Assembly (NCBI RefSeq): GCF_000701365.1
Contig: NZ_JNIK01000004.1
Coordinates: 1-64,000 of the forward strand
Reading direction: 5' to 3'
Origin: Blastococcus sp. URHD0036
Lineage (GTDB): Bacteria > Actinomycetota > Actinomycetes > Mycobacteriales > Geodermatophilaceae
Length of the DNA: 64,000 bases
In this document: one piece after another, positions 1 to 64,000 of the stretch
Position numbering within the stretch: the first letter of the stretch is position 1
Layout: each line of letters begins with the position of its first letter
Position numbers and translations under genes: made by a program
Notes under the pieces: generated by a model
Databases searched by the model: none
What the model saw: the letters and a program-made list of their open reading frames with translations, nothing else
What the model was told of the DNA's origin: nothing

Positions 1-41
1 CCACCGGCAACAATGGTGGGGCGGGTTGACAAGTTCATAGA

Positions 42-160
42 GTTACGGCGGTCATGGCGAGAGGGAAACGCCCGGTCCCTTTCCGAACCCGGAAGCTAAG
101 CCTCTCAGCGCCGATGGTACTGCCCTGGAGACGGGGTGGGAGAGTAGGACACCGCCGGAC
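42..160 (+). rRNA. rrf: 5S ribosomal RNA
   Basis: The 5S rRNA of the large ribosomal subunit. It starts with GTTACGGCGGTCATGGCG and holds the conserved internal block CCCGAACCCGGAAGCTAAG in slightly altered form and the 3' block GGGAGAGTAGGACACCGCC. The 5' and 3' ends pair (ACGGCGG with CCGCCGG), as 5S helix I should. It is the last gene of an rRNA operon whose 23S lies left of the window. Ends are accurate to a few bases. Confidence 0.94.
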
Positions 161-173
161 AACCATTCACAGG

Positions 174-206
174 AAGGGCCCCAGCCACCAGGCTGGGGCC
201 CTTTCT
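174..206 (+). terminator. rRNA operon terminator
   Basis: An 11-bp perfect hairpin, GGGCCCCAGCC, with loop ACCA, followed by TTTCT. It lies 14 nt after the 5S gene and looks like a standard intrinsic terminator of the rRNA operon. Confidence 0.9.
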
Positions 207-224
207 GCTGTCCCGGGATCCTTC

Positions 225-339
225 GTGCAATACCGCCATTCGGCACGGTGCAGAACCGCCATAGTGCACGGTGCGATACCGCCTTTCCGCACCGTGCAGA
301 AGCGCCATAGTGCGCGGTGCGGGTGCGCCGTCGTGCACG
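225..339. repeat. five tandem 23-bp repeats
   Basis: Five head-to-tail units of exactly 23 bp (225-247, 248-270, 271-293, 294-316, 317-339). Each starts with GTGC, has CGCC at unit positions 10-13 (weakest in unit five) and ends in a GCACG-like block. Units two and four differ at only a few positions. The unit ends are partly complementary (GTGC against GCAC), so each could fold. No reading frame or known element explains it. It fills the gap between the rRNA terminator and the ABC transporter genes. Confidence 0.85.
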
Positions 340-400
340 GGGTCACCGCCAGGGTTCCTGTTTCCTTCGGTGCCGTACGGATCGCCGGCCGCCGAGATGC

Positions 401-439
401 CACCGCCCCCGTTCCGTGGGTGACGGAACGGGGGCGGTG
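401..439 (-). terminator. hairpin terminator after the ABC transporter operon
   Basis: A 15-bp perfect inverted repeat, CACCGCCCCCGTTCC, with loop GTGGGTGAC. It lies 20 nt after the stop of the leftward permease gene. There is no long T run, as is usual in this GC-rich sequence. Confidence 0.7.
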
Positions 440-458
440 AGGGGTCGAGTGGATCCAG

Positions 459-1154
459 TCAGGGCACAGCTCGGCGTAGTCCCGTGTAGGAGAGCCCGGC
501 CGAGAGCAGAGCCACCCCGCCGGCCAGTCCGAGCGCCAGCGCCACCGCGGACCGGTCGAGCAGCCAGTCGCCGAGGTCGGTCCAGCCGTGCACCGCCGTG
601 ATGAGGACCGCGGCGCCGCCGAAGACCACGATCGCGCCGATGGCCAGGGTCCACAGGCCTGTCGCTCCCCAGCGCTTGGCAGCGACCCCGATCGCGATGC
701 CCAGGAACGAACTCGCCAGCATCAGCGAGGCGTAGATGAGGAACTGCTGCACCACGCTCTGCCGGTCCAGGCCATAGGGCGCCCAGAAGTTCAGGCCCAT
801 CCCCCACCCGTCCGTGCCGCGCTCCACGGCGGCGAGGACACAGAGCACGGCGCTGTAGGCGAGGGCCTGAACGGCTGCGACGGCCGCGGTGCCACCGTAG
901 AAGGCGCGCCGGCTCAGCCCCAGGGTCATCGCGAACGGGAACGTCTGGGTGACCGTCTGGACGAACACGATCAGCAGGGCGCAGTACAGCGCGGCGAGCC
1001 CGCCCGTGCCTGCACTCGGTTCGTTCCCGAGGTCCCCCACGGCCCAGATGGCGAGGTTGATCCCGAAGGAGGCGAGCACGACGAGCCACGGGATGGCCAA
1101 GCCGCCCTGGGGGCGGATCGTGTGCAGGCGGACGGCGCCCAGGACGCGGTTCAT
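459..1154 (-). CDS. ABC transporter permease (ABC-2-like)
   Basis: A 231-residue integral membrane protein with about six hydrophobic segments (near residues 20-38, 50-75, 90-110, 138-160, 168-190 and 205-225). It is the last gene of a three-gene leftward operon with a GntR regulator and an ABC ATPase. Its ATG overlaps the stop of the ATPase gene (ATGA), so the two are probably translationally coupled and the proteins work together in the membrane. The substrate cannot be read from the sequence. YtrA-linked transporters elsewhere respond to cell-wall antibiotics, which is only a hint here. Confidence 0.8.
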   Translation of the reverse strand: MNRVLGAVRLHTIRPQGGLAIPWLVVLASFGINLAIWAVGDLGNEPSAGTGGLAALYCALLIVFVQTVTQTFPFAMTLGLSRRAFYGGTAAVAAVQALAYSAVLCVLAAVERGTDGWGMGLNFWAPYGLDRQSVVQQFLIYASLMLASSFLGIAIGVAAKRWGATGLWTLAIGAIVVFGGAAVLITAVHGWTDLGDWLLDRSAVALALGLAGGVALLSAGLSYTGLRRAVP

Positions 1155-2059
1155 CGGACCATCTCCTCGAGCTCGGATGCGGTGGGGGTGGCGGCGCCCG
1201 CGTCGCGGCTCATCGCCACCACCAGCTGCTGCAGCGGGACCGGTTCGACGGTCACCCCGCCGTCCATGAGGACGTCGACGCCCGGCACGGTCCGGACCAG
1301 GGCCCTGCTGTGCCCGGCGAGCGTCTGCCGGTGCAGCACCTCGTAGTTGCGGGTGGCCGCGTCGACCTGGTCGCTGGGGCCGGACACGGTCACGGCGCTG
1401 CTGCGCAACGTCTCGGCGTCGGCGTCCACCACCACCCGTCCACGGTCGACGAGGACGACGTGCTCGAGCAGGTCGCTGATCTCCTCGATGAGGTGCGTGG
1501 AGAGCACGATGGTCCGGGGGTGCTCGGCGTAGTCGGCCAGCAGCCGGTCGTAGAACAGCTGCCGGGCGACGGCGTCCAGGCCGAGGTAGGGCTCGTCGAA
1601 CAGCGTCAGCGGCGCGCGGGCCGCGAGGCCGATGACGATGCCGACGGCCGAGGTCATCCCGCGCGAGAGCTTCTTGATCGGCCGCTTCCGCGGCAGGTCG
1701 AAGTCGGTCAGCAGGTCGGCGGCGAGGTCGGCGTCCCAGTCGGGGAACAGCCGGGCGGCCGCCGTCACGGCGTCCTGGACCCGGAAGTGGTCGGGATAGC
1801 GCTGGCTCTCCCGGACGAAGACGGTGCGGGCGAGTACCGCGTCGTTCTCGAACGGGGCCTCGCCGAACACGCGGACCGAGCCGCTCGTGGGCACCCGGTG
1901 CCCGGTGACCAGCTGCATGAGCGTGGTCTTGCCGGCGCCGTTGCGGCCGAGCAGCCCGGTGATCGTGCCGGCGCGGAAGGAGGTCGTGACGTCGGTGAGC
2001 GCGGTGTGCCCGCGAAACTGCATGGTGACGCCCTCGAGGGCGACGGTCGGCGCGGTCAC
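1151..2059 (-). CDS. ABC transporter ATP-binding protein
   Basis: A 302-residue ATPase. The Walker A loop LLGRNGAGKTTL is near residue 35, the signature LSRGMTSAVG stands in for LSGGQ, the Walker B LTLFDEPYLGLD follows, and STHLIEE carries the switch histidine. About 90 residues follow the ATPase core. The GTG start at 2059 overlaps the stop of the upstream regulator gene (GTGA), and the family N-terminus ([15 protein letters not shown]) begins there; the frame stays open upstream but only as antisense-like sequence. It powers the permease that follows. Confidence 0.9.
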   Translation of the reverse strand: MTAPTVALEGVTMQFRGHTALTDVTTSFRAGTITGLLGRNGAGKTTLMQLVTGHRVPTSGSVRVFGEAPFENDAVLARTVFVRESQRYPDHFRVQDAVTAAARLFPDWDADLAADLLTDFDLPRKRPIKKLSRGMTSAVGIVIGLAARAPLTLFDEPYLGLDAVARQLFYDRLLADYAEHPRTIVLSTHLIEEISDLLEHVVLVDRGRVVVDADAETLRSSAVTVSGPSDQVDAATRNYEVLHRQTLAGHSRALVRTVPGVDVLMDGGVTVEPVPLQQLVVAMSRDAGAATPTASELEEMVR

Positions 2060-2418
2060 TGCCGCTCCCCTTCCTCGGTCAGCATGGCGTTGAGCTCCCG
2101 CACGGAGATGCCGAGCTTCCCGGCCTCGGCCAGCAGCGGGCGCACGTACTGGTCGGCGAACTCGCTGCGGCGACGCTTGAGCAGCTGCTCCCGGGCGCCC
2201 GTGGCGACGAACATCCCCACTCCTCGTCTCTTGTAGAGGACCCCGTCGGCCACCAGCTGGTTCAGGCCCTTGGCGGCGGTGGCGGGGTTGATGCGGTGGA
2301 AGGCGGCCAGCTCGTTGGTCGAGGGCGCCTGGCTCTCCTCGGGGAGGGAACCGTCGACGACCGCCGTCTCGATGAGGTCGGCGACCTGGCGGAAGATCGG
2401 CCCGGCGTCCTCGTTCAT
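2056..2418 (-). CDS. GntR family regulator, YtrA subfamily
   Basis: A 120-residue repressor-type protein with an N-terminal winged helix (residues about 10-75, with [20 protein letters not shown] as the recognition region) and only a short helical tail. That layout is typical of the YtrA subfamily, whose members usually repress a neighbouring ABC transporter. It is the first gene of the operon, followed by ATPase and permease with 4-nt overlaps. A 24-bp palindrome 40 bp upstream is its likely operator, so autoregulation is expected. The inducer is unknown. Confidence 0.9.
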
Positions 2419-2457
2419 CGACCGCGGCCGGTCGTCCCCGGGGCCCTGAGGTCCCTG

Positions 2458-2481
2458 GGTTCATTACTCATGTAATGAACC
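2458..2481 (-). promoter_or_regulatory. palindromic operator of the GntR/YtrA regulator
   Basis: GGTTCATTAC, loop TCAT, GTAATGAACC: two perfect 10-bp arms in an AT-rich patch inside very GC-rich DNA, 40 bp upstream of the regulator gene. YtrA-type regulators bind long dyads of this kind. Assignment to this regulator is inferred from position. Confidence 0.75.
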
Positions 2482-2601
2482 ATAGAGCCGTACCGAGCCG
2501 CATGGCAAGCACACGACGCGTCGCGCGGATGAACGGCGCAACACAGATGTCACGGGGCCGGGTTAGCGTCCGGGCTCCGTCCACGTCCGGAGGTCCCTCG
2601 C

Positions 2602-2904
2602 GTGCACTTGTCGCCGCACGAGCAGGAACGGCTGCTGCTCTCCTACGCCGCCGAACTGGCCCGGCGCCGACGCGCCCGTGGGCTGCGGCTCAACCTGCCG
2701 GAGGCGACGGCGATCATCAGCGACCACGTCCTCGAGGGCGCACGGGACGGCGTCCTGGTGGCCGAGCTCATGCAGTCCGGCCGCACGGTGCTCACGCGGG
2801 ACGACGTCATGGACGGCGTCCCCGAGTTGCTGGAGGAGGTGCAGGTGGAGGCGACCTTCCCGGACGGGACGAAGCTCGTGACCGTCCACTCCCCCATCCC
2901 GTGA
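2602..2904 (+). CDS. ureA: urease subunit gamma
   Basis: A 100-residue protein of normal length for UreA, the small structural subunit of urease (urea to ammonia and carbamate). Family hallmarks are [11 protein letters not shown] at the N-terminus, [21 protein letters not shown] and the C-terminal VTVHSPIP. The GTG start has a GGAGG eight nt upstream. It is the first gene of ureABCFGD; its stop overlaps the GTG of ureB. Confidence 0.97.
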
Positions 2905-3214
2905 GCGGCTACGTGGTCCCCGGCGAGGTGATCCCCGCCGAGGGCACGATCGAGACCCTCCCCGGCGCCCCGCGCACCGAGGTGGAGGTCACCAACACCG
3001 GCGACCGTCCGGTGCAGGTGGGCTCGCACTTCCACTTCGCGCAGACCAACGCCGCCCTGGAGTTCGACCGCACGGCGGCGCACGGGCAGCGGCTGGACAT
3101 CGCGGCCGGCACCGCCGTCCGCTTCGAGCCCGGCATCACCCGCACGGTGACCCTCGTGCCCCTGGCCGGCGCGCGCGTCGTCCCGGGCCTGACCGCAGAA
3201 GGGGGCCTCGGCTG

Positions 3215-3215
<1 letters not shown>
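2901..3215 (+). CDS. ureB: urease subunit beta
   Basis: A 104-residue UreB. It begins [15 protein letters not shown] and holds the family motifs [17 protein letters not shown] and [15 protein letters not shown]. The GTG start overlaps the ureA stop (GTGA), and the ureC ATG shares one base with the ureB stop. The frame is open further upstream, but that part is only the shadow of ureA. It forms the trimeric apoenzyme with UreA and UreC in the cytoplasm. Confidence 0.97.
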
Positions 3216-4935
<1,720 letters not shown>

Positions 4936-4936
<1 letters not shown>

Positions 4937-5583
4937 TGACGGCAGCTCTCCTCACGCTCGCCGACTCGCGGCTGCCGGCCGGTGGGCACACCCACTCCGG
5001 CGGCATCGAGCAGGCGATCGCGGCCGGACGCGTGCACGACCCGTCCTCACTGGCGGCGTTCCTGCTGCGCCGGCTGCAGACGGCCGGGGCGGTCGCCTCG
5101 GGGATCGCCGCCGCGGCGTGCGGCGGCGCCGACCTCGCGGTCCTCGATGCCGAGTGCGACGCCCGGACCCCCTCACCGGCGCTGCGCGCGGCCTCCCGGC
5201 AGCAGGGCCGTGGGCTGGTCCGGGTCGGCCGGCGCGCCTGGCCCTCGCCGGTCTGGGACGCGCTGCCGGCCGCGCCGCACCACCCGGTGGCCCTCGGCGT
5301 CGCCGCTGCGGCCGGCGGGCTCGCCCCGCGGGACGCCGCCGCGGCCGCCGCCTATCTGTCGATCAGCGGCCCGGCCACCGCCGCCCAGCGACTCCTGGCC
5401 ATGGACCCGCTGACGGTCGCCGCCGTCACGGCGCGGCTCTCTCCCGAGGTGGACGTCGTGGCCGAGCAGAGCACGTCGCGCGCGACAGGCTCTCCGGCCG
5501 ACCTGCCGGCCGACACCGACCCCCTGCTCGACCTCCTCGCCGAGGTGCACACCGCTCGAAGGGATCGATACTTTGCCTCCTGA
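4936..5583 (+). CDS. ureF: urease accessory protein UreF
   Basis: A 215-residue helical accessory protein that joins UreD and UreG on apo-urease during nickel insertion. It begins [20 protein letters not shown], matching the UreF N-terminal pattern DSxxPxGxxxHS, and has the alanine-rich central region with [15 protein letters not shown]. Its ATG overlaps the ureC stop (TGATGA), and its 3' end overlaps ureG by 11 nt. Confidence 0.92.
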
Positions 5584-6247
5584 CCACAACCTCACCGACT
5601 ACGTCGACCCGTACGAGAACCACCGCCACGGGGGCCCGCTGCGGGTCGGACTGGGCGGCCCGGTCGGCTCCGGCAAGACCGCACTCGCCGCGGCTCTGTG
5701 CCGCACCCTCGGCGCCGAGTACGACCTCGCCGTCGTCACCAACGACATCTACACGACCGAGGACGCCGACTTCCTGCGCCGCAACGCCGTCCTCCCGGAC
5801 GACCGGATCGAGGCGGTGCAGACCGGCTGCTGCCCGCACACCGCGATCCGCGACGACATCACCGCCAACCTCGACGCCGTCGAGCTGCTGGAGGCCCGCC
5901 ACCCCGGCCTGGAGCTGGTGCTCGTCGAGTCCGGCGGCGACAACCTGACCGCGAGCTTCAGCTACGGCCTGGTCGACGTGCAGATCTTCGTCATCGACGT
6001 CGCCGGCGGGGACAAGGTGCCGCGCAAGGGCGGCCCAGGGGTCACCGCCAGCGACCTGCTCGTGGTGAACAAGACCGACCTCGCGCCGATGGTCGGCGCG
6101 GACCTCGACGTCATGCGCCGGGACTCGGCGACGGTGCGCGGGGACAAGCCGACGCTGCTGATCTCGCTCCGCGAGGACCCGGCCGCCACCGAGGTGGCCG
6201 AGTGGGTGCGCGAGCAGGTGCGGGCGCGGGCGCTGCAGACCACGTGA
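5573..6247 (+). CDS. ureG: urease accessory GTPase UreG
   Basis: A 224-residue SIMIBI-class GTPase that carries nickel to urease. Motifs in order are the P-loop [11 protein letters not shown], the switch block [15 protein letters not shown], the nickel-binding CPH of [22 protein letters not shown] and the guanine-specificity motif NKTDLAP. The best start is a TTG at 5573, 9 nt after GAAGGGA and inside the end of ureF. Later ATG codons would remove the conserved N-terminus. Confidence 0.96.
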
Positions 6248-6948
6248 TCACGCGCGTGGAGGTGGTCGCCCGGTGCGGTCCGGGCGGCCGCACCGTGCTG
6301 CCGGTGGTCCGGGCCAGCGGGCAGCTCGCCGTCCGCCGGACCGGGCCGACGTCGGTCCACCTGGTGGCCACGGCGTTCGGGCCGCTCGGTGGGGACGACG
6401 CGGAGATCTCGCTGGTCGTCGAGGAGGGCGCCCGGCTGACGGTGCACTCCGTCGCGGCCGCCGTGGCCCTGCCCGCCCGGGACGGCGAGGCGGCCTCGGT
6501 CCAGCGGGTGCACGCGACCGTCGCCGGACACCTGACCCTCGCGCCGGAGCCCACCGTGGTCACCGCCCGCGCGCACCACCGCGCCGAGCTGACCGCCGAG
6601 CTCGCCGACGGCGCGACCCTCGACGCCACCGAGCAGGTGCTGCTCGGCCGCGCCGGCGAGGAGCCCGGCCGGTGGACCGGTACCACGCGGGTCGAGCGGG
6701 CGGGGTGCCCGCTGCTGCACACCACGATCTCGCTCGGCCCGGGTGCCCCGGCGTGGCTGCCCCCGGTCGCGCCGCGCGCCTACGCGGCCACCGCCTCGAT
6801 CGGCGCCACGCTGCCGGTCGCCACGGGGCAGGATGCGGTGCGGCTGCCGCTGGACGGCGGCTGGTCGGCCACCGCCTGGGGCGCCGAGCTGCACCGCGTG
6901 GTGCGGGCGCTGGCGGCCCTGGGCGGAGCGGACGAGGAGGTCGCATGA
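6244..6948 (+). CDS. ureD: urease accessory protein UreD/UreH
   Basis: A 234-residue UreD-type scaffold, on the short side for the family but normal for actinobacteria. Family features are the beta-rich start, [28 protein letters not shown] and the HTTISLGPG block. The GTG start overlaps the ureG stop (GTGA), and its stop overlaps the next ATG (allB). With it the order is ureABCFGD; there is no ureE. Confidence 0.88.
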
Positions 6949-8261
6949 GCGCGCTGGTGGTGCGGGCGCGGCGCGTCGTCCTCCCGGACGGTGAGCGCGC
7001 CGCGGCGGTGCACACCGAGGACGGCGTGGTCACGGCGGTGACCTCCTACGACGACGCTCCGGCCGGTGCTGTCACCCTCGCCGACGACGAGGTGCTGATC
7101 CCGGGTCTGGTCGACAGCCACGTGCACGTGAACGAGCCCGGCCGCACCGAGTGGGAGGGCTTCGCCACCGCGACGAGGGCCGCGGCCGCCGGCGGGGTCA
7201 CCACGATCGTCGACATGCCCCTCAACTCGATCCCCGCCACGACGACCCTCGAGGCGTTGCACGTGAAACGGGGAGTGGCGGAGGGCCAGGTGGCGGTCGA
7301 CGTCGCCTTCTGGGGCGGCGCGGTGCCCGGCAACGTCGACCAGCTGCGGCCGCTGCACGAGGCGGGCGTCGTCGGCTTCAAGTGCTTCCTGCTCGACTCC
7401 GGCGTCCCGGAGTTCCCGCCGCTGGACGACGCCGGGCTGCGCGCCGCGCTCACCGAGCTGGCTGGGTTGGACGCGCTGCTCATCGCGCACGCCGAGGACG
7501 CCGACGTCATCGCCGCCGCCCCCGATCCCGTTGGGGCCAGCTACGCCGCCTTCCTCGCCTCCCGGCCGGGTGCCGCCGAGGAGACCGCCATCGGTCGGCT
7601 GGTCGCCGCGACCCGGGACACCGGAGCCCGCAGCCACGTCGTCCACCTGGCCGATGCCGACGCGCTGCCGCTGCTGCGCGCCGCCCGCGCGGAGGGCGTG
7701 CGGATCACGGTCGAGACCTGCCCGCACTACCTGACCTTCGCCGCCGAGGACGTGCCCGACGGCGACACTGCCTACAAGTGCTGCCCGCCGATCCGCGAGG
7801 TGGAACACCGGGAGGCGCTGTGGGTGGCCCTGGCCGACGGCGACATCGACCTGGTGGTCAGCGACCACTCGCCGTGCACGCCGGAGCTCAAGCGGCTCGA
7901 CGTGGGCGACTTCGGCCTCGCGTGGGGCGGGATCGCCTCGCTGCAGGTGGCGCTGCCCGCGGTGTGGAGCGGCGCGCGGGCCCGCGGGGTGCCGCTGACC
8001 GACGTCGTCCGCTGGATGTCGGCGGCCCCGGCACGCCAGGCCGGGCTGCCCGGCAAGGGGGCCATCGCGGTCGGGAAGGACGCCGACCTGGTCGCCTTCG
8101 CACCGGACGAGCGCTGGACCGTCGACCGGCTGCTGCACCGCAACCCGGTGACGCCCTACGCGGGGCGGGAACTGACCGGTGTCGTGCGCCGGACGTGGCT
8201 GCGCGGGCAGGAGGCCGACGGGGCCCCACTCGGCCGACTGCTCAGCCGAGCGGGCTCGTGA
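6945..8261 (+). CDS. allB: allantoinase
   Basis: A 438-residue cyclic amidohydrolase that opens allantoin to allantoate. Visible metal-site blocks are [19 protein letters not shown], the lysine of [14 protein letters not shown] (carboxylated in the family), [19 protein letters not shown] and the aspartate of [18 protein letters not shown] is typical of allantoinases rather than dihydroorotases. The ATG overlaps ureD by 4 nt, so the gene is transcribed with the urease operon and links allantoin use to urea breakdown. Confidence 0.95.
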
Positions 8262-8262
8262 G

Positions 8263-8421
8263 TCACGCGCGCTGCTGCTCCTCCTCCCGGGCCACCTGTG
8301 GGCGGGCCTTCGGCTCCTCGACCAGGCCGCCGACGGGGTCGGCGTCGGCGAGCCCGTGGCCGTGGGGATGCTCAACGGGCTCGTGGGACTGCTCGCGCGG
8401 GTCGTCGGTGGGTGGGGACAC
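8263..8421 (-). CDS. small hydrophilic protein, unknown
   Basis: A 52-residue frame on the minus strand, filling the gap between allB and alc. It begins VSPPTDDPREQ, is rich in Glu, His, Pro and Asp (HEPVEHPHGHGLADADP in the middle) and ends VAREEEQQRA. The GTG start is preceded by a perfect AGGAGG six nt upstream, the strongest ribosome site in the area, and the plus strand has no gene here. No family is recognised. It is probably real; it would be convergent with allB and divergent from alc. Confidence 0.62.
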   Translation of the reverse strand: MSPPTDDPREQSHEPVEHPHGHGLADADPVGGLVEEPKARPQVAREEEQQRA

Positions 8422-8496
8422 GGTTCCTCCTCGAGCTCGGCGGACCCCGCCGTCGTACCCTCCCCGCCGCACCGGAACCCGAGACAGAGGAGCGTC

Positions 8497-9489
8497 ATGA
8501 GCGACCCGTCCGGCCTGCCCGACCTGGCCCGTCGAGACCTGGGCGGGGCGGTGGTCGCGGCCAACGACGAGTTCTTCGCCGCGAAGGAGAACCTGATCGT
8601 CCCCGGGCCCGCGCAGGCGCGCGTGGAGTTCGGCCACCGCGGCAAGGAGTACGACGGCTGGGAGACCCGCCGCCGCCGCGAGCCGGGCAGCGACTGGGCG
8701 ATCGTGCGGCTCGGGATGCCCGGCGTGGTCTCGGCCGTGGTGATCGACACCGCGTACTTCCTCGGCAACTTCCCGCCGCAGGCCTCGGTGGAGGGCGCTG
8801 CGATCGAGGGGTACCCGCCGGCCTCCGAGCTGGCCGGCGCCGACTGGTTCCCGCTGCTGCCGCTGGCGGAGCTGACCGGCGGGACCGCCAACACCTTCGC
8901 CGTGGAGTCCGGCCGCCGGGTCACGCACGTGCGGCTGTCCATCCACCCCGACGGCGGCGTGGCCCGGTTCCGGGTGCACGGCACGGTCGTCCCCGACCCG
9001 CGGCTGCTGGACGCCGGACCGGTCGACCTCGCCGCGCTGGAGAACGGCGGGCTGGTGACGGCGGTGAGCAACGCCTTCTACGGCACGCCACACCAGCTGC
9101 TGGGCCGCGGCGTCGCCCGCTCGATGGGCGAGGGCTGGGAGACCGCACGGCGGCGCGACGACGGCAACGACTGGGTCGACGTCGCCCTGGCCTGCGAGGG
9201 CAGCGTGACCCTCGCCGAGCTGGACACCTCCTACTTCCTCGGCAACGCGCCGGGGGCAGCCGCGCTCACCGGCACGACGGCGGACGGCCGCCGGGTGGAG
9301 CTGCTGCCGCGCACGCCGCTGCAGCCCGACACCCGCCACCGCTTCGTGCTGCCGGGGGACACCGCGGTGAGCAGCGTGCGGCTGGACGTCTTCCCCGACG
9401 GCGGCATGGCGCGACTGCGGCTGTGGGGCCGACCCTCGGACTCCGGCCGTGCCGCGCTGCACCGCCGCTGGGCGGAGACCGCGGGCTAG
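8497..9489 (+). CDS. alc: allantoicase
   Basis: A 330-residue allantoicase, converting allantoate to ureidoglycolate and urea. It shows the internal duplication of the family: two halves (residues about 20-165 and 180-325), each with a KEYDGWETRRRRE / GEGWETARRRDD block, then an IDTAYFLGN / DTSYFLGN block and a final HPDGGVARFRVHG / FPDGGMARLRLWG block. The ATG at 8497 follows GAGGAG. It lies downstream of allB and feeds urea to the urease encoded just before. Confidence 0.95.
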   Translation: MSDPSGLPDLARRDLGGAVVAANDEFFAAKENLIVPGPAQARVEFGHRGKEYDGWETRRRREPGSDWAIVRLGMPGVVSAVVIDTAYFLGNFPPQASVEGAAIEGYPPASELAGADWFPLLPLAELTGGTANTFAVESGRRVTHVRLSIHPDGGVARFRVHGTVVPDPRLLDAGPVDLAALENGGLVTAVSNAFYGTPHQLLGRGVARSMGEGWETARRRDDGNDWVDVALACEGSVTLAELDTSYFLGNAPGAAALTGTTADGRRVELLPRTPLQPDTRHRFVLPGDTAVSSVRLDVFPDGGMARLRLWGRPSDSGRAALHRRWAETAG

Positions 9490-9531
9490 TCTCCGGCCGT
9501 CCTCATCGACGACGGGGCGAGCGGGGGACGG

Positions 9532-10823
9532 GTGCAGCTGGCAGCGGGCTCACGCGTCGGCGGCCACGAGCTCGTCCGCCCGCTGGGGCAGGGCGGCATG
9601 GGCTCGGTGTGGCTCGCCCACCACCCCAACCTCCCGCGGGACGTCGCGTTGAAGGTCATGCACCCCGAGCTGGCGCGGACCGCCGACCAGCGGGCCCGGT
9701 TCTCCCGCGAGGCCGAGATGGTGTGCCGGCTCAGCCACCCCAACGTCGTCGACGTCATCGACCGGGGGCAGGACGGCGACCGGCTCTGGATGAGCATGCA
9801 GTACGTGCCGGGGGAGGACCTGTCCGCCCGGCTGGAGCGGGCCGGCGCGTGGCCACCCGCGGAGGCGCTGCGGATCGTCTCCGCCGTCGCCGCGGCACTG
9901 GACCACGCGCACTCCCGCGGGCTGCTGCACCGCGACGTCAAACCGGCCAACGTGCTGCTCAGCCCCCAGCCCGACGGAACCGAGCGGGTCCTGCTGGCCG
10001 ACTTCGGCATCGCCCGCGGCATGGAGGGCTCCGGGCAGCTGACGGGCACCGGACAGGTGGTGGCCTCCTTCGCCTACGCCTCCCCCGAGCAGGTGTCCGG
10101 GAAGCCGCTGGACCCGCGTACCGACGTCTACTCGCTGGCCGCGTTGCTGGTCGAGCTGCTGACCGGGCGGCGGTTGTACGCCACCGAGGACCCGATGGCC
10201 CTGATGTGGCAGGTGGTCAACGCACCGGCGCCGGACCTCCGCGCGCTGCGGCCGGACCTCCCGCCGCGGCTGGCCGAGGTGGTGGCCCGCGGCCTGGCCA
10301 AGGACCCGGAGCAGCGATACCGGTCCTGCGGGCTGTTCGCCGCCGCGGTCGCCGACGCGCTCGCGCCGGCGCCCGTGCGGCCCCCGCAGCCGGTCCCGCT
10401 GCTCCCCGCCCCGCCGGCGCCGCGGCCGACGACCCGGGCGCCGGTCCGCCCCCGGCGGCGGCGGACCTGGGTGTGGGCCGTGGGCTCGGCCGCGGTGGTC
10501 CTGCTGCTGGCCGCGGCTGCCGTCCTCGTCGTGGTCCTGGCCGGCCGGGACGACGACCCGGCGGACGCCTCCGACCCGCCGGCCGATGGCGTGGCCACCG
10601 TGCCCGCCGCCGAGGTGGCCAGCACCGTCGAGCGGCAGATCGAGGACCAAGAGGGGGTGGGCGTCGCCGTCAGCTGCGACGACGACCTACCCGTCCCGGA
10701 CGGCCAGGCGATCCGCTGCGAGCTCGCGGAGGACGACAGCGGCGCGACCTACGGCCTCACCGTCACCTCGGCCGGTCCGGACGTCGACGGGTACGAGTGG
10801 CAGGTCGACGAGGAGCCCCTCGA

Positions 10824-10827
<4 letters not shown>
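9532..10827 (+). CDS. membrane serine/threonine protein kinase (PknB-like)
   Basis: A 431-residue Hanks-type kinase. The glycine loop LGQGGMGSVW (residues 18-27), the lysine of ALKVMHPE (41), the catalytic loop HRDVKPAN (133-140), DFG (157-159) and the activation segment ending ASPEQ are intact. A proline-rich linker leads to one membrane span (about 312-338) and an outside domain of about 75 residues with two cysteines, like DUF4333. There are no PASTA repeats. The GTG start is at 9532. Its stop codon overlaps the stop of the facing hydroxylase gene (shared CTAG). Target unknown. Confidence 0.93.
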
Positions 10828-13174
<2,347 letters not shown>

Positions 13175-13178
<4 letters not shown>

Positions 13179-13663
13179 CGGGCCGACTCCGACATGCGCG
13201 TGGCGGCCAGCTTCACCGCGTCGAGGATCTTCTCGTAGCCGGTGCAGCGGCAGAGGTTGCCGGCCAGGGCCTCGCGGATCTCGGCGTCCTCGGGCGGCGC
13301 TCCCGCGGCCAGCGAGCGGGTGACCAGGTCGTCGGTGGCCACGAGCAGTCCGGGCGTGCAGAACCCGCACTGCACGGCGCCGGCGTCGAGGAACGCCTGC
13401 TGGACCGGGTGCAGCGCCTCGTCCGTGGCCATCCCCTCGACGGTGCCGACCTCGCGGCCCTCGGCCTGGCCGGCGGCGACCAGGCAGGAGCAGACCGGCG
13501 TGCCGTCGAGGTAGACGGTGCAGGAGCCGCACTCGCCCTGCTCGCAGGCGTTCTTCGAGCCGGGCAGGCCCATCCGCTCGCGGAGGACGTAGAGCAGGCT
13601 CTCGCCCTCCCAGACGTCGTCCACCTGCTGCTCGGTGCCGTTGACGGTGCAGGTCAGTCGCAT
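13175..13663 (-). CDS. 2Fe-2S subunit of the molybdenum hydroxylase
   Basis: A 162-residue two-cluster ferredoxin subunit. The plant-type cluster cysteines are in KNACEQGECGSCTVYLDG and VCSCLVAAGQ; the second, all-helical cluster cysteines are in QCGFCTPG and LCRCTGYE. It passes electrons from the Mo subunit to FAD. It sits 3 nt after the FAD subunit gene and overlaps the Mo subunit gene by 4 nt. Confidence 0.95.
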
Positions 13664-13666
13664 GGG

Positions 13667-14536
13667 TCAGGACTCCTTCGCGGTGCGGTACTCGGCCCAG
13701 GCCCAGGTCAGCGCCCGGCGGGCCATCACCGAGAGCGCGTGGACGCGGTAGGCGGCGGTGCCGCGGACGTCGTCGATGGGGGCGGCGGCGGTGGCGACCA
13801 GCTCGCCGAAGCGGACGGCGGTGGCGGCCGGGAGCTCGCCCCGGGACTCCCAGAGGCCGGACAGCTCCTCCGCCGCGAACTCCTCGGCAGCGGTCGCGCG
13901 GCGCGGGGTGGGGGCGGCCGAGCCGATGCCGGTGCCGACCACGCCGCGGTCGGGGTGCAGGGCCAGGCCGAAGGCAGCCACCGCGATGACCATCGCGTTG
14001 CGGGTGCCGATCTTGCTGTACTGCTGCGGGCCGGCCGGAGGCCGGATGCGGACGGCGGCGATCAGCTCGTCGGGAGCCAGCGCCGAGCGCTTCACGCCGG
14101 TGTAGAAGTCCGTCACCGGGATGCGCCGGGTGCCGCGGACCGACGCCACCTCGACCTCGGCGTCGGCGGCCAGCAGCGCGGGGTGCGCGTCGCCGGCGGG
14201 GGAGGCGGTGGCCAGGTTCCCGCCGACGGTGCCGCGGTTGCGGATCTGCGGCGAGCCGATCGTGCGCGATGCCATCGCCAGCCCGGGCAGCCGGTCGCCG
14301 AGCTCGGTGATGACCCGCGCGTAGGGGACGCCGGCGCCCAGCCGCACGTCCCCGCCGTCGACGGACCACTCCTGCAGCTCGCCGACCCGGGTGAGGTCCA
14401 GCAGCAGCGGGGGGCGGAGCCGGCCGAAGTTGATGCCCACCATCACGTCGGTGCCGCCGGCGATGGCGACCGCGTCGGGATGGGTGGCTCTCGCCTCCAG
14501 GGCCTCGGCCCACGTCGTGGGCTGCAGGAACCGCAT
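13667..14536 (-). CDS. FAD-binding subunit of the molybdenum hydroxylase
   Basis: A 289-residue flavoprotein of the CO dehydrogenase/xanthine dehydrogenase medium-subunit family. FAD blocks are AIAGGTDVMVGIN near residue 25 and TIGSPQIRNRGTVGGNLATA near residue 95. The ATG at 14536 has GAGGGGA seven nt upstream and matches the family N-terminus (MRFLQPTTWAEAL). It is the first gene of the three-subunit operon and is divergent from the 8-oxoguanine deaminase-like gene. Confidence 0.93.
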   Translation of the reverse strand: MRFLQPTTWAEALEARATHPDAVAIAGGTDVMVGINFGRLRPPLLLDLTRVGELQEWSVDGGDVRLGAGVPYARVITELGDRLPGLAMASRTIGSPQIRNRGTVGGNLATASPAGDAHPALLAADAEVEVASVRGTRRIPVTDFYTGVKRSALAPDELIAAVRIRPPAGPQQYSKIGTRNAMVIAVAAFGLALHPDRGVVGTGIGSAAPTPRRATAAEEFAAEELSGLWESRGELPAATAVRFGELVATAAAPIDDVRGTAAYRVHALSVMARRALTWAWAEYRTAKES

Positions 14537-14684
14537 GCGTCCCCTCTCACTGGTCCGGCTCGCGCGCCGGAACGGGACCGTCCGGCACGTGGGGCGGCCA
14601 CGGTAGCCCCGGAGTGTTCCGTGCACGTGTCGGATCGCGCCCCGGGACTCGCCCGCGTCACACAGCGTGGGCAGGATGCGCTCC

Positions 14685-16058
14685 GTGGACAAGCCTGCCG
14701 ATCTGCTCATCCGGGACGCCGAGCTGGTGGCCACCGTCGACGACGCCCGCCGCGAGCTCGCCGGCGGCTGGGTGGCGGTCACCGACGGTGTGGTGAGCGG
14801 TCTCGGCGACCCCGGCGACCCGCCGCCGGCCGCCGTCCGCACGGTCGACGCGCGCGGCTGCCTGGTCACGCCGGGGCTGGTGAACACCCACCACCACCTG
14901 TACCAGAACCTGACCCGCGCCTACGCCCCCGCGCTGACCGGCGGGCTCTTCGAGTGGCTGGTCACGCTCTACCCGCTCTGGGCACGGCTGGACGAGGAGG
15001 CCGCGTACGTCTCGGCCTACGTCGGGCTGACCGAGCTGGCGCTGGCCGGTTGCACCACCTCCACCGACCACCTCTACGTGCACCCGCGCGGCGGTGGCGA
15101 CCTGATCTCGGCCGAGGTCGCGGCCGCCCGGGACCTCGGCATGCGGTCGCACTTCACCCGCGGCTCGATGTCGCTGTCGGTGAAGGACGGCGGGCTGCCC
15201 CCGGACTCGGTGGTCCAGGACGACGACGAGATCCTGGCCGACTCGGAGCGCCTGGTGGCCGCCCACCACGACCGGTCGCCGACCGCGCTGACCCGGATCG
15301 CGCTGGCGCCGTGCTCGCCGTTCAGCGTCTCGACCTCGCTCATGACGCGGACGGCGGAGCTGGCCGAGCGGCTCGACGTCCGGCTGCACACCCACCTGTG
15401 CGAGACGCAGGACGAGGACGCCTTCTGCCTGGAGACCTTCGGCCGCCGCCCGGTCGACTACCTCACCGACGTCGGCTGGCTGAGCGACCGGACGTGGCTG
15501 GCGCACGTCGTCTGGCCCTCGGCGGACGAGGTGGGCCGGCTGGGCGCGGCGCGGGTCGGGGCGGCGCACTGCCCGTCGTCCAACATGATCCTGGGGTCGG
15601 GGCTGGCGCCGGTCGCGGAGCTGCGGGCCGCGGGGGCGCCGGTCGGGCTCGGGGTGGACGGGTCGTCGTCGGCGGACTCGGCCTCGCTGTGGCTGGAGGC
15701 CCGGACGGCGATGCTGCAGGGCAAGCTCCGGCACGGCGCGGGCTCGTTCTCCGCCCGCGACGCCCTCGAGGCCGCCACCCGCGGCGGAGCGGCGTGCCTG
15801 GGCCGCACCGGGGAGATCGGCGAGCTCTCGGTCGGCGCGTGCGGGGACCTGGTCGTCTGGCCGCTCACCGGGGTGGCGTTCGCCGGCGCGCTGTCGGACC
15901 CGGTCGAGGCGTGGCTGCGCTGCGGCCCGGTGGCGGCGCGGCACACCGTCGTCGGGGGGCGGTTCGTCGTCGAGGACGGCGTCCCGGTGCACCCCGGCCT
16001 GGACGAGCAGCTCGCCGTCCACCGCCGGGTGTCCGAACGCCTCCAGGCCCCGCTCTGA
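14685..16058 (+). CDS. amidohydrolase, probable 8-oxoguanine deaminase
   Basis: A 457-residue member of the cytosine deaminase-like amidohydrolases. Metal-site blocks are VNTHHHLYQNLTR, HTHLCETQDED, WLAHVVW and GVDGSSSADS. Close relatives deaminate 8-oxoguanine to urate; related enzymes act on isocytosine or triazines. The urate route fits the neighbouring hydroxylase and the allantoin genes. The start is uncertain: GTG 14685 has CAGGAT seven nt before it (leaderless type), while ATG 14676 and GTG 14667 are also in frame. Confidence 0.85.
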   Translation: MDKPADLLIRDAELVATVDDARRELAGGWVAVTDGVVSGLGDPGDPPPAAVRTVDARGCLVTPGLVNTHHHLYQNLTRAYAPALTGGLFEWLVTLYPLWARLDEEAAYVSAYVGLTELALAGCTTSTDHLYVHPRGGGDLISAEVAAARDLGMRSHFTRGSMSLSVKDGGLPPDSVVQDDDEILADSERLVAAHHDRSPTALTRIALAPCSPFSVSTSLMTRTAELAERLDVRLHTHLCETQDEDAFCLETFGRRPVDYLTDVGWLSDRTWLAHVVWPSADEVGRLGAARVGAAHCPSSNMILGSGLAPVAELRAAGAPVGLGVDGSSSADSASLWLEARTAMLQGKLRHGAGSFSARDALEAATRGGAACLGRTGEIGELSVGACGDLVVWPLTGVAFAGALSDPVEAWLRCGPVAARHTVVGGRFVVEDGVPVHPGLDEQLAVHRRVSERLQAPL

Positions 16059-16061
16059 CAC

Positions 16062-16120
16062 GGCATAGGAAGCTCTCCCCATGTCCTGAGCGCCAAGACG
16101 TGGGGAAAGCCTCCTATGCC
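16062..16120. repeat. 59-nt palindromic repeat, family A, copy 1
   Basis: Two 24-nt arms (16062-16085 and 16097-16120) around an 11-nt loop with AGCGCC. The left arm begins GGCATAGGAAGC and the right arm ends CTCCTATGCC; arms differ at three positions. It lies 3 nt after one stop and 16 nt from the facing stop, so it probably ends transcription in both directions. A second copy with the same arm and loop lengths is at 53790-53848. Confidence 0.88.
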
Positions 16121-16136
16121 TCGCGAGGGCCCGGGA

Positions 16137-17021
16137 TCAGGGCTGGAAGTTGAGGCGCAGGCCCGGCCACGGCCAGTCGACGGCGTAGAGGACCCCGCGC
16201 CCGCCGGAGGCGACGTAGGCGGTGTCGCCGTCGAAGGCCACGTTGGTGACGTAGGAGTCGTAGAGGGGCGTGACGAACGCGTCGAGGACCCGGCCCTCCG
16301 GACTGATCACCGAGATGCCGGACCGCTTGAGGTTGGCCACGCAGACGTTGCCGGCGCCGTCGACGGCCAGCCCGTCCCAGCCGTGCCCGCCGTCGCTGAC
16401 GTACAGCTCGTGCGGGCCGTCCAGCACGCCGGGCGCGGTCACGTCGTAGGCCAGCAGCCGGCCGGAGTAGGTCTCCGACACGTACAGCCGGCTGCCGTCG
16501 GGGGAGAGGCCGGCGCCGTTGGGCAGCTCCAGGCCGCCGGCGGCCACCCGGGCGCGGCCGGCAAGGGGGTCGGCGTACAGGAGGCAGCCGCGCGTGGTGT
16601 CGACCAGGTAGGCCGAGCCGGTCGTGTCGAAGACGATGTCGTTCAGCCCGCCGATCCGCTCGCCGTCGGTCTCGGTGAGGACGACGTCGACGGCGCCCGT
16701 GGCGAGGTCCACGCGCTGGACGGACCCGCCCTCGTTGCCCTCGGCGCCGGCGAAGGGGAAGCGGATGCCGTCCTCGGTCATGAAGGCGAACCCGCCGCTG
16801 TTGCACACGTAGAGCGCGCCGTCCGGGCCGAACGCCAGACCGTTGGGCCCGCCGCCGCAGTCGGCGACGACCTCGCGGCGGCCGTCGGGCCACACCCGGC
16901 TGACGGTGCCGCCCTCGATCTCGGGGACGACGACGGAGCCGTCCCCGACCGCGGCGGGGCCCTCGGGGAACCGCAGTCCCGCGGTCACCTCGCGGGCGGT
17001 CATGGTGTCGAACGCCGTCAT
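16137..17021 (-). CDS. SMP-30/gluconolactonase-like beta-propeller protein
   Basis: A 294-residue protein of the SMP-30 / gluconolactonase / LRE family, probably a metal-dependent lactonase. The metal-site glutamate of LRFPEGPA, the NGLAFGPDG and GLNDIVFD blocks and NGAGLSPDGSRLYVSET are in place. The ATG at 17021 has GAGGAG upstream. It is convergent with the 8-oxoguanine deaminase-like gene across the 59-nt palindrome. A role in purine breakdown is possible by position only. Confidence 0.85.
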   Translation of the reverse strand: MTAFDTMTAREVTAGLRFPEGPAAVGDGSVVVPEIEGGTVSRVWPDGRREVVADCGGGPNGLAFGPDGALYVCNSGGFAFMTEDGIRFPFAGAEGNEGGSVQRVDLATGAVDVVLTETDGERIGGLNDIVFDTTGSAYLVDTTRGCLLYADPLAGRARVAAGGLELPNGAGLSPDGSRLYVSETYSGRLLAYDVTAPGVLDGPHELYVSDGGHGWDGLAVDGAGNVCVANLKRSGISVISPEGRVLDAFVTPLYDSYVTNVAFDGDTAYVASGGRGVLYAVDWPWPGLRLNFQP

Positions 17022-17102
17022 CGGGTGCGCTCCTCGTCGTCGCTGACCGGCAGCTGCCGACGAGGACCCTAGGGTGACCGGGACCACATGGGGAACCCCG
17101 TT

Positions 17103-18224
17103 CTACAGCGCGGACGCAAGTGCTTCCAGGTCCTCCAGGGTGGCGTCGAGGTGCGGGGAGACGCGCAGCACCGGCCCGGTCATCTCCCCGGGCGCCCGCT
17201 GGACGCCGATCGCGGTGGTGACGATGCCGTGCTCGGTCAGCAGCCGGGCCCGCGTCGCGACCACGTCCACGCCGTCCGGCGGCACCAGCGTGGTCGCCGC
17301 GGTCGGCTCGTCGCCGGGCTCCACGACCCGCCACCCGGCCGCGCCGTCCAGCACCTGGCGGGTGGCCGACCCCAGGGCGGCCAGGCGCTGCCGCACGCGG
17401 TCGGGACCGGCGGCCAGGTGCTCGCCGACCGCCAGCACCAGCCCGACCCGGCCGGCGACGTGCGCCTCGCCCGACTCGAAGGCCCGCATCGGCGGGAGGT
17501 CGCCGGGGCCGGGCAGCACCGGGGTCAGCTGCGCGGCCAGGGCCGGCCGGACGCACAGGAAGCCGACCCCGCGCGGGCCGGCCAGCCACTTGCGGGAGGT
17601 GCCGTAGACGGCGTCCGCGCCCAGGTCGACGTCCGCCTGACCGAGGGACTGCGCCGCGTCCAGCACGAGGGGCACCCCGGCCGCGCGGCACAGCGCCGCG
17701 ATCTCCCGTGCCGGCTGCACCACGCCCCGGTGGCTGGGGATGTGGGTGAGGTGCACCGCCGCGGGCGGGTCGGCGGCCAGGAGGCGCTCGAGCTGGTCGG
17801 GGAGCACCCGGCCGACGCCGTCCACGGGCAGCGGCACCGTCGTCAGCCCGGCCGTGCGCAGCAACGCCACGTTCGGCGCGTACTCCCCGGGGAGGACGGC
17901 CACTCGACTGCCGGCGGGCAGCCGCCACCCGGCCAGCAGCGTGGCGAGGGCGGCCTGCGCGGACTCGACGAACGCGAGGTCGGCCGCGGCCATCCCGGCC
18001 AGCCCGGCGAGCACCGAGCGGCCCTGCTGGAGCAGGTGCTCCGCAGCCGCCTCGGCGACGTAGCCGCCCAGCTCGGCCTCGTGCCGGGCGTGGTGCGCGA
18101 CCGCGTCCAGCACCCGGGAGCTCTGCCGGCTGCACGCCGCGGTGTCCAGGTGGCGGCCGGCCGCCCGGGGGCGGGCGGCGCGCCAGGCGGCGCCGAGGTC
18201 CTCGTGCGGGAGCGGGTGCGTCAC
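17103..18224 (-). CDS. egtE: ergothioneine C-S lyase EgtE (PLP-dependent)
   Basis: A 373-residue class V aminotransferase-fold enzyme. The PLP lysine is in YGTSRKWLAGPRG and the PLP aspartate in LVLDAAQSLG; the N-terminal LDTAACSRQS block is typical of EgtE, which cleaves hercynylcysteine sulfoxide to ergothioneine. egtABCD lie 3 kb upstream on the same strand, which supports this over a general cysteine desulfurase. The GTG start is preceded by TAGCGT and six bases, so the message is probably leaderless with its own promoter. Confidence 0.85.
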   Translation of the reverse strand: MTHPLPHEDLGAAWRAARPRAAGRHLDTAACSRQSSRVLDAVAHHARHEAELGGYVAEAAAEHLLQQGRSVLAGLAGMAAADLAFVESAQAALATLLAGWRLPAGSRVAVLPGEYAPNVALLRTAGLTTVPLPVDGVGRVLPDQLERLLAADPPAAVHLTHIPSHRGVVQPAREIAALCRAAGVPLVLDAAQSLGQADVDLGADAVYGTSRKWLAGPRGVGFLCVRPALAAQLTPVLPGPGDLPPMRAFESGEAHVAGRVGLVLAVGEHLAAGPDRVRQRLAALGSATRQVLDGAAGWRVVEPGDEPTAATTLVPPDGVDVVATRARLLTEHGIVTTAIGVQRAPGEMTGPVLRVSPHLDATLEDLEALASAL

Positions 18225-18256
18225 GGCATCACGCTATGCGGCGGACCTGCCTGCCC

Positions 18257-19003
18257 TCAGGCCAGCTGACCGCGGGCGATCGAGACGCCGCTGTGGGTGG
18301 GGTCGCCGTCCAGCGGCTCGACGGAGACGTCGACGATCGGGAACTGGCCGACGTCGATGTCCGGCGGCAGCACGAGCTCCTCGGTGCCGGCGCTGACGAC
18401 GCCGACCGGGACCATGCCGACGACGTCGCTGTCGATGAGCCACACCTCGAGGTAGCCCTCGTCGGGGGCGTCGGCGTCCAGCTCGAGCCGCAGCACGCGG
18501 CTGCCGTCGGGGCGCTCGACCACCTCGGCCTGGCCGGAGGCGTCGTTCCCCCCCAGCGGGTCCAGCTCAGCGGAGGCGAGGGCGACGGTGCTGCCGTCGT
18601 CGTCCCGGTCGCCCAGGGCGACGGCGGCCGCGCCGATGCCGATCCCGACGACCCCCGCGGCGGCGGCCGCGAGGAGCAGCCGGGAGCGCCGCGGCCGGAG
18701 CTGCCGGACCTCGGCGAGCGGAGCCGCCGGCTCGGGGGCCGCGGCCGGGGCGGCAGAGGGGGCCTCGGAGGCGGCCTCGATGCCGGTGGCCGCGGCGATC
18801 GCCGCCCAGACGTGCGCCGGCGGGGCGACCGGCGCGCCCGGCGCCGCGAACTCGGGGATCGCGAGGGCCTCGACGCTGCGGCGCAGGCCGGCGACCTCCG
18901 CGGTGCACGCGGTGCACCCGCTCAGGTGGGCGGCGTCGTCGGGGGACAGCGGCTCGCCGAGCGCCGCGAGCGACAGGTCCTCAGGCGTGCAGTGCTGCGG
19001 CAC
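18257..19003 (-). CDS. anti-sigma factor, RskA type
   Basis: A 248-residue membrane anti-sigma factor. An N-terminal zinc-binding anti-sigma domain carries HLSGCTACTAEV (HxxxCxxC). An Ala/Pro-rich linker follows, then one membrane span (about residues 108-130, LLLAAAAAGVVGIGIGAA) and an outside RskA-like beta domain. Its start lies inside the end of the sigma gene (23-nt overlap), so the two are coupled. It should hold the sigma factor until a signal at the envelope triggers its release. Confidence 0.92.
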   Translation of the reverse strand: MPQHCTPEDLSLAALGEPLSPDDAAHLSGCTACTAEVAGLRRSVEALAIPEFAAPGAPVAPPAHVWAAIAAATGIEAASEAPSAAPAAAPEPAAPLAEVRQLRPRRSRLLLAAAAAGVVGIGIGAAAVALGDRDDDGSTVALASAELDPLGGNDASGQAEVVERPDGSRVLRLELDADAPDEGYLEVWLIDSDVVGMVPVGVVSAGTEELVLPPDIDVGQFPIVDVSVEPLDGDPTHSGVSIARGQLA

Positions 19004-19658
19004 CGTCCACCTCCAAGCGGCTGCGCAGGCGCTCCAGTGTGCGCCTGATGTGGCTCTTCACGGTGCCGAGCGGCAGGCCGGTGCGGACCGCGATCTGTGC
19101 GTGGGTGAGGTCCTCGAAGAAGGCGAGCTCGATGATGCCGCGCTGCGGCTGGTCGATGCGGTCGAGCTCGTCGAGCAGGAGGACCCGGTCGGCGACCGCG
19201 GTGTCGAGGGGTCGCGCGGAGGGTGCGGGCCGGGAGCCGGCCTCGGCTGCGGCCGCCTCGGTGAGCCGGCGCTGGCGGTCGCGCTTGGCCCACGTGTCGG
19301 CGATCTTGTGCCGGCAGACCCCGACGAGCCAGGCCGGCAGCGGGCCCGCCTCGGGCCGGTAGCCGGCGCGCCCGGTCCACGCGGAGAGGAAGACCTGCTG
19401 GGTGACGTCCTCGGCGTCCGGGCCCGGCCCGAAGGCGCGCACCGCCATGCCGTGCACCTGCCCGGACCACCGCTGGTAGGCCAGCGCGAGCGCGGCCTCG
19501 TCGCCCGCGACGAACCGCCGGCCTACCTCCGCGTCGTCGGGCTCGGAGGTCGCACCCCGGAGCGGGACGACGTCGTTGGCCACGAACTCGACCCTAGTTG
19601 CCCGGGTCCGGGGCGAGGGCCGAGGCGGTGCCGTCGGACGATCGAGCACGCCGGTCAC
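18981..19658 (-). CDS. ECF RNA polymerase sigma factor
   Basis: A 225-residue sigma-70 family factor of the SigK/SigL-like group. Region 2 holds DAEDVTQQVFLSAW and region 4 holds ALIEL-like IIELAFFEDLTHAQIA followed by GLPLGTVKSHIRRTLERLR. The GTG at 19658 has a GGAGGAGGG immediately upstream and gives a 35-residue N-terminal extension. It lies after a surface protein and a sortase on the same strand and overlaps its anti-sigma factor. Confidence 0.93.
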   Translation of the reverse strand: MTGVLDRPTAPPRPSPRTRATRVEFVANDVVPLRGATSEPDDAEVGRRFVAGDEAALALAYQRWSGQVHGMAVRAFGPGPDAEDVTQQVFLSAWTGRAGYRPEAGPLPAWLVGVCRHKIADTWAKRDRQRRLTEAAAAEAGSRPAPSARPLDTAVADRVLLLDELDRIDQPQRGIIELAFFEDLTHAQIAVRTGLPLGTVKSHIRRTLERLRSRLEVDGAAALHA

Positions 19659-19695
19659 GTTCCCTCCTCCGCGGTCCCGTCGGGATGTCACCGCA

Positions 19696-19724
19696 GCTTC
19701 GCGGTGCGCGCCCCGGATGGATGC
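19696..19724 (-). promoter_or_regulatory. candidate ECF-sigma promoter of the sigma gene
   Basis: GCATCC, 17 bases, CGAAGC on the minus strand, about 38 nt before the sigma GTG. The same arrangement (GCATCC, 17 bases, GGAAGG) stands upstream of the DUF4397 gene. GCATCC-like -35 boxes fit RskA-linked ECF sigmas. Autoregulation is inferred. Confidence 0.5.
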
Positions 19725-19729
19725 AGCCG

Positions 19730-20401
19730 TTACGCCAGGGGTTCGGCGACGACCACCACGTTGTCGCGGTAGCTGCCGTACTCCGGCAGGAACGGCCCAC
19801 CGCAGGTCACGAGGACCAGCCGGGGCGCCCCGTCGCGGGCGAACATCTGCGTGAGCGGCAGCTGCTGCTTGCTGATCAGCTCCCGCGCCACCACCTGCCA
19901 CCGGCTGACCACGCCGGCCGTGTCGGTGACCAGCACCTCGTCCCCGGGTGCGGCCTCCCGCAGCGGGAAGAGCGCGCCCGCCCCCTGCTCGGCGTCGTCG
20001 ACGTGGCCGGCGAGGACGGCCGACCCCGCACCGCCCGGAGCCGGGCCGAAGCGGTACCAGCCCGTCCGGGACACGTCGCCGGGCAGCTCCATCTGGCCGT
20101 CGGCGGTGACGCCGACCGCGTCGACGGGTGCGTCCACGCCGAGCGCCGGGACGGCGAGGCGGACGGGCGCGGGGGCCGACGAGGGAACAGGAGGTGCGGC
20201 GTCCCGGGCCACGACGGGGGGCGGCCCGGGGGCCGCCGGCGCCGACGGCGGGGGTTCCGCCGGCGCCGACGGGGTGGACGCGGAGAGGACCTGCGCGACC
20301 GGCGCGCCCGCCGAGGCCGGCTCTTGGGTCAACTGCCAGGTGACCGGCACGCCGATCGCCACGGCGAGTCCCAGGGCCGCCCCGGCGGCAGCGCGTCGCA
20401 T
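19730..20401 (-). CDS. class F sortase
   Basis: A 223-residue sortase. An N-terminal membrane span (residues about 4-25) anchors it. A Pro/Ala-rich stretch leads to the catalytic domain with the histidine of VLAGHVDDAEQG, the cysteine of LVLVTCGGPF and the arginine of YRDNVVVVAEP. The ATG at 20401 has GGAGGAGAC upstream. It lies 25 nt after the DUF4397 gene, a common pairing in actinobacteria; the natural substrate of class F enzymes is not well established. Confidence 0.9.
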   Translation of the reverse strand: MRRAAAGAALGLAVAIGVPVTWQLTQEPASAGAPVAQVLSASTPSAPAEPPPSAPAAPGPPPVVARDAAPPVPSSAPAPVRLAVPALGVDAPVDAVGVTADGQMELPGDVSRTGWYRFGPAPGGAGSAVLAGHVDDAEQGAGALFPLREAAPGDEVLVTDTAGVVSRWQVVARELISKQQLPLTQMFARDGAPRLVLVTCGGPFLPEYGSYRDNVVVVAEPLA

Positions 20402-20426
20402 CAGGTCTCCTCCGGTCCGGGTCCGG

Positions 20427-21248
20427 TCAGCCGCGGGCGGAGACCAGGCGGCGGGCGGAGACCCCGGCGAGGGCCAGACCGGCCAGCGACAGGGCGGCCA
20501 GCGGCGCGGGGAAGCCGCCGTCGTCGGCCTGACCGCCGGTGCCGCCGGGGACGCCGGAGGGAGCGGAGTGCCCACCGGCGATCGTCTGGACGGCGAGCTT
20601 GTACCCGGCGTCGGCCGAGCCCCAGGCGTAGACGATCGTGGTGGCGCCCTCCTGCAGCGCCAGGTCGGCCGGGCCGATCGCCACGGTGTCGGTGCCGGCG
20701 AGGACGACGTCGGCCGAGACCGTCCCGGCGGGGACCTCCAGGCTGGCCTCGTTCGGGTTCGTCAGCCCGGGGACGACGACCGCGCCGCCGGCGCGCACGT
20801 CGACCGCGGGAGCGGCGGCGGTGTGCCGGACGGTCACCCGCGCCTGGCCGGCGGGGACGGCCGAGGTGTCGTTGACGAACGGCGTCAGCTTCGGGCTGCC
20901 GGCCTCGTCGAGGTGCGCGACGACGGTGGCGTTCGCGCCCGCCGGGACGTTCACGCCGTTCGCCGAGAGCAGCGGGGTGCCCGAGCCGTCGGGCGCGTCG
21001 GCGGGGAAGAGCGCGAGGTCGTAGCTGCCGGCGGGCAGCTGCAGCGGGTCGGTGAGCGTGCCCGGCTGGAAGTCGTCGATCAGCCGCTCGCCGTTGGCGT
21101 AGACGTCGACCGGGGTGTTCGGCACGGCGTGCAGGACCGACACGGTGGCGGTGTCGGCCGCGGCGGCGGGGGAGGCGCCGAGCACGAGTGCGGCGGCCAC
21201 GGTGCCGGTGGCGGCGGTGGCGAGGCCCAGGGAGCGGGTCCGGGTCAT
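20427..21248 (-). CDS. secreted DUF4397 surface protein
   Basis: A 273-residue exported protein. It has a signal peptide (about residues 1-31, ending ASPAAAA), two DUF4397-type beta repeats (about 35-130 and 135-225, starting VSVLHAVPNTPVDVYANG and RVTVRHTAAAPAVDVRAGG), a Gly-rich linker, and a C-terminal hydrophobic helix followed by RRLVSARG. That tail looks like a wall-sorting signal, yet no LPXTG or LAXTG pentapeptide precedes it. First gene of the run with sortase, sigma and anti-sigma genes. Confidence 0.87.
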   Translation of the reverse strand: MTRTRSLGLATAATGTVAAALVLGASPAAAADTATVSVLHAVPNTPVDVYANGERLIDDFQPGTLTDPLQLPAGSYDLALFPADAPDGSGTPLLSANGVNVPAGANATVVAHLDEAGSPKLTPFVNDTSAVPAGQARVTVRHTAAAPAVDVRAGGAVVVPGLTNPNEASLEVPAGTVSADVVLAGTDTVAIGPADLALQEGATTIVYAWGSADAGYKLAVQTIAGGHSAPSGVPGGTGGQADDGGFPAPLAALSLAGLALAGVSARRLVSARG

Positions 21249-21284
21249 GGGACGGTCCTTCCGGGTTGGGGTGCTGTCACGCCT

Positions 21285-21313
21285 CCTTCCGGACACCTGT
21301 CCGCCCCGGATGC
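21285..21313 (-). promoter_or_regulatory. candidate ECF-sigma promoter of the DUF4397 gene
   Basis: GCATCC, 17 bases, GGAAGG on the minus strand, giving a transcript start about 30 nt before the ATG. It shares hexamer and spacing with the box before the sigma gene, and the bases next to the -35 (GGGGCG) appear in both. Confidence 0.5.
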
Positions 21314-21339
21314 GGCCCGGTCAGCCCGGTCAGCCCCGG

Positions 21340-22308
21340 TCAGGCCGGGACGGAGAGGGACACCCCGAAGTCACCGGCGGGGTCGGTCCACCAGTGCGTC
21401 AGCCGGAGACCGGCGGCGGCCAGCTCCGCCTCGACCCCCTCCGGCCGGAACTTCGCCGACACCTCGGTCCGCATCTCCTCCCCGGCGGCGAACGCCACCT
21501 GCAGGTCGAGGGCGGGCACGGCGACGACCTGCTCGACGGTCGAGCGCAGCCGCATCTCGATCCACTCCGCCCCGGCGTCCCAGAGCGCCACGTGCTCGAA
21601 CGTCGCCGGGTCGAAGCCCGCGCCGAGCTCCCGGTTCAGCACCGCCAGCACGTTGCGGTTGAACTCCGCGGTCACGCCGGCCGCGTCGTCGTACGCCGGC
21701 ACCAGCCGGGCCGGGTCCTTCACCAGGTCGGTGCCGAGGAGGAAGGAGTCGCCGGGGGCGAGGGTGGCGGCCAGCTCGGCCAGGAAGGCCGTACGCGGCG
21801 CCGGCTCGAGGTTGCCGATCGTGGAGCCCAGGAAGGCGACCAGCCGGCGCCCCTCGCGGGGCAGCCGGTCGAGGTGCTCGGTGAAGTCGCCGACCACCGC
21901 GTCGACGGCGACGCCCGGGTACTCCGCGGTGATCGCCGCGCCCGCGGCCTCGAGCACCGTCGGGTCGACGTCGAAGGGCACGAAGCGGCGCAGCGTCCCG
22001 GCGTCGCGCAGGGCCGACAGGAGCAGGCGGGTCTTCTCCGACGTCCCGCTGCCGAGCTCCACCAGCACGTCGGCACGCGACGCCGCGGCGATCTCGCCGG
22101 CCCGCGCCTCCAGGACCGCCCGCTCCGCCCGGGTCGGGTAGTACTCGGGCAGCCGGGTGATCTCGTCGAACAGCTCGCTGCCGCGCTCGTCGTAGAACCA
22201 CCGCGGCGGCAGCGACTTGGGCGTCGCGGTCAGGCCGGCGAGCGCGTCGGCGCGCAGGGCCCGGCGGGCGGCGTCGGGCGCGAGGTGGCTGGTCAGCGAG
22301 ACGGTCAT
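21340..22308 (-). CDS. egtD: L-histidine N-alpha-methyltransferase EgtD
   Basis: A 322-residue SAM-dependent enzyme that trimethylates histidine to hercynine, the first step of ergothioneine synthesis. Family blocks are [26 protein letters not shown], the SAM loop [23 protein letters not shown] and the histidine/SAM pocket DLVKDPARL with [13 protein letters not shown]. The length matches EgtD. The ATG overlaps the egtC stop; it is the last gene of egtABCD. Confidence 0.97.
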
Positions 22309-23006
22309 GCGCGGAGTGCTCCGATCGGGGTGAGGGTGAGGCCGTCCGGGGTGACCTCGACGAGGTGGCGGTCGGGGACGTCGCGCCAGGCCGGGTCGTC
22401 GTCCCAGGGTTCGCTGGCCAGCGCGGTGCCCTCGTCGGTGACCAGGACCGACAGGGTGTCGCCCCACGTGGTGGCGAGCAGCCGGGCGCCGTCGGCGGCG
22501 AGCAGGTTGAGCCGGGCGGCGGGATCGGCCGCGCCGACCTCGGCGACCGTGGCGGCGAGCGCGTCGAGACCGCGGTCGAGGACCAGCGCGGCGAGCAGGG
22601 CGCTGTCGACGGTGGACTCCGCGTCGCGCACCGGGGGCAGCACCGCCCGGTCCACCCGCCCGTTGTGCGAGAGCAGCACCCGGCCGTCGGTGAACGGGGC
22701 TGCCGCGCTCTCCTCCAGCGGCATGCCGACCGTCGCCGAGCGCACGGCGGCGACCACGCAGCCGCTGGACAGCACCGGCGCCACCGAGGCGAACGACGGG
22801 TCGCCCCACAGCGGCCGCGCCGAGCGCCACCGCGCCGGCTCCGGGCGGCCGGGTGCGTAGAAGCCCACGCCCCAGCCGTCGGCGTTGACGGTGCCGTACC
22901 GCTGCCGGCGCGGCGCGTACGACTGCACCAGCAGGGAGGACGGCGGTTCGAGCACCAGCGACGCCAGGGTGCGCGGCCGGCCCAGCCAGGCGAGGTGGCG
23001 GCACAT
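22305..23006 (-). CDS. egtC: gamma-glutamyl hercynylcysteine S-oxide hydrolase EgtC
   Basis: A 233-residue class II glutamine amidotransferase-fold hydrolase that removes the glutamate from the EgtB product. The nucleophile Cys2 follows the start directly (MCRHLAWLG). [13 protein letters not shown] and LLSHNGRVD are the usual family blocks. It starts 2 nt after egtB and overlaps egtD by 4 nt. Confidence 0.96.
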
Positions 23007-23008
23007 CG

Positions 23009-24298
23009 TCAGGCGTCCCAGGCCAGGCGCAGGCCGCTGAAGACCTGGCGGCGGATCGGGTGGTCCCAGTTGCGGAAGCTCGGCCGCAGGATCGAGGACC
23101 CCACCGCCCACGAGCCGCCGCGCAGCACCTTGTAGTCGCCGCCGAAGAAGGGCGCGGAGTAGTCGGCGTAGAGCATCGGCCGGAACCCCGGCCAGGCGGT
23201 GAACCCCGACGACGTCCACTCCCAGACGTCGCCCAGGAGCTGCTCGACGCCATATGCCGACGCCCCGGCCGGGTACGCGCCGACCGGTGCCGGTCGCAGG
23301 GCGGCGCCGTCGAGGTTGGCCAGCGCGGCGGTCGGCTCGGTGTCCCCCCACGGCCGGCGGCGGCGACGGCGCAGCGCCGGGTCCCACACCGCGGCCTTCT
23401 CCCACTCGACCTCGGTGGGCAGCCGCGCTCCCGCCCAGGCGGCGTGGGCCTCGGCCTCGAACCAGGTGACGTGCTGGACCGGTTCGTCCGGCGGCAGCTG
23501 CTCGACGACGCCGAATCGGGTGCGGGTGCCGTCGGGCCCCCAGTACAGCGGCGCGGTGAGGCCGGCCTCGTCGCGGTGCGCGCGGCCGCGGTCGGACCAC
23601 CAGCGGTCGTCGCGGTAGCCGCCGTCGGCGACGAACGCGGCGTACTCGGCGTTGGTCACCGGCACCCGCCCGATGCGGAACGCCGGGACGTCGACGACGT
23701 GCGCCGGCCGCTCGTTGTCCAGGCTGAACGGCTCGTCGGCGGCGTCGACGCCGAGCACGAACTCGCCGCCCGGCACCAGCACCGACGTGCCCGCGACCCC
23801 GGGCCGGCCGGGCGGCAGGGGAGCGCCCGGGCCGAGCAGCGGCGGGCCGGCGCGCAGGGCGAGGGCCTGCAGCATCGTCTCGTCGTGCTGCTGCTCGTGG
23901 CTGACCACCATCGCGACGGCGAAGGCGTCGTCGACAGCGTCTCCGTGGACACCGAGCCGCTCCACCCGGTCCAGCACCCGGCCGCGCACGTCCCGGCAGT
24001 ACGCGCGGGCCTCGACCGGCGGGAGCAGCGGCAGCCGGGCGCGGACGGCGCGCGGCTGGCTGAACGCGTCGTAGAGCACCTCCACCTCGGCCGGCAGCAC
24101 GCCGGGGCGGGTGGCGTCGCCGCCGCGCAGCAGCCAGAGGTCCTCCTGCTGGCCGATGTGGGCGAGGTCCCAGACCAGCGGCGACAGCAGCGGGGTGTGC
24201 TGGGCCAGCAGCTCCGGCTCGTCGTGGTCGGTGAGCAGCAGCGTGCGCTCCCGGGCGGCGGTGAGGTCGCGGGCCAGGGTCTCGCGCAGGTCGGTCAC
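23009..24298 (-). CDS. egtB: hercynine oxygenase EgtB
   Basis: A 429-residue nonheme iron sulfoxide synthase that joins gamma-glutamylcysteine to hercynine. The DinB-like N-terminal domain supplies the iron ligands His47 ([10 protein letters not shown]), His134 and His138 (HEQQHDE). The C-terminal FGE-sulfatase-like domain has [34 protein letters not shown] and VLRGGSWAV. The GTG start overlaps the egtA stop (GTGA). Confidence 0.97.
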
Positions 24299-25551
24299 GG
24301 TGCCTCCGTCCGGTCGGTGGCGGCGAGGAGGGCGGAGGCGGGACCGCCGGTGCGCAGGGCGTTGAGCAGCGCGCCGCCGGGATCGGCTCCCCGCTCGACG
24401 AGCTCGGCGAGCGCCTCGACCTCCGGGCGCAGGGCCGGCGGGACGGCGTCGACCGCGGCGGCCAGGCAGCCCCGGGCGGCGGCGTGCAGGGCGGGGTCGG
24501 CCAGCCCGAGACGGGCCGCCCGGTCCCATGCGTCGGCGGTGGGTGCGCTCGCGGCGGCGGCGCGGTCGGCGGCGACCGGGTCGTCGAGCAGGACGGTGGT
24601 GACCGCGGCCAGCGCCGGCCACCACGGCTCGGGTGCGGCGTCGAGGTAGCGGATCTCCAGCCAGCCGCGCGGGCGCACCGGCGGGAACAGCGTGGTCAGG
24701 TGGTACTCGAGGTCCGACGCCGTGGGCCTGCGGTCGCCCAGCGGGACCTCGCCGCTCACCCAGTCGGAGAACGCCACCCGGCCCCGTACGGGCTCCGCGT
24801 CGTCCCCGTCGCGGACCAGCATCACCGGCGCGGCCAGCGCATAGGCGGCCCACTCACCGGCCGGGTCGTCGCCCCGGAGCAGCGGGCCGCAGCGGGCCTG
24901 GTCGAGGTCGCCCCACACCTGCTGGCGCGTCGACCGCCACCCGGTGGGCCGCCCGCCGGACAGCGGCGAGCACGCCGACACGGCGACCAGCACCGGACCC
25001 AGCTGGTGGGCCAGCGCCACCCGGGTGCTCCAACCCGCGGCGGGCCCGGCCTCGAGGTTGACCTGCAGTGACGCCGTCGACGTCATCATCGCCGAGCCGG
25101 CCGGCGCGCACCCCACGGCGGCGAAGTGCTGCTCCATGGCCGCGTACCGCCCGGCGGGGTTCACCCGCTGCGGCGGCCGCAGCGGATCGGTGCCCACCGG
25201 CGCGAGGGCCAGCCGGTCGGCGGCCAGCGCGGCGGCCAGCACGACCCGGTCGGCCCGCAGCGCGGCGACGGCCGCCGCGACGTCGGGCAGCGGCGGGCCC
25301 GACAGCTCCACCTGGCCGCCGGGCTCGCTGGTGAGCCGGCTCCCGCCGGGCAGCGGCGGGACGCTCGCCAGGGCGCCGCACACCCGGCCCCACGGCACCC
25401 GGGCCGCCGGCCGGTCGAGGTCGACGAGATGGGCCTCGAGTTCCAGGCCCACCGTGCCGGTGGGCCCGTCGGAGAGCGCGGCGGCCGCGACGGCGGCGAA
25501 CGCGGTGTCGAGGTCGAGCACGGGGCTGCGTTGATCGGTCTCGGGGGCCAC
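24295..25551 (-). CDS. egtA: glutamate-cysteine ligase EgtA
   Basis: A 418-residue GCS2-type ligase that makes gamma-glutamylcysteine for EgtB. Family blocks are [42 protein letters not shown] and [13 protein letters not shown] 25551 is preceded by GGAGGGGG nine nt upstream and fits the family; an ATG at 25644 would add 31 atypical residues. First gene of egtABCD, all overlapping or a few nt apart, with no visible regulator. Confidence 0.94.
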
Positions 25552-25716
25552 GTCGGCCCACCCCCTCCAGGTCCGGACCGGTCGCCGGGGCGACCGCGGG
25601 TCGGTGCGGGGGCGGCCCGTCGAGCGGCCGTCCTCGATGTCCATGGTGCACGTTGGTGCCGACAGGACAAGTCCGCCGTCCGCCCGCGCTCCCGGTGTTC
25701 GCGAGACGATGGCCGG

Positions 25717-26160
25717 GTGGATGCCTCCCCGGGGAAAGAGTCCGCGCCGCGGCCCCGCGACGCGCTCGGCCGCCCGCTGCCCCGGGGGGCCGTGGGCGTG
25801 GAGCGGATGCAGGAGGGGGTCGAGCGCACCCCGGACGAGGCGGTGACCGAGGCGCAGCGGCTGCTGGACGACGGGTTGCCCTTCCACGCCCACGAGGTGT
25901 TCGAGGACGCGTGGAAGGCCACCGCCGGTCCGGAGCGGGAGCTGTGGCGGGGCCTGGCGCAGCTCGCCGTCGGCGTCACCCACGCGGCGCGGGGCAACCC
26001 GCGGGGTGCGGCGACCCTGCTGGACCGGGCGGCGCGCAACCTCGAGCCCTTCGCCGGGGACCCGCCGCACGGGATCGACGTGGCCGGGCTCGTCGCCTGG
26101 GCGCGGACCGCCGACCCGTCCGGCCCGCTCGCCCCGCCGCGGCTGCGGGGCACCCAGTAG
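25717..26160 (+). CDS. DUF309 family protein
   Basis: A 147-residue protein with the DUF309 core at residues 40-105: LPFHAHEVFEDAWK, then ERELWRGLAQLAVGVTHAARGN. DUF309 proteins are small helical proteins of unknown function. The GTG start lies six nt after GACGAT, the spacing of a leaderless message. It is divergent from egtA; the frame stays open upstream but overlaps egtA in antisense, so only this part is taken as the gene. Confidence 0.85.
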   Translation: MDASPGKESAPRPRDALGRPLPRGAVGVERMQEGVERTPDEAVTEAQRLLDDGLPFHAHEVFEDAWKATAGPERELWRGLAQLAVGVTHAARGNPRGAATLLDRAARNLEPFAGDPPHGIDVAGLVAWARTADPSGPLAPPRLRGTQ

Positions 26161-26218
26161 CAGGCGTCGACCGGCGGACCGAGGTGACCGCTGTCACGGT
26201 GGGACGATCGGAGGCGCC

Positions 26219-27715
26219 ATGAGCACCGACACCAGCGCCGCCCCTGACCGGACCGACGCGGGGGAGCCCACCCCGCCGGCGGCCCGCGGGCCGGTCACCT
26301 CCGCGTCCTACTCCGTCACCGTCCGGCTCACCGCCGACGTCGACCCGGCGAGCATCGGCCGGATCGCGACCGCGGTCGGCACCGCCGGCGGGGCGGTCAC
26401 CGCGATCGACGTGGTGGAGTCGCGCACCGACCACCTGACCGTCGACGTCACCTGCTCGGCCGCCGACGCCGAGCACTCGCAGGAGATGGTCGAGGCCATG
26501 GGCGCCGTCCCCGGCGTGCAGGTGAAGAAGGTCAGCGATCGGACCTTCCTGCTGCACCTCGGCGGCAAGCTCGAGGTCGCCTCCAAGGTGCCGCTGAAGA
26601 CCCGCGACGACCTGTCGATGGCCTACACCCCCGGTGTCGCCCGCGTCTGCCTCGCGCTGGCCGACCACCCCGAGGACGTCCGCCGGCTGACGATCAAGGG
26701 CAACACCGTCGCCGTCGTCACCGACGGGTCCGCCGTCCTCGGGCTGGGCGACATCGGCCCCGGTGCGGCGCTCCCGGTCATGGAGGGCAAGGCGGTGCTG
26801 TTCAAGCGGTTCGCCGACATCGACGCCTGGCCGATCTGCCTGGACACCCAGGACGTCGACGAGATCGTGCGCACCGTCGAGCTCCTCGCCCCCGGCTTCG
26901 GCGGCATCAACCTCGAGGACATCTCCGCCCCGCGCTGCTTCGAGATCGAGAAGCGGCTGCGCGAGCGCCTCGACATCCCGGTCTTCCACGACGACCAGCA
27001 CGGGACGGCGATCTGCGCCCTGGCCGCGCTGACCAACGCGCTGCGCGTGGTGGACAAGCAGCTCGACGCGGTGCGGATCGTCGTGGCCGGCGGCGGCGCG
27101 GCCGGGACGGCGATCGTGAACCTGCTGCTCGCCGCGGGAGCGCGGAACGTCCTGGTGTGGGACCGCGAGGGCATCCTCCGCCCCGACGACGAGCGGCTCA
27201 GCCCGGCCAAGCGCGACCTGGCCGCCCGCACCAACCCCGGCTGCGTGCGCGGGGAGCTGCCGGACGCGCTGACCGGCGCCGACGTCTTCATCGGCGTGAG
27301 CGCGGGCAACGTCCTCGCCGTCGAGGACCTCGGGCGGATGGCCGAGCGCGCCGTCGTCTTCCCGATGGCCAACCCGACGCCGGAGGTCGACCCGGTGCGG
27401 GCCCGGCAGTACGCCGCCGTCGTGGCCTCGGGCCGGTCGGACCTGCCGAACCAGATCAACAACGTGCTGGCGTTCCCGGGGGTGTTCCGCGGGCTGCTCG
27501 ACGCCCGGGCCACGGAGATCGACACCCCGATGCTGCTGGCGGCCGCCGAGGCGCTGGCCGCGATCGTCACCGACGAGGAGCTCAACGCCAACTACATCAT
27601 CCCGAGCGTCTTCGACCCGGCGGTGACCACGGCGGTGGCGCAGTCCGTGGCCGACGCCGCGCGGGCGACGGGTGCGGTCGTCGAGCTCCCCGGCCGCCCC
27701 GGCCTCTCCGACTGA
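26219..27715 (+). CDS. NAD(P)-dependent malic enzyme with N-terminal ACT-like domain
   Basis: A 498-residue oxidative malate decarboxylase (malate to pyruvate). An ACT-like domain (about residues 30-105, [20 protein letters not shown]) precedes the catalytic part, which has [28 protein letters not shown], the metal site [15 protein letters not shown] and FHDDQHGTA, and the Rossmann motif [12 protein letters not shown]. The C-terminal phosphotransacetylase domain of proteobacterial enzymes is absent. GGAGG lies five nt before the ATG. The ACT domain suggests allosteric control by an amino acid; that is inference. Confidence 0.95.
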
Positions 27716-27719
27716 TGAA

Positions 27720-27773
27720 GGACCCCGTCCTCCTCACCCCTCGCGAGCTCGGGGCGAGCCTCTGGACGGGGCC
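27720..27773. repeat. 54-nt palindromic element, probable terminator
   Basis: Nested inverted repeat after the malic enzyme gene: outer arms GACCCCGTCC and GGACGGGGCC, inner arms CTCACCCC and GGGGCGAG, loop of about ten bases. One mismatch in each arm pair. It starts 5 nt after the stop codon. The rest of the gap to 27845 holds only the promoter region of the next gene. Confidence 0.65.
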
Positions 27774-27845
27774 ACGGGTTCAGTCTTTCGCGGGGAACAT
27801 CCGGTAACAGGGTCGCGAGGGGCGTCCGGCGTGGATCATGGCCGG

Positions 27846-28700
27846 ATGCCCGAGTTGCCCGAGGTGGAGGCGCTGGCGGCGTTCCTGCGGGAGAACGCCG
27901 TCGGCAGGGTCCTGACGCGTGCCGACCTGGCCTCCGTCCAGGCCATCAAGACGTTCGACCCGCCGCTGTCGGCGCTCGGCGGGCTGGAGGTCACCGGTGC
28001 CTCGCGGCACGGGAAGTTCCTCGACCTCGACGTCTCGGGCCTGCACCTCGTCGTCCACCTGGCGCGGGCCGGCTGGCTGCACTGGCGGGAGAACCTGCCG
28101 GCCGCGCCGCCCAAGCCCGGCAAGGGCCCGCTGGCCCTGCGCGTGCACCTGGATGACGGCAACGGCTTCGACCTCACCGAGCAGGGCACCCGCAAGGGCC
28201 TGGCGGTGTACGTCGTCCGGTCGCCGGCCGAGGTGCCGGGCATCGACCGGCTCGGGCCCGACGCGATGGCCGTGGACCGGGAGCAGTTCGCCGCGCTGCT
28301 CGCCGGGCGCAGCGGGCAGCTCAAGGGCGCGCTCACCGACCAGACGCGGATCGCCGGCATCGGCAACGCCTACTCCGACGAGATCCTGCACGCCGCCCGG
28401 CTGTCGCCGTTCAAGATGGCCGACAAGCTCACCGACGACGAGGTGATCCGGCTCTACGACGCGATGCGCGCCGAGCTGACCGACGCCCTCGACCGCCAGC
28501 TCGGGCAGAAGGCGGCGACCATGAAGGGCGAGAAGCGCTCGGGGCTGCAGGTGCACGCGCGCACCGGCCTGCCGTGCCCGGTGTGTGGCGACACCGTCCG
28601 CGAGGTCAGCTTCGCCGACACCTCGCTGCAGTACTGCCCGACCTGCCAGACCGGCGGCAAGCCGCTCGCCGACCGCCGGATGTCCAAGCTCCTGCGGTAG
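27846..28700 (+). CDS. Fpg/Nei family DNA glycosylase
   Basis: A 284-residue base-excision repair glycosylase/AP lyase. Pro2 and Glu3 of MPELPEVEAL are the catalytic residues, RHGKFLDL carries the conserved lysine, IAGIGNAYSDEIL contains the helix-two-turn-helix, and the C-terminus has a four-cysteine zinc finger (CPVC...CPTC). Which of Fpg or Nei2 activity applies cannot be told. GATCAT lies six bases before the ATG (leaderless type). The Pro2 requirement fixes the start. Confidence 0.93.
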   Translation: MPELPEVEALAAFLRENAVGRVLTRADLASVQAIKTFDPPLSALGGLEVTGASRHGKFLDLDVSGLHLVVHLARAGWLHWRENLPAAPPKPGKGPLALRVHLDDGNGFDLTEQGTRKGLAVYVVRSPAEVPGIDRLGPDAMAVDREQFAALLAGRSGQLKGALTDQTRIAGIGNAYSDEILHAARLSPFKMADKLTDDEVIRLYDAMRAELTDALDRQLGQKAATMKGEKRSGLQVHARTGLPCPVCGDTVREVSFADTSLQYCPTCQTGGKPLADRRMSKLLR

Positions 28701-28701
28701 T

Positions 28702-28740
28702 GGAGTGCGACAGCGCAGGTTTTCTGCGCTGTCGCACTCC
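28702..28740. repeat. 39-nt palindromic repeat, family B, copy 1
   Basis: Perfect 17-bp arms starting GGAGTGCGACAGCGCAG around loop GTTTT. It fills the 43-bp gap between two convergent genes almost exactly and should act as a bidirectional terminator. A relative with the same layout (GGAGTGC, SASAGCGCAGG) lies at 36380-36418. Confidence 0.88.
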
Positions 28741-28743
28741 GCA

Positions 28744-30291
28744 TCAGGCGAGCAGCTCCCGGGTGACGGCGGACTGCTCGGTCAGCACGCCGCCGATCAC
28801 CTGCTGGGTCTCGTTGATGCTGTCCACGAGCGTGCTGATCGCCGCCAGCGCGGTGACCACCCGGTCGACCTGCTGCTGGATCGCGGTCACCTTCCCGTCG
28901 ACGTCGGTGGTGGCGCGCGCGGTCTCGGTGGCGAGCTCCTTGACCTCGTTGGCGACGACGGCGAAGCCGCGGCCCGCGTCCCCGGCGCGGGCGGCCTCGA
29001 TGGTGGCGTTGAGGGCGAGCAGGTTGGTCTGGTCGGCGATCCCGCGGATGACCTTGACGACCTTCCCGATGTCCTGGCTCGAGACGCCGAGGCCGGCCAC
29101 CTCCTCGTTGGCCTGCGCGGTCAGCCGGTGCCCGTCCGCGGCCACCGCCGTCGCCGACAGCACGTTGCGCTCGACCTCGGAGATCGAGTCCAGCAGCTGA
29201 CGGCCGGCCTCTGCCAGGCGCTCGGTCGCGGCGAACCGCTCGAGGGCCTGACCCAGGAGGAAGGCGGCGCTGCGGAGCGCGGCCGCCCGGCCGGGGGCGA
29301 GCACCAGGGTGCGGGTGGCGAAGAAGTCCATCGTGCCCACAATCTCGCCGCCGACCAGGATCGGCAGGCACACGCCGCTCTTCACGCCCGCGCGCCCGGC
29401 CGCCGGTGCGCGCACGCAGTCGGTTATCTCGGCGAGGTCCTCGACGAAGAACAGGTCGCGGGTCTTCCACGCGCGGCCGGAGAGCCCCACGCCCTCGCGG
29501 AAGGACGCCGACAGGGTGACCTCGCGGAACTCCCGCCCCGCGCTGCCGGACTCCTGCACGAAGTGCAGCGCGCGGTCGGTGGGGTCGATCGCCCAGTACG
29601 AGCCGTAGTCCCAGCCGAACCCGTCGCGGATGGTCGACAGCGCCCGCTGCATGGCCTGCTCGCGGGTCGCCGCCGCGGTCACCTCGCGGAGCAGGTCGGT
29701 GACCGCGCGGGTGTCCTCGCCGGCCTCGGTCTGCCGGACGGCGGACGAGACGCGCTCCACCGCCTGCGACACGAGCACGCCGACCGCGCGGAGCGTGGCC
29801 AGCCGCGCCGTGGAGAGCTCCAGCGTCTCGGTGGCGAAGAAGTCCATGGTGCCGGTGACGACACCGTCCTCCAGCACGGGGAAGCAGACCCCGCTGCGCA
29901 CCCCGACGCGCTGCGCGACGGGCGCGCGGACGCAGTCGGGCAGCTGGCCGAGGTCGGCGACGGCCACCAGGTCGCGCTGCCGCCAGGCCCGGCCGGCCAG
30001 CCCGACGCCCTCGCGGAAGGAGGCCGAGCGGGTCACCTCGCGGAACTCGGGACCGGCGTCGCCGGACTCCTGCACGAAGCGCAGCGCCCCCTCGGCGGGA
30101 TCGACCCGCCAGTAGGACCCGTAGGCCCAGCCGAAGCGCCGGCGGACCAGGTCCAGGGCGGTGCCGACGGCCTCGGCCACGGTGGTGGTGTCGCGGAGGG
30201 CGCCGACGATCTCGGTGACGGCTTCGACGTTGGCCCGCGCCTCGACGACGTACGGGCTCTCGGGGACGGCGGGACGACGGGCGAACGGCAT
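28744..30291 (-). CDS. soluble GAF-GAF methyl-accepting signalling protein
   Basis: A 515-residue protein with two similar GAF domains (about residues 20-185 and 215-365; both contain FREGVGLxGRAW and GTMDFFAT) and a C-terminal chemoreceptor signalling helix pair (about 390-515) with the hairpin region [15 protein letters not shown]. It has no membrane span, HAMP or outside domain, so it should sense inside the cell. The GAF pair looks like an internal duplication. A sigma-28-like promoter lies upstream. Partner CheW/CheA genes are not in the window. Confidence 0.88.
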
Positions 30292-30350
30292 GGGGGATTG
30301 CTCCTGGGGCTGCCGGGGGTGCCGGGTGCACTGTTGACCCGACGCCGGGA

Positions 30351-30379
30351 CCTTCGACCCTGGTGAGCGTGTAGTTGAG
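30351..30379 (-). promoter_or_regulatory. sigma-28/WhiG-like promoter
   Basis: CTCAAC, 15 bases, GTCGAAGG on the minus strand, about 60 nt before the GAF-MCP gene. It resembles the FliA/WhiG pattern (CTCAAG or TAAA, 15 bases, GCCGATAA). The same spacing is seen before the GGDEF gene starting at 58570. Confidence 0.5.
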
Positions 30380-30448
30380 TCCGAAATGAATCTCTTTCGC
30401 ACGAGATGGTTGGATGCAATGGATCGGGTACCGACTCGTTTCGCCTGG

Positions 30449-31657
30449 TCAGCGGGTCGCGCGGCGTCCGGCCAGCCAGGTGCCGGCCCGGGCGACGGCA
30501 CTCGTCGCGACGCCGGCGCCGTCGCCGTCCGCACCGTCGTCGTCGGCCTGCGAGCCGACCGCCGTCCACCAGTCGGCGGTCGCCGCCGGGGCCAGGACGT
30601 CGACCCGCTCCCCGGGCCGGGGGACCGCAACCCGCACGTCGGACTCCGCGGCCGCCGCGCACAACCGCTGCACCGGCTCGGCCCAGCCGTGGAAGCCCAG
30701 GTTGAACGTCGCCCAGTGCACCGGGACCAGCACGCCGCCACCGAGGTCGCCGTGCGCCCGCACCGCCTCCTCCGGCGTCATGTGGATGTACTTCCACGCG
30801 TCGTTGTAGGCGCCCACCGGGAGCAGGGTGAGGTCGAACGGGCCCAGTCGGGCACCGATCGCGGCGAACGCGGGCGTGTAGCCGGTGTCGCCACCGAAGA
30901 ACACCCGGTGCCGCGGTCCGGCGACGACCCACGACGACCAGAGCGTGGTGTCCCGGGTGAGGAAGCGACCGGAGAAGTGCCGTGCCTCCGTGCAGGTCAG
31001 GGTCAGGCCGGCGACCTGCACCTCGCCGTCCCAGTCGAGTTCGACGACCCGGTCGTCGGGCACGCCCCAGCGGCGCAGGTGGGCGCCGATCCCGAGCGGG
31101 ACGACGAACGGGGCGCTCTGCCGGTGCAGCAGTTCGCGCACGGTGGGCAGGTCGAGGTGGTCGTAGTGGTCGTGGCTGATGAGGATCGCGTCGACGGGCG
31201 GCAGGACGTCGAGCGGGGTCGGCGCGGGGTGCAAGCGCACCGGCCCGACGAGGGGGGACGGCGACACCCGCTGTCCCCAGACCGGATCGACCAGCACCCG
31301 GCGTCCGTCGACCTCCAGCAGCGCGCTCGAGTGCCCGAACCAGGTGACGGCGAGCTCGGCGGCCTCGGCCGGGGGCGGCGTCCGGACCAACGGCACGGGC
31401 CGGGCCGGCACGCCCTTGCTGCGGTCCTCCCGCATCTGGCGCAGCAGGCTCCGGCGGTCCTCGCTGCCGGGCAGCGACGGCGTCGACAGCGTGTTGCGGA
31501 AGCGCCCCTCGGAGAAGTGCGGAGAGCCGGCGACGTGTGGGCGTAGCGCCCGGCGGCTCGCACCGAGGGCGACCGGCAGCCCCCAGGCGGCGCGGGTTAC
31601 CCAGGCGACGGGTGCGGCGAGGAGTGCGGCGGCGACGAGTCCGCGGCGGGAGCGCAT
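30449..31657 (-). CDS. MBL-fold metal-dependent hydrolase
   Basis: A 402-residue metallo-beta-lactamase-fold protein of the UlaG/NAPE-PLD-like group. Metal ligands are in [25 protein letters not shown] and [11 protein letters not shown]. An N-terminal hydrophobic segment (about residues 7-28) may anchor or export it. The family includes lipid phosphodiesterases, but the substrate is unknown. The ATG is six nt after GATGCT, so the message may be leaderless; it is divergent from the small zinc-ribbon gene. Confidence 0.88.
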
Positions 31658-31721
31658 CGCCCGAGCATCCCAGCGGTCGCCGGAGCGCGCCGTCGGCGCC
31701 CCCGGTGGGCATGCTGGACCG

Positions 31722-31859
31722 GTGGACGACGACGTCGAGCCGGCCGGGGACCCGGCCTGCTGGCTGGACCGGGTGTGCCCGCGCTGCGGGCGGCTGGTCG
31801 AGGGCGAGCCGCGTCCGGAGCGGTGCCCCGGGTGCGGAGAGGCCCTCCCGGACGCCTGA
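31722..31859 (+). CDS. 45-residue zinc-ribbon protein
   Basis: A very small frame starting VDDDVEPAGDPACWLDRV and ending GEALPDA, with CPRC and CPGC knuckles 15 residues apart, so a zinc ribbon fills most of it. GTG 31722 lies six bases after CATGCT, matching the leaderless pattern of other genes here. Function unknown; nucleic-acid or protein binding is typical of such ribbons. The short length leaves some doubt. Confidence 0.6.
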   Translation: MDDDVEPAGDPACWLDRVCPRCGRLVEGEPRPERCPGCGEALPDA

Positions 31860-31917
31860 GGAACCGCATCGGTGACAGATCGGTCTCGTCCAAGTGGCGG
31901 GTGCGGTCCGCCTCCAT

Positions 31918-31937
31918 AGAGTGATGTGGATCACTCT
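31918..31937 (+). promoter_or_regulatory. CRP/GlxR-like operator before DUF485-actP
   Basis: AGAGTGAT, GTGG, ATCACTCT: perfect 8-bp arms that contain GTGA, six bases, TCAC, the CRP/GlxR core. It overlaps a possible -10 box (TAGAGT, 31917-31922) and ends 23 nt before the start codon, so repression is more likely than activation. Confidence 0.6.
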
Positions 31938-31960
31938 GTCGACCAGGCCGGAGGCGCGCA

Positions 31961-32353
31961 GTGACCCCACCCACCGAACGTCGGATGCTCACCCCGGAGG
32001 AGTACCGCCAGGCGCAGGACTCCCCGGAGTTCACCGAACTGCGCCGCCGCTTCCGCCGCTTCGCCTTCCCGATGACGGTCGCGTTCTTCTCCTGGTACCT
32101 GCTCTACGTCCTGCTCTCGACCTACGCCGACGACTTCATGGCGACCGACGTGTTCGGCGACGTGAACGTCGGGATCCTGCTGGGCCTGGGGCAGTTCGTC
32201 ACGACGTTCCTGATCACGCAGCTCTACGTGCGGCACGCCGATCGCAACACCGACCCGATCGCCGACGAGATGCGCGACCGGCTCGAGCACCACGAGTACG
32301 CCCGGGAGACGCCGGCCGTGGACGGCGGCACGCAGGGGGCCACCCGTGCCTGA
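31961..32353 (+). CDS. DUF485 membrane protein (YjcH-like)
   Basis: A 130-residue inner membrane protein with two spans (about residues 36-56 and 70-92: AFPMTVAFFSWYLLYVLLS and GILLGLGQFVTTFLITQLYV), as in DUF485/YjcH, which regularly precedes the acetate symporter gene. GGAGG lies seven nt before the GTG. It overlaps the symporter gene by 8 nt; a helper role for the symporter is inferred from this constant pairing. Confidence 0.92.
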   Translation: MTPPTERRMLTPEEYRQAQDSPEFTELRRRFRRFAFPMTVAFFSWYLLYVLLSTYADDFMATDVFGDVNVGILLGLGQFVTTFLITQLYVRHADRNTDPIADEMRDRLEHHEYARETPAVDGGTQGATRA

Positions 32354-33989
32354 CACCGTCCCTGCCGTCGACGTCATGGCGGCCGACTCCACCGTCGGCG
32401 AGCCCGCGATCAACATCGCGATCTTCGGCTTCTTCGTGCTGATCACGCTGGTGATCACGTTCCGGGCCAGCCGCAACAACAAGACCGCCGCCGACTACTA
32501 CGCCGCCGGGCGCAACATCAGCGGCACCCAGAACGGCCTGGCGATCGCCGGGGACTACCTCTCGGCCGCGTCGTTCCTCGGGATCGCCGGGGCCATCGCG
32601 CTGTTCGGCTACGACGGCTTCCTCTACTCGATCGGCTTCCTGGTGGCCTGGCTCGTGGCCCTGCTGCTGGTCGCGGAGCTGCTGCGCAACACCGCCCGCT
32701 TCACGATGGCCGACGTCCTGGCCTTCCGGATGCGGCAGCGGCCGGTGCGCATGGCGGCGGCCATCTCCACGCTGGCGGTCTGCCTCTTCTACCTGGTGGC
32801 GCAGATGAGCGGCGCCGGCGGGCTGGTCACGCTGCTGCTGGGGATCGAGGGCGAGGCCGCGCAGGCGCTCGTCGTCGTCCTGGTCGGCGCGCTGATGATC
32901 ATCTACGTGCTGGTCGGCGGCATGCGCGGCACCACCTACGTGCAGATCATCAAGGCCTCGCTGCTCATCGCCGGCGCGCTGGTGATGACGCTGTGGGTGC
33001 TCGGCAAGTACGGGTTCAGCCTGTCCGCGCTGCTCGGCGGCGCGGCCGAGACGGCGTCGGAGCAGACGGCACCGGTCGACGTCCTCGCACCAGGCGCCCA
33101 GTACGGGGCCACCGGGACCTCGCAGCTGGACTTCGTCTCGCTCGGGCTCGCACTGGTCCTCGGGACGGCGGGCCTGCCGCACGTGCTCATGCGCTTCTAC
33201 ACCGTCCCGACGGCGAAGGACGCCCGGAAGTCGGTGGTCTGGGCCATCTGGCTGATCGGCATCTTCTACCTGTTCAGCCTGGTCATCGGGTACGGCGCGG
33301 GCGCGCTCGTGGGTGCCGACGAGATCGTCGGCGCACCCGGGGGGCAGAACTCCGCCGCGCCGCTGCTGGCGTTCGAGCTGGGTGGGAGCGTCCTGCTCGG
33401 CATCATCGCCGGCGTCGCGTTCGCCACGATCCTCGCCGTGGTGGCCGGGCTGACGATCACCGCGTCGGCGTCGTTCGCCCACGACATCTACGCCTCGGTG
33501 ATCAAGAAGGGCGAGGTGTCGCCCAACGGCGAGGTGCGGGTCGCCCGCATCACCGCCGTCGTGATCGGCGCGGTGGCCATCGGGCTGGGGATCCTCGCGC
33601 TGCAGGCCGGGCTGAACATCGCCTTCCTGGTGGCGCTGGCCTTCGCCGTCGCCGCCTCGGCCAACCTGCCGACGATCCTCTACACGCTGTTCTGGAAGCG
33701 GTTCACCACCCAGGGCGCGCTGTGGTCGATCTACGGCGGGCTGATCGCCTGTGTCGGGCTGATCGTCTTCTCGCCCGTGGTGTCGGGCGACCCGGCGGCG
33801 CTCTTCCCGGACGTCGACTTCGCCTGGTTCCCGCTGAAGAACCCGGGGATCGTCTCGATCCCGCTGTCGTTCTTCCTCGGGTGGCTGGGCACCGTGGTGT
33901 CCAAGGAGGCACCGGACACCGACAAGTACGCCGAGCTCGAGGTGCGGTCGCTGACCGGCATCGGGGCGGAGAAGGCCGTCCAGCACTAG
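32346..33989 (+). CDS. actP: cation/acetate symporter (SSS family)
   Basis: A 547-residue sodium-solute symporter with about 13 membrane spans. Family blocks are ADYYAAGRNISGTQNGLAIAGDYLSAASFLG near residue 50, LPHVLMRFYTVP near 280 and SFAHDIYAS near 375. It imports acetate or short monocarboxylates with cations. The GTG start lies inside the end of the DUF485 gene. A CRP-like site precedes the pair, as for the yjcH-actP genes of enterobacteria. Confidence 0.93.
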   Translation: MPDTVPAVDVMAADSTVGEPAINIAIFGFFVLITLVITFRASRNNKTAADYYAAGRNISGTQNGLAIAGDYLSAASFLGIAGAIALFGYDGFLYSIGFLVAWLVALLLVAELLRNTARFTMADVLAFRMRQRPVRMAAAISTLAVCLFYLVAQMSGAGGLVTLLLGIEGEAAQALVVVLVGALMIIYVLVGGMRGTTYVQIIKASLLIAGALVMTLWVLGKYGFSLSALLGGAAETASEQTAPVDVLAPGAQYGATGTSQLDFVSLGLALVLGTAGLPHVLMRFYTVPTAKDARKSVVWAIWLIGIFYLFSLVIGYGAGALVGADEIVGAPGGQNSAAPLLAFELGGSVLLGIIAGVAFATILAVVAGLTITASASFAHDIYASVIKKGEVSPNGEVRVARITAVVIGAVAIGLGILALQAGLNIAFLVALAFAVAASANLPTILYTLFWKRFTTQGALWSIYGGLIACVGLIVFSPVVSGDPAALFPDVDFAWFPLKNPGIVSIPLSFFLGWLGTVVSKEAPDTDKYAELEVRSLTGIGAEKAVQH

Positions 33990-33992
33990 CGG

Positions 33993-34020
33993 GTGGACCC
34001 CGGCGGGAGCCGGGGTCCAC
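33993..34020. terminator. bidirectional hairpin terminator
   Basis: Perfect 12-bp arms GTGGACCCCGGC around loop GGGA, filling the gap between the convergent symporter and PH-domain genes. Unlike families A and B, its sequence is not seen elsewhere in the window. Confidence 0.8.
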
Positions 34021-35481
34021 CTATCCGGCCAGGGTGCCGGCCCAGTCCGAGGACGCCGCCCGCGTGAAGGGGGCGACGTCCTCGGCGGCCAGGTCGACCG
34101 CCGAGTAGGCGCCGCTGCCGGCCCCCACGCAGGCGACCACCGTGGCGACGCCGGCCCGGCGCTGGAACGGTGACTGCCGCACCTGCCAGCTCACCACCGC
34201 ACGCCGCTGCAGCACCGCCTTCTCCTGCACCACCCACCCGCGCCGGACGGCGAACGAGCGGGGACCCGCCGCGTGCCCCAGCGCGGCGTAGCGGCCGAGC
34301 CCGACCGGCACGCCGAGCAGCAGCAGCACGATCCCGACGGCGAGGACCGGCCACCACCCCGCCAGCACCGCGCCGACCGCCGCGGCGGTCGTGACGACCG
34401 CGCCGGGAGTCATCGCCCGCACCACCTGCCGACGGCGGGCCGCGGCCGGGTGCCGGCGCAGCGGCCCCGGGTCCTCGACGAGCTGCGCGGCGAGTGCGTC
34501 GGCGCGGTCCCGCGGGCCGAGGGGCAGCAACTGGCCCCGGCGCTGGGCGTCCCCGAGCCCGGTGACCAGCGCACTCACCCGGGCCGCGCCGGCCCAGCGC
34601 AGGCCGAGCCCCGCCGAGACCGTCACCCCTCGGATGCGGTCGACCTCCAGCTCGGTGTGCCGGCGGGTGACCAGCCCGCGGTCGGCGACGAGGGCGCCCC
34701 CGCGGCGGACCAGCCGGAAGCCCCAGTTCACGACCGCGGCCCCCGCCACCGCACCGAGGGCCAGGAGCACGAGCACGGCCGCCGCCGCGAGCAGTCCCGC
34801 CGTCCAGCCGCTGAGCTGGACGCCGTCCACGTCGGGGCGCAGGTCCCGCGGCAGCTCGTCGAGGAGCCGGAACAGCGCGCCCACCGCGGCGACCGGGACG
34901 GCGAGGTAGCTGCCGGCCAGCGGGGCGTAGAGCAGCCAGCGGGGGTCGAAGCGGGCGAGCTCCTCCTCGGCCGGGGGCTCCGCGGCCGGTGCGGCGCCGG
35001 CCGCGTCGGCGGTCGCGCCGGACCGGCGGGAGAGCAGCCCGGCGCGCAACCGCTCGCCCTCGGCGCTGGTCACGCCGTCGACCAGCACCTCCTCGCCCTC
35101 TCCGGTCGTCGCCCCCGCCGCGGCGTCGATCCGCACGCGCACGACGCCCAGCAGCCGGTGCAGCAGCGGCGCCTCGACCTCCACGCCGCGGATGCGGTCC
35201 CGCGGGACGGTGCGCACCGAGCGGGCCAGGAGGCCGCGGGTGACCACCACCGACGTCGGCCCGTCGGTGTAGCCGAACCGCCACCAGGCGAGCGCCGCCG
35301 AGGTCGCTGACAGCAGCGTCACCGCGAGGACGAGGGCCGCGACCGTCGTCAGCCCGCTGTCGAAGCCGATGGCGGCGCCGACCGGCAGCGCGATCGGCAC
35401 CCACTGCCGGGCCTGCTTGAAGGTGACCGTGTGCAGCAGGACCACCCGCGGGGAGGTCCGCTGCACGACGGGCCCAGTCAT
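34021..35481 (-). CDS. bacterial PH domain membrane protein (YdbT-like)
   Basis: A 486-residue membrane protein with three bPH2 (DUF304) domains, each after a pair of spans: near residues 75-140 (GLLARSVRTVPRDRIRGVEV), 265-330 (GLVTRRHTELEVDRIRGVTV) and 405-470 (GWVVQEKAVLQRRAVVSWQV). The repeated motif is turn, basic residues, R/Q-I/V. The function of these proteins is not settled. The ATG overlaps the stop of the gene before it, another PH-domain protein, a frequent pairing (YdbS-YdbT). Confidence 0.9.
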   Translation of the reverse strand: MTGPVVQRTSPRVVLLHTVTFKQARQWVPIALPVGAAIGFDSGLTTVAALVLAVTLLSATSAALAWWRFGYTDGPTSVVVTRGLLARSVRTVPRDRIRGVEVEAPLLHRLLGVVRVRIDAAAGATTGEGEEVLVDGVTSAEGERLRAGLLSRRSGATADAAGAAPAAEPPAEEELARFDPRWLLYAPLAGSYLAVPVAAVGALFRLLDELPRDLRPDVDGVQLSGWTAGLLAAAAVLVLLALGAVAGAAVVNWGFRLVRRGGALVADRGLVTRRHTELEVDRIRGVTVSAGLGLRWAGAARVSALVTGLGDAQRRGQLLPLGPRDRADALAAQLVEDPGPLRRHPAAARRRQVVRAMTPGAVVTTAAAVGAVLAGWWPVLAVGIVLLLLGVPVGLGRYAALGHAAGPRSFAVRRGWVVQEKAVLQRRAVVSWQVRQSPFQRRAGVATVVACVGAGSGAYSAVDLAAEDVAPFTRAASSDWAGTLAG

Positions 35482-35990
35482 GTGGCCTCGTCGCGGACCT
35501 GCTCCGCCCGGTGCACCAGGTCGGCGGCGACCCGTTCCGCCACGTCGGCCGGCAGGTGCCGGACCCGGACCGTGCCGCTGGACGAGGCGGTGAGGACGGC
35601 GATCGTCGCCAGGCCGTAGAGCTGCTGGACCGCGCCGCGCGTCACGTCGACGGTCTGGATCCGGCTGATCGGCACCAGGGTCCAGGTCCGGGTCAGCCAG
35701 CCGGAGACCGCGTAGACCGCCTCCCCGGTGACCTCCCAGCGGTGCACCCGGTACCGGATGCGGGGCTCGAGGCCGATCGCGACTCCCGCGTAGAGCACCA
35801 GCAGGACCGGCCCCACCCACGGCAGGAGCGACAGCGGCAGGTCGTCGGTGGGCAGGAGCAGCAGGGCGGGCACGAGCAGCGCGGCCCACAGCAGCGTGCC
35901 GAGCACTCCCTGGGTCACCCACAGCCCGATGGCCGACCGCGACACCGGCCAGGCCGGCTCACGGACCGGGGAGCTGCTGGGGGCGGTCAT
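35478..35990 (-). CDS. bacterial PH domain membrane protein (YdbS-like)
   Basis: A 170-residue protein with two spans (about residues 22-45 and 54-74) and one bPH2 domain (about 80-150, GWLTRTWTLVPISRIQTVDV). It is the upstream partner of the three-domain protein and overlaps it by 4 nt. ATG 35990 has GAGG nine nt upstream; ATG 35999 is also in frame. Divergent from the rhodanese gene. Confidence 0.88.
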   Translation of the reverse strand: MTAPSSSPVREPAWPVSRSAIGLWVTQGVLGTLLWAALLVPALLLLPTDDLPLSLLPWVGPVLLVLYAGVAIGLEPRIRYRVHRWEVTGEAVYAVSGWLTRTWTLVPISRIQTVDVTRGAVQQLYGLATIAVLTASSSGTVRVRHLPADVAERVAADLVHRAEQVRDEAT

Positions 35991-36044
35991 CGCGGCCATC
36001 CTCGCAGGCGGGAGCGCCCCTGCCCGCGTGGGACGATGGACGTC

Positions 36045-36377
36045 GTGATGCCGCAGCAGATCCCCACCGTGTCCGCCGCCGAGCTCCCCGAGGACGCCGT
36101 CGTCCTGGACGTCCGCGAGGACGACGAGTGGGTGCACGGGCACGTCGAGGGCGCGACCCACATCCCGATGGGGCAGGTGCCGGCCCGGCTGGACGACGTC
36201 CCCGAGGCCGACACCCTGTATGTGATGTGCCGGGGCGGCGGACGGTCCGCGCGGGTCGCCGCGTGGCTGAACCAGAACGGCTACGACGCGGTGAACGTCG
36301 GCGGCGGGATGGGCGAGTGGGAGGCGGCCGGCCGGCCCATGGTCAGCGAGACCGGCCAGCCCCCCTTCGTGCGCTGA
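36045..36377 (+). CDS. rhodanese-like domain protein
   Basis: A single-domain rhodanese of about 110 residues. The catalytic loop is intact: the cysteine of YVMCRGGGRSARVA is followed by GYDAVNVGGGMGEWEAAGRP, the usual C-terminal block. It probably moves sulfane sulfur to an unknown acceptor. GTG 36045 (read VMPQQIPTVSA) lies seven nt after GACGAT; ATG 36048 and ATG 36036 are alternatives in the same frame. Confidence 0.9.
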   Translation: MMPQQIPTVSAAELPEDAVVLDVREDDEWVHGHVEGATHIPMGQVPARLDDVPEADTLYVMCRGGGRSARVAAWLNQNGYDAVNVGGGMGEWEAAGRPMVSETGQPPFVR

Positions 36378-36379
36378 GC

Positions 36380-36418
36380 GGAGTGCCAGAGCGCAGGAAT
36401 CCTGCGCTCTGGCACTCC
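36380..36418. repeat. 39-nt palindromic repeat, family B, copy 2
   Basis: Perfect 18-bp arms beginning GGAGTGCCAGAGCGCAGG around loop AAT, located exactly between two convergent genes (stops at 36377 and 36421). Both arms changed together relative to the copy at 28702 (CGAC versus CCAG), so the pairing is conserved. Confidence 0.88.
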
Positions 36419-36420
36419 AC

Positions 36421-38037
<1,617 letters not shown>

Positions 38038-38119
38038 GGCGTGATCGTGCCAGTGACGGCCGCCACCTTCTACCCGTGGGTAGCGGAGGACGATGGCTTC
38101 CTGCGATGGGAGGTGCCCC

Positions 38120-39256
38120 GTGCGGCTCCTGGTCACGAGCGTCCCCGGCCTGGGACATCTGCACCCCGTCCTGCCGCTGGCGCTCGCCGCCGCGGCGGCC
38201 GGACACGAGGTGCTCGTGGCGACGGGTGCCGACCGGATCGGCTGGGTCCGGGAGTGCGGCTGCGAGGCCGTGGCCGCGGGCTCGGCTTACCGCGAGATCT
38301 CCGGGCAGGCGGACGTGCGCGGTCTCGACGGCGTCGAGCGGGCGACGCAGATGTTCACCACCATCGCCGTCCCGCCCCTCGCCGAGGACCTCCTCGAGCT
38401 CGTGGACGACTGGCGGCCCGATGTCCTGCTGCACGAGGAGGGTGAGTACGCCGCACCCCTGGTGGCGGCGCTGTGCGGGTTGCCGTGCGTCACCCAGAGC
38501 TGGTCCGCGCCGGCGCGCACGGTGGCCGGGCGCGCGCTCCTCCAGGGACCGCTCCAGGCGGTCTGGCGGCGGTTCGGGGCCGGTGGGACGGCCGGGCAGG
38601 TGGGCTCCCTGTATCTCGACGCCTGCCCACCGCCGCTGCAGGTGGCCGACGTCGCGGTGGTCGGCGCCCGAGTCGTCGCCGTCCACCCGACCGGCTTCGA
38701 CGGGCCGCCGGAGCCGGTACACGGGTGGCTGGAGTCCCTCCCGCGCCCAGCGGCCTACCTCACGCTGGGCACGGTGCCGCGGTTCTGCCGGCCCGATCTG
38801 CTCCAGCGCCTCGTCGACGCGGTCGCCGCCGTCGTCCCCGGCGTGGTCGTCACCACCGGGCCGCACCCGCCCGACGTCCTGCGCACTTCCTCCCCGGACG
38901 TGCACGCTGCGCAGTACCTGCGCCAGTCCGCCGTCCTGCCGCACGTGGACGCCGTGGTCTCCCACGCCGGGGCGGGGACGACCGCCGGCGCGTTGCTGAA
39001 CGGTGTCCCGCTCCTCCTGCTGCCAGCCGGGACACCCAGCCAGCAGGCCGGGGCGGCGCGCGTGGCCGCCGCCGGTCTCGGCCTGCGCCTCGCGTGGGCC
39101 GACGCCAGCCCCGGCCGGCTGCGCGCGGCCGTCGCCGAGTTGCTGAGCCGGGCCGACCTGCGGAGCGCGGCGTCCCGGGCACGCGAGGACCTGGACCGTC
39201 TGCCCCGCCCGGCGCAGGTCGTGCCGCTCGTCGAGGCGCTCTCGGTCAGGGCGTGA
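38120..39256 (+). CDS. glycosyltransferase, GT1/MGT type
   Basis: A 378-residue GT-B transferase like macrolide glycosyltransferases. The N-terminal half starts VRLLVTSVPGLGHLHPVLPLA with the catalytic-type histidine, and the donor loop region is SHAGAGTTAGALLNGVPLLLLP followed by TPSQQAGAARV. The nucleotide sugar and acceptor are unknown. GTG 38120 has GGGAGG upstream; ATG 38093 is in frame but lacks family sequence. It overlaps the facing P450 gene by 11 nt. Confidence 0.9.
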   Translation: MRLLVTSVPGLGHLHPVLPLALAAAAAGHEVLVATGADRIGWVRECGCEAVAAGSAYREISGQADVRGLDGVERATQMFTTIAVPPLAEDLLELVDDWRPDVLLHEEGEYAAPLVAALCGLPCVTQSWSAPARTVAGRALLQGPLQAVWRRFGAGGTAGQVGSLYLDACPPPLQVADVAVVGARVVAVHPTGFDGPPEPVHGWLESLPRPAAYLTLGTVPRFCRPDLLQRLVDAVAAVVPGVVVTTGPHPPDVLRTSSPDVHAAQYLRQSAVLPHVDAVVSHAGAGTTAGALLNGVPLLLLPAGTPSQQAGAARVAAAGLGLRLAWADASPGRLRAAVAELLSRADLRSAASRAREDLDRLPRPAQVVPLVEALSVRA

Positions 39257-40442
39257 GGACGACGGGCAGCTCGGCCAGCCCGCGGATGACGAACTCCGGA
39301 CGGCGGCGCGGCGGGTACCCCAGCTCCAGCCGCGAGGTGCGCGACAGCAGCGCACCGAAGGTGGCCTGCAGCTCGACGCGGGCCAGCGGAGCGCCGATGC
39401 AGAAGTGCACGCCCGCGCCGAAGGAGATCTGCGGGTTGGGCGTGCGGCCCACGTCGAGGCCGTCCGGGTCGGCGAACACGGCCGGGTCGCGGTTGGCGCT
39501 GCCGAGCAGCGCGGCGATCTTCTGCCCCTGCTCGACGGTCACGCCGCCGATCTCGACGTCGTCGGTGGCGGTGCGCTCGAACAGCTGCAGCGGGGAGTCG
39601 AAGCGCATGAGCTCCTCGACCGCCGTGGGCAGCAGCCCGGGGTCCGCGCGCAGGCGGGCCAGCTGCTCGGGGTGCTCCAGCAGCGCCAGCAGGCCGTTGC
39701 CGGAGACGTTGACGGTCGCCTCGTGCCCGGCGTTGAGCAGCAGGATGCAGGTGGTGACCAGCTCGTCCTCGGTGAGCCGGTCGCCGTCGGTGTCCCGGAC
39801 CGACACGAGGTGGGAGAGCAGGTCCTCGCCCGGCTCCCGCCGGCGCTCGGCGGCCAGGTCCCGGAGGTAGGCGACGAACTCGGCGGCGGCCCGCTCGGCG
39901 GCGTCCTCCACGGCCGTCGTCCGGCCGTACTCGTACATCTTCACGATCGCGTTGGACCACGGCCGCAGCAGCGGCCGGTCGACCGGCGGCACCCCGAGCA
40001 GCTCGGCGATCACCGCGACCGGCAGCTCCTCGGCCATGCCCGAGAGGACGTCGACGGGCTCCGCGCCGGCGGAGCGCTCGACCAGCCGGTCGACCAGCTC
40101 GCCGGCCAGCTCCTGCACCCACGGCCGCAGCCGCTCGACGTGCCCGCGGGCGAACGCGGTGCTGATCAGCCGGCGCAGCCGGGTGTGGTCGGGCGGCTCC
40201 ATCTCGAGGATGGCGTTGCGGTGGATGAGGTTGAACGCCCCGAACCGCTCACCCGGCTCCTTGTCCCGCCAGATGCGGCCGAGGCGGCGGTCGCGGAGGA
40301 CGGCGCCGGCCTCGGCGTGGCTGAACGCCAGCCAGAGCCCCAGGCCGTCGTGCCACTGCACCGGCGCCTGCGCCCGGGCTGCCGCGAACGCCGGATAGGG
40401 GTCGGCGACCACCGTCGGGTCGGTGAGGTCGAGCGGAGTCAC
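39246..40442 (-). CDS. cytochrome P450
   Basis: A 398-residue bacterial class I P450. The I-helix LLNAGHEATVN holds the oxygen-activating acid/threonine pair (normally AGxET; here HEAT), the ExxR motif is EELMR, and the haem loop is FGAGVHFCIGAPLAR. Substrate unknown; such enzymes need a ferredoxin partner, not seen nearby. The GTG start follows TAGGCT by six bases. It ends 11 nt inside the facing glycosyltransferase gene. Confidence 0.95.
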   Translation of the reverse strand: MTPLDLTDPTVVADPYPAFAAARAQAPVQWHDGLGLWLAFSHAEAGAVLRDRRLGRIWRDKEPGERFGAFNLIHRNAILEMEPPDHTRLRRLISTAFARGHVERLRPWVQELAGELVDRLVERSAGAEPVDVLSGMAEELPVAVIAELLGVPPVDRPLLRPWSNAIVKMYEYGRTTAVEDAAERAAAEFVAYLRDLAAERRREPGEDLLSHLVSVRDTDGDRLTEDELVTTCILLLNAGHEATVNVSGNGLLALLEHPEQLARLRADPGLLPTAVEELMRFDSPLQLFERTATDDVEIGGVTVEQGQKIAALLGSANRDPAVFADPDGLDVGRTPNPQISFGAGVHFCIGAPLARVELQATFGALLSRTSRLELGYPPRRRPEFVIRGLAELPVVLTP

Positions 40443-40448
40443 GACGGG

Positions 40449-40474
40449 AGCCTAGGAGCGGGGGTCCCTAGGCT
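40449..40474. promoter_or_regulatory. symmetrical divergent leaderless promoter
   Basis: AGCCTAGG and CCTAGGCT form an inverted repeat in the 38-bp gap between the P450 and SEC-C genes. Read outward on each strand it gives TAGGCT, exactly six bases, then the start codon (GTG on minus, ATG on plus). TAGGCT fits the TANNNT -10 box, so both transcripts should begin at or next to their start codons. Confidence 0.65.
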
Positions 40475-40480
40475 GGACCC

Positions 40481-41419
40481 ATGGCCCGCTCCACGACCCG
40501 CCGCAAGCCCACCGCCGCCCCCGCCGCCGGGGGCGAGGTCAACCCCAAGGCACCGTGCCCGTGCGGCTCCGGCCGCCGCTACAAGCACTGCCACGGCTCG
40601 GGCTACGCCCCGCCGGTCACCCGGCCCTTCGAGGGCCTGCCCGGCGAGGCCCACTGGGTGGCGCTGCGCGAGCTGGTGCCGGCCGCGACCGTGCCGCTGA
40701 AGACCGCGGACGGCCGCGACGTGACCCTGGCCAGCGTGCTGCCCGGCGGTGCGCCGGCGCTCGTGCGCGCCAACGGCGAGATCCTCCTCGGCGTCCAGCT
40801 GCCCACCTCGTCCGACGACGTCAGCCGCGACCTCGGCACCGCCCTGGCCGCCGCCCTCGAGGCGCCGAAGGGCGCGCCGGTCGACCCGGGCCCGGTCGGT
40901 GCCGCGGGCTCCGCCGGACCGCGGCTGCAGGAGCTGCTCGACCTCGACGCGCCGTTCGAGGTGACCGTGCACGACGACTTCGCCTTCTGGCTGGAGGGTT
41001 CCGACCCCTCGCCGGCCGCGCAGGCGGGGCTGGAGCAGGCCAACCAGGCCGTGCTCCCCACGGTGCTGCTGCCCGGTCTGGGCGCGGCCTACTGGGTGCG
41101 GCCCAGCAGTGAGCGGGCGCACCTGCGCTGGGTGCGCCCGGAGCCGGAGGAGCCGCTGCTCGACGCGCTGGCGCGGCTCTCGGCGTCCGAGCAGATCCTG
41201 CTCGGCGAGGGCACCCGCTACGCCGGCGCCTTCCGTGCGCACGGGCTCGTCGTCCCGGTGTGGGACCTCCCGGCCGACGCGCTCGCCGACGACTGGACCG
41301 ACGCCGCGACCGACTTCCAGGCGCGGCTGGAGGAGGCACTGACGGTCACCGACCCGCTGACCGCCGACGAGCGGCGCGCCCGGGCCGGGCTGATCTCCCG
41401 GCAGATCACGCTGCGCTGA
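40481..41419 (+). CDS. SEC-C motif protein (DUF5926-like)
   Basis: A 312-residue protein with an N-terminal SEC-C zinc motif (residues about 24-40, APCPCGSGRRYKHCHG) and a long conserved remainder typical of the actinobacterial DUF5926 family. SEC-C motifs bind zinc and often contact ribosomes or SecB, but the role here is unknown. The ATG lies six bases after TAGGCT. Confidence 0.88.
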   Translation: MARSTTRRKPTAAPAAGGEVNPKAPCPCGSGRRYKHCHGSGYAPPVTRPFEGLPGEAHWVALRELVPAATVPLKTADGRDVTLASVLPGGAPALVRANGEILLGVQLPTSSDDVSRDLGTALAAALEAPKGAPVDPGPVGAAGSAGPRLQELLDLDAPFEVTVHDDFAFWLEGSDPSPAAQAGLEQANQAVLPTVLLPGLGAAYWVRPSSERAHLRWVRPEPEEPLLDALARLSASEQILLGEGTRYAGAFRAHGLVVPVWDLPADALADDWTDAATDFQARLEEALTVTDPLTADERRARAGLISRQITLR

Positions 41420-41430
41420 CCGCGCAGATC

Positions 41431-41459
41431 AGCGCCGCCCCCGGGTAGGGGGCGGCGCT
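41431..41459. terminator. hairpin terminator 1 after the SEC-C gene
   Basis: Perfect 12-bp arms AGCGCCGCCCCC around loop GGGTA, starting 12 nt after the SEC-C stop codon. Confidence 0.75.
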
Positions 41460-41497
41460 GCTCCGTCTCTGCCCAGCATGGTGGGCAGAGACGGAGC
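41460..41497. terminator. hairpin terminator 2, facing the surface protein gene
   Basis: Perfect 16-bp arms GCTCCGTCTCTGCCCA around loop GCATGG, directly abutting the first hairpin and 15 nt from the stop of the leftward gene. The pair probably serves the two convergent genes separately. Confidence 0.75.
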
Positions 41498-41511
41498 GTG
41501 GCCGGAGCAGG

Positions 41512-42395
41512 TCAGGCGTCGGTGTCGACCCGGCGGCGGCCCAGGAGCGTCAGGCCGGTGCCCAGGCCGAGGGCGAGGAGCCCACCGGCGAGGTAGGGCT
41601 TCGGCTCCGTGCCGGTGTAGGCGACTGACCGCTCCCGGCCGGGGTCGTGTGCGCCACCGGGGCGGCCGCCGGAAGCGGCTGGGGCTGCGGCTGGGCGACG
41701 GGGTGCGCCGCCGCGGGCTGGGGCTGCGGCGCCGGGATCGGCGCCGGGGCGGGCGCACCCGGGACGAGCGCGCACAGCTGACCGATGAGGCCGGTCAGGG
41801 GAGCTGGGTCGACGCCGAGGGTGTCGGCACCGTCCTCGATCAGGCCGATCAGCGCCTGGCACCCGGCGGCCGGGTCGGTGAGCGACGGCAGCTGGGCCAG
41901 CAGCCCCTCGAGGAGCTCCTGGAGCTCGGCCAGCGGGTCGGCCTCGGCCAGCTCGCACAGCTGGCCCACGAGACCGCCCAGCCCGGACCCCACGGGCGCC
42001 GGGATCAGTGCGACGCCCGACTCGAGCTGCTCGCACAGGACCACGGCCGGGTTCGGCTCGTCGGCCGCGGCGACCTCGGCCGGCTGCTGGGGGGACTGCT
42101 GCGGCTGGACCGGTGCCTGGCCGGCGGCCTGCTGGCTGCCGGTCCCGAGCGGCAGGCCGAGCGGCACGCCGGGGGTGGGCGCCGTGCGCTCGCTGCCCTC
42201 GGTCACGGCGCCGGGCGCGGGGAGTGCCGGCGACTGCGGCGCCGGGGGCAGGCAGGCGGCCAGGTCGCCCCGGCTCAGTCCGGCGACGCAGCCCGACAGC
42301 GGATCACCCACGTCGGCGGACGCGGCGGTGGGCGCGAGGAGCAGCGCGCCGGACGCGGTCACGAGGGCGAGCAGCAGGCGAGATCGACGGAACAC
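41512..42395 (-). CDS. secreted wall-anchored protein, broken by a frameshift
   Basis: The first part (42395 to about 41640) has a signal peptide (residues 1-27, MFRRSRLLLALVTASGALLL), a Pro/Gln-rich region and a cysteine-containing helical domain with PAAGCQALIGLIEDGAD and GLIGQLCALVPG. A sorting signal then appears in the next frame: SVAYTGTEPKPYLAGGLLA, a hydrophobic helix and GRRRVDTDA, ending at 41512. The first frame instead runs on to a stop at 41550 in low-complexity sequence. A single-base error or mutation near 41620-41645 would explain this. VAYTG resembles the LAXTG signal of class E sortases. Function unknown. Confidence 0.7.
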
Positions 42396-42513
42396 GGGTC
42401 CCCCGGGGGATCGGCACGATGTGGCGCGGTGTCCTACGAGCCAGGGACGGCGAGGTCACGCACCGCTCCGGCGCACCCGCGCGCCGCCACGCAGGGTGAC
42501 GGATCGGTCCGCT

Positions 42514-43731
42514 TCAGGTCAGCGGATCGCGCGCCACCGGGCAGGACATGCACCGAGGACCACCCCGGCCGCTGCCCAGCTCCGCGCCGGCGATCCGCAC
42601 CACCTCGATGCCGGCGGTCTCCAGCGCGGCGTTGGTCACCGTGTTGCGCTCGTAGGCCACGGCCAGCCGGGGAGCCAGCGCGAGGGTGTTGTTGCCGTCG
42701 TCCCACTGCTCGCGTTCGGCGGTCACCGGGTCCAGCCCCGTGTCGATCACCCGCAGCCGGTCGATGCCCATCGCGGCGGCCGCCGCAGGCAGGAACGGCT
42801 CGGGCCCGCGGACGACGAGGTCGGTGGTGTCCGCGTCGTCCGGGGCCTCGTCCGCGGTCACGGTCCAGGCGACCAGCGAGCCGGCCACCGCCGGATAGAC
42901 GACCATCGCGTCGACGTCGACCATCGTCGCGACGGTGTCCAGGTGCATGGTGGCCCGCTGCTGCGCGATCGGGACGACGAGCACGGTGTGCGCCAGCCCG
43001 CGCGCGAACACCCGCCGGGCCAGCCGCTCGGCACCGCCGGCGGTCGTCCGCTCGCCGACGCCGACCGCCACCACGCCCGGGGCCAGCAGCAGCACGTCGC
43101 CCCCTTCGAGGTGCTCCAGCGAGGGGTCGTACAGCTGCCGCGTGCCGGCGAAGCGCGGGTGGTGGGCGTAGAGGGCGCCGGTGATCGTGGTCTCCCGCCG
43201 GCGGGCGGGCATCGCCAGCGAGGTCACCGCGACCTGGCCGCCGACCCAGACCGAGGAGTCGCGGGTGAACAGCAGGTTCGGCAGCGGCGGGACGACGAAG
43301 TCGCCGCGCCCCATCAGCTCCCACCCCAGCCCGCGGGCGCCGGGCAGCTCGTCGTGGGCGAGGCCGGCGATCAGCGTCGAGGCGAGGTCCGCCGCCGGCA
43401 GGTCGGCCAGGTGCTGCGCGGCGGTGCGCCGCAGGGTGGCGCCCAGCCGCGGGTCGTCGACGGCGGCGTCGACCAGTTCGGCGCGGGCGGCGGGCACCTC
43501 GAGCACCTCGGCCAGCAGCCGGTCCACGTAGAGCACCTCCACCCCGCGGGCGGTGAGCTCGGCGGCGAACGCGTCGTGCTCCTCCTGCGCGCGCGCCACC
43601 CACGGGAGGCCGTCGAACAGCAGCTGGTCGTTGTTGCGCGGGGTGAGCCGCCGCAGCTCGGCGCCGGGCCGGTGCAGCAGGACGGTGCGCAGCGGGCCGA
43701 CCTCGCTGGTCACGCCGAGGGGAGCGGTCAC
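42514..43731 (-). CDS. arcA: arginine deiminase
   Basis: A 405-residue amidinotransferase-fold enzyme, arginine to citrulline plus ammonia. Catalytic blocks are [23 protein letters not shown], the histidine of [19 protein letters not shown] and the nucleophilic cysteine of [14 protein letters not shown] near the C-terminus. The GTG start has no strong ribosome site. No arcB, arcC or arcD is nearby, so this is not a full ADI operon. Confidence 0.95.
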
Positions 43732-43823
43732 CGGCCGAGGCTGGCACAGCTGCGGGGATCCGCGCTCGGTAGCGTCGTCCGCCCGGGGGACGACGCGGTC
43801 CCCCAGAGGCGGAGGTGTGGCGC

Positions 43824-44591
43824 GTGGACCTGTTCGACCTGACCGGGAAGGTCGCCGTCGTCACCGGCGGCACCCGCGGCATCGGCCTGATGATGGCCCG
43901 CGGGCTGCTGCAGGCCGGGGCGTCGGTCTACATCAGCTCCCGCAAGGCCGAGGCCGGCGAGGAGGCGGTCGCCGAGCTCTCGGAGCACGGGCGAGTGGTC
44001 TCGATCCCGGCCGACGTCTCCATCGAGGCCGAGTGCGTGCGCCTGGCCGAGGAGGTGGGCCGGCGCGAGGAGCGGCTGCACGTTCTGGTCAACAACGCGG
44101 GCGCCACGTGGGGCGCGCCGTTCGAGGAGTTCCCCGCCTCGGCCTGGGACAAGGTGCTCGACCTCAACCTCAAGGCGCCGTTCTTCCTGACCCGCGCCTT
44201 CACGCCGCTGCTCGAGGCGGCGGCGACTCCCGACGACCCGGCCCGGGTGGTGAACGTGGGCAGCATCGACGGCCTGCACGCGCCGGCGCTGCCGACGTAC
44301 TCGTACTCGGCGAGCAAGGCCGGGGTGCACCACCTCACCCGGGTGCTGGCCAAGGAGCTCGGCCCGCGCGGGATCACGGTCAACGCCGTCGCCCCGGGCC
44401 CGTTCGAGTCGAAGATGATGGCCGCCACCCTGGCCGCGCACGGCGAGGAGATCGCCGCGTCGGCCCCGCTGAAGCGGATCGGCCGGCCCGACGACATGGC
44501 CGGCGTCGTCGTCTACCTGTCCAGCCGGGCCGGCGCCTACGTCACCGGCGCGGTCATCCCCGTGGACGGCGGCCGGGCGACGACGCTCTAG
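43824..44591 (+). CDS. short-chain dehydrogenase/reductase
   Basis: A 255-residue SDR. The NAD(P) motif is [18 protein letters not shown] follows, and the catalytic Ser-Tyr-Lys set is in [24 protein letters not shown]. Sequence style resembles 3-oxoacyl-ACP reductase-like or RhlG-type enzymes; the basic R43-like residue of [10 protein letters not shown] suggests NADPH. GTG 43824 has GGAGG eight nt upstream; GTG 43815 lies too close to it. Its stop shares CTAG with the stop of the facing regulator gene. Confidence 0.93.
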
Positions 44592-47500
44592 GCGGTCTCG
44601 GCGGCGGGAGGACGGCGGCGCGGGGGACGCCGGGCCGCGGTCTCCGGGACCCGCGCCAGGTGCGCTTCGGCGAGCGCGACCTGGTGCGGGGAGCCCACCG
44701 CCTGGCCCTGCCGCCGCGCCGCCTGCCACCACTCGCGGGCGGCCACCGTGTCGCCGCGGTTCTCCGCGACCCGGCCGAGCAGCTCGTCGTAGGAGCCGAG
44801 GCTGAACGACGGCGTCCCGAGCACCGCCTGGCGGCCGCGGAAGGGCAGCAGCTGCACGACCGCCATCTCGATCTCCGGCTCGTCGCCGAGCAACAGCGCG
44901 GTCTCGGCCTCCAGCAGCACCGCGACGTCACTGGCCCAGTCGCGCACCTGCGTGCGCCCCCACCGGCGGCGCAGCCGGCGGGCCTCGTCGAGGTCGCCGG
45001 ACTCCGCCGCGGCCACCACCGCCATGAGCTGCAGGAGCGGGTTGCCCTCGTCGCCGGTCTCGACCAGCAGGTCGATCGCCTCGGGCAGCCGCGCGTCGCC
45101 GCGGCGCAGCGTGAACTGGTGCGCGGCGAACGCGTGCCGGGCGTGCGGGGTGACCCGGCGGTACAGCTCGTAGGCCTCGGTGGTCAGCTCGTCGGCGCGG
45201 GCGGCGTCCCCCCGCAGCCACGCGGCCCCGGCCTGCTGCCAGAGCACGTGCGGCCGCACCTCCGGGCCCGACAGCGAGACCGACAGCCGCCGGGCGGCGT
45301 CGAGGTCGGCCTCGAAGCCGCGCAGGTCGGTGAGGTGCAGCCGGATGGCGGCGCGGTGCAGCCGGGCGAGGAACTCCGTCCGCCGGGGCAGGCCGCGGCC
45401 GGCCAGGGCCAGCGCCTCGTCGGTCGCGGCCAGCCGGAGCTCGGCCGCCCCCGGCCGGCCCCAGACGGCCAGCGAGTAGTTGTTGAGGGCGCGCCCGAGC
45501 AGCCCCGGGTCCCCGGCGCCGCGGGCCAGCTCCACGGCCTGCTCGGCGTACCGCGGTCCGCGCTGCAGGTCCTCGCTGAACGCCAGCTCCACACCCAGGG
45601 TGCCCAGCAGCCGGACGGCCAGGCGGTCGCGGTCGGCGTCCGAGGAGTCCGGCGCGATGTCCTCGCGGTGCTCGAGGAGCTCCTCCAGCAGCGCCACCAT
45701 CTCGTGGTCGACGACGCCGTGCGGCCGCCAGTTCCACAGCGTGGGTGAGCCCCACACCGACGCCGCCTCCAGCAGGCAGCGTCGATCACCCAGCTCCCGG
45801 GCGACGGCGATGGCCTGCGCGATGACCTCCCGGGCCTCGGTCCGCTCACCGCTGCGCAGCAGGTCGTCGCCGAGCGCGGTGAGCAGGTCGTGCCGGAGCC
45901 GCGCCGCACCGGGCTCGGCGGGGTCGAGCAGCGACAGCGCCCGCCGGGTGTGCGCGGCCGCCTCCCCGTGCGCGAGCCGGGTGCGGGCGGCCTCGGCGGC
46001 GGCGGCGGACCAGCGCCGCGCGGGGCCGGGCCCGGCCAGCGGCACGGCCTCGACGAAGTGGTGCGCCAGCCGCTCCACCAGCGTGTCGTCGGCCGCGCTC
46101 GCACCCAGCCGTTGCTCGAGCGCGGCGCCCAGCCGGGCGTGCAGGCGGGCCCGCTGCACCACGCCCAGGTCCCCGGCGAGGACCTCCTGCACCAGCGCGT
46201 GCGCGAACCGCCAGGTCCAGGGGCGGTCGCCCTCGACGACCAGGCCGAGGGCCATCGCCGCGTCCAGCGCGCCCAGCGCCTCCTCGGCCGGGGTGCCCGC
46301 GGCCTCGAGCAGGTCGAGGGAGACCTCGCGGCCGGCCAGCGCGCCCAGCTCGAGGACGGCCCGGGTGTCGGCAGCCAGCCGGGCCAGGCGGGTCCGCAGC
46401 ACGGCCCCCACCGAGGGCGGCACCGGTCCACGGTCGAGCCCCTGCGCGCCGGCCATCCAGCGGGTGAGCTCCACGATGAAGAACGGGTTGCCCGCGGTGC
46501 GGTCGCGCACCGTGGCGGCCAGCGCGGCGTCCCCGCCGGTCCCCAGTTGTGCGGTCAGCAGCGCACCGACCTCCGCCTGGTCCAGGCCCTCCAGCCGCAG
46601 CCGGCTGGCCACGGGTTCCCGGCCCAGCCGGGCCAGGCAGTCGGTGACCGGCGCGGGCAGCTCCTCGCCCACGTCGCGCACGGTGATCAGCAGGAGCAGC
46701 GGCAGCCGGGGCAGGTGCCGGGTCAGCAGGGCGAGCAGCTGCACCGAGGTGGTGTCGGCGCCCTGCAGGTCGTCCAGCACCACGAGCAGCGGCTGCCGGG
46801 TCGCGGCGGCCGACAGGCGGGTGCGCAGGTCCTCGAACAGCCGGAACCGGGCGGCGTCGGGGTCCTCGTCGGCGATGGGGGTCAGCCGCTCCTGGCCCAG
46901 CTCCTCCAGGACCTGCGTCCACGGCCAGAGGGCCGGGGCGCCGGCGTCGTCGGCACACCGGCTCCACGCGACCGCCCAGCCGGCCGACCGGGCCACGTCC
47001 GCCGAGGCCTCCGCCAGCCGCGTCTTGCCGATGCCGGCCTCGCCCCCCACGACGACGACGGCGGGCCGCCCGCCCGCGGCCAGGTCGAGGGACACCCGCA
47101 GCTGCGCCAGCTCGATGGCCCGGCCGACCAGTGCCTCCGCCCCGGGCACCGGCACGGGAGCCGGGGGCGGCGGGGCCTGGACGACGGCGAGGTGGGGCCG
47201 GGGCACCCGCTCGGTCAGCTTCGGGTCCTGGCGCAGCACCGCCCGCTCGAGGTCGCGCAGCTCCGGGCCCGGGTCGATGCCCAGCTCGTCGCGCAGGAGC
47301 TCCGCGCACCGCCGGAGCGCCTCCAGCGCGTCGGCCTGGCGGTCGGCGGCGTAGAGCGCGGTGACCAGCCGGGCCCACAGCCGCTCGCGCAGCGGGTGCT
47401 CGCCGACCAGGCGCTGCAGGTCCGGCACCGCGGCCTCCGGCCGGCCGGAGGCCAGCAGCGCGTCGCAGCGCCGCTCGCGGGCGCGGACCTGCAGCTCGGT

Positions 47501-47977
47501 GAGCCGGAGCCGGTCGGTGGCGGCCGAGGGGTGCTCGCCCAGCTCGGTGAGCGGCTCCCCCCGCCACAGCGCCAGGGCCTGGTCCAGCAGGGCGACCCCA
47601 CGCCCGGGGTCCCCGCCCTCCACCGCCCGGTCGCCCTCCTCGACGAGGTGGGCGAAGCGGAGGCTGTCCAGCTCGTCGACCCCGACCTGCACGAGGTACC
47701 CGGGCGCCCGGGTCAGCAGGACCGACGGCGGCCGGCGCGGGCCGCGGTCGGGCTCCAGCACCCGGCGCAGGTGGGAGACGTAGGCCTGCAGGGTGCCGGT
47801 GACCGTCGGCGGGGGCTCGTCCCCCCACAGCGTGGCGATGATCCGGTCGAGCCCCACTGCCCGGCCGGGCTCGGAGAGCAGCAGGGTCAGGAGGGCCCGG
47901 GGCTTGGCACCGCCGACGTCGACCGGCCGCCCGTCGGGAGCCGTGACCTCGAGCGGGCCGAGGACGCGGTAGTGCAC
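44588..47977 (-). CDS. SARP-type transcriptional regulator with ATPase and TPR domains
   Basis: A 1129-residue regulator of the AfsR/DnrI group. It has an OmpR-like winged helix (about residues 15-95), a bacterial transcriptional activator domain (about 100-245, ending ELGIDPGPELRDLE), a NACHT/AAA-like ATPase with Walker A GGEAGIGKTRL (311-321) and LLVVLDDLQGADT (about 395), and about 500 residues of helical TPR-like repeats. It is divergent from a flavin oxidoreductase gene with three 11-bp direct repeats between, which are its probable binding sites. Confidence 0.93.
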   Translation of the reverse strand: MHYRVLGPLEVTAPDGRPVDVGGAKPRALLTLLLSEPGRAVGLDRIIATLWGDEPPPTVTGTLQAYVSHLRRVLEPDRGPRRPPSVLLTRAPGYLVQVGVDELDSLRFAHLVEEGDRAVEGGDPGRGVALLDQALALWRGEPLTELGEHPSAATDRLRLTELQVRARERRCDALLASGRPEAAVPDLQRLVGEHPLRERLWARLVTALYAADRQADALEALRRCAELLRDELGIDPGPELRDLERAVLRQDPKLTERVPRPHLAVVQAPPPPAPVPVPGAEALVGRAIELAQLRVSLDLAAGGRPAVVVVGGEAGIGKTRLAEASADVARSAGWAVAWSRCADDAGAPALWPWTQVLEELGQERLTPIADEDPDAARFRLFEDLRTRLSAAATRQPLLVVLDDLQGADTTSVQLLALLTRHLPRLPLLLLITVRDVGEELPAPVTDCLARLGREPVASRLRLEGLDQAEVGALLTAQLGTGGDAALAATVRDRTAGNPFFIVELTRWMAGAQGLDRGPVPPSVGAVLRTRLARLAADTRAVLELGALAGREVSLDLLEAAGTPAEEALGALDAAMALGLVVEGDRPWTWRFAHALVQEVLAGDLGVVQRARLHARLGAALEQRLGASAADDTLVERLAHHFVEAVPLAGPGPARRWSAAAAEAARTRLAHGEAAAHTRRALSLLDPAEPGAARLRHDLLTALGDDLLRSGERTEAREVIAQAIAVARELGDRRCLLEAASVWGSPTLWNWRPHGVVDHEMVALLEELLEHREDIAPDSSDADRDRLAVRLLGTLGVELAFSEDLQRGPRYAEQAVELARGAGDPGLLGRALNNYSLAVWGRPGAAELRLAATDEALALAGRGLPRRTEFLARLHRAAIRLHLTDLRGFEADLDAARRLSVSLSGPEVRPHVLWQQAGAAWLRGDAARADELTTEAYELYRRVTPHARHAFAAHQFTLRRGDARLPEAIDLLVETGDEGNPLLQLMAVVAAAESGDLDEARRLRRRWGRTQVRDWASDVAVLLEAETALLLGDEPEIEMAVVQLLPFRGRQAVLGTPSFSLGSYDELLGRVAENRGDTVAAREWWQAARRQGQAVGSPHQVALAEAHLARVPETAARRPPRRRPPAAETA

Positions 47978-48041
47978 GACGGGGGATGCTCCCAGGTGGA
48001 GGCCCCGTGCGGGAGGGGGTCCGGGGCGCTGACCCCTCCAA

Positions 48042-48074
48042 GCGGGGTCCTAGTGGGGTGCTAGCCGGGGACAA
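48042..48074 (+). promoter_or_regulatory. three 11-bp direct repeats, probable SARP operator
   Basis: GCGGGGTCCTA, GTGGGGTGCTA, GCCGGGGACAA in a row with an 11-bp period. SARP regulators bind heptamer direct repeats one helix turn apart, usually next to the -35 region. The site is 74 bp before the flavin oxidoreductase gene and 65 bp from the SARP gene start. Confidence 0.65.
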
Positions 48075-48147
48075 GCGCCCGTCAAGGCGCCCTCGGGAGA
48101 GTCGCCGCCGTCGGAAGCGCGTCCCCATCCTGCCGAGGAACCTCCCC

Positions 48148-49566
48148 ATGAGTCTCACCCAGGACCCCCAGAAGCTGCACCTCGAGCCTGCCGTCCCCCC
48201 CGCCGACGTCGACGACCTGCGCACCCGCGTGCACGGCCCGGTGTACGCCGCCGGGGACGACGGGCTGGGAGCCGAGGTCGCCGCCTGGAACGTCGCCGTC
48301 CGGCACACCCCGGCCGTCGCGGTCGGGGCGACGTGCGCCGCCGACGTCGTCGCCGCGGTGCAGTTCGCCGTGGCGCACGGGCTGCCGGTGGCCGTCCAGG
48401 CCACCGGTCACGGCCCGGTGCGGAACGCGGCCGGGACCGTGCTGATCACGACCCGCCGGATGCAGGGTGTCGCCGTCGACCCGCACCGCCGCACCGCCCG
48501 GGTCCAGGCCGGGGCGAAGTGGGCCGCCGTCCTCGAGGCCGCCGCCGAGCACGGGCTGACCGGGCTGTGCGGCTCGTCCTCCGACGTCGGCGTGGTCGGC
48601 TACACCCTCGGCGGCGGGCAGGGCTCGCTGGGCCGGCGGTTCGGGTTCGCCGCCGACACCGTCACCGCGGTCGAGATCGTCACCGCCGACGGTTCGCTGC
48701 GCCGGGTCGACGCGACCACCGACCCCGAGCTGTTCTGGGCGGTCCGCGGGGGCAAGGGCTCGTTCGGCGTCGTCACCGCCCTGGAGATCGGGCTGGTCCC
48801 GGTGGCGTCGGTGCTCGGCGGCGGTGTCTTCTTCGCCGCCGAGGACGCCGCCGCCGTGCTGCACGCCTACCGGGAGTGGGCGCCCACCCTGCCCGAGGAG
48901 GCCAGCAGCTCGGTCGCCGTCCTCCGCCTCCCGCCGCTGCCCGACCTGCCGCCGCCGTTGCAGGGCCAGACCGTCGTCCACCTGCGCTACGTCTACTGCG
49001 GGGACGACTTCGCCGAGGGCGAGCGGCTCGTGGCGCCGATGCTGGACGCCGGCCGGATCGTGCTCGGCGCGATCGTCCCGCTGCTCCCGACGGAGATGGA
49101 CGCCGTCCACATGGACCCGAAGGACCCCATGCCCGGCTGGGAGAAGGGGATGCTGCTCGCCGAGCTGACCGCGGAGACGGTCGACGCCTTCCTCGCCGCC
49201 GCCGGTCCCCAGGCGCCGGTCCCGCTGGTCATGGCCGAGATCCGTCAGCTGGGCGGGGCGCTCGGCCGGCAGCCCGCCGTCCCGAACGCCGTCGCCGGGC
49301 GGTCCGGTGCGTGGTCGGTGCTCGTGCTGGGTCCGATGGTCCCCGAGCTCGCCGACGTCCTCCCCGCGATCGGCCGGGGGGTCCTGGACGCGCTGCGCCC
49401 CTGGGCCGCGCCCGGCTGCATGGTCAACTTCCTCGGCGACGTCTCCGGTCCGGAGGAGGTGCTCGCCGCGTACGAGCCCGCGGACGCGGTGCGCCTGCGC
49501 GCCGTCAAGCGGGCGGTCGACCCGGCCGACGTCTTCTCGCACGGGCACGCCGTCCGTGCCGGCTGA
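48148..49566 (+). CDS. FAD-dependent oxidoreductase (BBE/PCMH type)
   Basis: A 472-residue flavoprotein of the vanillyl-alcohol-oxidase superfamily, berberine bridge-like branch. The FAD-binding domain shows PVAVQATGHGPVRNAAG, whose histidine may be the covalent flavin site, then GLCGSSSDVGVVGYTLGGG and GGKGSFGVVTALE; the C-terminus (ADVFSHGH) has the weak BBE end. Substrate unknown. The ATG has GAGGAA seven nt upstream. Probably controlled by the divergent SARP regulator. Confidence 0.9.
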   Translation: MSLTQDPQKLHLEPAVPPADVDDLRTRVHGPVYAAGDDGLGAEVAAWNVAVRHTPAVAVGATCAADVVAAVQFAVAHGLPVAVQATGHGPVRNAAGTVLITTRRMQGVAVDPHRRTARVQAGAKWAAVLEAAAEHGLTGLCGSSSDVGVVGYTLGGGQGSLGRRFGFAADTVTAVEIVTADGSLRRVDATTDPELFWAVRGGKGSFGVVTALEIGLVPVASVLGGGVFFAAEDAAAVLHAYREWAPTLPEEASSSVAVLRLPPLPDLPPPLQGQTVVHLRYVYCGDDFAEGERLVAPMLDAGRIVLGAIVPLLPTEMDAVHMDPKDPMPGWEKGMLLAELTAETVDAFLAAAGPQAPVPLVMAEIRQLGGALGRQPAVPNAVAGRSGAWSVLVLGPMVPELADVLPAIGRGVLDALRPWAAPGCMVNFLGDVSGPEEVLAAYEPADAVRLRAVKRAVDPADVFSHGHAVRAG

Positions 49567-49600
49567 GGGGCTGCCCCGGTCGCTGCGCCGCCGGTCGCGG

Positions 49601-51304
49601 CTAGTCCGGCAGGAGCACGCCGGGGTTGCAGATGCCCGTCGGGTCCAGCCGCTGCTTGACCGCGCGGAGCACCTCGACGCCGAGCGGCCCGATCTCCCGT
49701 TCCAGCCAGGGGCGGTGGTCGGCGCCGACGGCGTGGTGGTGGGTGAGCGTGCCGCCGGCGGCCAGCAGGGCGTCGGTGGCCTCCCGCTTGGCGGCCAGCC
49801 ACTGCTGGATCGGCAGGTCGTCGTCCCGGTCGGCGAGCACGGTGACGTAGAGCGAGGCGCCGGTCGGGTAGCCGTGCGAGACGTGGCTCATCACCAGCGG
49901 CGGCCGGCCGTCCCGGCCCAGTGACCGCGCCAGCGCCGAGCGGACGGCGTCGTAGACCACCGGGAGCGCCGTCCACGTCGCGGCCGTCTCGAGGGTCTCG
50001 ACGAGCAGGCCGGAGTCCAGCAGCCGGTCGCGCAGGTAGGGGGCGTCGAACCGGTGCCGGCGCCACGACTCCCCGACCTTCCGGCCCACCCGCACGGCGC
50101 CGCCCTCGCGCAGCGCCGAGGCCGCGGCCCGCCGGCGGGCGCGGACCAGGGTCGGCAGGCCCTCCCAGCCGACGACCAGCAGGCAGCCCTGCCCGTGGCC
50201 CCGGGCCCGCAGCGACCCGCGCAGCACCCGCGCTCCCGTGCCGCCGGCCATGAGCAGGTTGGCGCGGGTCTCGTCGGGGTCGGACAGCCGGACGACGTCG
50301 GGCAGCAGGTCGTGCCGCGCGAGGCGCTGCAGGCCGGCGAGGCCGGCGGCCCAGCTGCGGAAGGACCACCCCTCGTAGGTGGCGGTCCGCGGCTTCGGCC
50401 GCACCCGCAGCCGGAGCTCGGTGATGACGCCGAGCGCACCCTCCGAGCCCAGGGCCAGCCCGAGCAGGTCGGGGCCGGCGGCCGAGGCGGGCGGGTGCCC
50501 GAGCTCCAGGACGCCGGTGGGGGTGGCGAGGGTCAGGCCGGCCACGAGCTCGTCGAAGCGGCCGATCCCGGTGGACGCCTGCCCCGCCGACCGGGTCGCC
50601 GCGTACCCGCCGAGCGTGGCGAACTCCCAGCTCTGCGGCAGGTGGCCGAGGGTCAGGCCGACGCGGGCCAGTGCCTCCTCCAGCGCCGGCCCGCGCATGC
50701 CGGGGCCGACGGTGACCAGCGAGGAGGGGACGTCGAGGTCGCGGACGCTCGCCATGCGGCCGAGGTCCAGCGCCACCGCCGGCCGGTCGTCGGGGTCGAT
50801 GCCCGACAGCCCGCCGACCACGCTGGTGCCACCGCCGAAGGGCACGACGACGACGCCGCGCTCGGCGCACAGGGCCAGCAGTGCCGCGGTCTCGTCGGTG
50901 TCGCCGGGGGAGACGACCGCGTCGGGCGCGTCGGAGACGTCCCCCTCCCGCCGGCGCAGCAGGTCCAGGTAGCTCTTGCCGCCGGTGCGCCGCAGCCGGG
51001 ACTCGCGGTCGGTGGCCACGTTCTCCTCGCCGAGGAGCGCGGCCATCGCCGCCCGGACGTCGCCGGGCAGCCGGCTGGGCGCGATGCGGATCTCCGACAC
51101 CCGGACCGGCGGGGTGGACCGCGGTGTCCAGCCCAGCTCCCGGGACAGGTGCCGGCGGGCCGCGCGGGGGAGGGCGCCGGCGAGGTCGGGGTCGGTGTCG
51201 AGCTCCAGCGAGCCCTCGTCCCCGTCCAGGCCCTCCCGGACCGTCGCCACGCGGGAGCCGCCCGGCCCCCATCCCTGGATCGTCAGTTCCGGCTGCTCGG
51301 GCAC
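49601..51304 (-). CDS. FAD-linked oxidase, AGPS-like
   Basis: A 567-residue flavoprotein resembling alkyldihydroxyacetonephosphate synthase. It has the PP-loop VVVPFGGGTSVVGG, LGHLPQSWEFATLGGYAATRSAGQ, GSEGALGVITE and the active-site triple histidine in LTHHHAVGADHRPWL. Such homologues are often placed next to glpD in actinobacteria, as here; whether they make ether lipids is unclear. The GTG at 51304 gives the family N-terminus; only 16 bp separate it from the divergent glpD start. Confidence 0.88.
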   Translation of the reverse strand: MPEQPELTIQGWGPGGSRVATVREGLDGDEGSLELDTDPDLAGALPRAARRHLSRELGWTPRSTPPVRVSEIRIAPSRLPGDVRAAMAALLGEENVATDRESRLRRTGGKSYLDLLRRREGDVSDAPDAVVSPGDTDETAALLALCAERGVVVVPFGGGTSVVGGLSGIDPDDRPAVALDLGRMASVRDLDVPSSLVTVGPGMRGPALEEALARVGLTLGHLPQSWEFATLGGYAATRSAGQASTGIGRFDELVAGLTLATPTGVLELGHPPASAAGPDLLGLALGSEGALGVITELRLRVRPKPRTATYEGWSFRSWAAGLAGLQRLARHDLLPDVVRLSDPDETRANLLMAGGTGARVLRGSLRARGHGQGCLLVVGWEGLPTLVRARRRAAASALREGGAVRVGRKVGESWRRHRFDAPYLRDRLLDSGLLVETLETAATWTALPVVYDAVRSALARSLGRDGRPPLVMSHVSHGYPTGASLYVTVLADRDDDLPIQQWLAAKREATDALLAAGGTLTHHHAVGADHRPWLEREIGPLGVEVLRAVKQRLDPTGICNPGVLLPD

Positions 51305-51307
51305 GGC

Positions 51308-51320
51308 TACAGTCTGCCGG
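51308..51320 (+). promoter_or_regulatory. leaderless -10 box of glpD
   Basis: TACAGT followed by seven bases and the GTG start. The gap between the divergent genes is only 16 bp, so any -35 region lies inside the AGPS-like gene. Confidence 0.5.
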
Positions 51321-52835
51321 GTGCCGACCGTGCCCGTGCCCGGCGCGCTCACCGCGGATCGCCGGGCCGCTGACCTGCGGTTCCTCGCCGAGGGTGCGGT
51401 CGACGTCCTGGTCGTCGGCGGCGGGGTGACCGGCGCCGGAGTGGCGCTGGACGCCGCCGCGCGCGGGCTCACGGTGGCGCTGCTGGAGCGGGCCGACCTC
51501 GCCTCGGGCACCAGCCGGTGGTCGTCGAAGCTGGTCCACGGCGGGCTGCGCTACCTCGCCCACGGGGAGATCGGCCTGGCCCGGGAGTCCGCCCGCGAGC
51601 GCGCCGTCCTCATGGGGTCCACCGCGCCGCACCTGGTCCGCCCGCTGCCCTTCCTCGTCCCCGACGTCGCCGGGCGGGACGTGACGGCGCTGGCCGAGGC
51701 CGGCGGCCGGCTCGGTGACGCGGTCCGGCTCTCGGTGCCCGGCGGACGGCGGTCGCTGCCCTCGACGGCGCGGGTGTCCGCGGCGGAGGTGTCCCGCGCG
51801 ACGCCGGCGGTGCGGGCGGGGCGCGGCGGCGTCGTGTTCTGGGACGGGCAGCTGGCCGACGACGCCCGTCTCGTCGTCGCGCTCGCCCGGACGGCGGCCG
51901 CCCTCGGCGCGCGGGTGGTCCCCGGCGCGACGGTGACCGGGGTGTCCGGCGGTGGCGTGTCGGTCGTCGCCGACGGCGAGTCCCTGACCGTGCGGGCCGG
52001 GGTCGTGGTCAACGCCGCCGGGGTGTGGGCGCAGCGCCTGGCCCCGGACGTACGGCTGGTGCCGTCGCGCGGGTCGCACCTGGTCGTGCCGGCCGCCCGC
52101 CTCGGGTCGCCGTCGGCCGCGCTGACCGTGCCGCTGCCGGGCTCCCGCTCGCGCTACGTGTTCGCGCTGCCGCAGCCCGGCGGGCTGGTCTACCTCGGGC
52201 TCACCGACGAACCGGTCGAGGGCCCGGTACCCGACGACGACCCGGTGCCCTCGGACGCCGAGGTGGCGCAGCTGCTGGAGACGGTGAACGCCGTGCTCGC
52301 CGAGCCGCTGACCCGCGACGACGTCGTCGGTTCCTACGCCGGGCTGCGGCCGCTGGTGCTGCCCGCCTCGGCCGGGACCGGGCCGGGCGACGCCACCGCC
52401 GACCTCTCCCGCAAGCACCTGCTGTCGTGGGACGGCGACCTGCTCACCGTCGTCGGCGGGAAGCTGACGACCTACCGGGCGATGGCCGAGGAGACCGTCG
52501 ACGCCGTGGTGGCCCGGCTCGGCCGCGGCGCCCGGCGGTCGGTCACCGCGAGGCTGCCGCTGGTCGGCGCCGCGCCCCGGCCCGCGCTGGCCAGGGTGCC
52601 GGCTCCGGACCGGCTGGTCGCGCGGTACGGCACCGAGGCGCCGGGGGTCGCGGCGCTGGGGGAGGAGCCGGTGGTCGAGGGCCGGCCGGAGACGGTGGGG
52701 GAGCTGCGCTTCGCCGTCCGCGCGGAAGGTGCCCGGACGGTCGGGGACCTGCTCGACCGGCGCACCCGGATCGGGCTGGTGCCGGCCGACCGTGCCCGCG
52801 TCGTCGCCGCCGCCGAGGCCGTCCTCGCCGAGTAG
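51321..52835 (+). CDS. glpD: FAD-dependent glycerol-3-phosphate dehydrogenase
   Basis: A 504-residue flavoenzyme oxidising glycerol 3-phosphate to DHAP at the membrane. The dinucleotide loop is VLVVGGGVTGAGVALDAAARG, then LASGTSRWSSKLVHGGLRYL (the GlpD signature), FWDGQLADDARLV, VVNAAGVWAQ and VVGGKLTTYRAMAE. A frame extends upstream but that is antisense to the AGPS-like gene; GTG 51321 fits a -10 box seven nt before. Divergent from the AGPS-like flavoprotein, which would use DHAP derivatives. Confidence 0.94.
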   Translation: MPTVPVPGALTADRRAADLRFLAEGAVDVLVVGGGVTGAGVALDAAARGLTVALLERADLASGTSRWSSKLVHGGLRYLAHGEIGLARESARERAVLMGSTAPHLVRPLPFLVPDVAGRDVTALAEAGGRLGDAVRLSVPGGRRSLPSTARVSAAEVSRATPAVRAGRGGVVFWDGQLADDARLVVALARTAAALGARVVPGATVTGVSGGGVSVVADGESLTVRAGVVVNAAGVWAQRLAPDVRLVPSRGSHLVVPAARLGSPSAALTVPLPGSRSRYVFALPQPGGLVYLGLTDEPVEGPVPDDDPVPSDAEVAQLLETVNAVLAEPLTRDDVVGSYAGLRPLVLPASAGTGPGDATADLSRKHLLSWDGDLLTVVGGKLTTYRAMAEETVDAVVARLGRGARRSVTARLPLVGAAPRPALARVPAPDRLVARYGTEAPGVAALGEEPVVEGRPETVGELRFAVRAEGARTVGDLLDRRTRIGLVPADRARVVAAAEAVLAE

Positions 52836-52844
52836 CCCCTCCGC

Positions 52845-52861
52845 CGGGATCAGGTGACCTG
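52845..52861. promoter_or_regulatory. perfect 17-bp palindrome
   Basis: GATCAGGT, G, ACCTGATC, just after glpD and 127 bp before the methyltransferase gene. Size and symmetry fit an operator, perhaps of a GntR/FadR-like dimer. The following 125 bp up to the methyltransferase gene hold a -10-like CATGAT six bases before its start. Confidence 0.45.
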
Positions 52862-52987
52862 ATCGTGGCGCCTCCTCCCTCGCCGCACACCGTGGGGGAG
52901 GACGCGCTGCGGTGAGGGAGAATTCCGCTGTCTCATGCAATGGGAAGGCCATTCCGTTCTATGGGACGGGGGGTCCATGATCCCGGC

Positions 52988-53782
52988 ATGGACACGTACA
53001 CCCACGGGCACGCCGAGCCCGTCCTGCAGTCGCACCGCTGGCGGACCGCCGAGAACTCCGCCGGCTACCTCCTGCCCCACCTGAGGCCGGGGCTCGACCT
53101 GCTCGACGTGGGCTGCGGGCCGGGGACGATCACGGTCGACCTCGCCCGCCGGGTGGCGCCCGGCCGGGTGGTCGGGCTCGACGTCTCCCCGGATCCGCTG
53201 GACGAGGCGCGCGCGGCGGCGGACCGGGCCGGGGTCGCGGTCGAGTTCGCCGTCGGCGACACCTACGCGCTCGAGGCGGCGGACGACTCCTTCGACGTCG
53301 TCCACGCCCACCAGGTGCTCCAGCACCTGACCGATCCGGTCGCGGCCCTGCGGGAGATGGCGCGGGTGTGCCGGCCCGGCGGGGTGATCGCGGTGCGCGA
53401 CGTCGACTACGCGACGTTCACCTGGTTCCCGCTCGACCGCGGTTTGGACCGCTGGCTCGAAATCTACTACGGGGTCGCCCGCGGGAACGAGGCCGAGCCC
53501 GACGCCGGTCGCCGGCTGCTGTCGTGGGCGCACGCGGCGGGCCTGCGCGACGTCGTCGCCAGCACGTCGTCCTGGTGCTACGCATCGGAGGCCGAGCGGG
53601 AGTGGTGGGGCACCTCGTGGGCCGGCCGGGCGACCGCGTCGTCCTTCGCCGAGCAGGCGGTGGCCTACGGGCTGGCGACGCGCGCCGAGCTGGAGGAGGT
53701 CGCCGCGGCCTGGCGGCGCTGGGCTGCGGCGGACGACGGCTGGCTCTCCATGACGCACGGGGAGCTGCTCATCCGCGTCTGA
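52988..53782 (+). CDS. SAM-dependent methyltransferase (class I)
   Basis: A 264-residue methyltransferase. Motif I is LLDVGCGPGTITVDLA near residue 37, motif II VVGLDVSPDPLDEAR, motif III FDVVHAHQVLQHLTDP and the post-III CRPGGVIAVRDVDY, as in UbiE/Coq5-like enzymes. Substrate unknown. The ATG lies six bases after CATGAT, suggesting a leaderless message. Convergent with the MerR gene across palindrome A. Confidence 0.92.
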   Translation: MDTYTHGHAEPVLQSHRWRTAENSAGYLLPHLRPGLDLLDVGCGPGTITVDLARRVAPGRVVGLDVSPDPLDEARAAADRAGVAVEFAVGDTYALEAADDSFDVVHAHQVLQHLTDPVAALREMARVCRPGGVIAVRDVDYATFTWFPLDRGLDRWLEIYYGVARGNEAEPDAGRRLLSWAHAAGLRDVVASTSSWCYASEAEREWWGTSWAGRATASSFAEQAVAYGLATRAELEEVAAAWRRWAAADDGWLSMTHGELLIRV

Positions 53783-53789
53783 CCCGTGA

Positions 53790-53848
53790 GGCATAGGAAG
53801 CAATGCACACGTCTCGGCGCCGTGGACGTGCGTATTGCTTCCTATGCC
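53790..53848. repeat. 59-nt palindromic repeat, family A, copy 2
   Basis: 24-nt arms (53790-53813, 53825-53848) around an 11-nt loop containing GGCGCC. The left arm begins GGCATAGGAAGCAATGCAC; arms differ at two positions. Arm length, loop length and the terminal dodecamer equal those of the copy at 16062. Again it sits exactly between convergent genes. Confidence 0.88.
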
Positions 53849-53854
53849 GGGCGG

Positions 53855-54610
53855 TCAGCCGGCCGAGCGGGCGGCGTTGGCCTGGACGGCGGTGCTGACC
53901 CACTGTGCGAGACCCGGTGCGACCGCCTCGTAGGTGGCGGTGAACCGCTCGTCCTCGACGTACATCCGGCCGAGCGCGGCGTGGATCTCCGGCGGGCAGT
54001 CGTAGAAGTTCGCCGTGATCTGCTGCCGGTGCTCCTCGGCGAGGTCCATGGCGTCCGCCGAGTCGGGCGCCACGCCGGACCGCAGCGCCTCGGCCATCCG
54101 CCGCACGAGGTCGTCCCCCTCGGCCTTGATCCGCAGCCAGTCGTCCTTGCCGTAGGCCGCCGTCCGCCGCGTCGACTGCGCGTAGGCCTCGGTGTCGCCC
54201 CAGCGCGCCTCGACCTCCTCCCCGTACTGCGCGGGGTCCCGGTCGCCGAAGACCTCGAACCGCTCCTCGGGGGTCAGGTGGATCGCCATCTGCCGTGCCT
54301 CCATCTCCTTCTCCACGGCCGCGACCATCCGCTGGTCCCGGGCCACCCGGTCGAGCAGCAGCCGGTGCTGCCGGCGCAGGTGCTCGACCGGGTCGACGTC
54401 CGGGTCGTCCAGCAGGGTCGCGACCTCCTCGAGGGAGAACCCGAGCTCGCGGTAGACCAGCGCCTGGTGCAGCCGGTCCAGGTCCGCGGCCGAGTACTGC
54501 CGGTAGCCCGACGCGCTGCGCCCGGACGGCGACAGCAGCCCGATCCGGTCGTAGTGGTGCAGCGTCCGCACCGTCACGCCGGTCAGGGCCGCGACCTCTC
54601 CCACGTTCAC
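53855..54610 (-). CDS. MerR family regulator, TipAL-like
   Basis: A 251-residue regulator with an N-terminal MerR winged helix (residues 1-70, VGEVAALTGVTVRTLHHYD), a coiled-coil dimer helix (about 75-110) and a C-terminal TipAS effector domain (about 120-245, EHRQQITANFYDC). TipAS domains bind varied hydrophobic or peptide antibiotics. GTG start. Its own promoter carries the MerR-type 19-bp spacer with a dyad, so autoregulation is likely. Confidence 0.93.
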   Translation of the reverse strand: MNVGEVAALTGVTVRTLHHYDRIGLLSPSGRSASGYRQYSAADLDRLHQALVYRELGFSLEEVATLLDDPDVDPVEHLRRQHRLLLDRVARDQRMVAAVEKEMEARQMAIHLTPEERFEVFGDRDPAQYGEEVEARWGDTEAYAQSTRRTAAYGKDDWLRIKAEGDDLVRRMAEALRSGVAPDSADAMDLAEEHRQQITANFYDCPPEIHAALGRMYVEDERFTATYEAVAPGLAQWVSTAVQANAARSAG

Positions 54611-54634
54611 GGGTCCTCCTCTCCGACGACGCCG

Positions 54635-54665
54635 AGTGCACGGCCTGACGTCGCGTCAGGGTCAA
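54635..54665 (-). promoter_or_regulatory. MerR-type promoter with dyad in a 19-bp spacer
   Basis: On the minus strand: TTGACC, 19 bases, TGCACT, about 25 nt before the MerR gene. The spacer holds most of the dyad CCTGACG, CGA, CGTCAGG. An overlong 19-bp spacer with a central dyad is the hallmark of promoters untwisted by MerR family activators. Confidence 0.75.
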
Positions 54666-55057
54666 GCGCGATCCGCGGCGACCGCCCGGGGGAGTGTCGC
54701 CGCCACCGTGGGCACGGTCCCCTCGGCGCCCGGCAGCGCCACGTTGAGGAAGCCGCTCAGCCGTGGACGCCATGCCCGCATCGCACCGCGGTGCGGCTCG
54801 GCGCGGGCGAAGGCGCGCACCGCGGCGTCGTCGTCCCACCACGAGACCGTCGTGAACGTGCGCGCCAGCGGCTGGGCGCGCAGCTGCAGCGACCGGGCGC
54901 CGGGCGAGCGCGCGACCTGGCGCCGGATGGCGAGCGAGGTGCGGAAGAACGCCGGGACGTCGCGCAGCCGGCGCAGCTGCAGGCGGGTGACGAGGACGAC
55001 GCCGGGGCCGCCCGCGGGCTCGGCGGCGGACCACGGCAGGTCGGGGATCGAGAACAC
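54662..55057 (-). CDS. small monooxygenase-like protein (ABM/DUF3291 fold)
   Basis: A 131-residue ferredoxin-like alpha/beta protein. VVLVTRLQLRRLRDVPAFF, then RTFTTVSWWDDDAAVRAFA and HRGAMRAW recall DUF3291 and spheroidene monooxygenase-like proteins, which resemble antibiotic biosynthesis monooxygenases. The GTG at 55057 has GGAGG seven nt upstream. It is divergent from a TetR gene with operators between, so it is the probable TetR target. Real activity unknown. Confidence 0.75.
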   Translation of the reverse strand: MFSIPDLPWSAAEPAGGPGVVLVTRLQLRRLRDVPAFFRTSLAIRRQVARSPGARSLQLRAQPLARTFTTVSWWDDDAAVRAFARAEPHRGAMRAWRPRLSGFLNVALPGAEGTVPTVAATLPRAVAADRA

Positions 55058-55069
55058 GGGGGCCTCCTG

Positions 55070-55116
55070 CTTTACGGGTGTTAAGCAGAGTAGCGCCGTG
55101 CTTAACACGTGTAAAG
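55070..55116. promoter_or_regulatory. double TetR operator
   Basis: Two 17-bp blocks in inverted orientation, CTTTACGGGTGTTAAGC (55070-55086) and GCTTAACACGTGTAAAG (55100-55116), 13 bp apart, matching at 15 of 17 positions. Each block is itself a rough dyad (TTAACACGTGTAA). AT-rich in GC-rich surroundings, and centred between the divergent monooxygenase-like and TetR genes. Confidence 0.8.
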
Positions 55117-55124
55117 TCAGGGAC

Positions 55125-55691
55125 GTGACAAGGACGACGGGGCAGCTGCGGAGCGAGCTGGTGCGGGCCGGCGCCGTCCTGCTGGAGCGGACCGGCGCGG
55201 AGGAGGCGGTCACGCTGCGGGCCGTGGCGCGCGAGGCCGGGGTCAGCGCGCCGGCCGTCTACGGGCACTTCGCCGACCTGACGGCGCTCCTCGACGCGGT
55301 CGTCGCCGAGGGGTTCGACGAGCTGCGGGCGCGGATCCTCGCGGCCGTCGAGCCGCTCGCCGATCCGGTCGACCGGCTGGTGGCCGGGTGCCGGGCCTAC
55401 GTCGAGGCCGGCCTGGTGGCACCGGTGCGCTACCGGGCGATGTTCGGCGGGCGCCGCGGCTCCGGCGGGGAGGCCTTCGCCGTCCTCGTCGACGGCGTCT
55501 CCGCCTGCGTGACCGCCGGCCGCTCCGGCAGCGAGGACCCTGCGGCGGACGCCGCGCTGCTGTGGACCGCCCTGCACGGCGTGGTCACGCTCCGCGTCAC
55601 CGGCGCGGATCCCTCCTGGCCGGACCAGGACACCCTCGTGCGGACGCTCGTCGGGCGCCTCGCACGGATCAGGGGCGACGACCCCGCTTGA
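55125..55691 (+). CDS. TetR/AcrR family regulator
   Basis: A 188-residue repressor. The N-terminal helix-turn-helix domain (residues about 8-55) includes AVTLRAVAREAGVSAPAVYGHFADLTALL; the C-terminal helical ligand domain resembles the TetR_C_13/WHG type. GTG 55125 is 8 nt after the double operator, so it should repress itself and the divergent monooxygenase-like gene. It overlaps the facing GGDEF gene by 23 nt. Confidence 0.93.
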   Translation: MTRTTGQLRSELVRAGAVLLERTGAEEAVTLRAVAREAGVSAPAVYGHFADLTALLDAVVAEGFDELRARILAAVEPLADPVDRLVAGCRAYVEAGLVAPVRYRAMFGGRRGSGGEAFAVLVDGVSACVTAGRSGSEDPAADAALLWTALHGVVTLRVTGADPSWPDQDTLVRTLVGRLARIRGDDPA

Positions 55692-57054
55692 CGGCGTACA
55701 TCGCCTCGTCGGCGCGGCGCAGGAGCGAGTCGGCGGTGTCGGCCGGCCGGCTGAGCGCGGTGCCGCAGCTCCCCCGCAGGCCGGCGCCGGTCGCGAGGGC
55801 GCTCTCGATCCGGGCGACGAGCTCGGCCGCGTCCCGGGCGGTGCCCATCCCGGGGCAGACGACGACGAACTCGTCGCCGCCCATCCGGCCGACCGTGTCG
55901 CTCGGGCGGACGACCGAGCGGAGGGCGTCGGCGGCGCGCAGCAGTGCGGCGTCCCCGGCGTCGTGCCCGGCGGTGTCGTTGATCGCCTTGAAGCCGTCGA
56001 GGTCGCAGTAGGCGACCACCGTGGGGGTCCGGTCCCGGCGCTGGACGCGCAGCGCCTGCTCCACCCGGTCGACCACGAGGGCCCGGTTGGGCAGGCCGGT
56101 CAGCGGGTCGTGCAGCGCTGCCTCGCGCAGCTTGGCCTCGAGCTCCCGCTGCTCGGTGATGTCCCTGATGGTGATGACCCCGCCGAGGACCGTGCCGTCG
56201 TCGTCGTGGATCGGCTCGGCGGTGGCCAGCGTGACGCGGCGGAGGCCTCCCGGCCGGCCGGCGACGAGTTCGACGTCGCGCACCTGCTCGCCCCGGACGG
56301 CGCGCTGCAGCGGTCCGGACCTCGGGTCGACCGGGGTGACCCCGTCGGCCAGGTAGAGGTCCTCGAACAGCGGGGCGTCGACCAGCCGGCCGCCTCCCCA
56401 GCGGTCGCCCGCCCAGTCGGCCACGATCCGGTTGACGCGGGTCGGGCGGCCCTCGGCGTCCGACGCGACGACACCCACCGACAGCGAGTCCAGGAGCGCG
56501 CGGTCGAAGGCGCGGGCCCGCGAGAGCTCGGCCGAGGCGGCCTCGGCGACCCGGGCGGCGCGGTACCGGTCGACGAGGGCCAGGGCGACCTCGGCCAGGT
56601 CGGCGAGCCGGTCCACCTGCTCGGGCGTCAGTTCGCGGACCTCGTCGTCCCACGTGCAGACCGTGCCGATGACGTCGCCGTCGGTGGTCCGCAGCGGCGC
56701 GCTGGCGAAGAAGCGCAGCCGGCCGATCCGGCCGTCGACGAAGGCGTTGCCGGCGTGGTCGGGATCGGCGCGGAGGTCGGCGCCCCAGAAGACGCCGGGG
56801 CGCACGGAGGTGCGGGCGCACAGCGAGTCCTCCTGCGACACCCGGCACGGCTCGGCACCCAGTCCGACCAGGGTCACCTGCTCCTCGTCGTCCAGGAGGT
56901 TCACGGCCGCGTGGGCGGCACCGGTCACCGCGGCGGCGAGCCGGAGCACCGCGTGCAGCTCGGCCTGTTCGGGCGCCTGCCCGCTGCCGAGCTCGCGCAG
57001 CGCGTCGCGCTGTACCTCGGATCGTGCGGTGAGCGGTCGCAGGGTGGCGGTCAC
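55669..57054 (-). CDS. GAF-PAS-GGDEF diguanylate cyclase
   Basis: A 461-residue signalling protein: GAF domain (about residues 30-165), PAS domain (about 175-300, ending GVITIRDITEQRELE) and GGDEF domain (about 305-460). The active site RMGGDEFVVVC is intact and the inhibitory I-site RxxD (RPSD) stands five residues before it, so cyclic di-GMP synthesis with product feedback is expected. No membrane span. Same layout as the next gene upstream. A perfect palindrome lies 72 bp before its GTG start. Confidence 0.93.
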   Translation of the reverse strand: MTATLRPLTARSEVQRDALRELGSGQAPEQAELHAVLRLAAAVTGAAHAAVNLLDDEEQVTLVGLGAEPCRVSQEDSLCARTSVRPGVFWGADLRADPDHAGNAFVDGRIGRLRFFASAPLRTTDGDVIGTVCTWDDEVRELTPEQVDRLADLAEVALALVDRYRAARVAEAASAELSRARAFDRALLDSLSVGVVASDAEGRPTRVNRIVADWAGDRWGGGRLVDAPLFEDLYLADGVTPVDPRSGPLQRAVRGEQVRDVELVAGRPGGLRRVTLATAEPIHDDDGTVLGGVITIRDITEQRELEAKLREAALHDPLTGLPNRALVVDRVEQALRVQRRDRTPTVVAYCDLDGFKAINDTAGHDAGDAALLRAADALRSVVRPSDTVGRMGGDEFVVVCPGMGTARDAAELVARIESALATGAGLRGSCGTALSRPADTADSLLRRADEAMYAVKRGRRP

Positions 57055-57125
57055 GTCGTCCTCTGTCCGGGCGGCGATGGGGTCGAGAGGACAACGGCGC
57101 TCCGGCGGTCCGGCTGGACCGGCCC

Positions 57126-57143
57126 TTCACCCGTTCGGGTGAA
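57126..57143. promoter_or_regulatory. 18-bp palindrome before the GGDEF gene
   Basis: TTCACCCG, TT, CGGGTGAA between two co-directional GGDEF genes. It may end transcription of the upstream gene (8 nt beyond its stop) or serve as an operator for the downstream one. No second copy is seen in the window. Confidence 0.5.
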
Positions 57144-57151
57144 CGGAGGGA

Positions 57152-58570
57152 TCAGCGGGGAACGCGACGCTCGGCCTTGACCCGGTACATCGCCTCGTCG
57201 GCGCGGGCCAGCGCGGACTGCGGGGTGTCCGCGGGGGTGCTGAGCACCGCGCCGACGCTGATGCCGACCTCGAAGCGGGACCCGTCGGTCAGGACGAAGG
57301 GCTCGGCGAAGGAGGCGGTCACCCGCGCGGCGACCTCGTCGGCCGACGCCTCGTCGTGCAGGCCGGGGCAGAGCAGGACGAACTCGTCGCCGCCGATCCG
57401 GGCGACGGTGTCCCCGGGGCGGATCGCGCTCCGCAGCCGGCGGGCGGCCTTGCGCAGGACGATGTCGCCGGCGGCGTGCCCGGCGAGGTCGTTGACCGGC
57501 TTGAAGTCGTCGAGGTCGCAGTACAGGACGCTGAACGGCTCGGCGCTGCGGCCCGACCCGAGCAGGAGCGCCGACAGCCGGTCGATCAGCAGGCTGCGGT
57601 TGGGCAGTCCGGTCAGCGGGTCGTGCAGGGCCGCCGTCCGCAGCTCCTCCTCCAGGGCCCGGCGCTCGGTGACGTCGGCCATGGCGACGACGGCGCCGAG
57701 CAGGGTGCCGTCGTCGGCGTGGACGGGCTCTCCGGAGCACTCGACCAGGCGCAGCCGCCCGTCGGAGCCGGCGATGGCGATCGGCACGTCGGTGAGCCGG
57801 CCGTCGGCCAGCACCCGGAACAGCGGGATCTCCTCGGCCTCCAGCTCCCGGCCCGTCGTGGTCGCGAGGCGGAAGGCGCCGGCGACGTCGCGCATCGCGA
57901 CGTCCGGATCGGCGTCCAGGCCGTGCCAGGCGCGGCTGACCCGGTTGAAGAGGTTGACCCGGCCGGCGGCGTCGGCCGCCACGATCCCGACCGGCAGGGC
58001 CTCGAGCAGCGCGCCGGTGAAGGCATTCGAGGTGGCGAGCTCGGCGTGCGCGGCCTCCGCCTCCCGCCGGGCCTGCTCGCTGGCGGCGGCCAGCTCGGCC
58101 ATCTCGTCGGCCTGGCGGCGGCGCAGCAGCAGCGAGACGAGGACGTCGGCCAGGTCGGTCAGCCGGGCGGTCTCGTCGGGACGGAACGGGTGGGGCCGGT
58201 CGTCGAAGACGCAGAGGCTGCCGACCACCTGTCCGTCGAGGACCAGCGCGGCGCCGGCGTAGGCGCGGATGCGGGCCAGCCGCCCGTCCACCCACGGGTT
58301 GCCGGCGAACTCCGGGAGTCCCGAGAGGTCGTCGACGGCCGCCACGGCGGCGCCACCTCGGAGCAGCGTGGCGCAGAGGGAGCCGTCGAGGGGGCTCGCG
58401 CCGCCGGTGAACCCGTGCGCGCCCAGCTGCCGCTGCAGCTCGCCGTCGAAGAGGTTGACGGTGGCGCAGGCCAGGCCGGTGACGGCGGCGGCGACGCGCA
58501 CCACGCCGTCGAGATCCGAGTCGCCGGCCGCGTCGAGGACAGCCGTCGAGGTCCGAGCGCCTCGAGACAT
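57152..58570 (-). CDS. GAF-PAS-GGDEF diguanylate cyclase
   Basis: A 472-residue paralogue of the next gene downstream: GAF (about residues 20-155), a helical linker with RRRQADEMAELAAASEQARRE, PAS (about 185-310) and GGDEF (about 315-470). RIGGDEFVLLC and the I-site RPGD are intact. The ATG has GGGAGG seven nt upstream. A sigma-28-like promoter (CTCAAG, 15 bases, GCCGTTGC) stands 34-62 nt before the start, suggesting control with motility or development genes. Confidence 0.93.
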   Translation of the reverse strand: MSRGARTSTAVLDAAGDSDLDGVVRVAAAVTGLACATVNLFDGELQRQLGAHGFTGGASPLDGSLCATLLRGGAAVAAVDDLSGLPEFAGNPWVDGRLARIRAYAGAALVLDGQVVGSLCVFDDRPHPFRPDETARLTDLADVLVSLLLRRRQADEMAELAAASEQARREAEAAHAELATSNAFTGALLEALPVGIVAADAAGRVNLFNRVSRAWHGLDADPDVAMRDVAGAFRLATTTGRELEAEEIPLFRVLADGRLTDVPIAIAGSDGRLRLVECSGEPVHADDGTLLGAVVAMADVTERRALEEELRTAALHDPLTGLPNRSLLIDRLSALLLGSGRSAEPFSVLYCDLDDFKPVNDLAGHAAGDIVLRKAARRLRSAIRPGDTVARIGGDEFVLLCPGLHDEASADEVAARVTASFAEPFVLTDGSRFEVGISVGAVLSTPADTPQSALARADEAMYRVKAERRVPR

Positions 58571-58603
58571 GCGGACCTCCCTCGTTCCGGTTTCCTGCCG
58601 TCG

Positions 58604-58632
58604 GCAACGGCGACCGGCCGCGGGTGCTTGAG
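58604..58632 (-). promoter_or_regulatory. sigma-28/WhiG-like promoter
   Basis: CTCAAG, 15 bases, GCCGTTGC on the minus strand. It matches the FliA/WhiG consensus at the -35 and at GCCG of the -10, with the right spacing, 34 nt before the GGDEF gene. Confidence 0.55.
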
Positions 58633-58665
58633 GGCCGCACGGGCATCTCCCCCGGCGGAGGGAGG

Positions 58666-59268
58666 TCAGCCGACGAGCGAGCGCACCGTCTCCACGATCG
58701 CGAACAGCGCGAAGACGAGGAACAGCCCCGCCGCCACCCGGCGGATGAGGGCGACGGGCAGCCGGTCGGCGAGCTTCTTGCCGAGGAAGACCGCGAGCCC
58801 GGAGACGACCAGCAGGGCCGCCCACCCACCGACGAACACCGACAGGGGCTCCTCGTAGCGGGCCGCCATGCCGGCGATCGCGAGCTGGGAGAGGTCGCCC
58901 CACTCCGCCGCGAACAGGACGCCGAACGAGATGGCCGCGGCGCGGAGGAAGGAGGTGCCCTCGCGGGAGTCCGCGGCGTCGTTGCCCTCCTCGGTGCCGC
59001 TTGACGCGCTGCGCCACAGCACGAGCGCGCCGATGAGGAACAGAGCGGCGACGACCCCGGTGACCAGGGCCTCCGGCAGGAGCGTGAGCAGCGAACCGGC
59101 GGTGACCGCGATCGCCACCTGGAGACCGAACGCCGTCCCGACGCCGACGAACACCGGCCAGTGCGGGAACCGGGTGGCCAGGACGAGGCTGGCGAACAGC
59201 GTCTTGTCCGGCAGTTCCACGGGGACCACCAGGACGAACGCGGTCAGGACGACCGACAGCACCAGCAC
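58666..59268 (-). CDS. UPF0016/GDT1 family manganese exporter
   Basis: A 200-residue membrane protein with six spans in two halves. Each half carries the family motif E-x-G/P-D-K/L-S/T: ELPDKT near residue 18 and EWGDLS near residue 120, joined by an acidic loop (SSGTEEGNDAADSRE). Bacterial relatives (MneA, Mnx) export Mn2+. A yybP-ykoY manganese riboswitch lies directly upstream, which strongly supports manganese export. GTG start. Confidence 0.93.
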   Translation of the reverse strand: MLVLSVVLTAFVLVVPVELPDKTLFASLVLATRFPHWPVFVGVGTAFGLQVAIAVTAGSLLTLLPEALVTGVVAALFLIGALVLWRSASSGTEEGNDAADSREGTSFLRAAAISFGVLFAAEWGDLSQLAIAGMAARYEEPLSVFVGGWAALLVVSGLAVFLGKKLADRLPVALIRRVAAGLFLVFALFAIVETVRSLVG

Positions 59269-59344
59269 GAGATCTCACTTCCGCTCCGGCGATGCCGGGC
59301 GGGGGTACGGGCAGCCTCCGACCGGCAGCGCGCGTTCCACTGCC

Positions 59345-59455
59345 CAGTCGAAGGTCTCGCCCACCCACGCGAACGTGGGCCCGCTGACCGGGAGCCACCT
59401 CGCGGTGGCGCCAGCATGTCGACCAGCGGTCGGGGGGCTACTCCCCTTCTCGTCG
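59345..59455 (-). promoter_or_regulatory. yybP-ykoY manganese riboswitch
   Basis: On the minus strand: AGGGGAGTAGC (59447-59437) at the 5' side and GGGCGAGACCTTCG (59362-59349) at the 3' side, the two conserved strands of the Mn2+ pocket region, with hairpins between (GCCACC/GGTGGC and GCCCACG/CGTGGGT). About 75 nt of expression platform lead to the exporter GTG. Rising manganese should switch the gene on. Confidence 0.88.
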
Positions 59456-59602
59456 AGCACCATAGCCGATCGGGAGCCGGAAACCCCGGGTGCGCCCGGT
59501 CACACGGCGGCGTTAGCGTCCGGCATGCCGTTCCGTTGACGCCCGTCCCGCTCCCGACCGGCTCCCCTGCCGGTCGCCGCCCGGCCGCTGGCCCGCCTCG
59601 TC

Positions 59603-60691
59603 GTGGGCTGGACGGCGCTTGCCGGGCTCGCCCCGATCTACCCGCTGTACGCCCTGCTGTTCCTCGACACCGGCCTGTCGCAGGGACAGGTCTCGGGGCT
59701 GTTCGCGCTGTGGTCGGTCACCGGGTTCCTCGCCGAGGTGCCCGCCGGTGTGCTCGCCGACCGGTGGTCGCGCCGCGGGGTCCTGGTGCTCTCCGGCGTG
59801 CTCGAGGCCACCGCGTTCGCGCTGTGGACCGTGGTACCGGCCGCCTGGTCGTTCGCGGTCGGCTTCGTGGTGTGGGGTGCGGCCGGCGCGCTGGTCTCCG
59901 GCACCGTCGAGGCGGTGCTCTACGACGGCCTCGCGGCGCGGGGCGCGGGGCGCGCCTTCGCCCGGGTCCACGGCTGGACGACGGCGGCCGAGCTGCTCGT
60001 CCAGGTGCCGACCGCGGTGCTGGCGACCGTGCTCTTCGCGGCCGGTGGCTACGCGCTGGCCGGCTGGGTCAGCGTGGCCGTCTGCCTGGCCGCGGCGGTC
60101 CTGGCACTGCGCTTCCCCTCGCCGCCGCCCTCCGAGCCCGCTGCGGACGACGACGTGCCGCTGGGCCGGGCGGTCGGGACGGCGCTGCGCCGTCCGGGGC
60201 TGCGCCTGGTGGTCGTCGCGGTCGGGCTGCTGGGCGGGCTCGACGCGATCGAGGAGTACCTGCCGGTCATGGCGGCGGACTGGGGCGTGCCGCCGGCCGC
60301 GGTGCCGGGGACCGTGCTGGCCGTGGCGTTGACAGGAGCGCTCGGTGCCGCCCTGGCCGGCCGGGCCGCCCGCCTGCCGACCGCGACGCTGCTGTGGCTG
60401 CTGGCCGGCAGCGGTCTGCTCCTCGCCGCGGCCGCGGGATGGGCCCGACCGGCTGCGACGGCCGCCCTGGCGGTCGCCTACGGCCTGTACCTGGCGGTCC
60501 TCGTGGTGGCCGAGGCTCGGCTCCAGGAGCGGATCACCGGCCGCTACCGGGCGACGCTCACCTCGGTGGCCGGCCTCGGCATCGAGCTGGGGTCGCTGCT
60601 GGTCTTCGCGGCCTGGGCGCTCGGCGGGGCGGCGGGTGTCGCCGTCCTCTTCCTGGCCGCCGTCCCCCTGGTCCGGCGGGCCTTGCCGTGA
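59603..60691 (+). CDS. MFS transporter
   Basis: A 362-residue membrane protein with about 11-12 spans. The major-facilitator loop motif appears as GVLADRWSRRGVLVLSG near residue 50. The N-terminus is short for the family: the frame is closed by a stop at 59537 and offers no ATG, so GTG 59603 is taken although it falls just before the first span. No substrate clue. The 134 bp before it hold a TTAGCGT -10-like box at 59513-59519 and the upstream edge of the riboswitch region. Confidence 0.85.
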   Translation: MGWTALAGLAPIYPLYALLFLDTGLSQGQVSGLFALWSVTGFLAEVPAGVLADRWSRRGVLVLSGVLEATAFALWTVVPAAWSFAVGFVVWGAAGALVSGTVEAVLYDGLAARGAGRAFARVHGWTTAAELLVQVPTAVLATVLFAAGGYALAGWVSVAVCLAAAVLALRFPSPPPSEPAADDDVPLGRAVGTALRRPGLRLVVVAVGLLGGLDAIEEYLPVMAADWGVPPAAVPGTVLAVALTGALGAALAGRAARLPTATLLWLLAGSGLLLAAAAGWARPAATAALAVAYGLYLAVLVVAEARLQERITGRYRATLTSVAGLGIELGSLLVFAAWALGGAAGVAVLFLAAVPLVRRALP

Positions 60692-60813
60692 CCGGTGGCG
60701 GGCGATGACATCGCGATCCTCGCGGACCGCACCGCGGCCAGGTGCCGTCCCCGATCCGCGTTGAGCCGCTGACGTCGCACCCGGCGGGGACCCTGCGGGC
60801 CCGCCACCGGTCA
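60689..60813. repeat. intergenic element with 15-bp perfect inverted ends
   Basis: TGACCGGTGGCGGGC (60689-60703) and GCCCGCCACCGGTCA (60799-60813) bound a 95-bp centre. Beside the left arm is GATGACATCGCGAT, beside the right arm ACGACATCGCTATCGCTATCG, so a second motif is also repeated. The left arm covers the MFS stop codon. No coding potential is seen inside. Confidence 0.7.
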
Positions 60814-60827
60814 CGACATCGCTATCG

Positions 60828-63533
60828 CTATCGCGCTGAGCGCCGGGCGATCCGGGCGGCGAAGACGCCGGCCGCGTGGCCGTTGTCGATGTTGCTCACC
60901 ACGACTCCGGGCGTGGAGGAGTTGAGCATCGTCAGCAGCGCACCGAAGCCGCCGAAGGAGCCGGGCTGGCCGGTGGAGGTCGGCACCGCGACCACCGGCA
61001 CGTCGGTCGTCGCGGCCACCAGGCCGGCGAGGGAGGCGTCGAGTCCGGCGACGACGACCAGGCAGTCGGCGTCGGCCAGCACCGACGGGTCGGGCAGGCC
61101 GCTGTGCATCCGGTTGCCGCCCAGATCGGCGACCCGGACGACGTCGGTGCCGGTGACCCGCGCGGCGAACGCGGCCTCCGCGGCCACCGCGGCGTCGCCG
61201 CCCCCGGCGGAGAGGACGACGACCCGGCCGACCGGCTCCGGGAGCGGGCCGACGGCGGCCGACATCGCGGCGGCGTCGACGGTGGTGTGCGGCTCGTGCT
61301 CGGTGGCCAGCGCGAGGAGGGTGTCCGCGGCGGCCCGCACGACCACCGCGGGACGGTCCGGATACGCCGCGCGCGCCTCGCGGACGAGGGCGAGCACCTG
61401 CTCGGTGCTGCGGCCGGGCGCCCAGACGACCTCGGGGTCGGGGACGCGTCCGCGGGCCGGCGCCGGGGGCAGCGTCGCGGGAGCGGCCGGGGGCGGACCG
61501 GCCAGCGGGACGTCCGCCGGCTGCGGCTCGAGCAGGAGCGGGGCGAACCCGTCGGAGACCCCGGTGGGCTCGTCCGGAGCCGGCTGGAGGGCGGCGGGCG
61601 GGACGGGGGTCTCCGCCGGGGCCTCCGCCCGCTGGGTGACCGCCGACAGCCGCACGACGCGGTCACGACCGCTGCGCTTGGCGTCGTAGAGCACGCCGTC
61701 GGCGGCGGCGAAGAGGGTGCGCCGGTCGTCGCCGCGGGCGGCCGAGGCGACGCCCACGCTGATGGTGACGGGCCGGTCGAGTCCGAGGGCGGCCCAGTCG
61801 TGGCCGGCCACGGCGCGCCGGATCCGCTCCAGGGCCCGCTCCGCCTGCTCGGCCGTCGTCTCGGGCAGCAGGACGACGAACTCGTCACCGGCCCAGCGGC
61901 ACACCTCGTCGGTGTCGCGGCAGCCGTCGATGAGCAGGTCGCCGACGATCCGCAGCACCGCGTCCCCGCCGGGGTGGCCGATCGCGTCGTTGATCGACTT
62001 GAACCGGTCGACGTCGATCACGGCGAGGGCCGGCATCGTGCCGGCCGCGATGAGCCCGTCCAGCCGGGCCTCGGCGTAGCGGCGGTTGGGCAGGTGGGTG
62101 AGCGGGTCCTCGTAGGCCTGCCGGCGCAGCTGACCGGCGGCGCGCTCGGTCTCCAGCAGGCTCTTGCGCCGTCCGAACAGCTCCACCCACCGGGTACGCC
62201 GCTCGTCGACGCGGTCGAGCTCGTCGGACAGGTAGGCCTGCAGGTACGGCAGCGCCCGCCCGGCGTCGTCCAGCTCGGCGTGCAGCGTGCAGAGCTCGCG
62301 CAGCGCCGCCCGGCGCAGCCGGGGGAGGCCGTGCTCGGTGGCCAGGGCCAGGGCCTTCGCCAGCTGCTCGTCGGCGTCCCGGCCGTCGCCCTGGCGGCGC
62401 AGCGCGCGGCCGAGCGCGAGGAGGGCGGCGGCCAGCACGGCCCGGTCGCCGATGGCGCTGGAGATCCGGACGGCGGCCCGCAGCGGACCGGCCGCGGCGG
62501 CGTGCTCGCCCAGGCCGACCAGCGCCCAGCCGTGCACCACCTGGGCGGCGACGACCGCGTTCCCGGCCTCGGGCGGGAGGAGCGCGAGCGCGTCCTCGGC
62601 CAGTTGGCGCGCCTCGGCGAAGTGCGGGGCCGCCGACTCGGGCACGCCGTCGTCGAGCAGTCCCTCACCGAGCTCCGCGCACAGCTCGCCCAGCCGGCTC
62701 GCCGCGCGGGCGACGAGGATGTCCGGGTCGCCGTCCTCGCTGCCGAGCAGCTCGGGGGCGGCCGCGGCGTCCAGCGCGGTCCGGTGTGCGCGGCGCTGGT
62801 AGTCCAGCGCCAGCGGCATGAGCTCGAGGTCGGCGAGGACGCCGGCCAGCGTGGCCAGGGTGTCGACCAGCAGCGCCGACGGCGGCAGCGCCGGGTCGAG
62901 CAGGCTGGCCGCCTCCACCGCCTCGTCCATCGCCGCGTCGATCCGCCGCGACAGCAGCTCGATGCGGGCGTGCCGGGCCAGCCCGGCGGCGCGCTGGAGG
63001 TCGTCGTCGGTCGCGTCGAAGGCGGCCTTGGCGGAGCGGACGAGGGCGATGGCCAGGGCCGCGCGCGAGGCGGGGTCGGACTGGCCCTCGCCGTCGGAGG
63101 GGTCGAGCAGCCCGGCGATGCCGGCGTGCAGGTCCAGCGGAGCGGCCGGCGGCTCGCCGGGCGGGGACTCGACGGGGTCGCCGACGAGGGTGAACCCCGC
63201 CATGCGCAGCCGGCGCACCAGCAGCTCGGCGCGCAGGGTGTCGGCCCAGGCGCGACCGAGGCTGGCGGCGGCCTCGGTGCCGGGCTCGTCGGGCGGTCCC
63301 GGGGGCGCCGCGTACGGCGAGGGGTCGCCCTCGAGGTCGGCGAGGAGTTCCTCGGCGTCGTCCAGCCGCCAGTCCGACAGGGCAGCGGTCACCCGGTGAT
63401 GCAGGGCTCCCGGTGGCACGAGCGCACTGTGCACGGCGTCGTCCTGGGAGTCACGCATCCGTCCGGGGGCGCGCCGAGCCGGATCGGGCGCGTCTCCCGT
63501 TTCGTCACAGGAGTCCCACGGGGACGCCGTCAT
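60828..63533 (-). CDS. TPR-like, GGDEF and LarB/PurE-like fusion protein
   Basis: A 901-residue soluble protein in one unbroken frame. Residues about 45-445 are helical TPR-like repeats. Residues about 470-630 are a GGDEF domain with intact RWAGDEFVVLLP (AGDEF 548-552) and an I-site RDTD (539-542). A Pro/Ala-rich linker (635-693) leads to a LarB-like domain: VPDPEVVWAPGRSTEQV (697-713), VVVLSAGGGDAAVAAEAAFAA, VVVAGLDASLAGLVAA, VPVVAVPTSTGQPGSFGG, ALLTMLNSS and SNIDNGHAAG. LarB carboxylates nicotinate mononucleotide for the nickel-pincer cofactor; its nucleophilic cysteine (MLNSC) is Ser872 or Ser873 here. No larC or larE is near. The ATG overlaps the upstream GGDEF gene (ATGA). Confidence 0.88.
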   Translation of the reverse strand: MTASPWDSCDETGDAPDPARRAPGRMRDSQDDAVHSALVPPGALHHRVTAALSDWRLDDAEELLADLEGDPSPYAAPPGPPDEPGTEAAASLGRAWADTLRAELLVRRLRMAGFTLVGDPVESPPGEPPAAPLDLHAGIAGLLDPSDGEGQSDPASRAALAIALVRSAKAAFDATDDDLQRAAGLARHARIELLSRRIDAAMDEAVEAASLLDPALPPSALLVDTLATLAGVLADLELMPLALDYQRRAHRTALDAAAAPELLGSEDGDPDILVARAASRLGELCAELGEGLLDDGVPESAAPHFAEARQLAEDALALLPPEAGNAVVAAQVVHGWALVGLGEHAAAAGPLRAAVRISSAIGDRAVLAAALLALGRALRRQGDGRDADEQLAKALALATEHGLPRLRRAALRELCTLHAELDDAGRALPYLQAYLSDELDRVDERRTRWVELFGRRKSLLETERAAGQLRRQAYEDPLTHLPNRRYAEARLDGLIAAGTMPALAVIDVDRFKSINDAIGHPGGDAVLRIVGDLLIDGCRDTDEVCRWAGDEFVVLLPETTAEQAERALERIRRAVAGHDWAALGLDRPVTISVGVASAARGDDRRTLFAAADGVLYDAKRSGRDRVVRLSAVTQRAEAPAETPVPPAALQPAPDEPTGVSDGFAPLLLEPQPADVPLAGPPPAAPATLPPAPARGRVPDPEVVWAPGRSTEQVLALVREARAAYPDRPAVVVRAAADTLLALATEHEPHTTVDAAAMSAAVGPLPEPVGRVVVLSAGGGDAAVAAEAAFAARVTGTDVVRVADLGGNRMHSGLPDPSVLADADCLVVVAGLDASLAGLVAATTDVPVVAVPTSTGQPGSFGGFGALLTMLNSSTPGVVVSNIDNGHAAGVFAARIARRSAR

Positions 63534-64000
63534 GCGGTCTCACCGCCGGCGGCACCGGGCGCGCGCACGCGGTTGCGTCCCCCGCGCTTGGCGCTGAACA
63601 GGTGGAGGTCGGCGGTGTCGAACAGCGAGCGCCACCCCGACGGCACCGCGGCCTGCTCGGGGTCGCGGGGCGGCGCGGTCGCGACACCGATGCTGACCGT
63701 GACCGGCTCGGGCAGCTGCAGGTCGCCCCAGTCGGCGTCGGCCACGGCCGCCCGCAGCCGCTCCATCGCCAGCAGCGCCTGGCTCTCGGTGGCCTCCGGC
63801 AGCACCACGAGGAACTCGTCGCCGGCCCACCGGTACACCTCGTCCCCGCCGCGGCAGTGCTCGCGCAGCAGGTCGGCCACCCGGCGCAGCACCTCGTCCC
63901 CGTGCGAGTGGGAGGTGTCGTCGTTGACCTCCTTGAAGCGGTCGACGTCCACCACGGCCAGCGACATCGGCGCCTCGCCCAGCGGCATGCTGCCCAGCCG
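63530..64000 (-). CDS. GGDEF diguanylate cyclase, partial (runs off the window)
   Basis: The last 156 residues of a protein that continues past the right edge. It is a GGDEF domain with RFKEVNDDTSHSHGDEVL, an I-site RGGD and intact RWAGDEFLVVLPE. It closely resembles the GGDEF part of the fusion protein that follows (EVCRWAGDEF versus EVYRWAGDEF), so the two arose by duplication. Its stop overlaps the start of the fusion gene. Whether it carries the same N-terminal repeats cannot be seen; it lacks the LarB-like tail. Confidence 0.92.
   Translation of the reverse strand, partial: RLGSMPLGEAPMSLAVVDVDRFKEVNDDTSHSHGDEVLRRVADLLREHCRGGDEVYRWAGDEFLVVLPEATESQALLAMERLRAAVADADWGDLQLPEPVTVSIGVATAPPRDPEQAAVPSGWRSLFDTADLHLFSAKRGGRNRVRAPGAAGGETA

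Follow-up and report, generated by a model that had tools for sequence, protein, structure and literature searches.

Architecture of the fusion gene

The window, i.e., the whole analysed stretch of 64,000 nucleotides from Blastococcus sp. URHD0036, harbours a gene (60828..63533, reverse strand, as for all features below) that encodes a TPR-GGDEF-LarB-like fusion of 901 amino acids with an ATG start, the GGDEF and LarB parts of which are recognised by Pfam and NCBIfam profiles. An earlier note on this DNA, made from its letters, had described this single frame, and it is indeed present. Its start shares the four bases ATGA (63530..63533) with the stop of an upstream gene, the 3′ part of which lies in the window (63530..64000). 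This gene encodes a tandem TPR-GGDEF paralogue of 561 amino acids, which runs past the window (L004 13531-15216) and matches the GGDEF profile with an E-value of 8e-30. The overlap of the paralogue's stop with the start of the fusion suggests that both genes are translationally coupled.

The N-terminal part of the fusion protein consists of a TPR-like helical repeat region (residues 135–420; 62274..63131), which is joined to the GGDEF domain by a long helix (residues 424–459; 62157..62264) in the AF2 secondary structure. The repeats proposed in the earlier note hold as a predicted helix array, but the TPR models of Pfam remained under their cut-offs (TPR_MalT at residues 305–432 with an E-value of 2e-9 and 37.8 bits against a cut-off of 45; TPR_12 with 19 bits against 30). 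As a regular helix array is nevertheless predicted, the region is labelled “TPR-like.” The full-length AF2 model (the best of five, with a mean pLDDT of 80.4 and a pTM of 0.53), based on an alignment of 43 sequences with that of the window as the first, exhibited helices at residues 35–459, a GGDEF domain up to around residue 629, and a compact domain that starts at about residue 700 and extends to the C-terminus. While the TPR-like helices mostly reached pLDDT values above 85, values below 50 were obtained for residues 1–33, 452–471 and 633–696. The last of these segments is a disordered linker of 64 amino acids (61446..61637), a description that is also based on its dN/dS values (see below). 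It includes the motif GF..LL (residues 662–667; 61533..61550), of which residues 662, 663, 666, and 667 are kept in 42–43 of 43 sequences and which may be a further docking element.

The GGDEF domain (residues 473–625; 61659..62117; Pfam E-value 7e-37) carries the I-site RDTD (residues 539–542; 61908..61919), and an RxxD was found in all 43 full-length sequences, that of the window included. Likewise, D507, F511, K512, N515, D516, D524, G549, D550, and E551 were kept in 43/43. The domain had been noted earlier as intact and equipped with an I-site, which is correct, but its A-site (residues 548–552; 61878..61892) reads AGDEF and not GGDEF: the first glycine is replaced by alanine in all 43 sequences, and F552 by tyrosine in three of them (40 AGDEF, 3 AGDEY). 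GGDEF domains must pair to act. From these residues an active, product-inhibited cyclase is to be expected. According to the title of a paper cited in PMC5549716, VCA0965, a cyclase with an AGDEF site, makes c-di-GMP, while PMC5549716 itself reports that the exchange of the first glycine for alanine abolished the function of EcGReg in vivo. Because of the latter, the AGDEF site is no proof of activity.

Family Identity and Fold of the C-Terminal Domain

The C-terminal LarB-like domain comprises residues 697–901 (60831..61445). LarB is a pyridinium-3,5-biscarboxylic acid mononucleotide synthase, which makes P2CMN from NaAD and CO2. The NCBIfam equivalog model LarB (NF033503) matched residues 696–897 over its positions 8–208 of 209 with an E-value of 4e-42, although the score of 144.3 bits lies under the curated cut-off of 175, which is narrowly exceeded by two relatives (G091 and G094 with 177 and 179 bits). 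Additionally, Pfam AIRC (PF00731) matched residues 822–897 above its cut-off (E-value 3e-10; 40 against 30 bits). The family match, which had originally been proposed from motifs, is thereby corroborated by both profiles as well as by structure: modelled alone, the domain reached a pLDDT of 83.8, and its best 27 Foldseek matches in the PDB were all LarB chains (TMq 0.77–0.84), followed by PurE. The LarB fold is present including the part that is N-terminal to the AIRC region. An origin from PurE is ruled out, as profile and fold match LarB far better; a separate PurE-type gene is located at C8 of the same genome.

Loss of Catalytic Residues and Shift of Conservation

In LarB from L. plantarum, C221 is presumably the covalent nucleophile, and a cysteinyl-pyridine intermediate is named in the title of a paper by Rankin from 2021. 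The places of C221 and S127 were counted from the alignment and correspond to S873 (codon 60915..60917) and G779 (codon 61197..61199) in the window's protein. The fused domains of 159 loci, including that of the window, comprise 98 distinct sequences. None of these has a cysteine at the C221 place (A in 77, S in 10, T in 5, G in 3, P in 2, and a gap in 1) or a serine at the S127 place (G in 51, A in 44, others in 3). In contrast, canonical LarBs of the Geodermatophilaceae contained both residues in 31 of 31 rows (30 of them different, with the host gene included twice). Stand-alone LarBs from outside the family contained the cysteine in 12/12 and the serine in 10/12 cases, with L188 and L206 having an alanine. 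As these two retain the cysteine, the S127 place is not diagnostic and thus a weaker mark than the cysteine. By alignment, the fused LarB part has lost the catalytic cysteine as well as the serine. The exchange of the cysteine of the MLNSC motif for serine, which the earlier note had pointed out, is hence part of a general loss, and judged from the varied replacements MLNSS represents one outcome among several.

Other residues are retained, namely D128 (96/98), the PTS motif (98/98), and the Asp of NIDNG, D229 (97/98), while the G181 place is alanine in 98/98 and the lysine of GAGK is arginine in 96/98 sequences. The glycine-rich nucleotide loops had also been thought to remain together with NIDNG. 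NIDNG is present in the window's domain, as is MLNSS, but the loops remain only in part, with GTSD being changed to GGGD and SVGY to STGQ. In four genomes (G005, G019, G020, and G108) the domain is shorter by at least 12 residues and the H158 segment is deleted.

Conservation at a threshold of 90% was compared between 43 canonical rows (42 different) and the 98 fused sequences. 34 columns were conserved with the same residue and four with a switched one, whereas 40 were conserved exclusively in canonical and 56 exclusively in fused sequences. Most of the canonical-only columns (24/40) lie in loops, including GTS, GVAGxHR, SVGYGAxF, the cysteine, and NIDNGF. The fused-only columns, however, are distributed over helices (32/56), strands (14), and loops (10), with residues 710–721, 739–746, 785–793, and 888–898 as well as the C-terminal AGVFAARIARR being among the conserved helices. 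The loop shares differ with a Fisher p of 3e-5, a value to be taken as a guide only, as diversity is lower among the fused than among the canonical sequences and the fused-only conservation is therefore inflated. Judged by these columns, conservation in the fused domain has shifted from loops to helices.

Distribution of the Fusion

Geodermatophilaceae are bacteria of deserts and stone. A search with an alignment of fused domains (A1) yielded matches with E-values of 1e-63 or better in 106 of 112 genomes of this family. In five of these (G071–G075, belonging to g7 and g8, two genera) the match is a stand-alone LarB above the LarB cut-off. The fused type is consequently present in 101/112 genomes. 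It is missing from four genomes of g6, the five of g7 and g8, and from G081 and G098; the contig of G081 ends 454 bases past the match to the cyclase part, and G098 is 72% complete. The frame was intact in 43 of the 46 loci, including that of the window, which were read with DNA spanning both domains; integrity was judged only in loci read, and at L040, L041, and L193 the contig stops within the locus. The three broken frames are due to an in-frame TAG (L048) or a frameshift in the linker (L051 and L059), with no unread bases at the breaks. An unbroken fusion thus exists well beyond a single genome. These numbers rule out a restriction to Blastococcus sp. URHD0036, as well as a frame that is open by chance or a chimeric assembly.

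A scan of 84,980 species genomes with two peptide patterns, which finds close relatives only, yielded 106 relatives. Of these, 80 were among the matches listed, all belonging by title to genera of the Geodermatophilaceae with two exceptions, one Frankiales MAG and one Bacillus sp. AZ43 that is marked as unverified. Matches were also found in 138 of 397 genomes of the order, and among the matches listed the frames of other families in the order reach up to about 600 residues. None of the 12 outside-family loci read had a GGDEF domain in its LarB frame, and among the matches listed from 396 genomes of the phylum, in which the window's genome is the sole family member, no match outside the family spanned both domains. 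An independent fusion elsewhere was accordingly not seen among these sampled loci and listed matches, which is not proof.

Neighborhood and Origin

A divergent pheA, the TPR-GGDEF paralogue, and the fusion follow each other in this order in 46 of 48 loci, with the two others (L040 and L041) being cut by contig ends. Outside the family, larC was found near larB in 11 of 12 loci, with none seen near L199. In the loci tested for both neighbors, larC lies behind larB in 9/9, and a divergent pheA was found within 0.7 kb in five and within 4.4 kb in two of them but was not seen in the other two; this count leaves out L199, L201, and L206. In L190 only 130 bases separate the matches to pheA and larB. 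The same order, pheA / larB-larC, with no cyclase between, occurs within the family in L029 (genus g8). Behind the fusion, larC is located at less than 600 bp in 47 of 101 genomes and at 0.6–8 kb in 15; in 11 it is found elsewhere, and in 28 nowhere. No larC lies beside the fusion in the window's genome.

In the tree, the 18 sampled fused domains form one clade (SH-aLRT 100), the stem of which measures 1.11 substitutions per site, with end branches of 0.05–0.38. LarBs of other families and those of g7 and g8, several of which are linked to pheA, branch nearest opposite this clade; the tree was obtained by a quick search, and forks close to where the clade attaches are open. Because of these forks the argument on the origin is based on synteny first. 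As the cyclase genes are situated between pheA and larB, with the second of them being fused, the LarB-like domain probably derives from the larB that the family itself inherited in a pheA / larB-larC locus. A recent horizontal gain is made unlikely by the fixed synteny on the pheA side and the single clade. In the simplest history, a pair of cyclase genes would have been inserted between pheA and larB. Fusion of the second one to larB would have followed, and a burst of change may have removed catalysis before the product was maintained. A forerunner of the TPR-GGDEF part was searched at an E-value of 1e-30 in 58 genomes (48 of other families, nine of basal family genera, and G081). It yielded only distant matches in seven of the 48 other-family genomes (35–49% identity, E-values of 1e-31 to 1e-37) and none in the nine genomes of basal family genera.

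Gene Content and Selection

Canonical larB is present in 73 of the 112 family genomes, and 38 of the 39 genomes lacking it contain the fusion. Of these 38, 28 also lack larC, and all 28 are without a LarE above the cut-off. As these 28 genomes keep the fusion without larC, LarE, and canonical larB, the domain need not serve nickel-pincer synthesis. The gene content thus supports that the fused LarB part no longer depends on this pathway. Together with the lost residues it also speaks against a canonical LarB function. The window's genome itself encodes a larA-larE-larB-larC cluster on another contig (L005 6406-10407).

Ratios of dN/dS were obtained from Nei-Gojobori counts for those 16 pairs of full-length genes that are closest to each other. 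They amounted to 0.00–0.18 for the GGDEF domain, 0.23–0.83 for the linker and, in 15 of the 16 pairs, 0.04–0.22 for the LarB part, with the remaining pair (G021/G022) exhibiting 0.48. Seven of the 16 pairs join genomes without lar genes; six of them exhibited 0.08–0.15 for the LarB part, and the seventh is G021/G022. The whole lar-less set comprises 16 loci and 120 pairs, 111 of them with a dS below 0.6. In these 111 pairs the ratios were 0.08–0.58 for the LarB part, 0.01–0.53 for the GGDEF domain and 0.36–1.60 for the linker, values that are probably too high for distant pairs, as dS levels off near 0.4–0.6. In 110 of the 111 pairs, counted by eye, the ratio of the LarB part was lower than that of the linker. 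The LarB part is under purifying selection, which is in most pairs weaker than that on the cyclase.

Discussion

The loss of the chemistry, the retained fold, the constraint on the helices, the disordered tether and the need of GGDEF domains to pair suggest a module for assembly or docking. The most probable explanation, to which we assign a probability of about 0.5, is that the fused domain is a captured pseudoenzyme, a module which now serves to assemble or regulate a c-di-GMP synthase. Based on synteny and tree, a TPR-linked diguanylate cyclase would have captured the neighboring inherited larB. The C-terminal pseudoenzyme module could act via an oligomer surface of the LarB/PurE type on its flexible tether of 64 amino acids. 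Titles in the PDB describe PurE 3opq and 3oow as octameric, and the fused domain may form a large oligomer as well. The module might thereby bring GGDEF domains together or dock the cyclase to a partner and in this way set the c-di-GMP output, with the TPR-like repeats possibly receiving a protein-borne signal and the I-site presumably providing product inhibition.

Several observations concern this explanation from the other side. The retention of D128, the PTS motif, and the Asp of NIDNG seems to exceed the requirements of a pure scaffold. The weaker selection, the three broken frames, and the four trimmed domains also count against the explanation, as do the lower diversity of the fused set, the locus L199 without a nearby larC, and the non-diagnostic S127 place.

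With PTS and the Asp residues conserved, a ligand could still be accommodated, and a sensor is hence the second possibility to be considered, although a rather doubtful one. Here, the dead pocket would bind a nucleotide of the pyridine or adenine type (NaAD, NAD, NaMN, AMP) or a metabolite related to these, and its occupancy would switch the cyclase. PDB titles list LarB with an adenosine monophosphate-type ligand and with NAD (7mj0 and 7mj1), and D128 (96/98), PTS (98/98), D229 (97/98), and a basic arginine at the GAGK place (96/98) are kept in a predicted fold that retains the whole domain. However, the places of H158/R159, Y204, and V202 as well as a part of NIDNG are relaxed, the H158 segment is deleted in four genomes, and the disordered linker makes a rigid allostery less likely. 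That the pocket specifically reads a metabolite of the NaAD/NAD class, so that c-di-GMP signaling would report on NAD metabolism in Geodermatophilaceae, appears unlikely. The idea of a sensor or a scaffold had already been put forward in the earlier note. It fits with the residue loss and with dN/dS values far below 1, but the reason given there for a nucleotide sensor is half true, as 40 canonical columns, 24 of them in loops, are relaxed.

A new enzyme, which would carry out another reaction such as nucleotide hydrolysis or a PurE-like one without Cys221 and Ser127, is improbable: the conserved D128 and D229 are left for it, but the replacements of C221 vary (A, S, T, G, and P) and the columns conserved only in fused domains are mostly in helices (32/56) and strands (14) instead of loops (10). 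There is similarly little to be said for a mere relic, i.e., a harmless leftover tail of the fusion. Its catalytic residues are gone, a few lineages trim the domain, three frames are broken, and G021/G022 reached 0.48. Yet, a tail of this kind does not agree with dN/dS values of 0.04–0.22 next to a linker with 0.23–0.83 in 15 of 16 pairs, with the lower ratio in 110 of 111 lar-less pairs, and with the retention in 101 of 112 genomes, including the 28 without larC, canonical larB, and LarE. That the fused domain still contributes to the nickel-pincer pathway, e.g., as a binding partner of LarC or a source of P2CMN, is the least probable of all and very unlikely indeed. While larC follows within 600 bp in 47 of 101 genomes and is mostly the sole larC found there, the equivalents of C221 and S127 are lost in 98/98 domains, the same 28 genomes lack larC and canonical larB as well as a LarE above the cut-off, and the window's genome has a larA-larE-larB-larC cluster elsewhere.

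With regard to the proposed pseudoenzyme, no description of a LarB or AIRC domain on a cyclase was found in the literature searched, as judged from listings; most of the papers that matched LarB together with GGDEF or diguanylate cyclase dealt with Pseudomonas or were otherwise unrelated. In PMC9686282, Blastococcus is characterised as forming motile rods and/or non-motile cocci with a tendency to aggregate, flagellar and tad genes being annotated, and Trujillonella as non-motile and aggregating; GGDEF and c-di-GMP are absent from its main text. A control of aggregation or motility by the fusion cyclase would be speculation.

The locus appears to be a clear example from nature in which an enzyme gene was fused to a signaling gene, lost its catalytic residues and was retained for a new task, while related families still show the ancestral gene arrangement. 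It would add to c-di-GMP signaling a kind of module that is undescribed in the literature searched. It also serves as a warning that a LarB match in a genome of the Geodermatophilaceae need not mean a nickel-pincer pathway.

Comparison With Known Systems

The fusion shares its active-site and I-site residues with GGDEF cyclases that have N-terminal input domains, and its AGDEF A-site with VCA0965. To LarB (PDB 7mj0, 7mj1, 8soq, and 8stc) the homology extends over the whole domain, with VPTS, D128, and the Asp of NIDNG being kept; 8stc, a S127A variant, is 36% identical with a TM of 0.84 over 206 columns. Unlike LarB, however, the fused domain sits behind a cyclase, lacks the N-terminal DLGFAR segment of the stand-alone protein, and has both C221 and S127 replaced. 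The clustered larB of the window's own genome is a stand-alone paralogue with MLNSC and GTSD, which the tree places apart from the fused clade. PurE, the AIR carboxylase, has a related fold but a much weaker match than LarB (TMq 0.40–0.51). LarB would gain a pseudoenzyme branch that is altered at the same position as the laboratory variants named S127A in the PDB (8soq, 8stc, and 8std).

Four GGDEF genes lie within about 10 kb, namely the TPR-GGDEF-LarB-like fusion, its upstream tandem paralogue and two tandem GAF-PAS-GGDEF genes on the minus strand (window positions 55669-57054 and 57155-58471). This tandem pair is located about 2.4 kb from the fusion, with GDT1 and MFS genes in between. The disordered and fast-evolving linker between the GGDEF domain and the LarB-like domain of the fusion holds a conserved GF..LL motif (residues 662-667; window positions 61533-61550). 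As assembled, two other fusion frames (L051 and L059) carry a frameshift inside this linker, and that of L048 is interrupted by one in-frame TAG; these breaks may be either errors of assembly or genuine losses. The Geodermatophilaceae fusion gene also occurs (L163) in a genome deposited as Bacillus sp. AZ43, whose organism is marked unverified and which is probably mislabelled or contaminated.

Around the place of LarB His158, 12 residues are gone from the fused domains of L192, L193 and L194, and 18 and 4 residues from that of L195. All four exhibit VDDG or LDDG in place of IDNG and represent a further reduced form of the fused domain.

A diverged larC is present in five genomes (those of the loci L040, L043 and L071 as well as the genomes G015 and G018), with matches of E 1e-93 to 1e-108 compared to 1e-118 to 1e-133 for most other larC genes. 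These five genomes contain neither a canonical larB nor a LarE over the cut-off, and their larC is thereby an orphan gene, which may be decaying or have been repurposed.

In the tree, the stand-alone larB genes of Geodermatophilaceae (L007-L036) fall into several lineages: a group with the host gene (the stand-alone larB of the window's own genome), a group whose members mostly adjoin larE, the genes of genus g6, and genes of genera g7 and g8 adjoining larC. Outside this family, two stand-alone LarBs (L188 and L206) exhibit GTAD instead of GTSD with the Cys being retained, a replacement that amounts to a natural S127A (L. plantarum LarB numbering).
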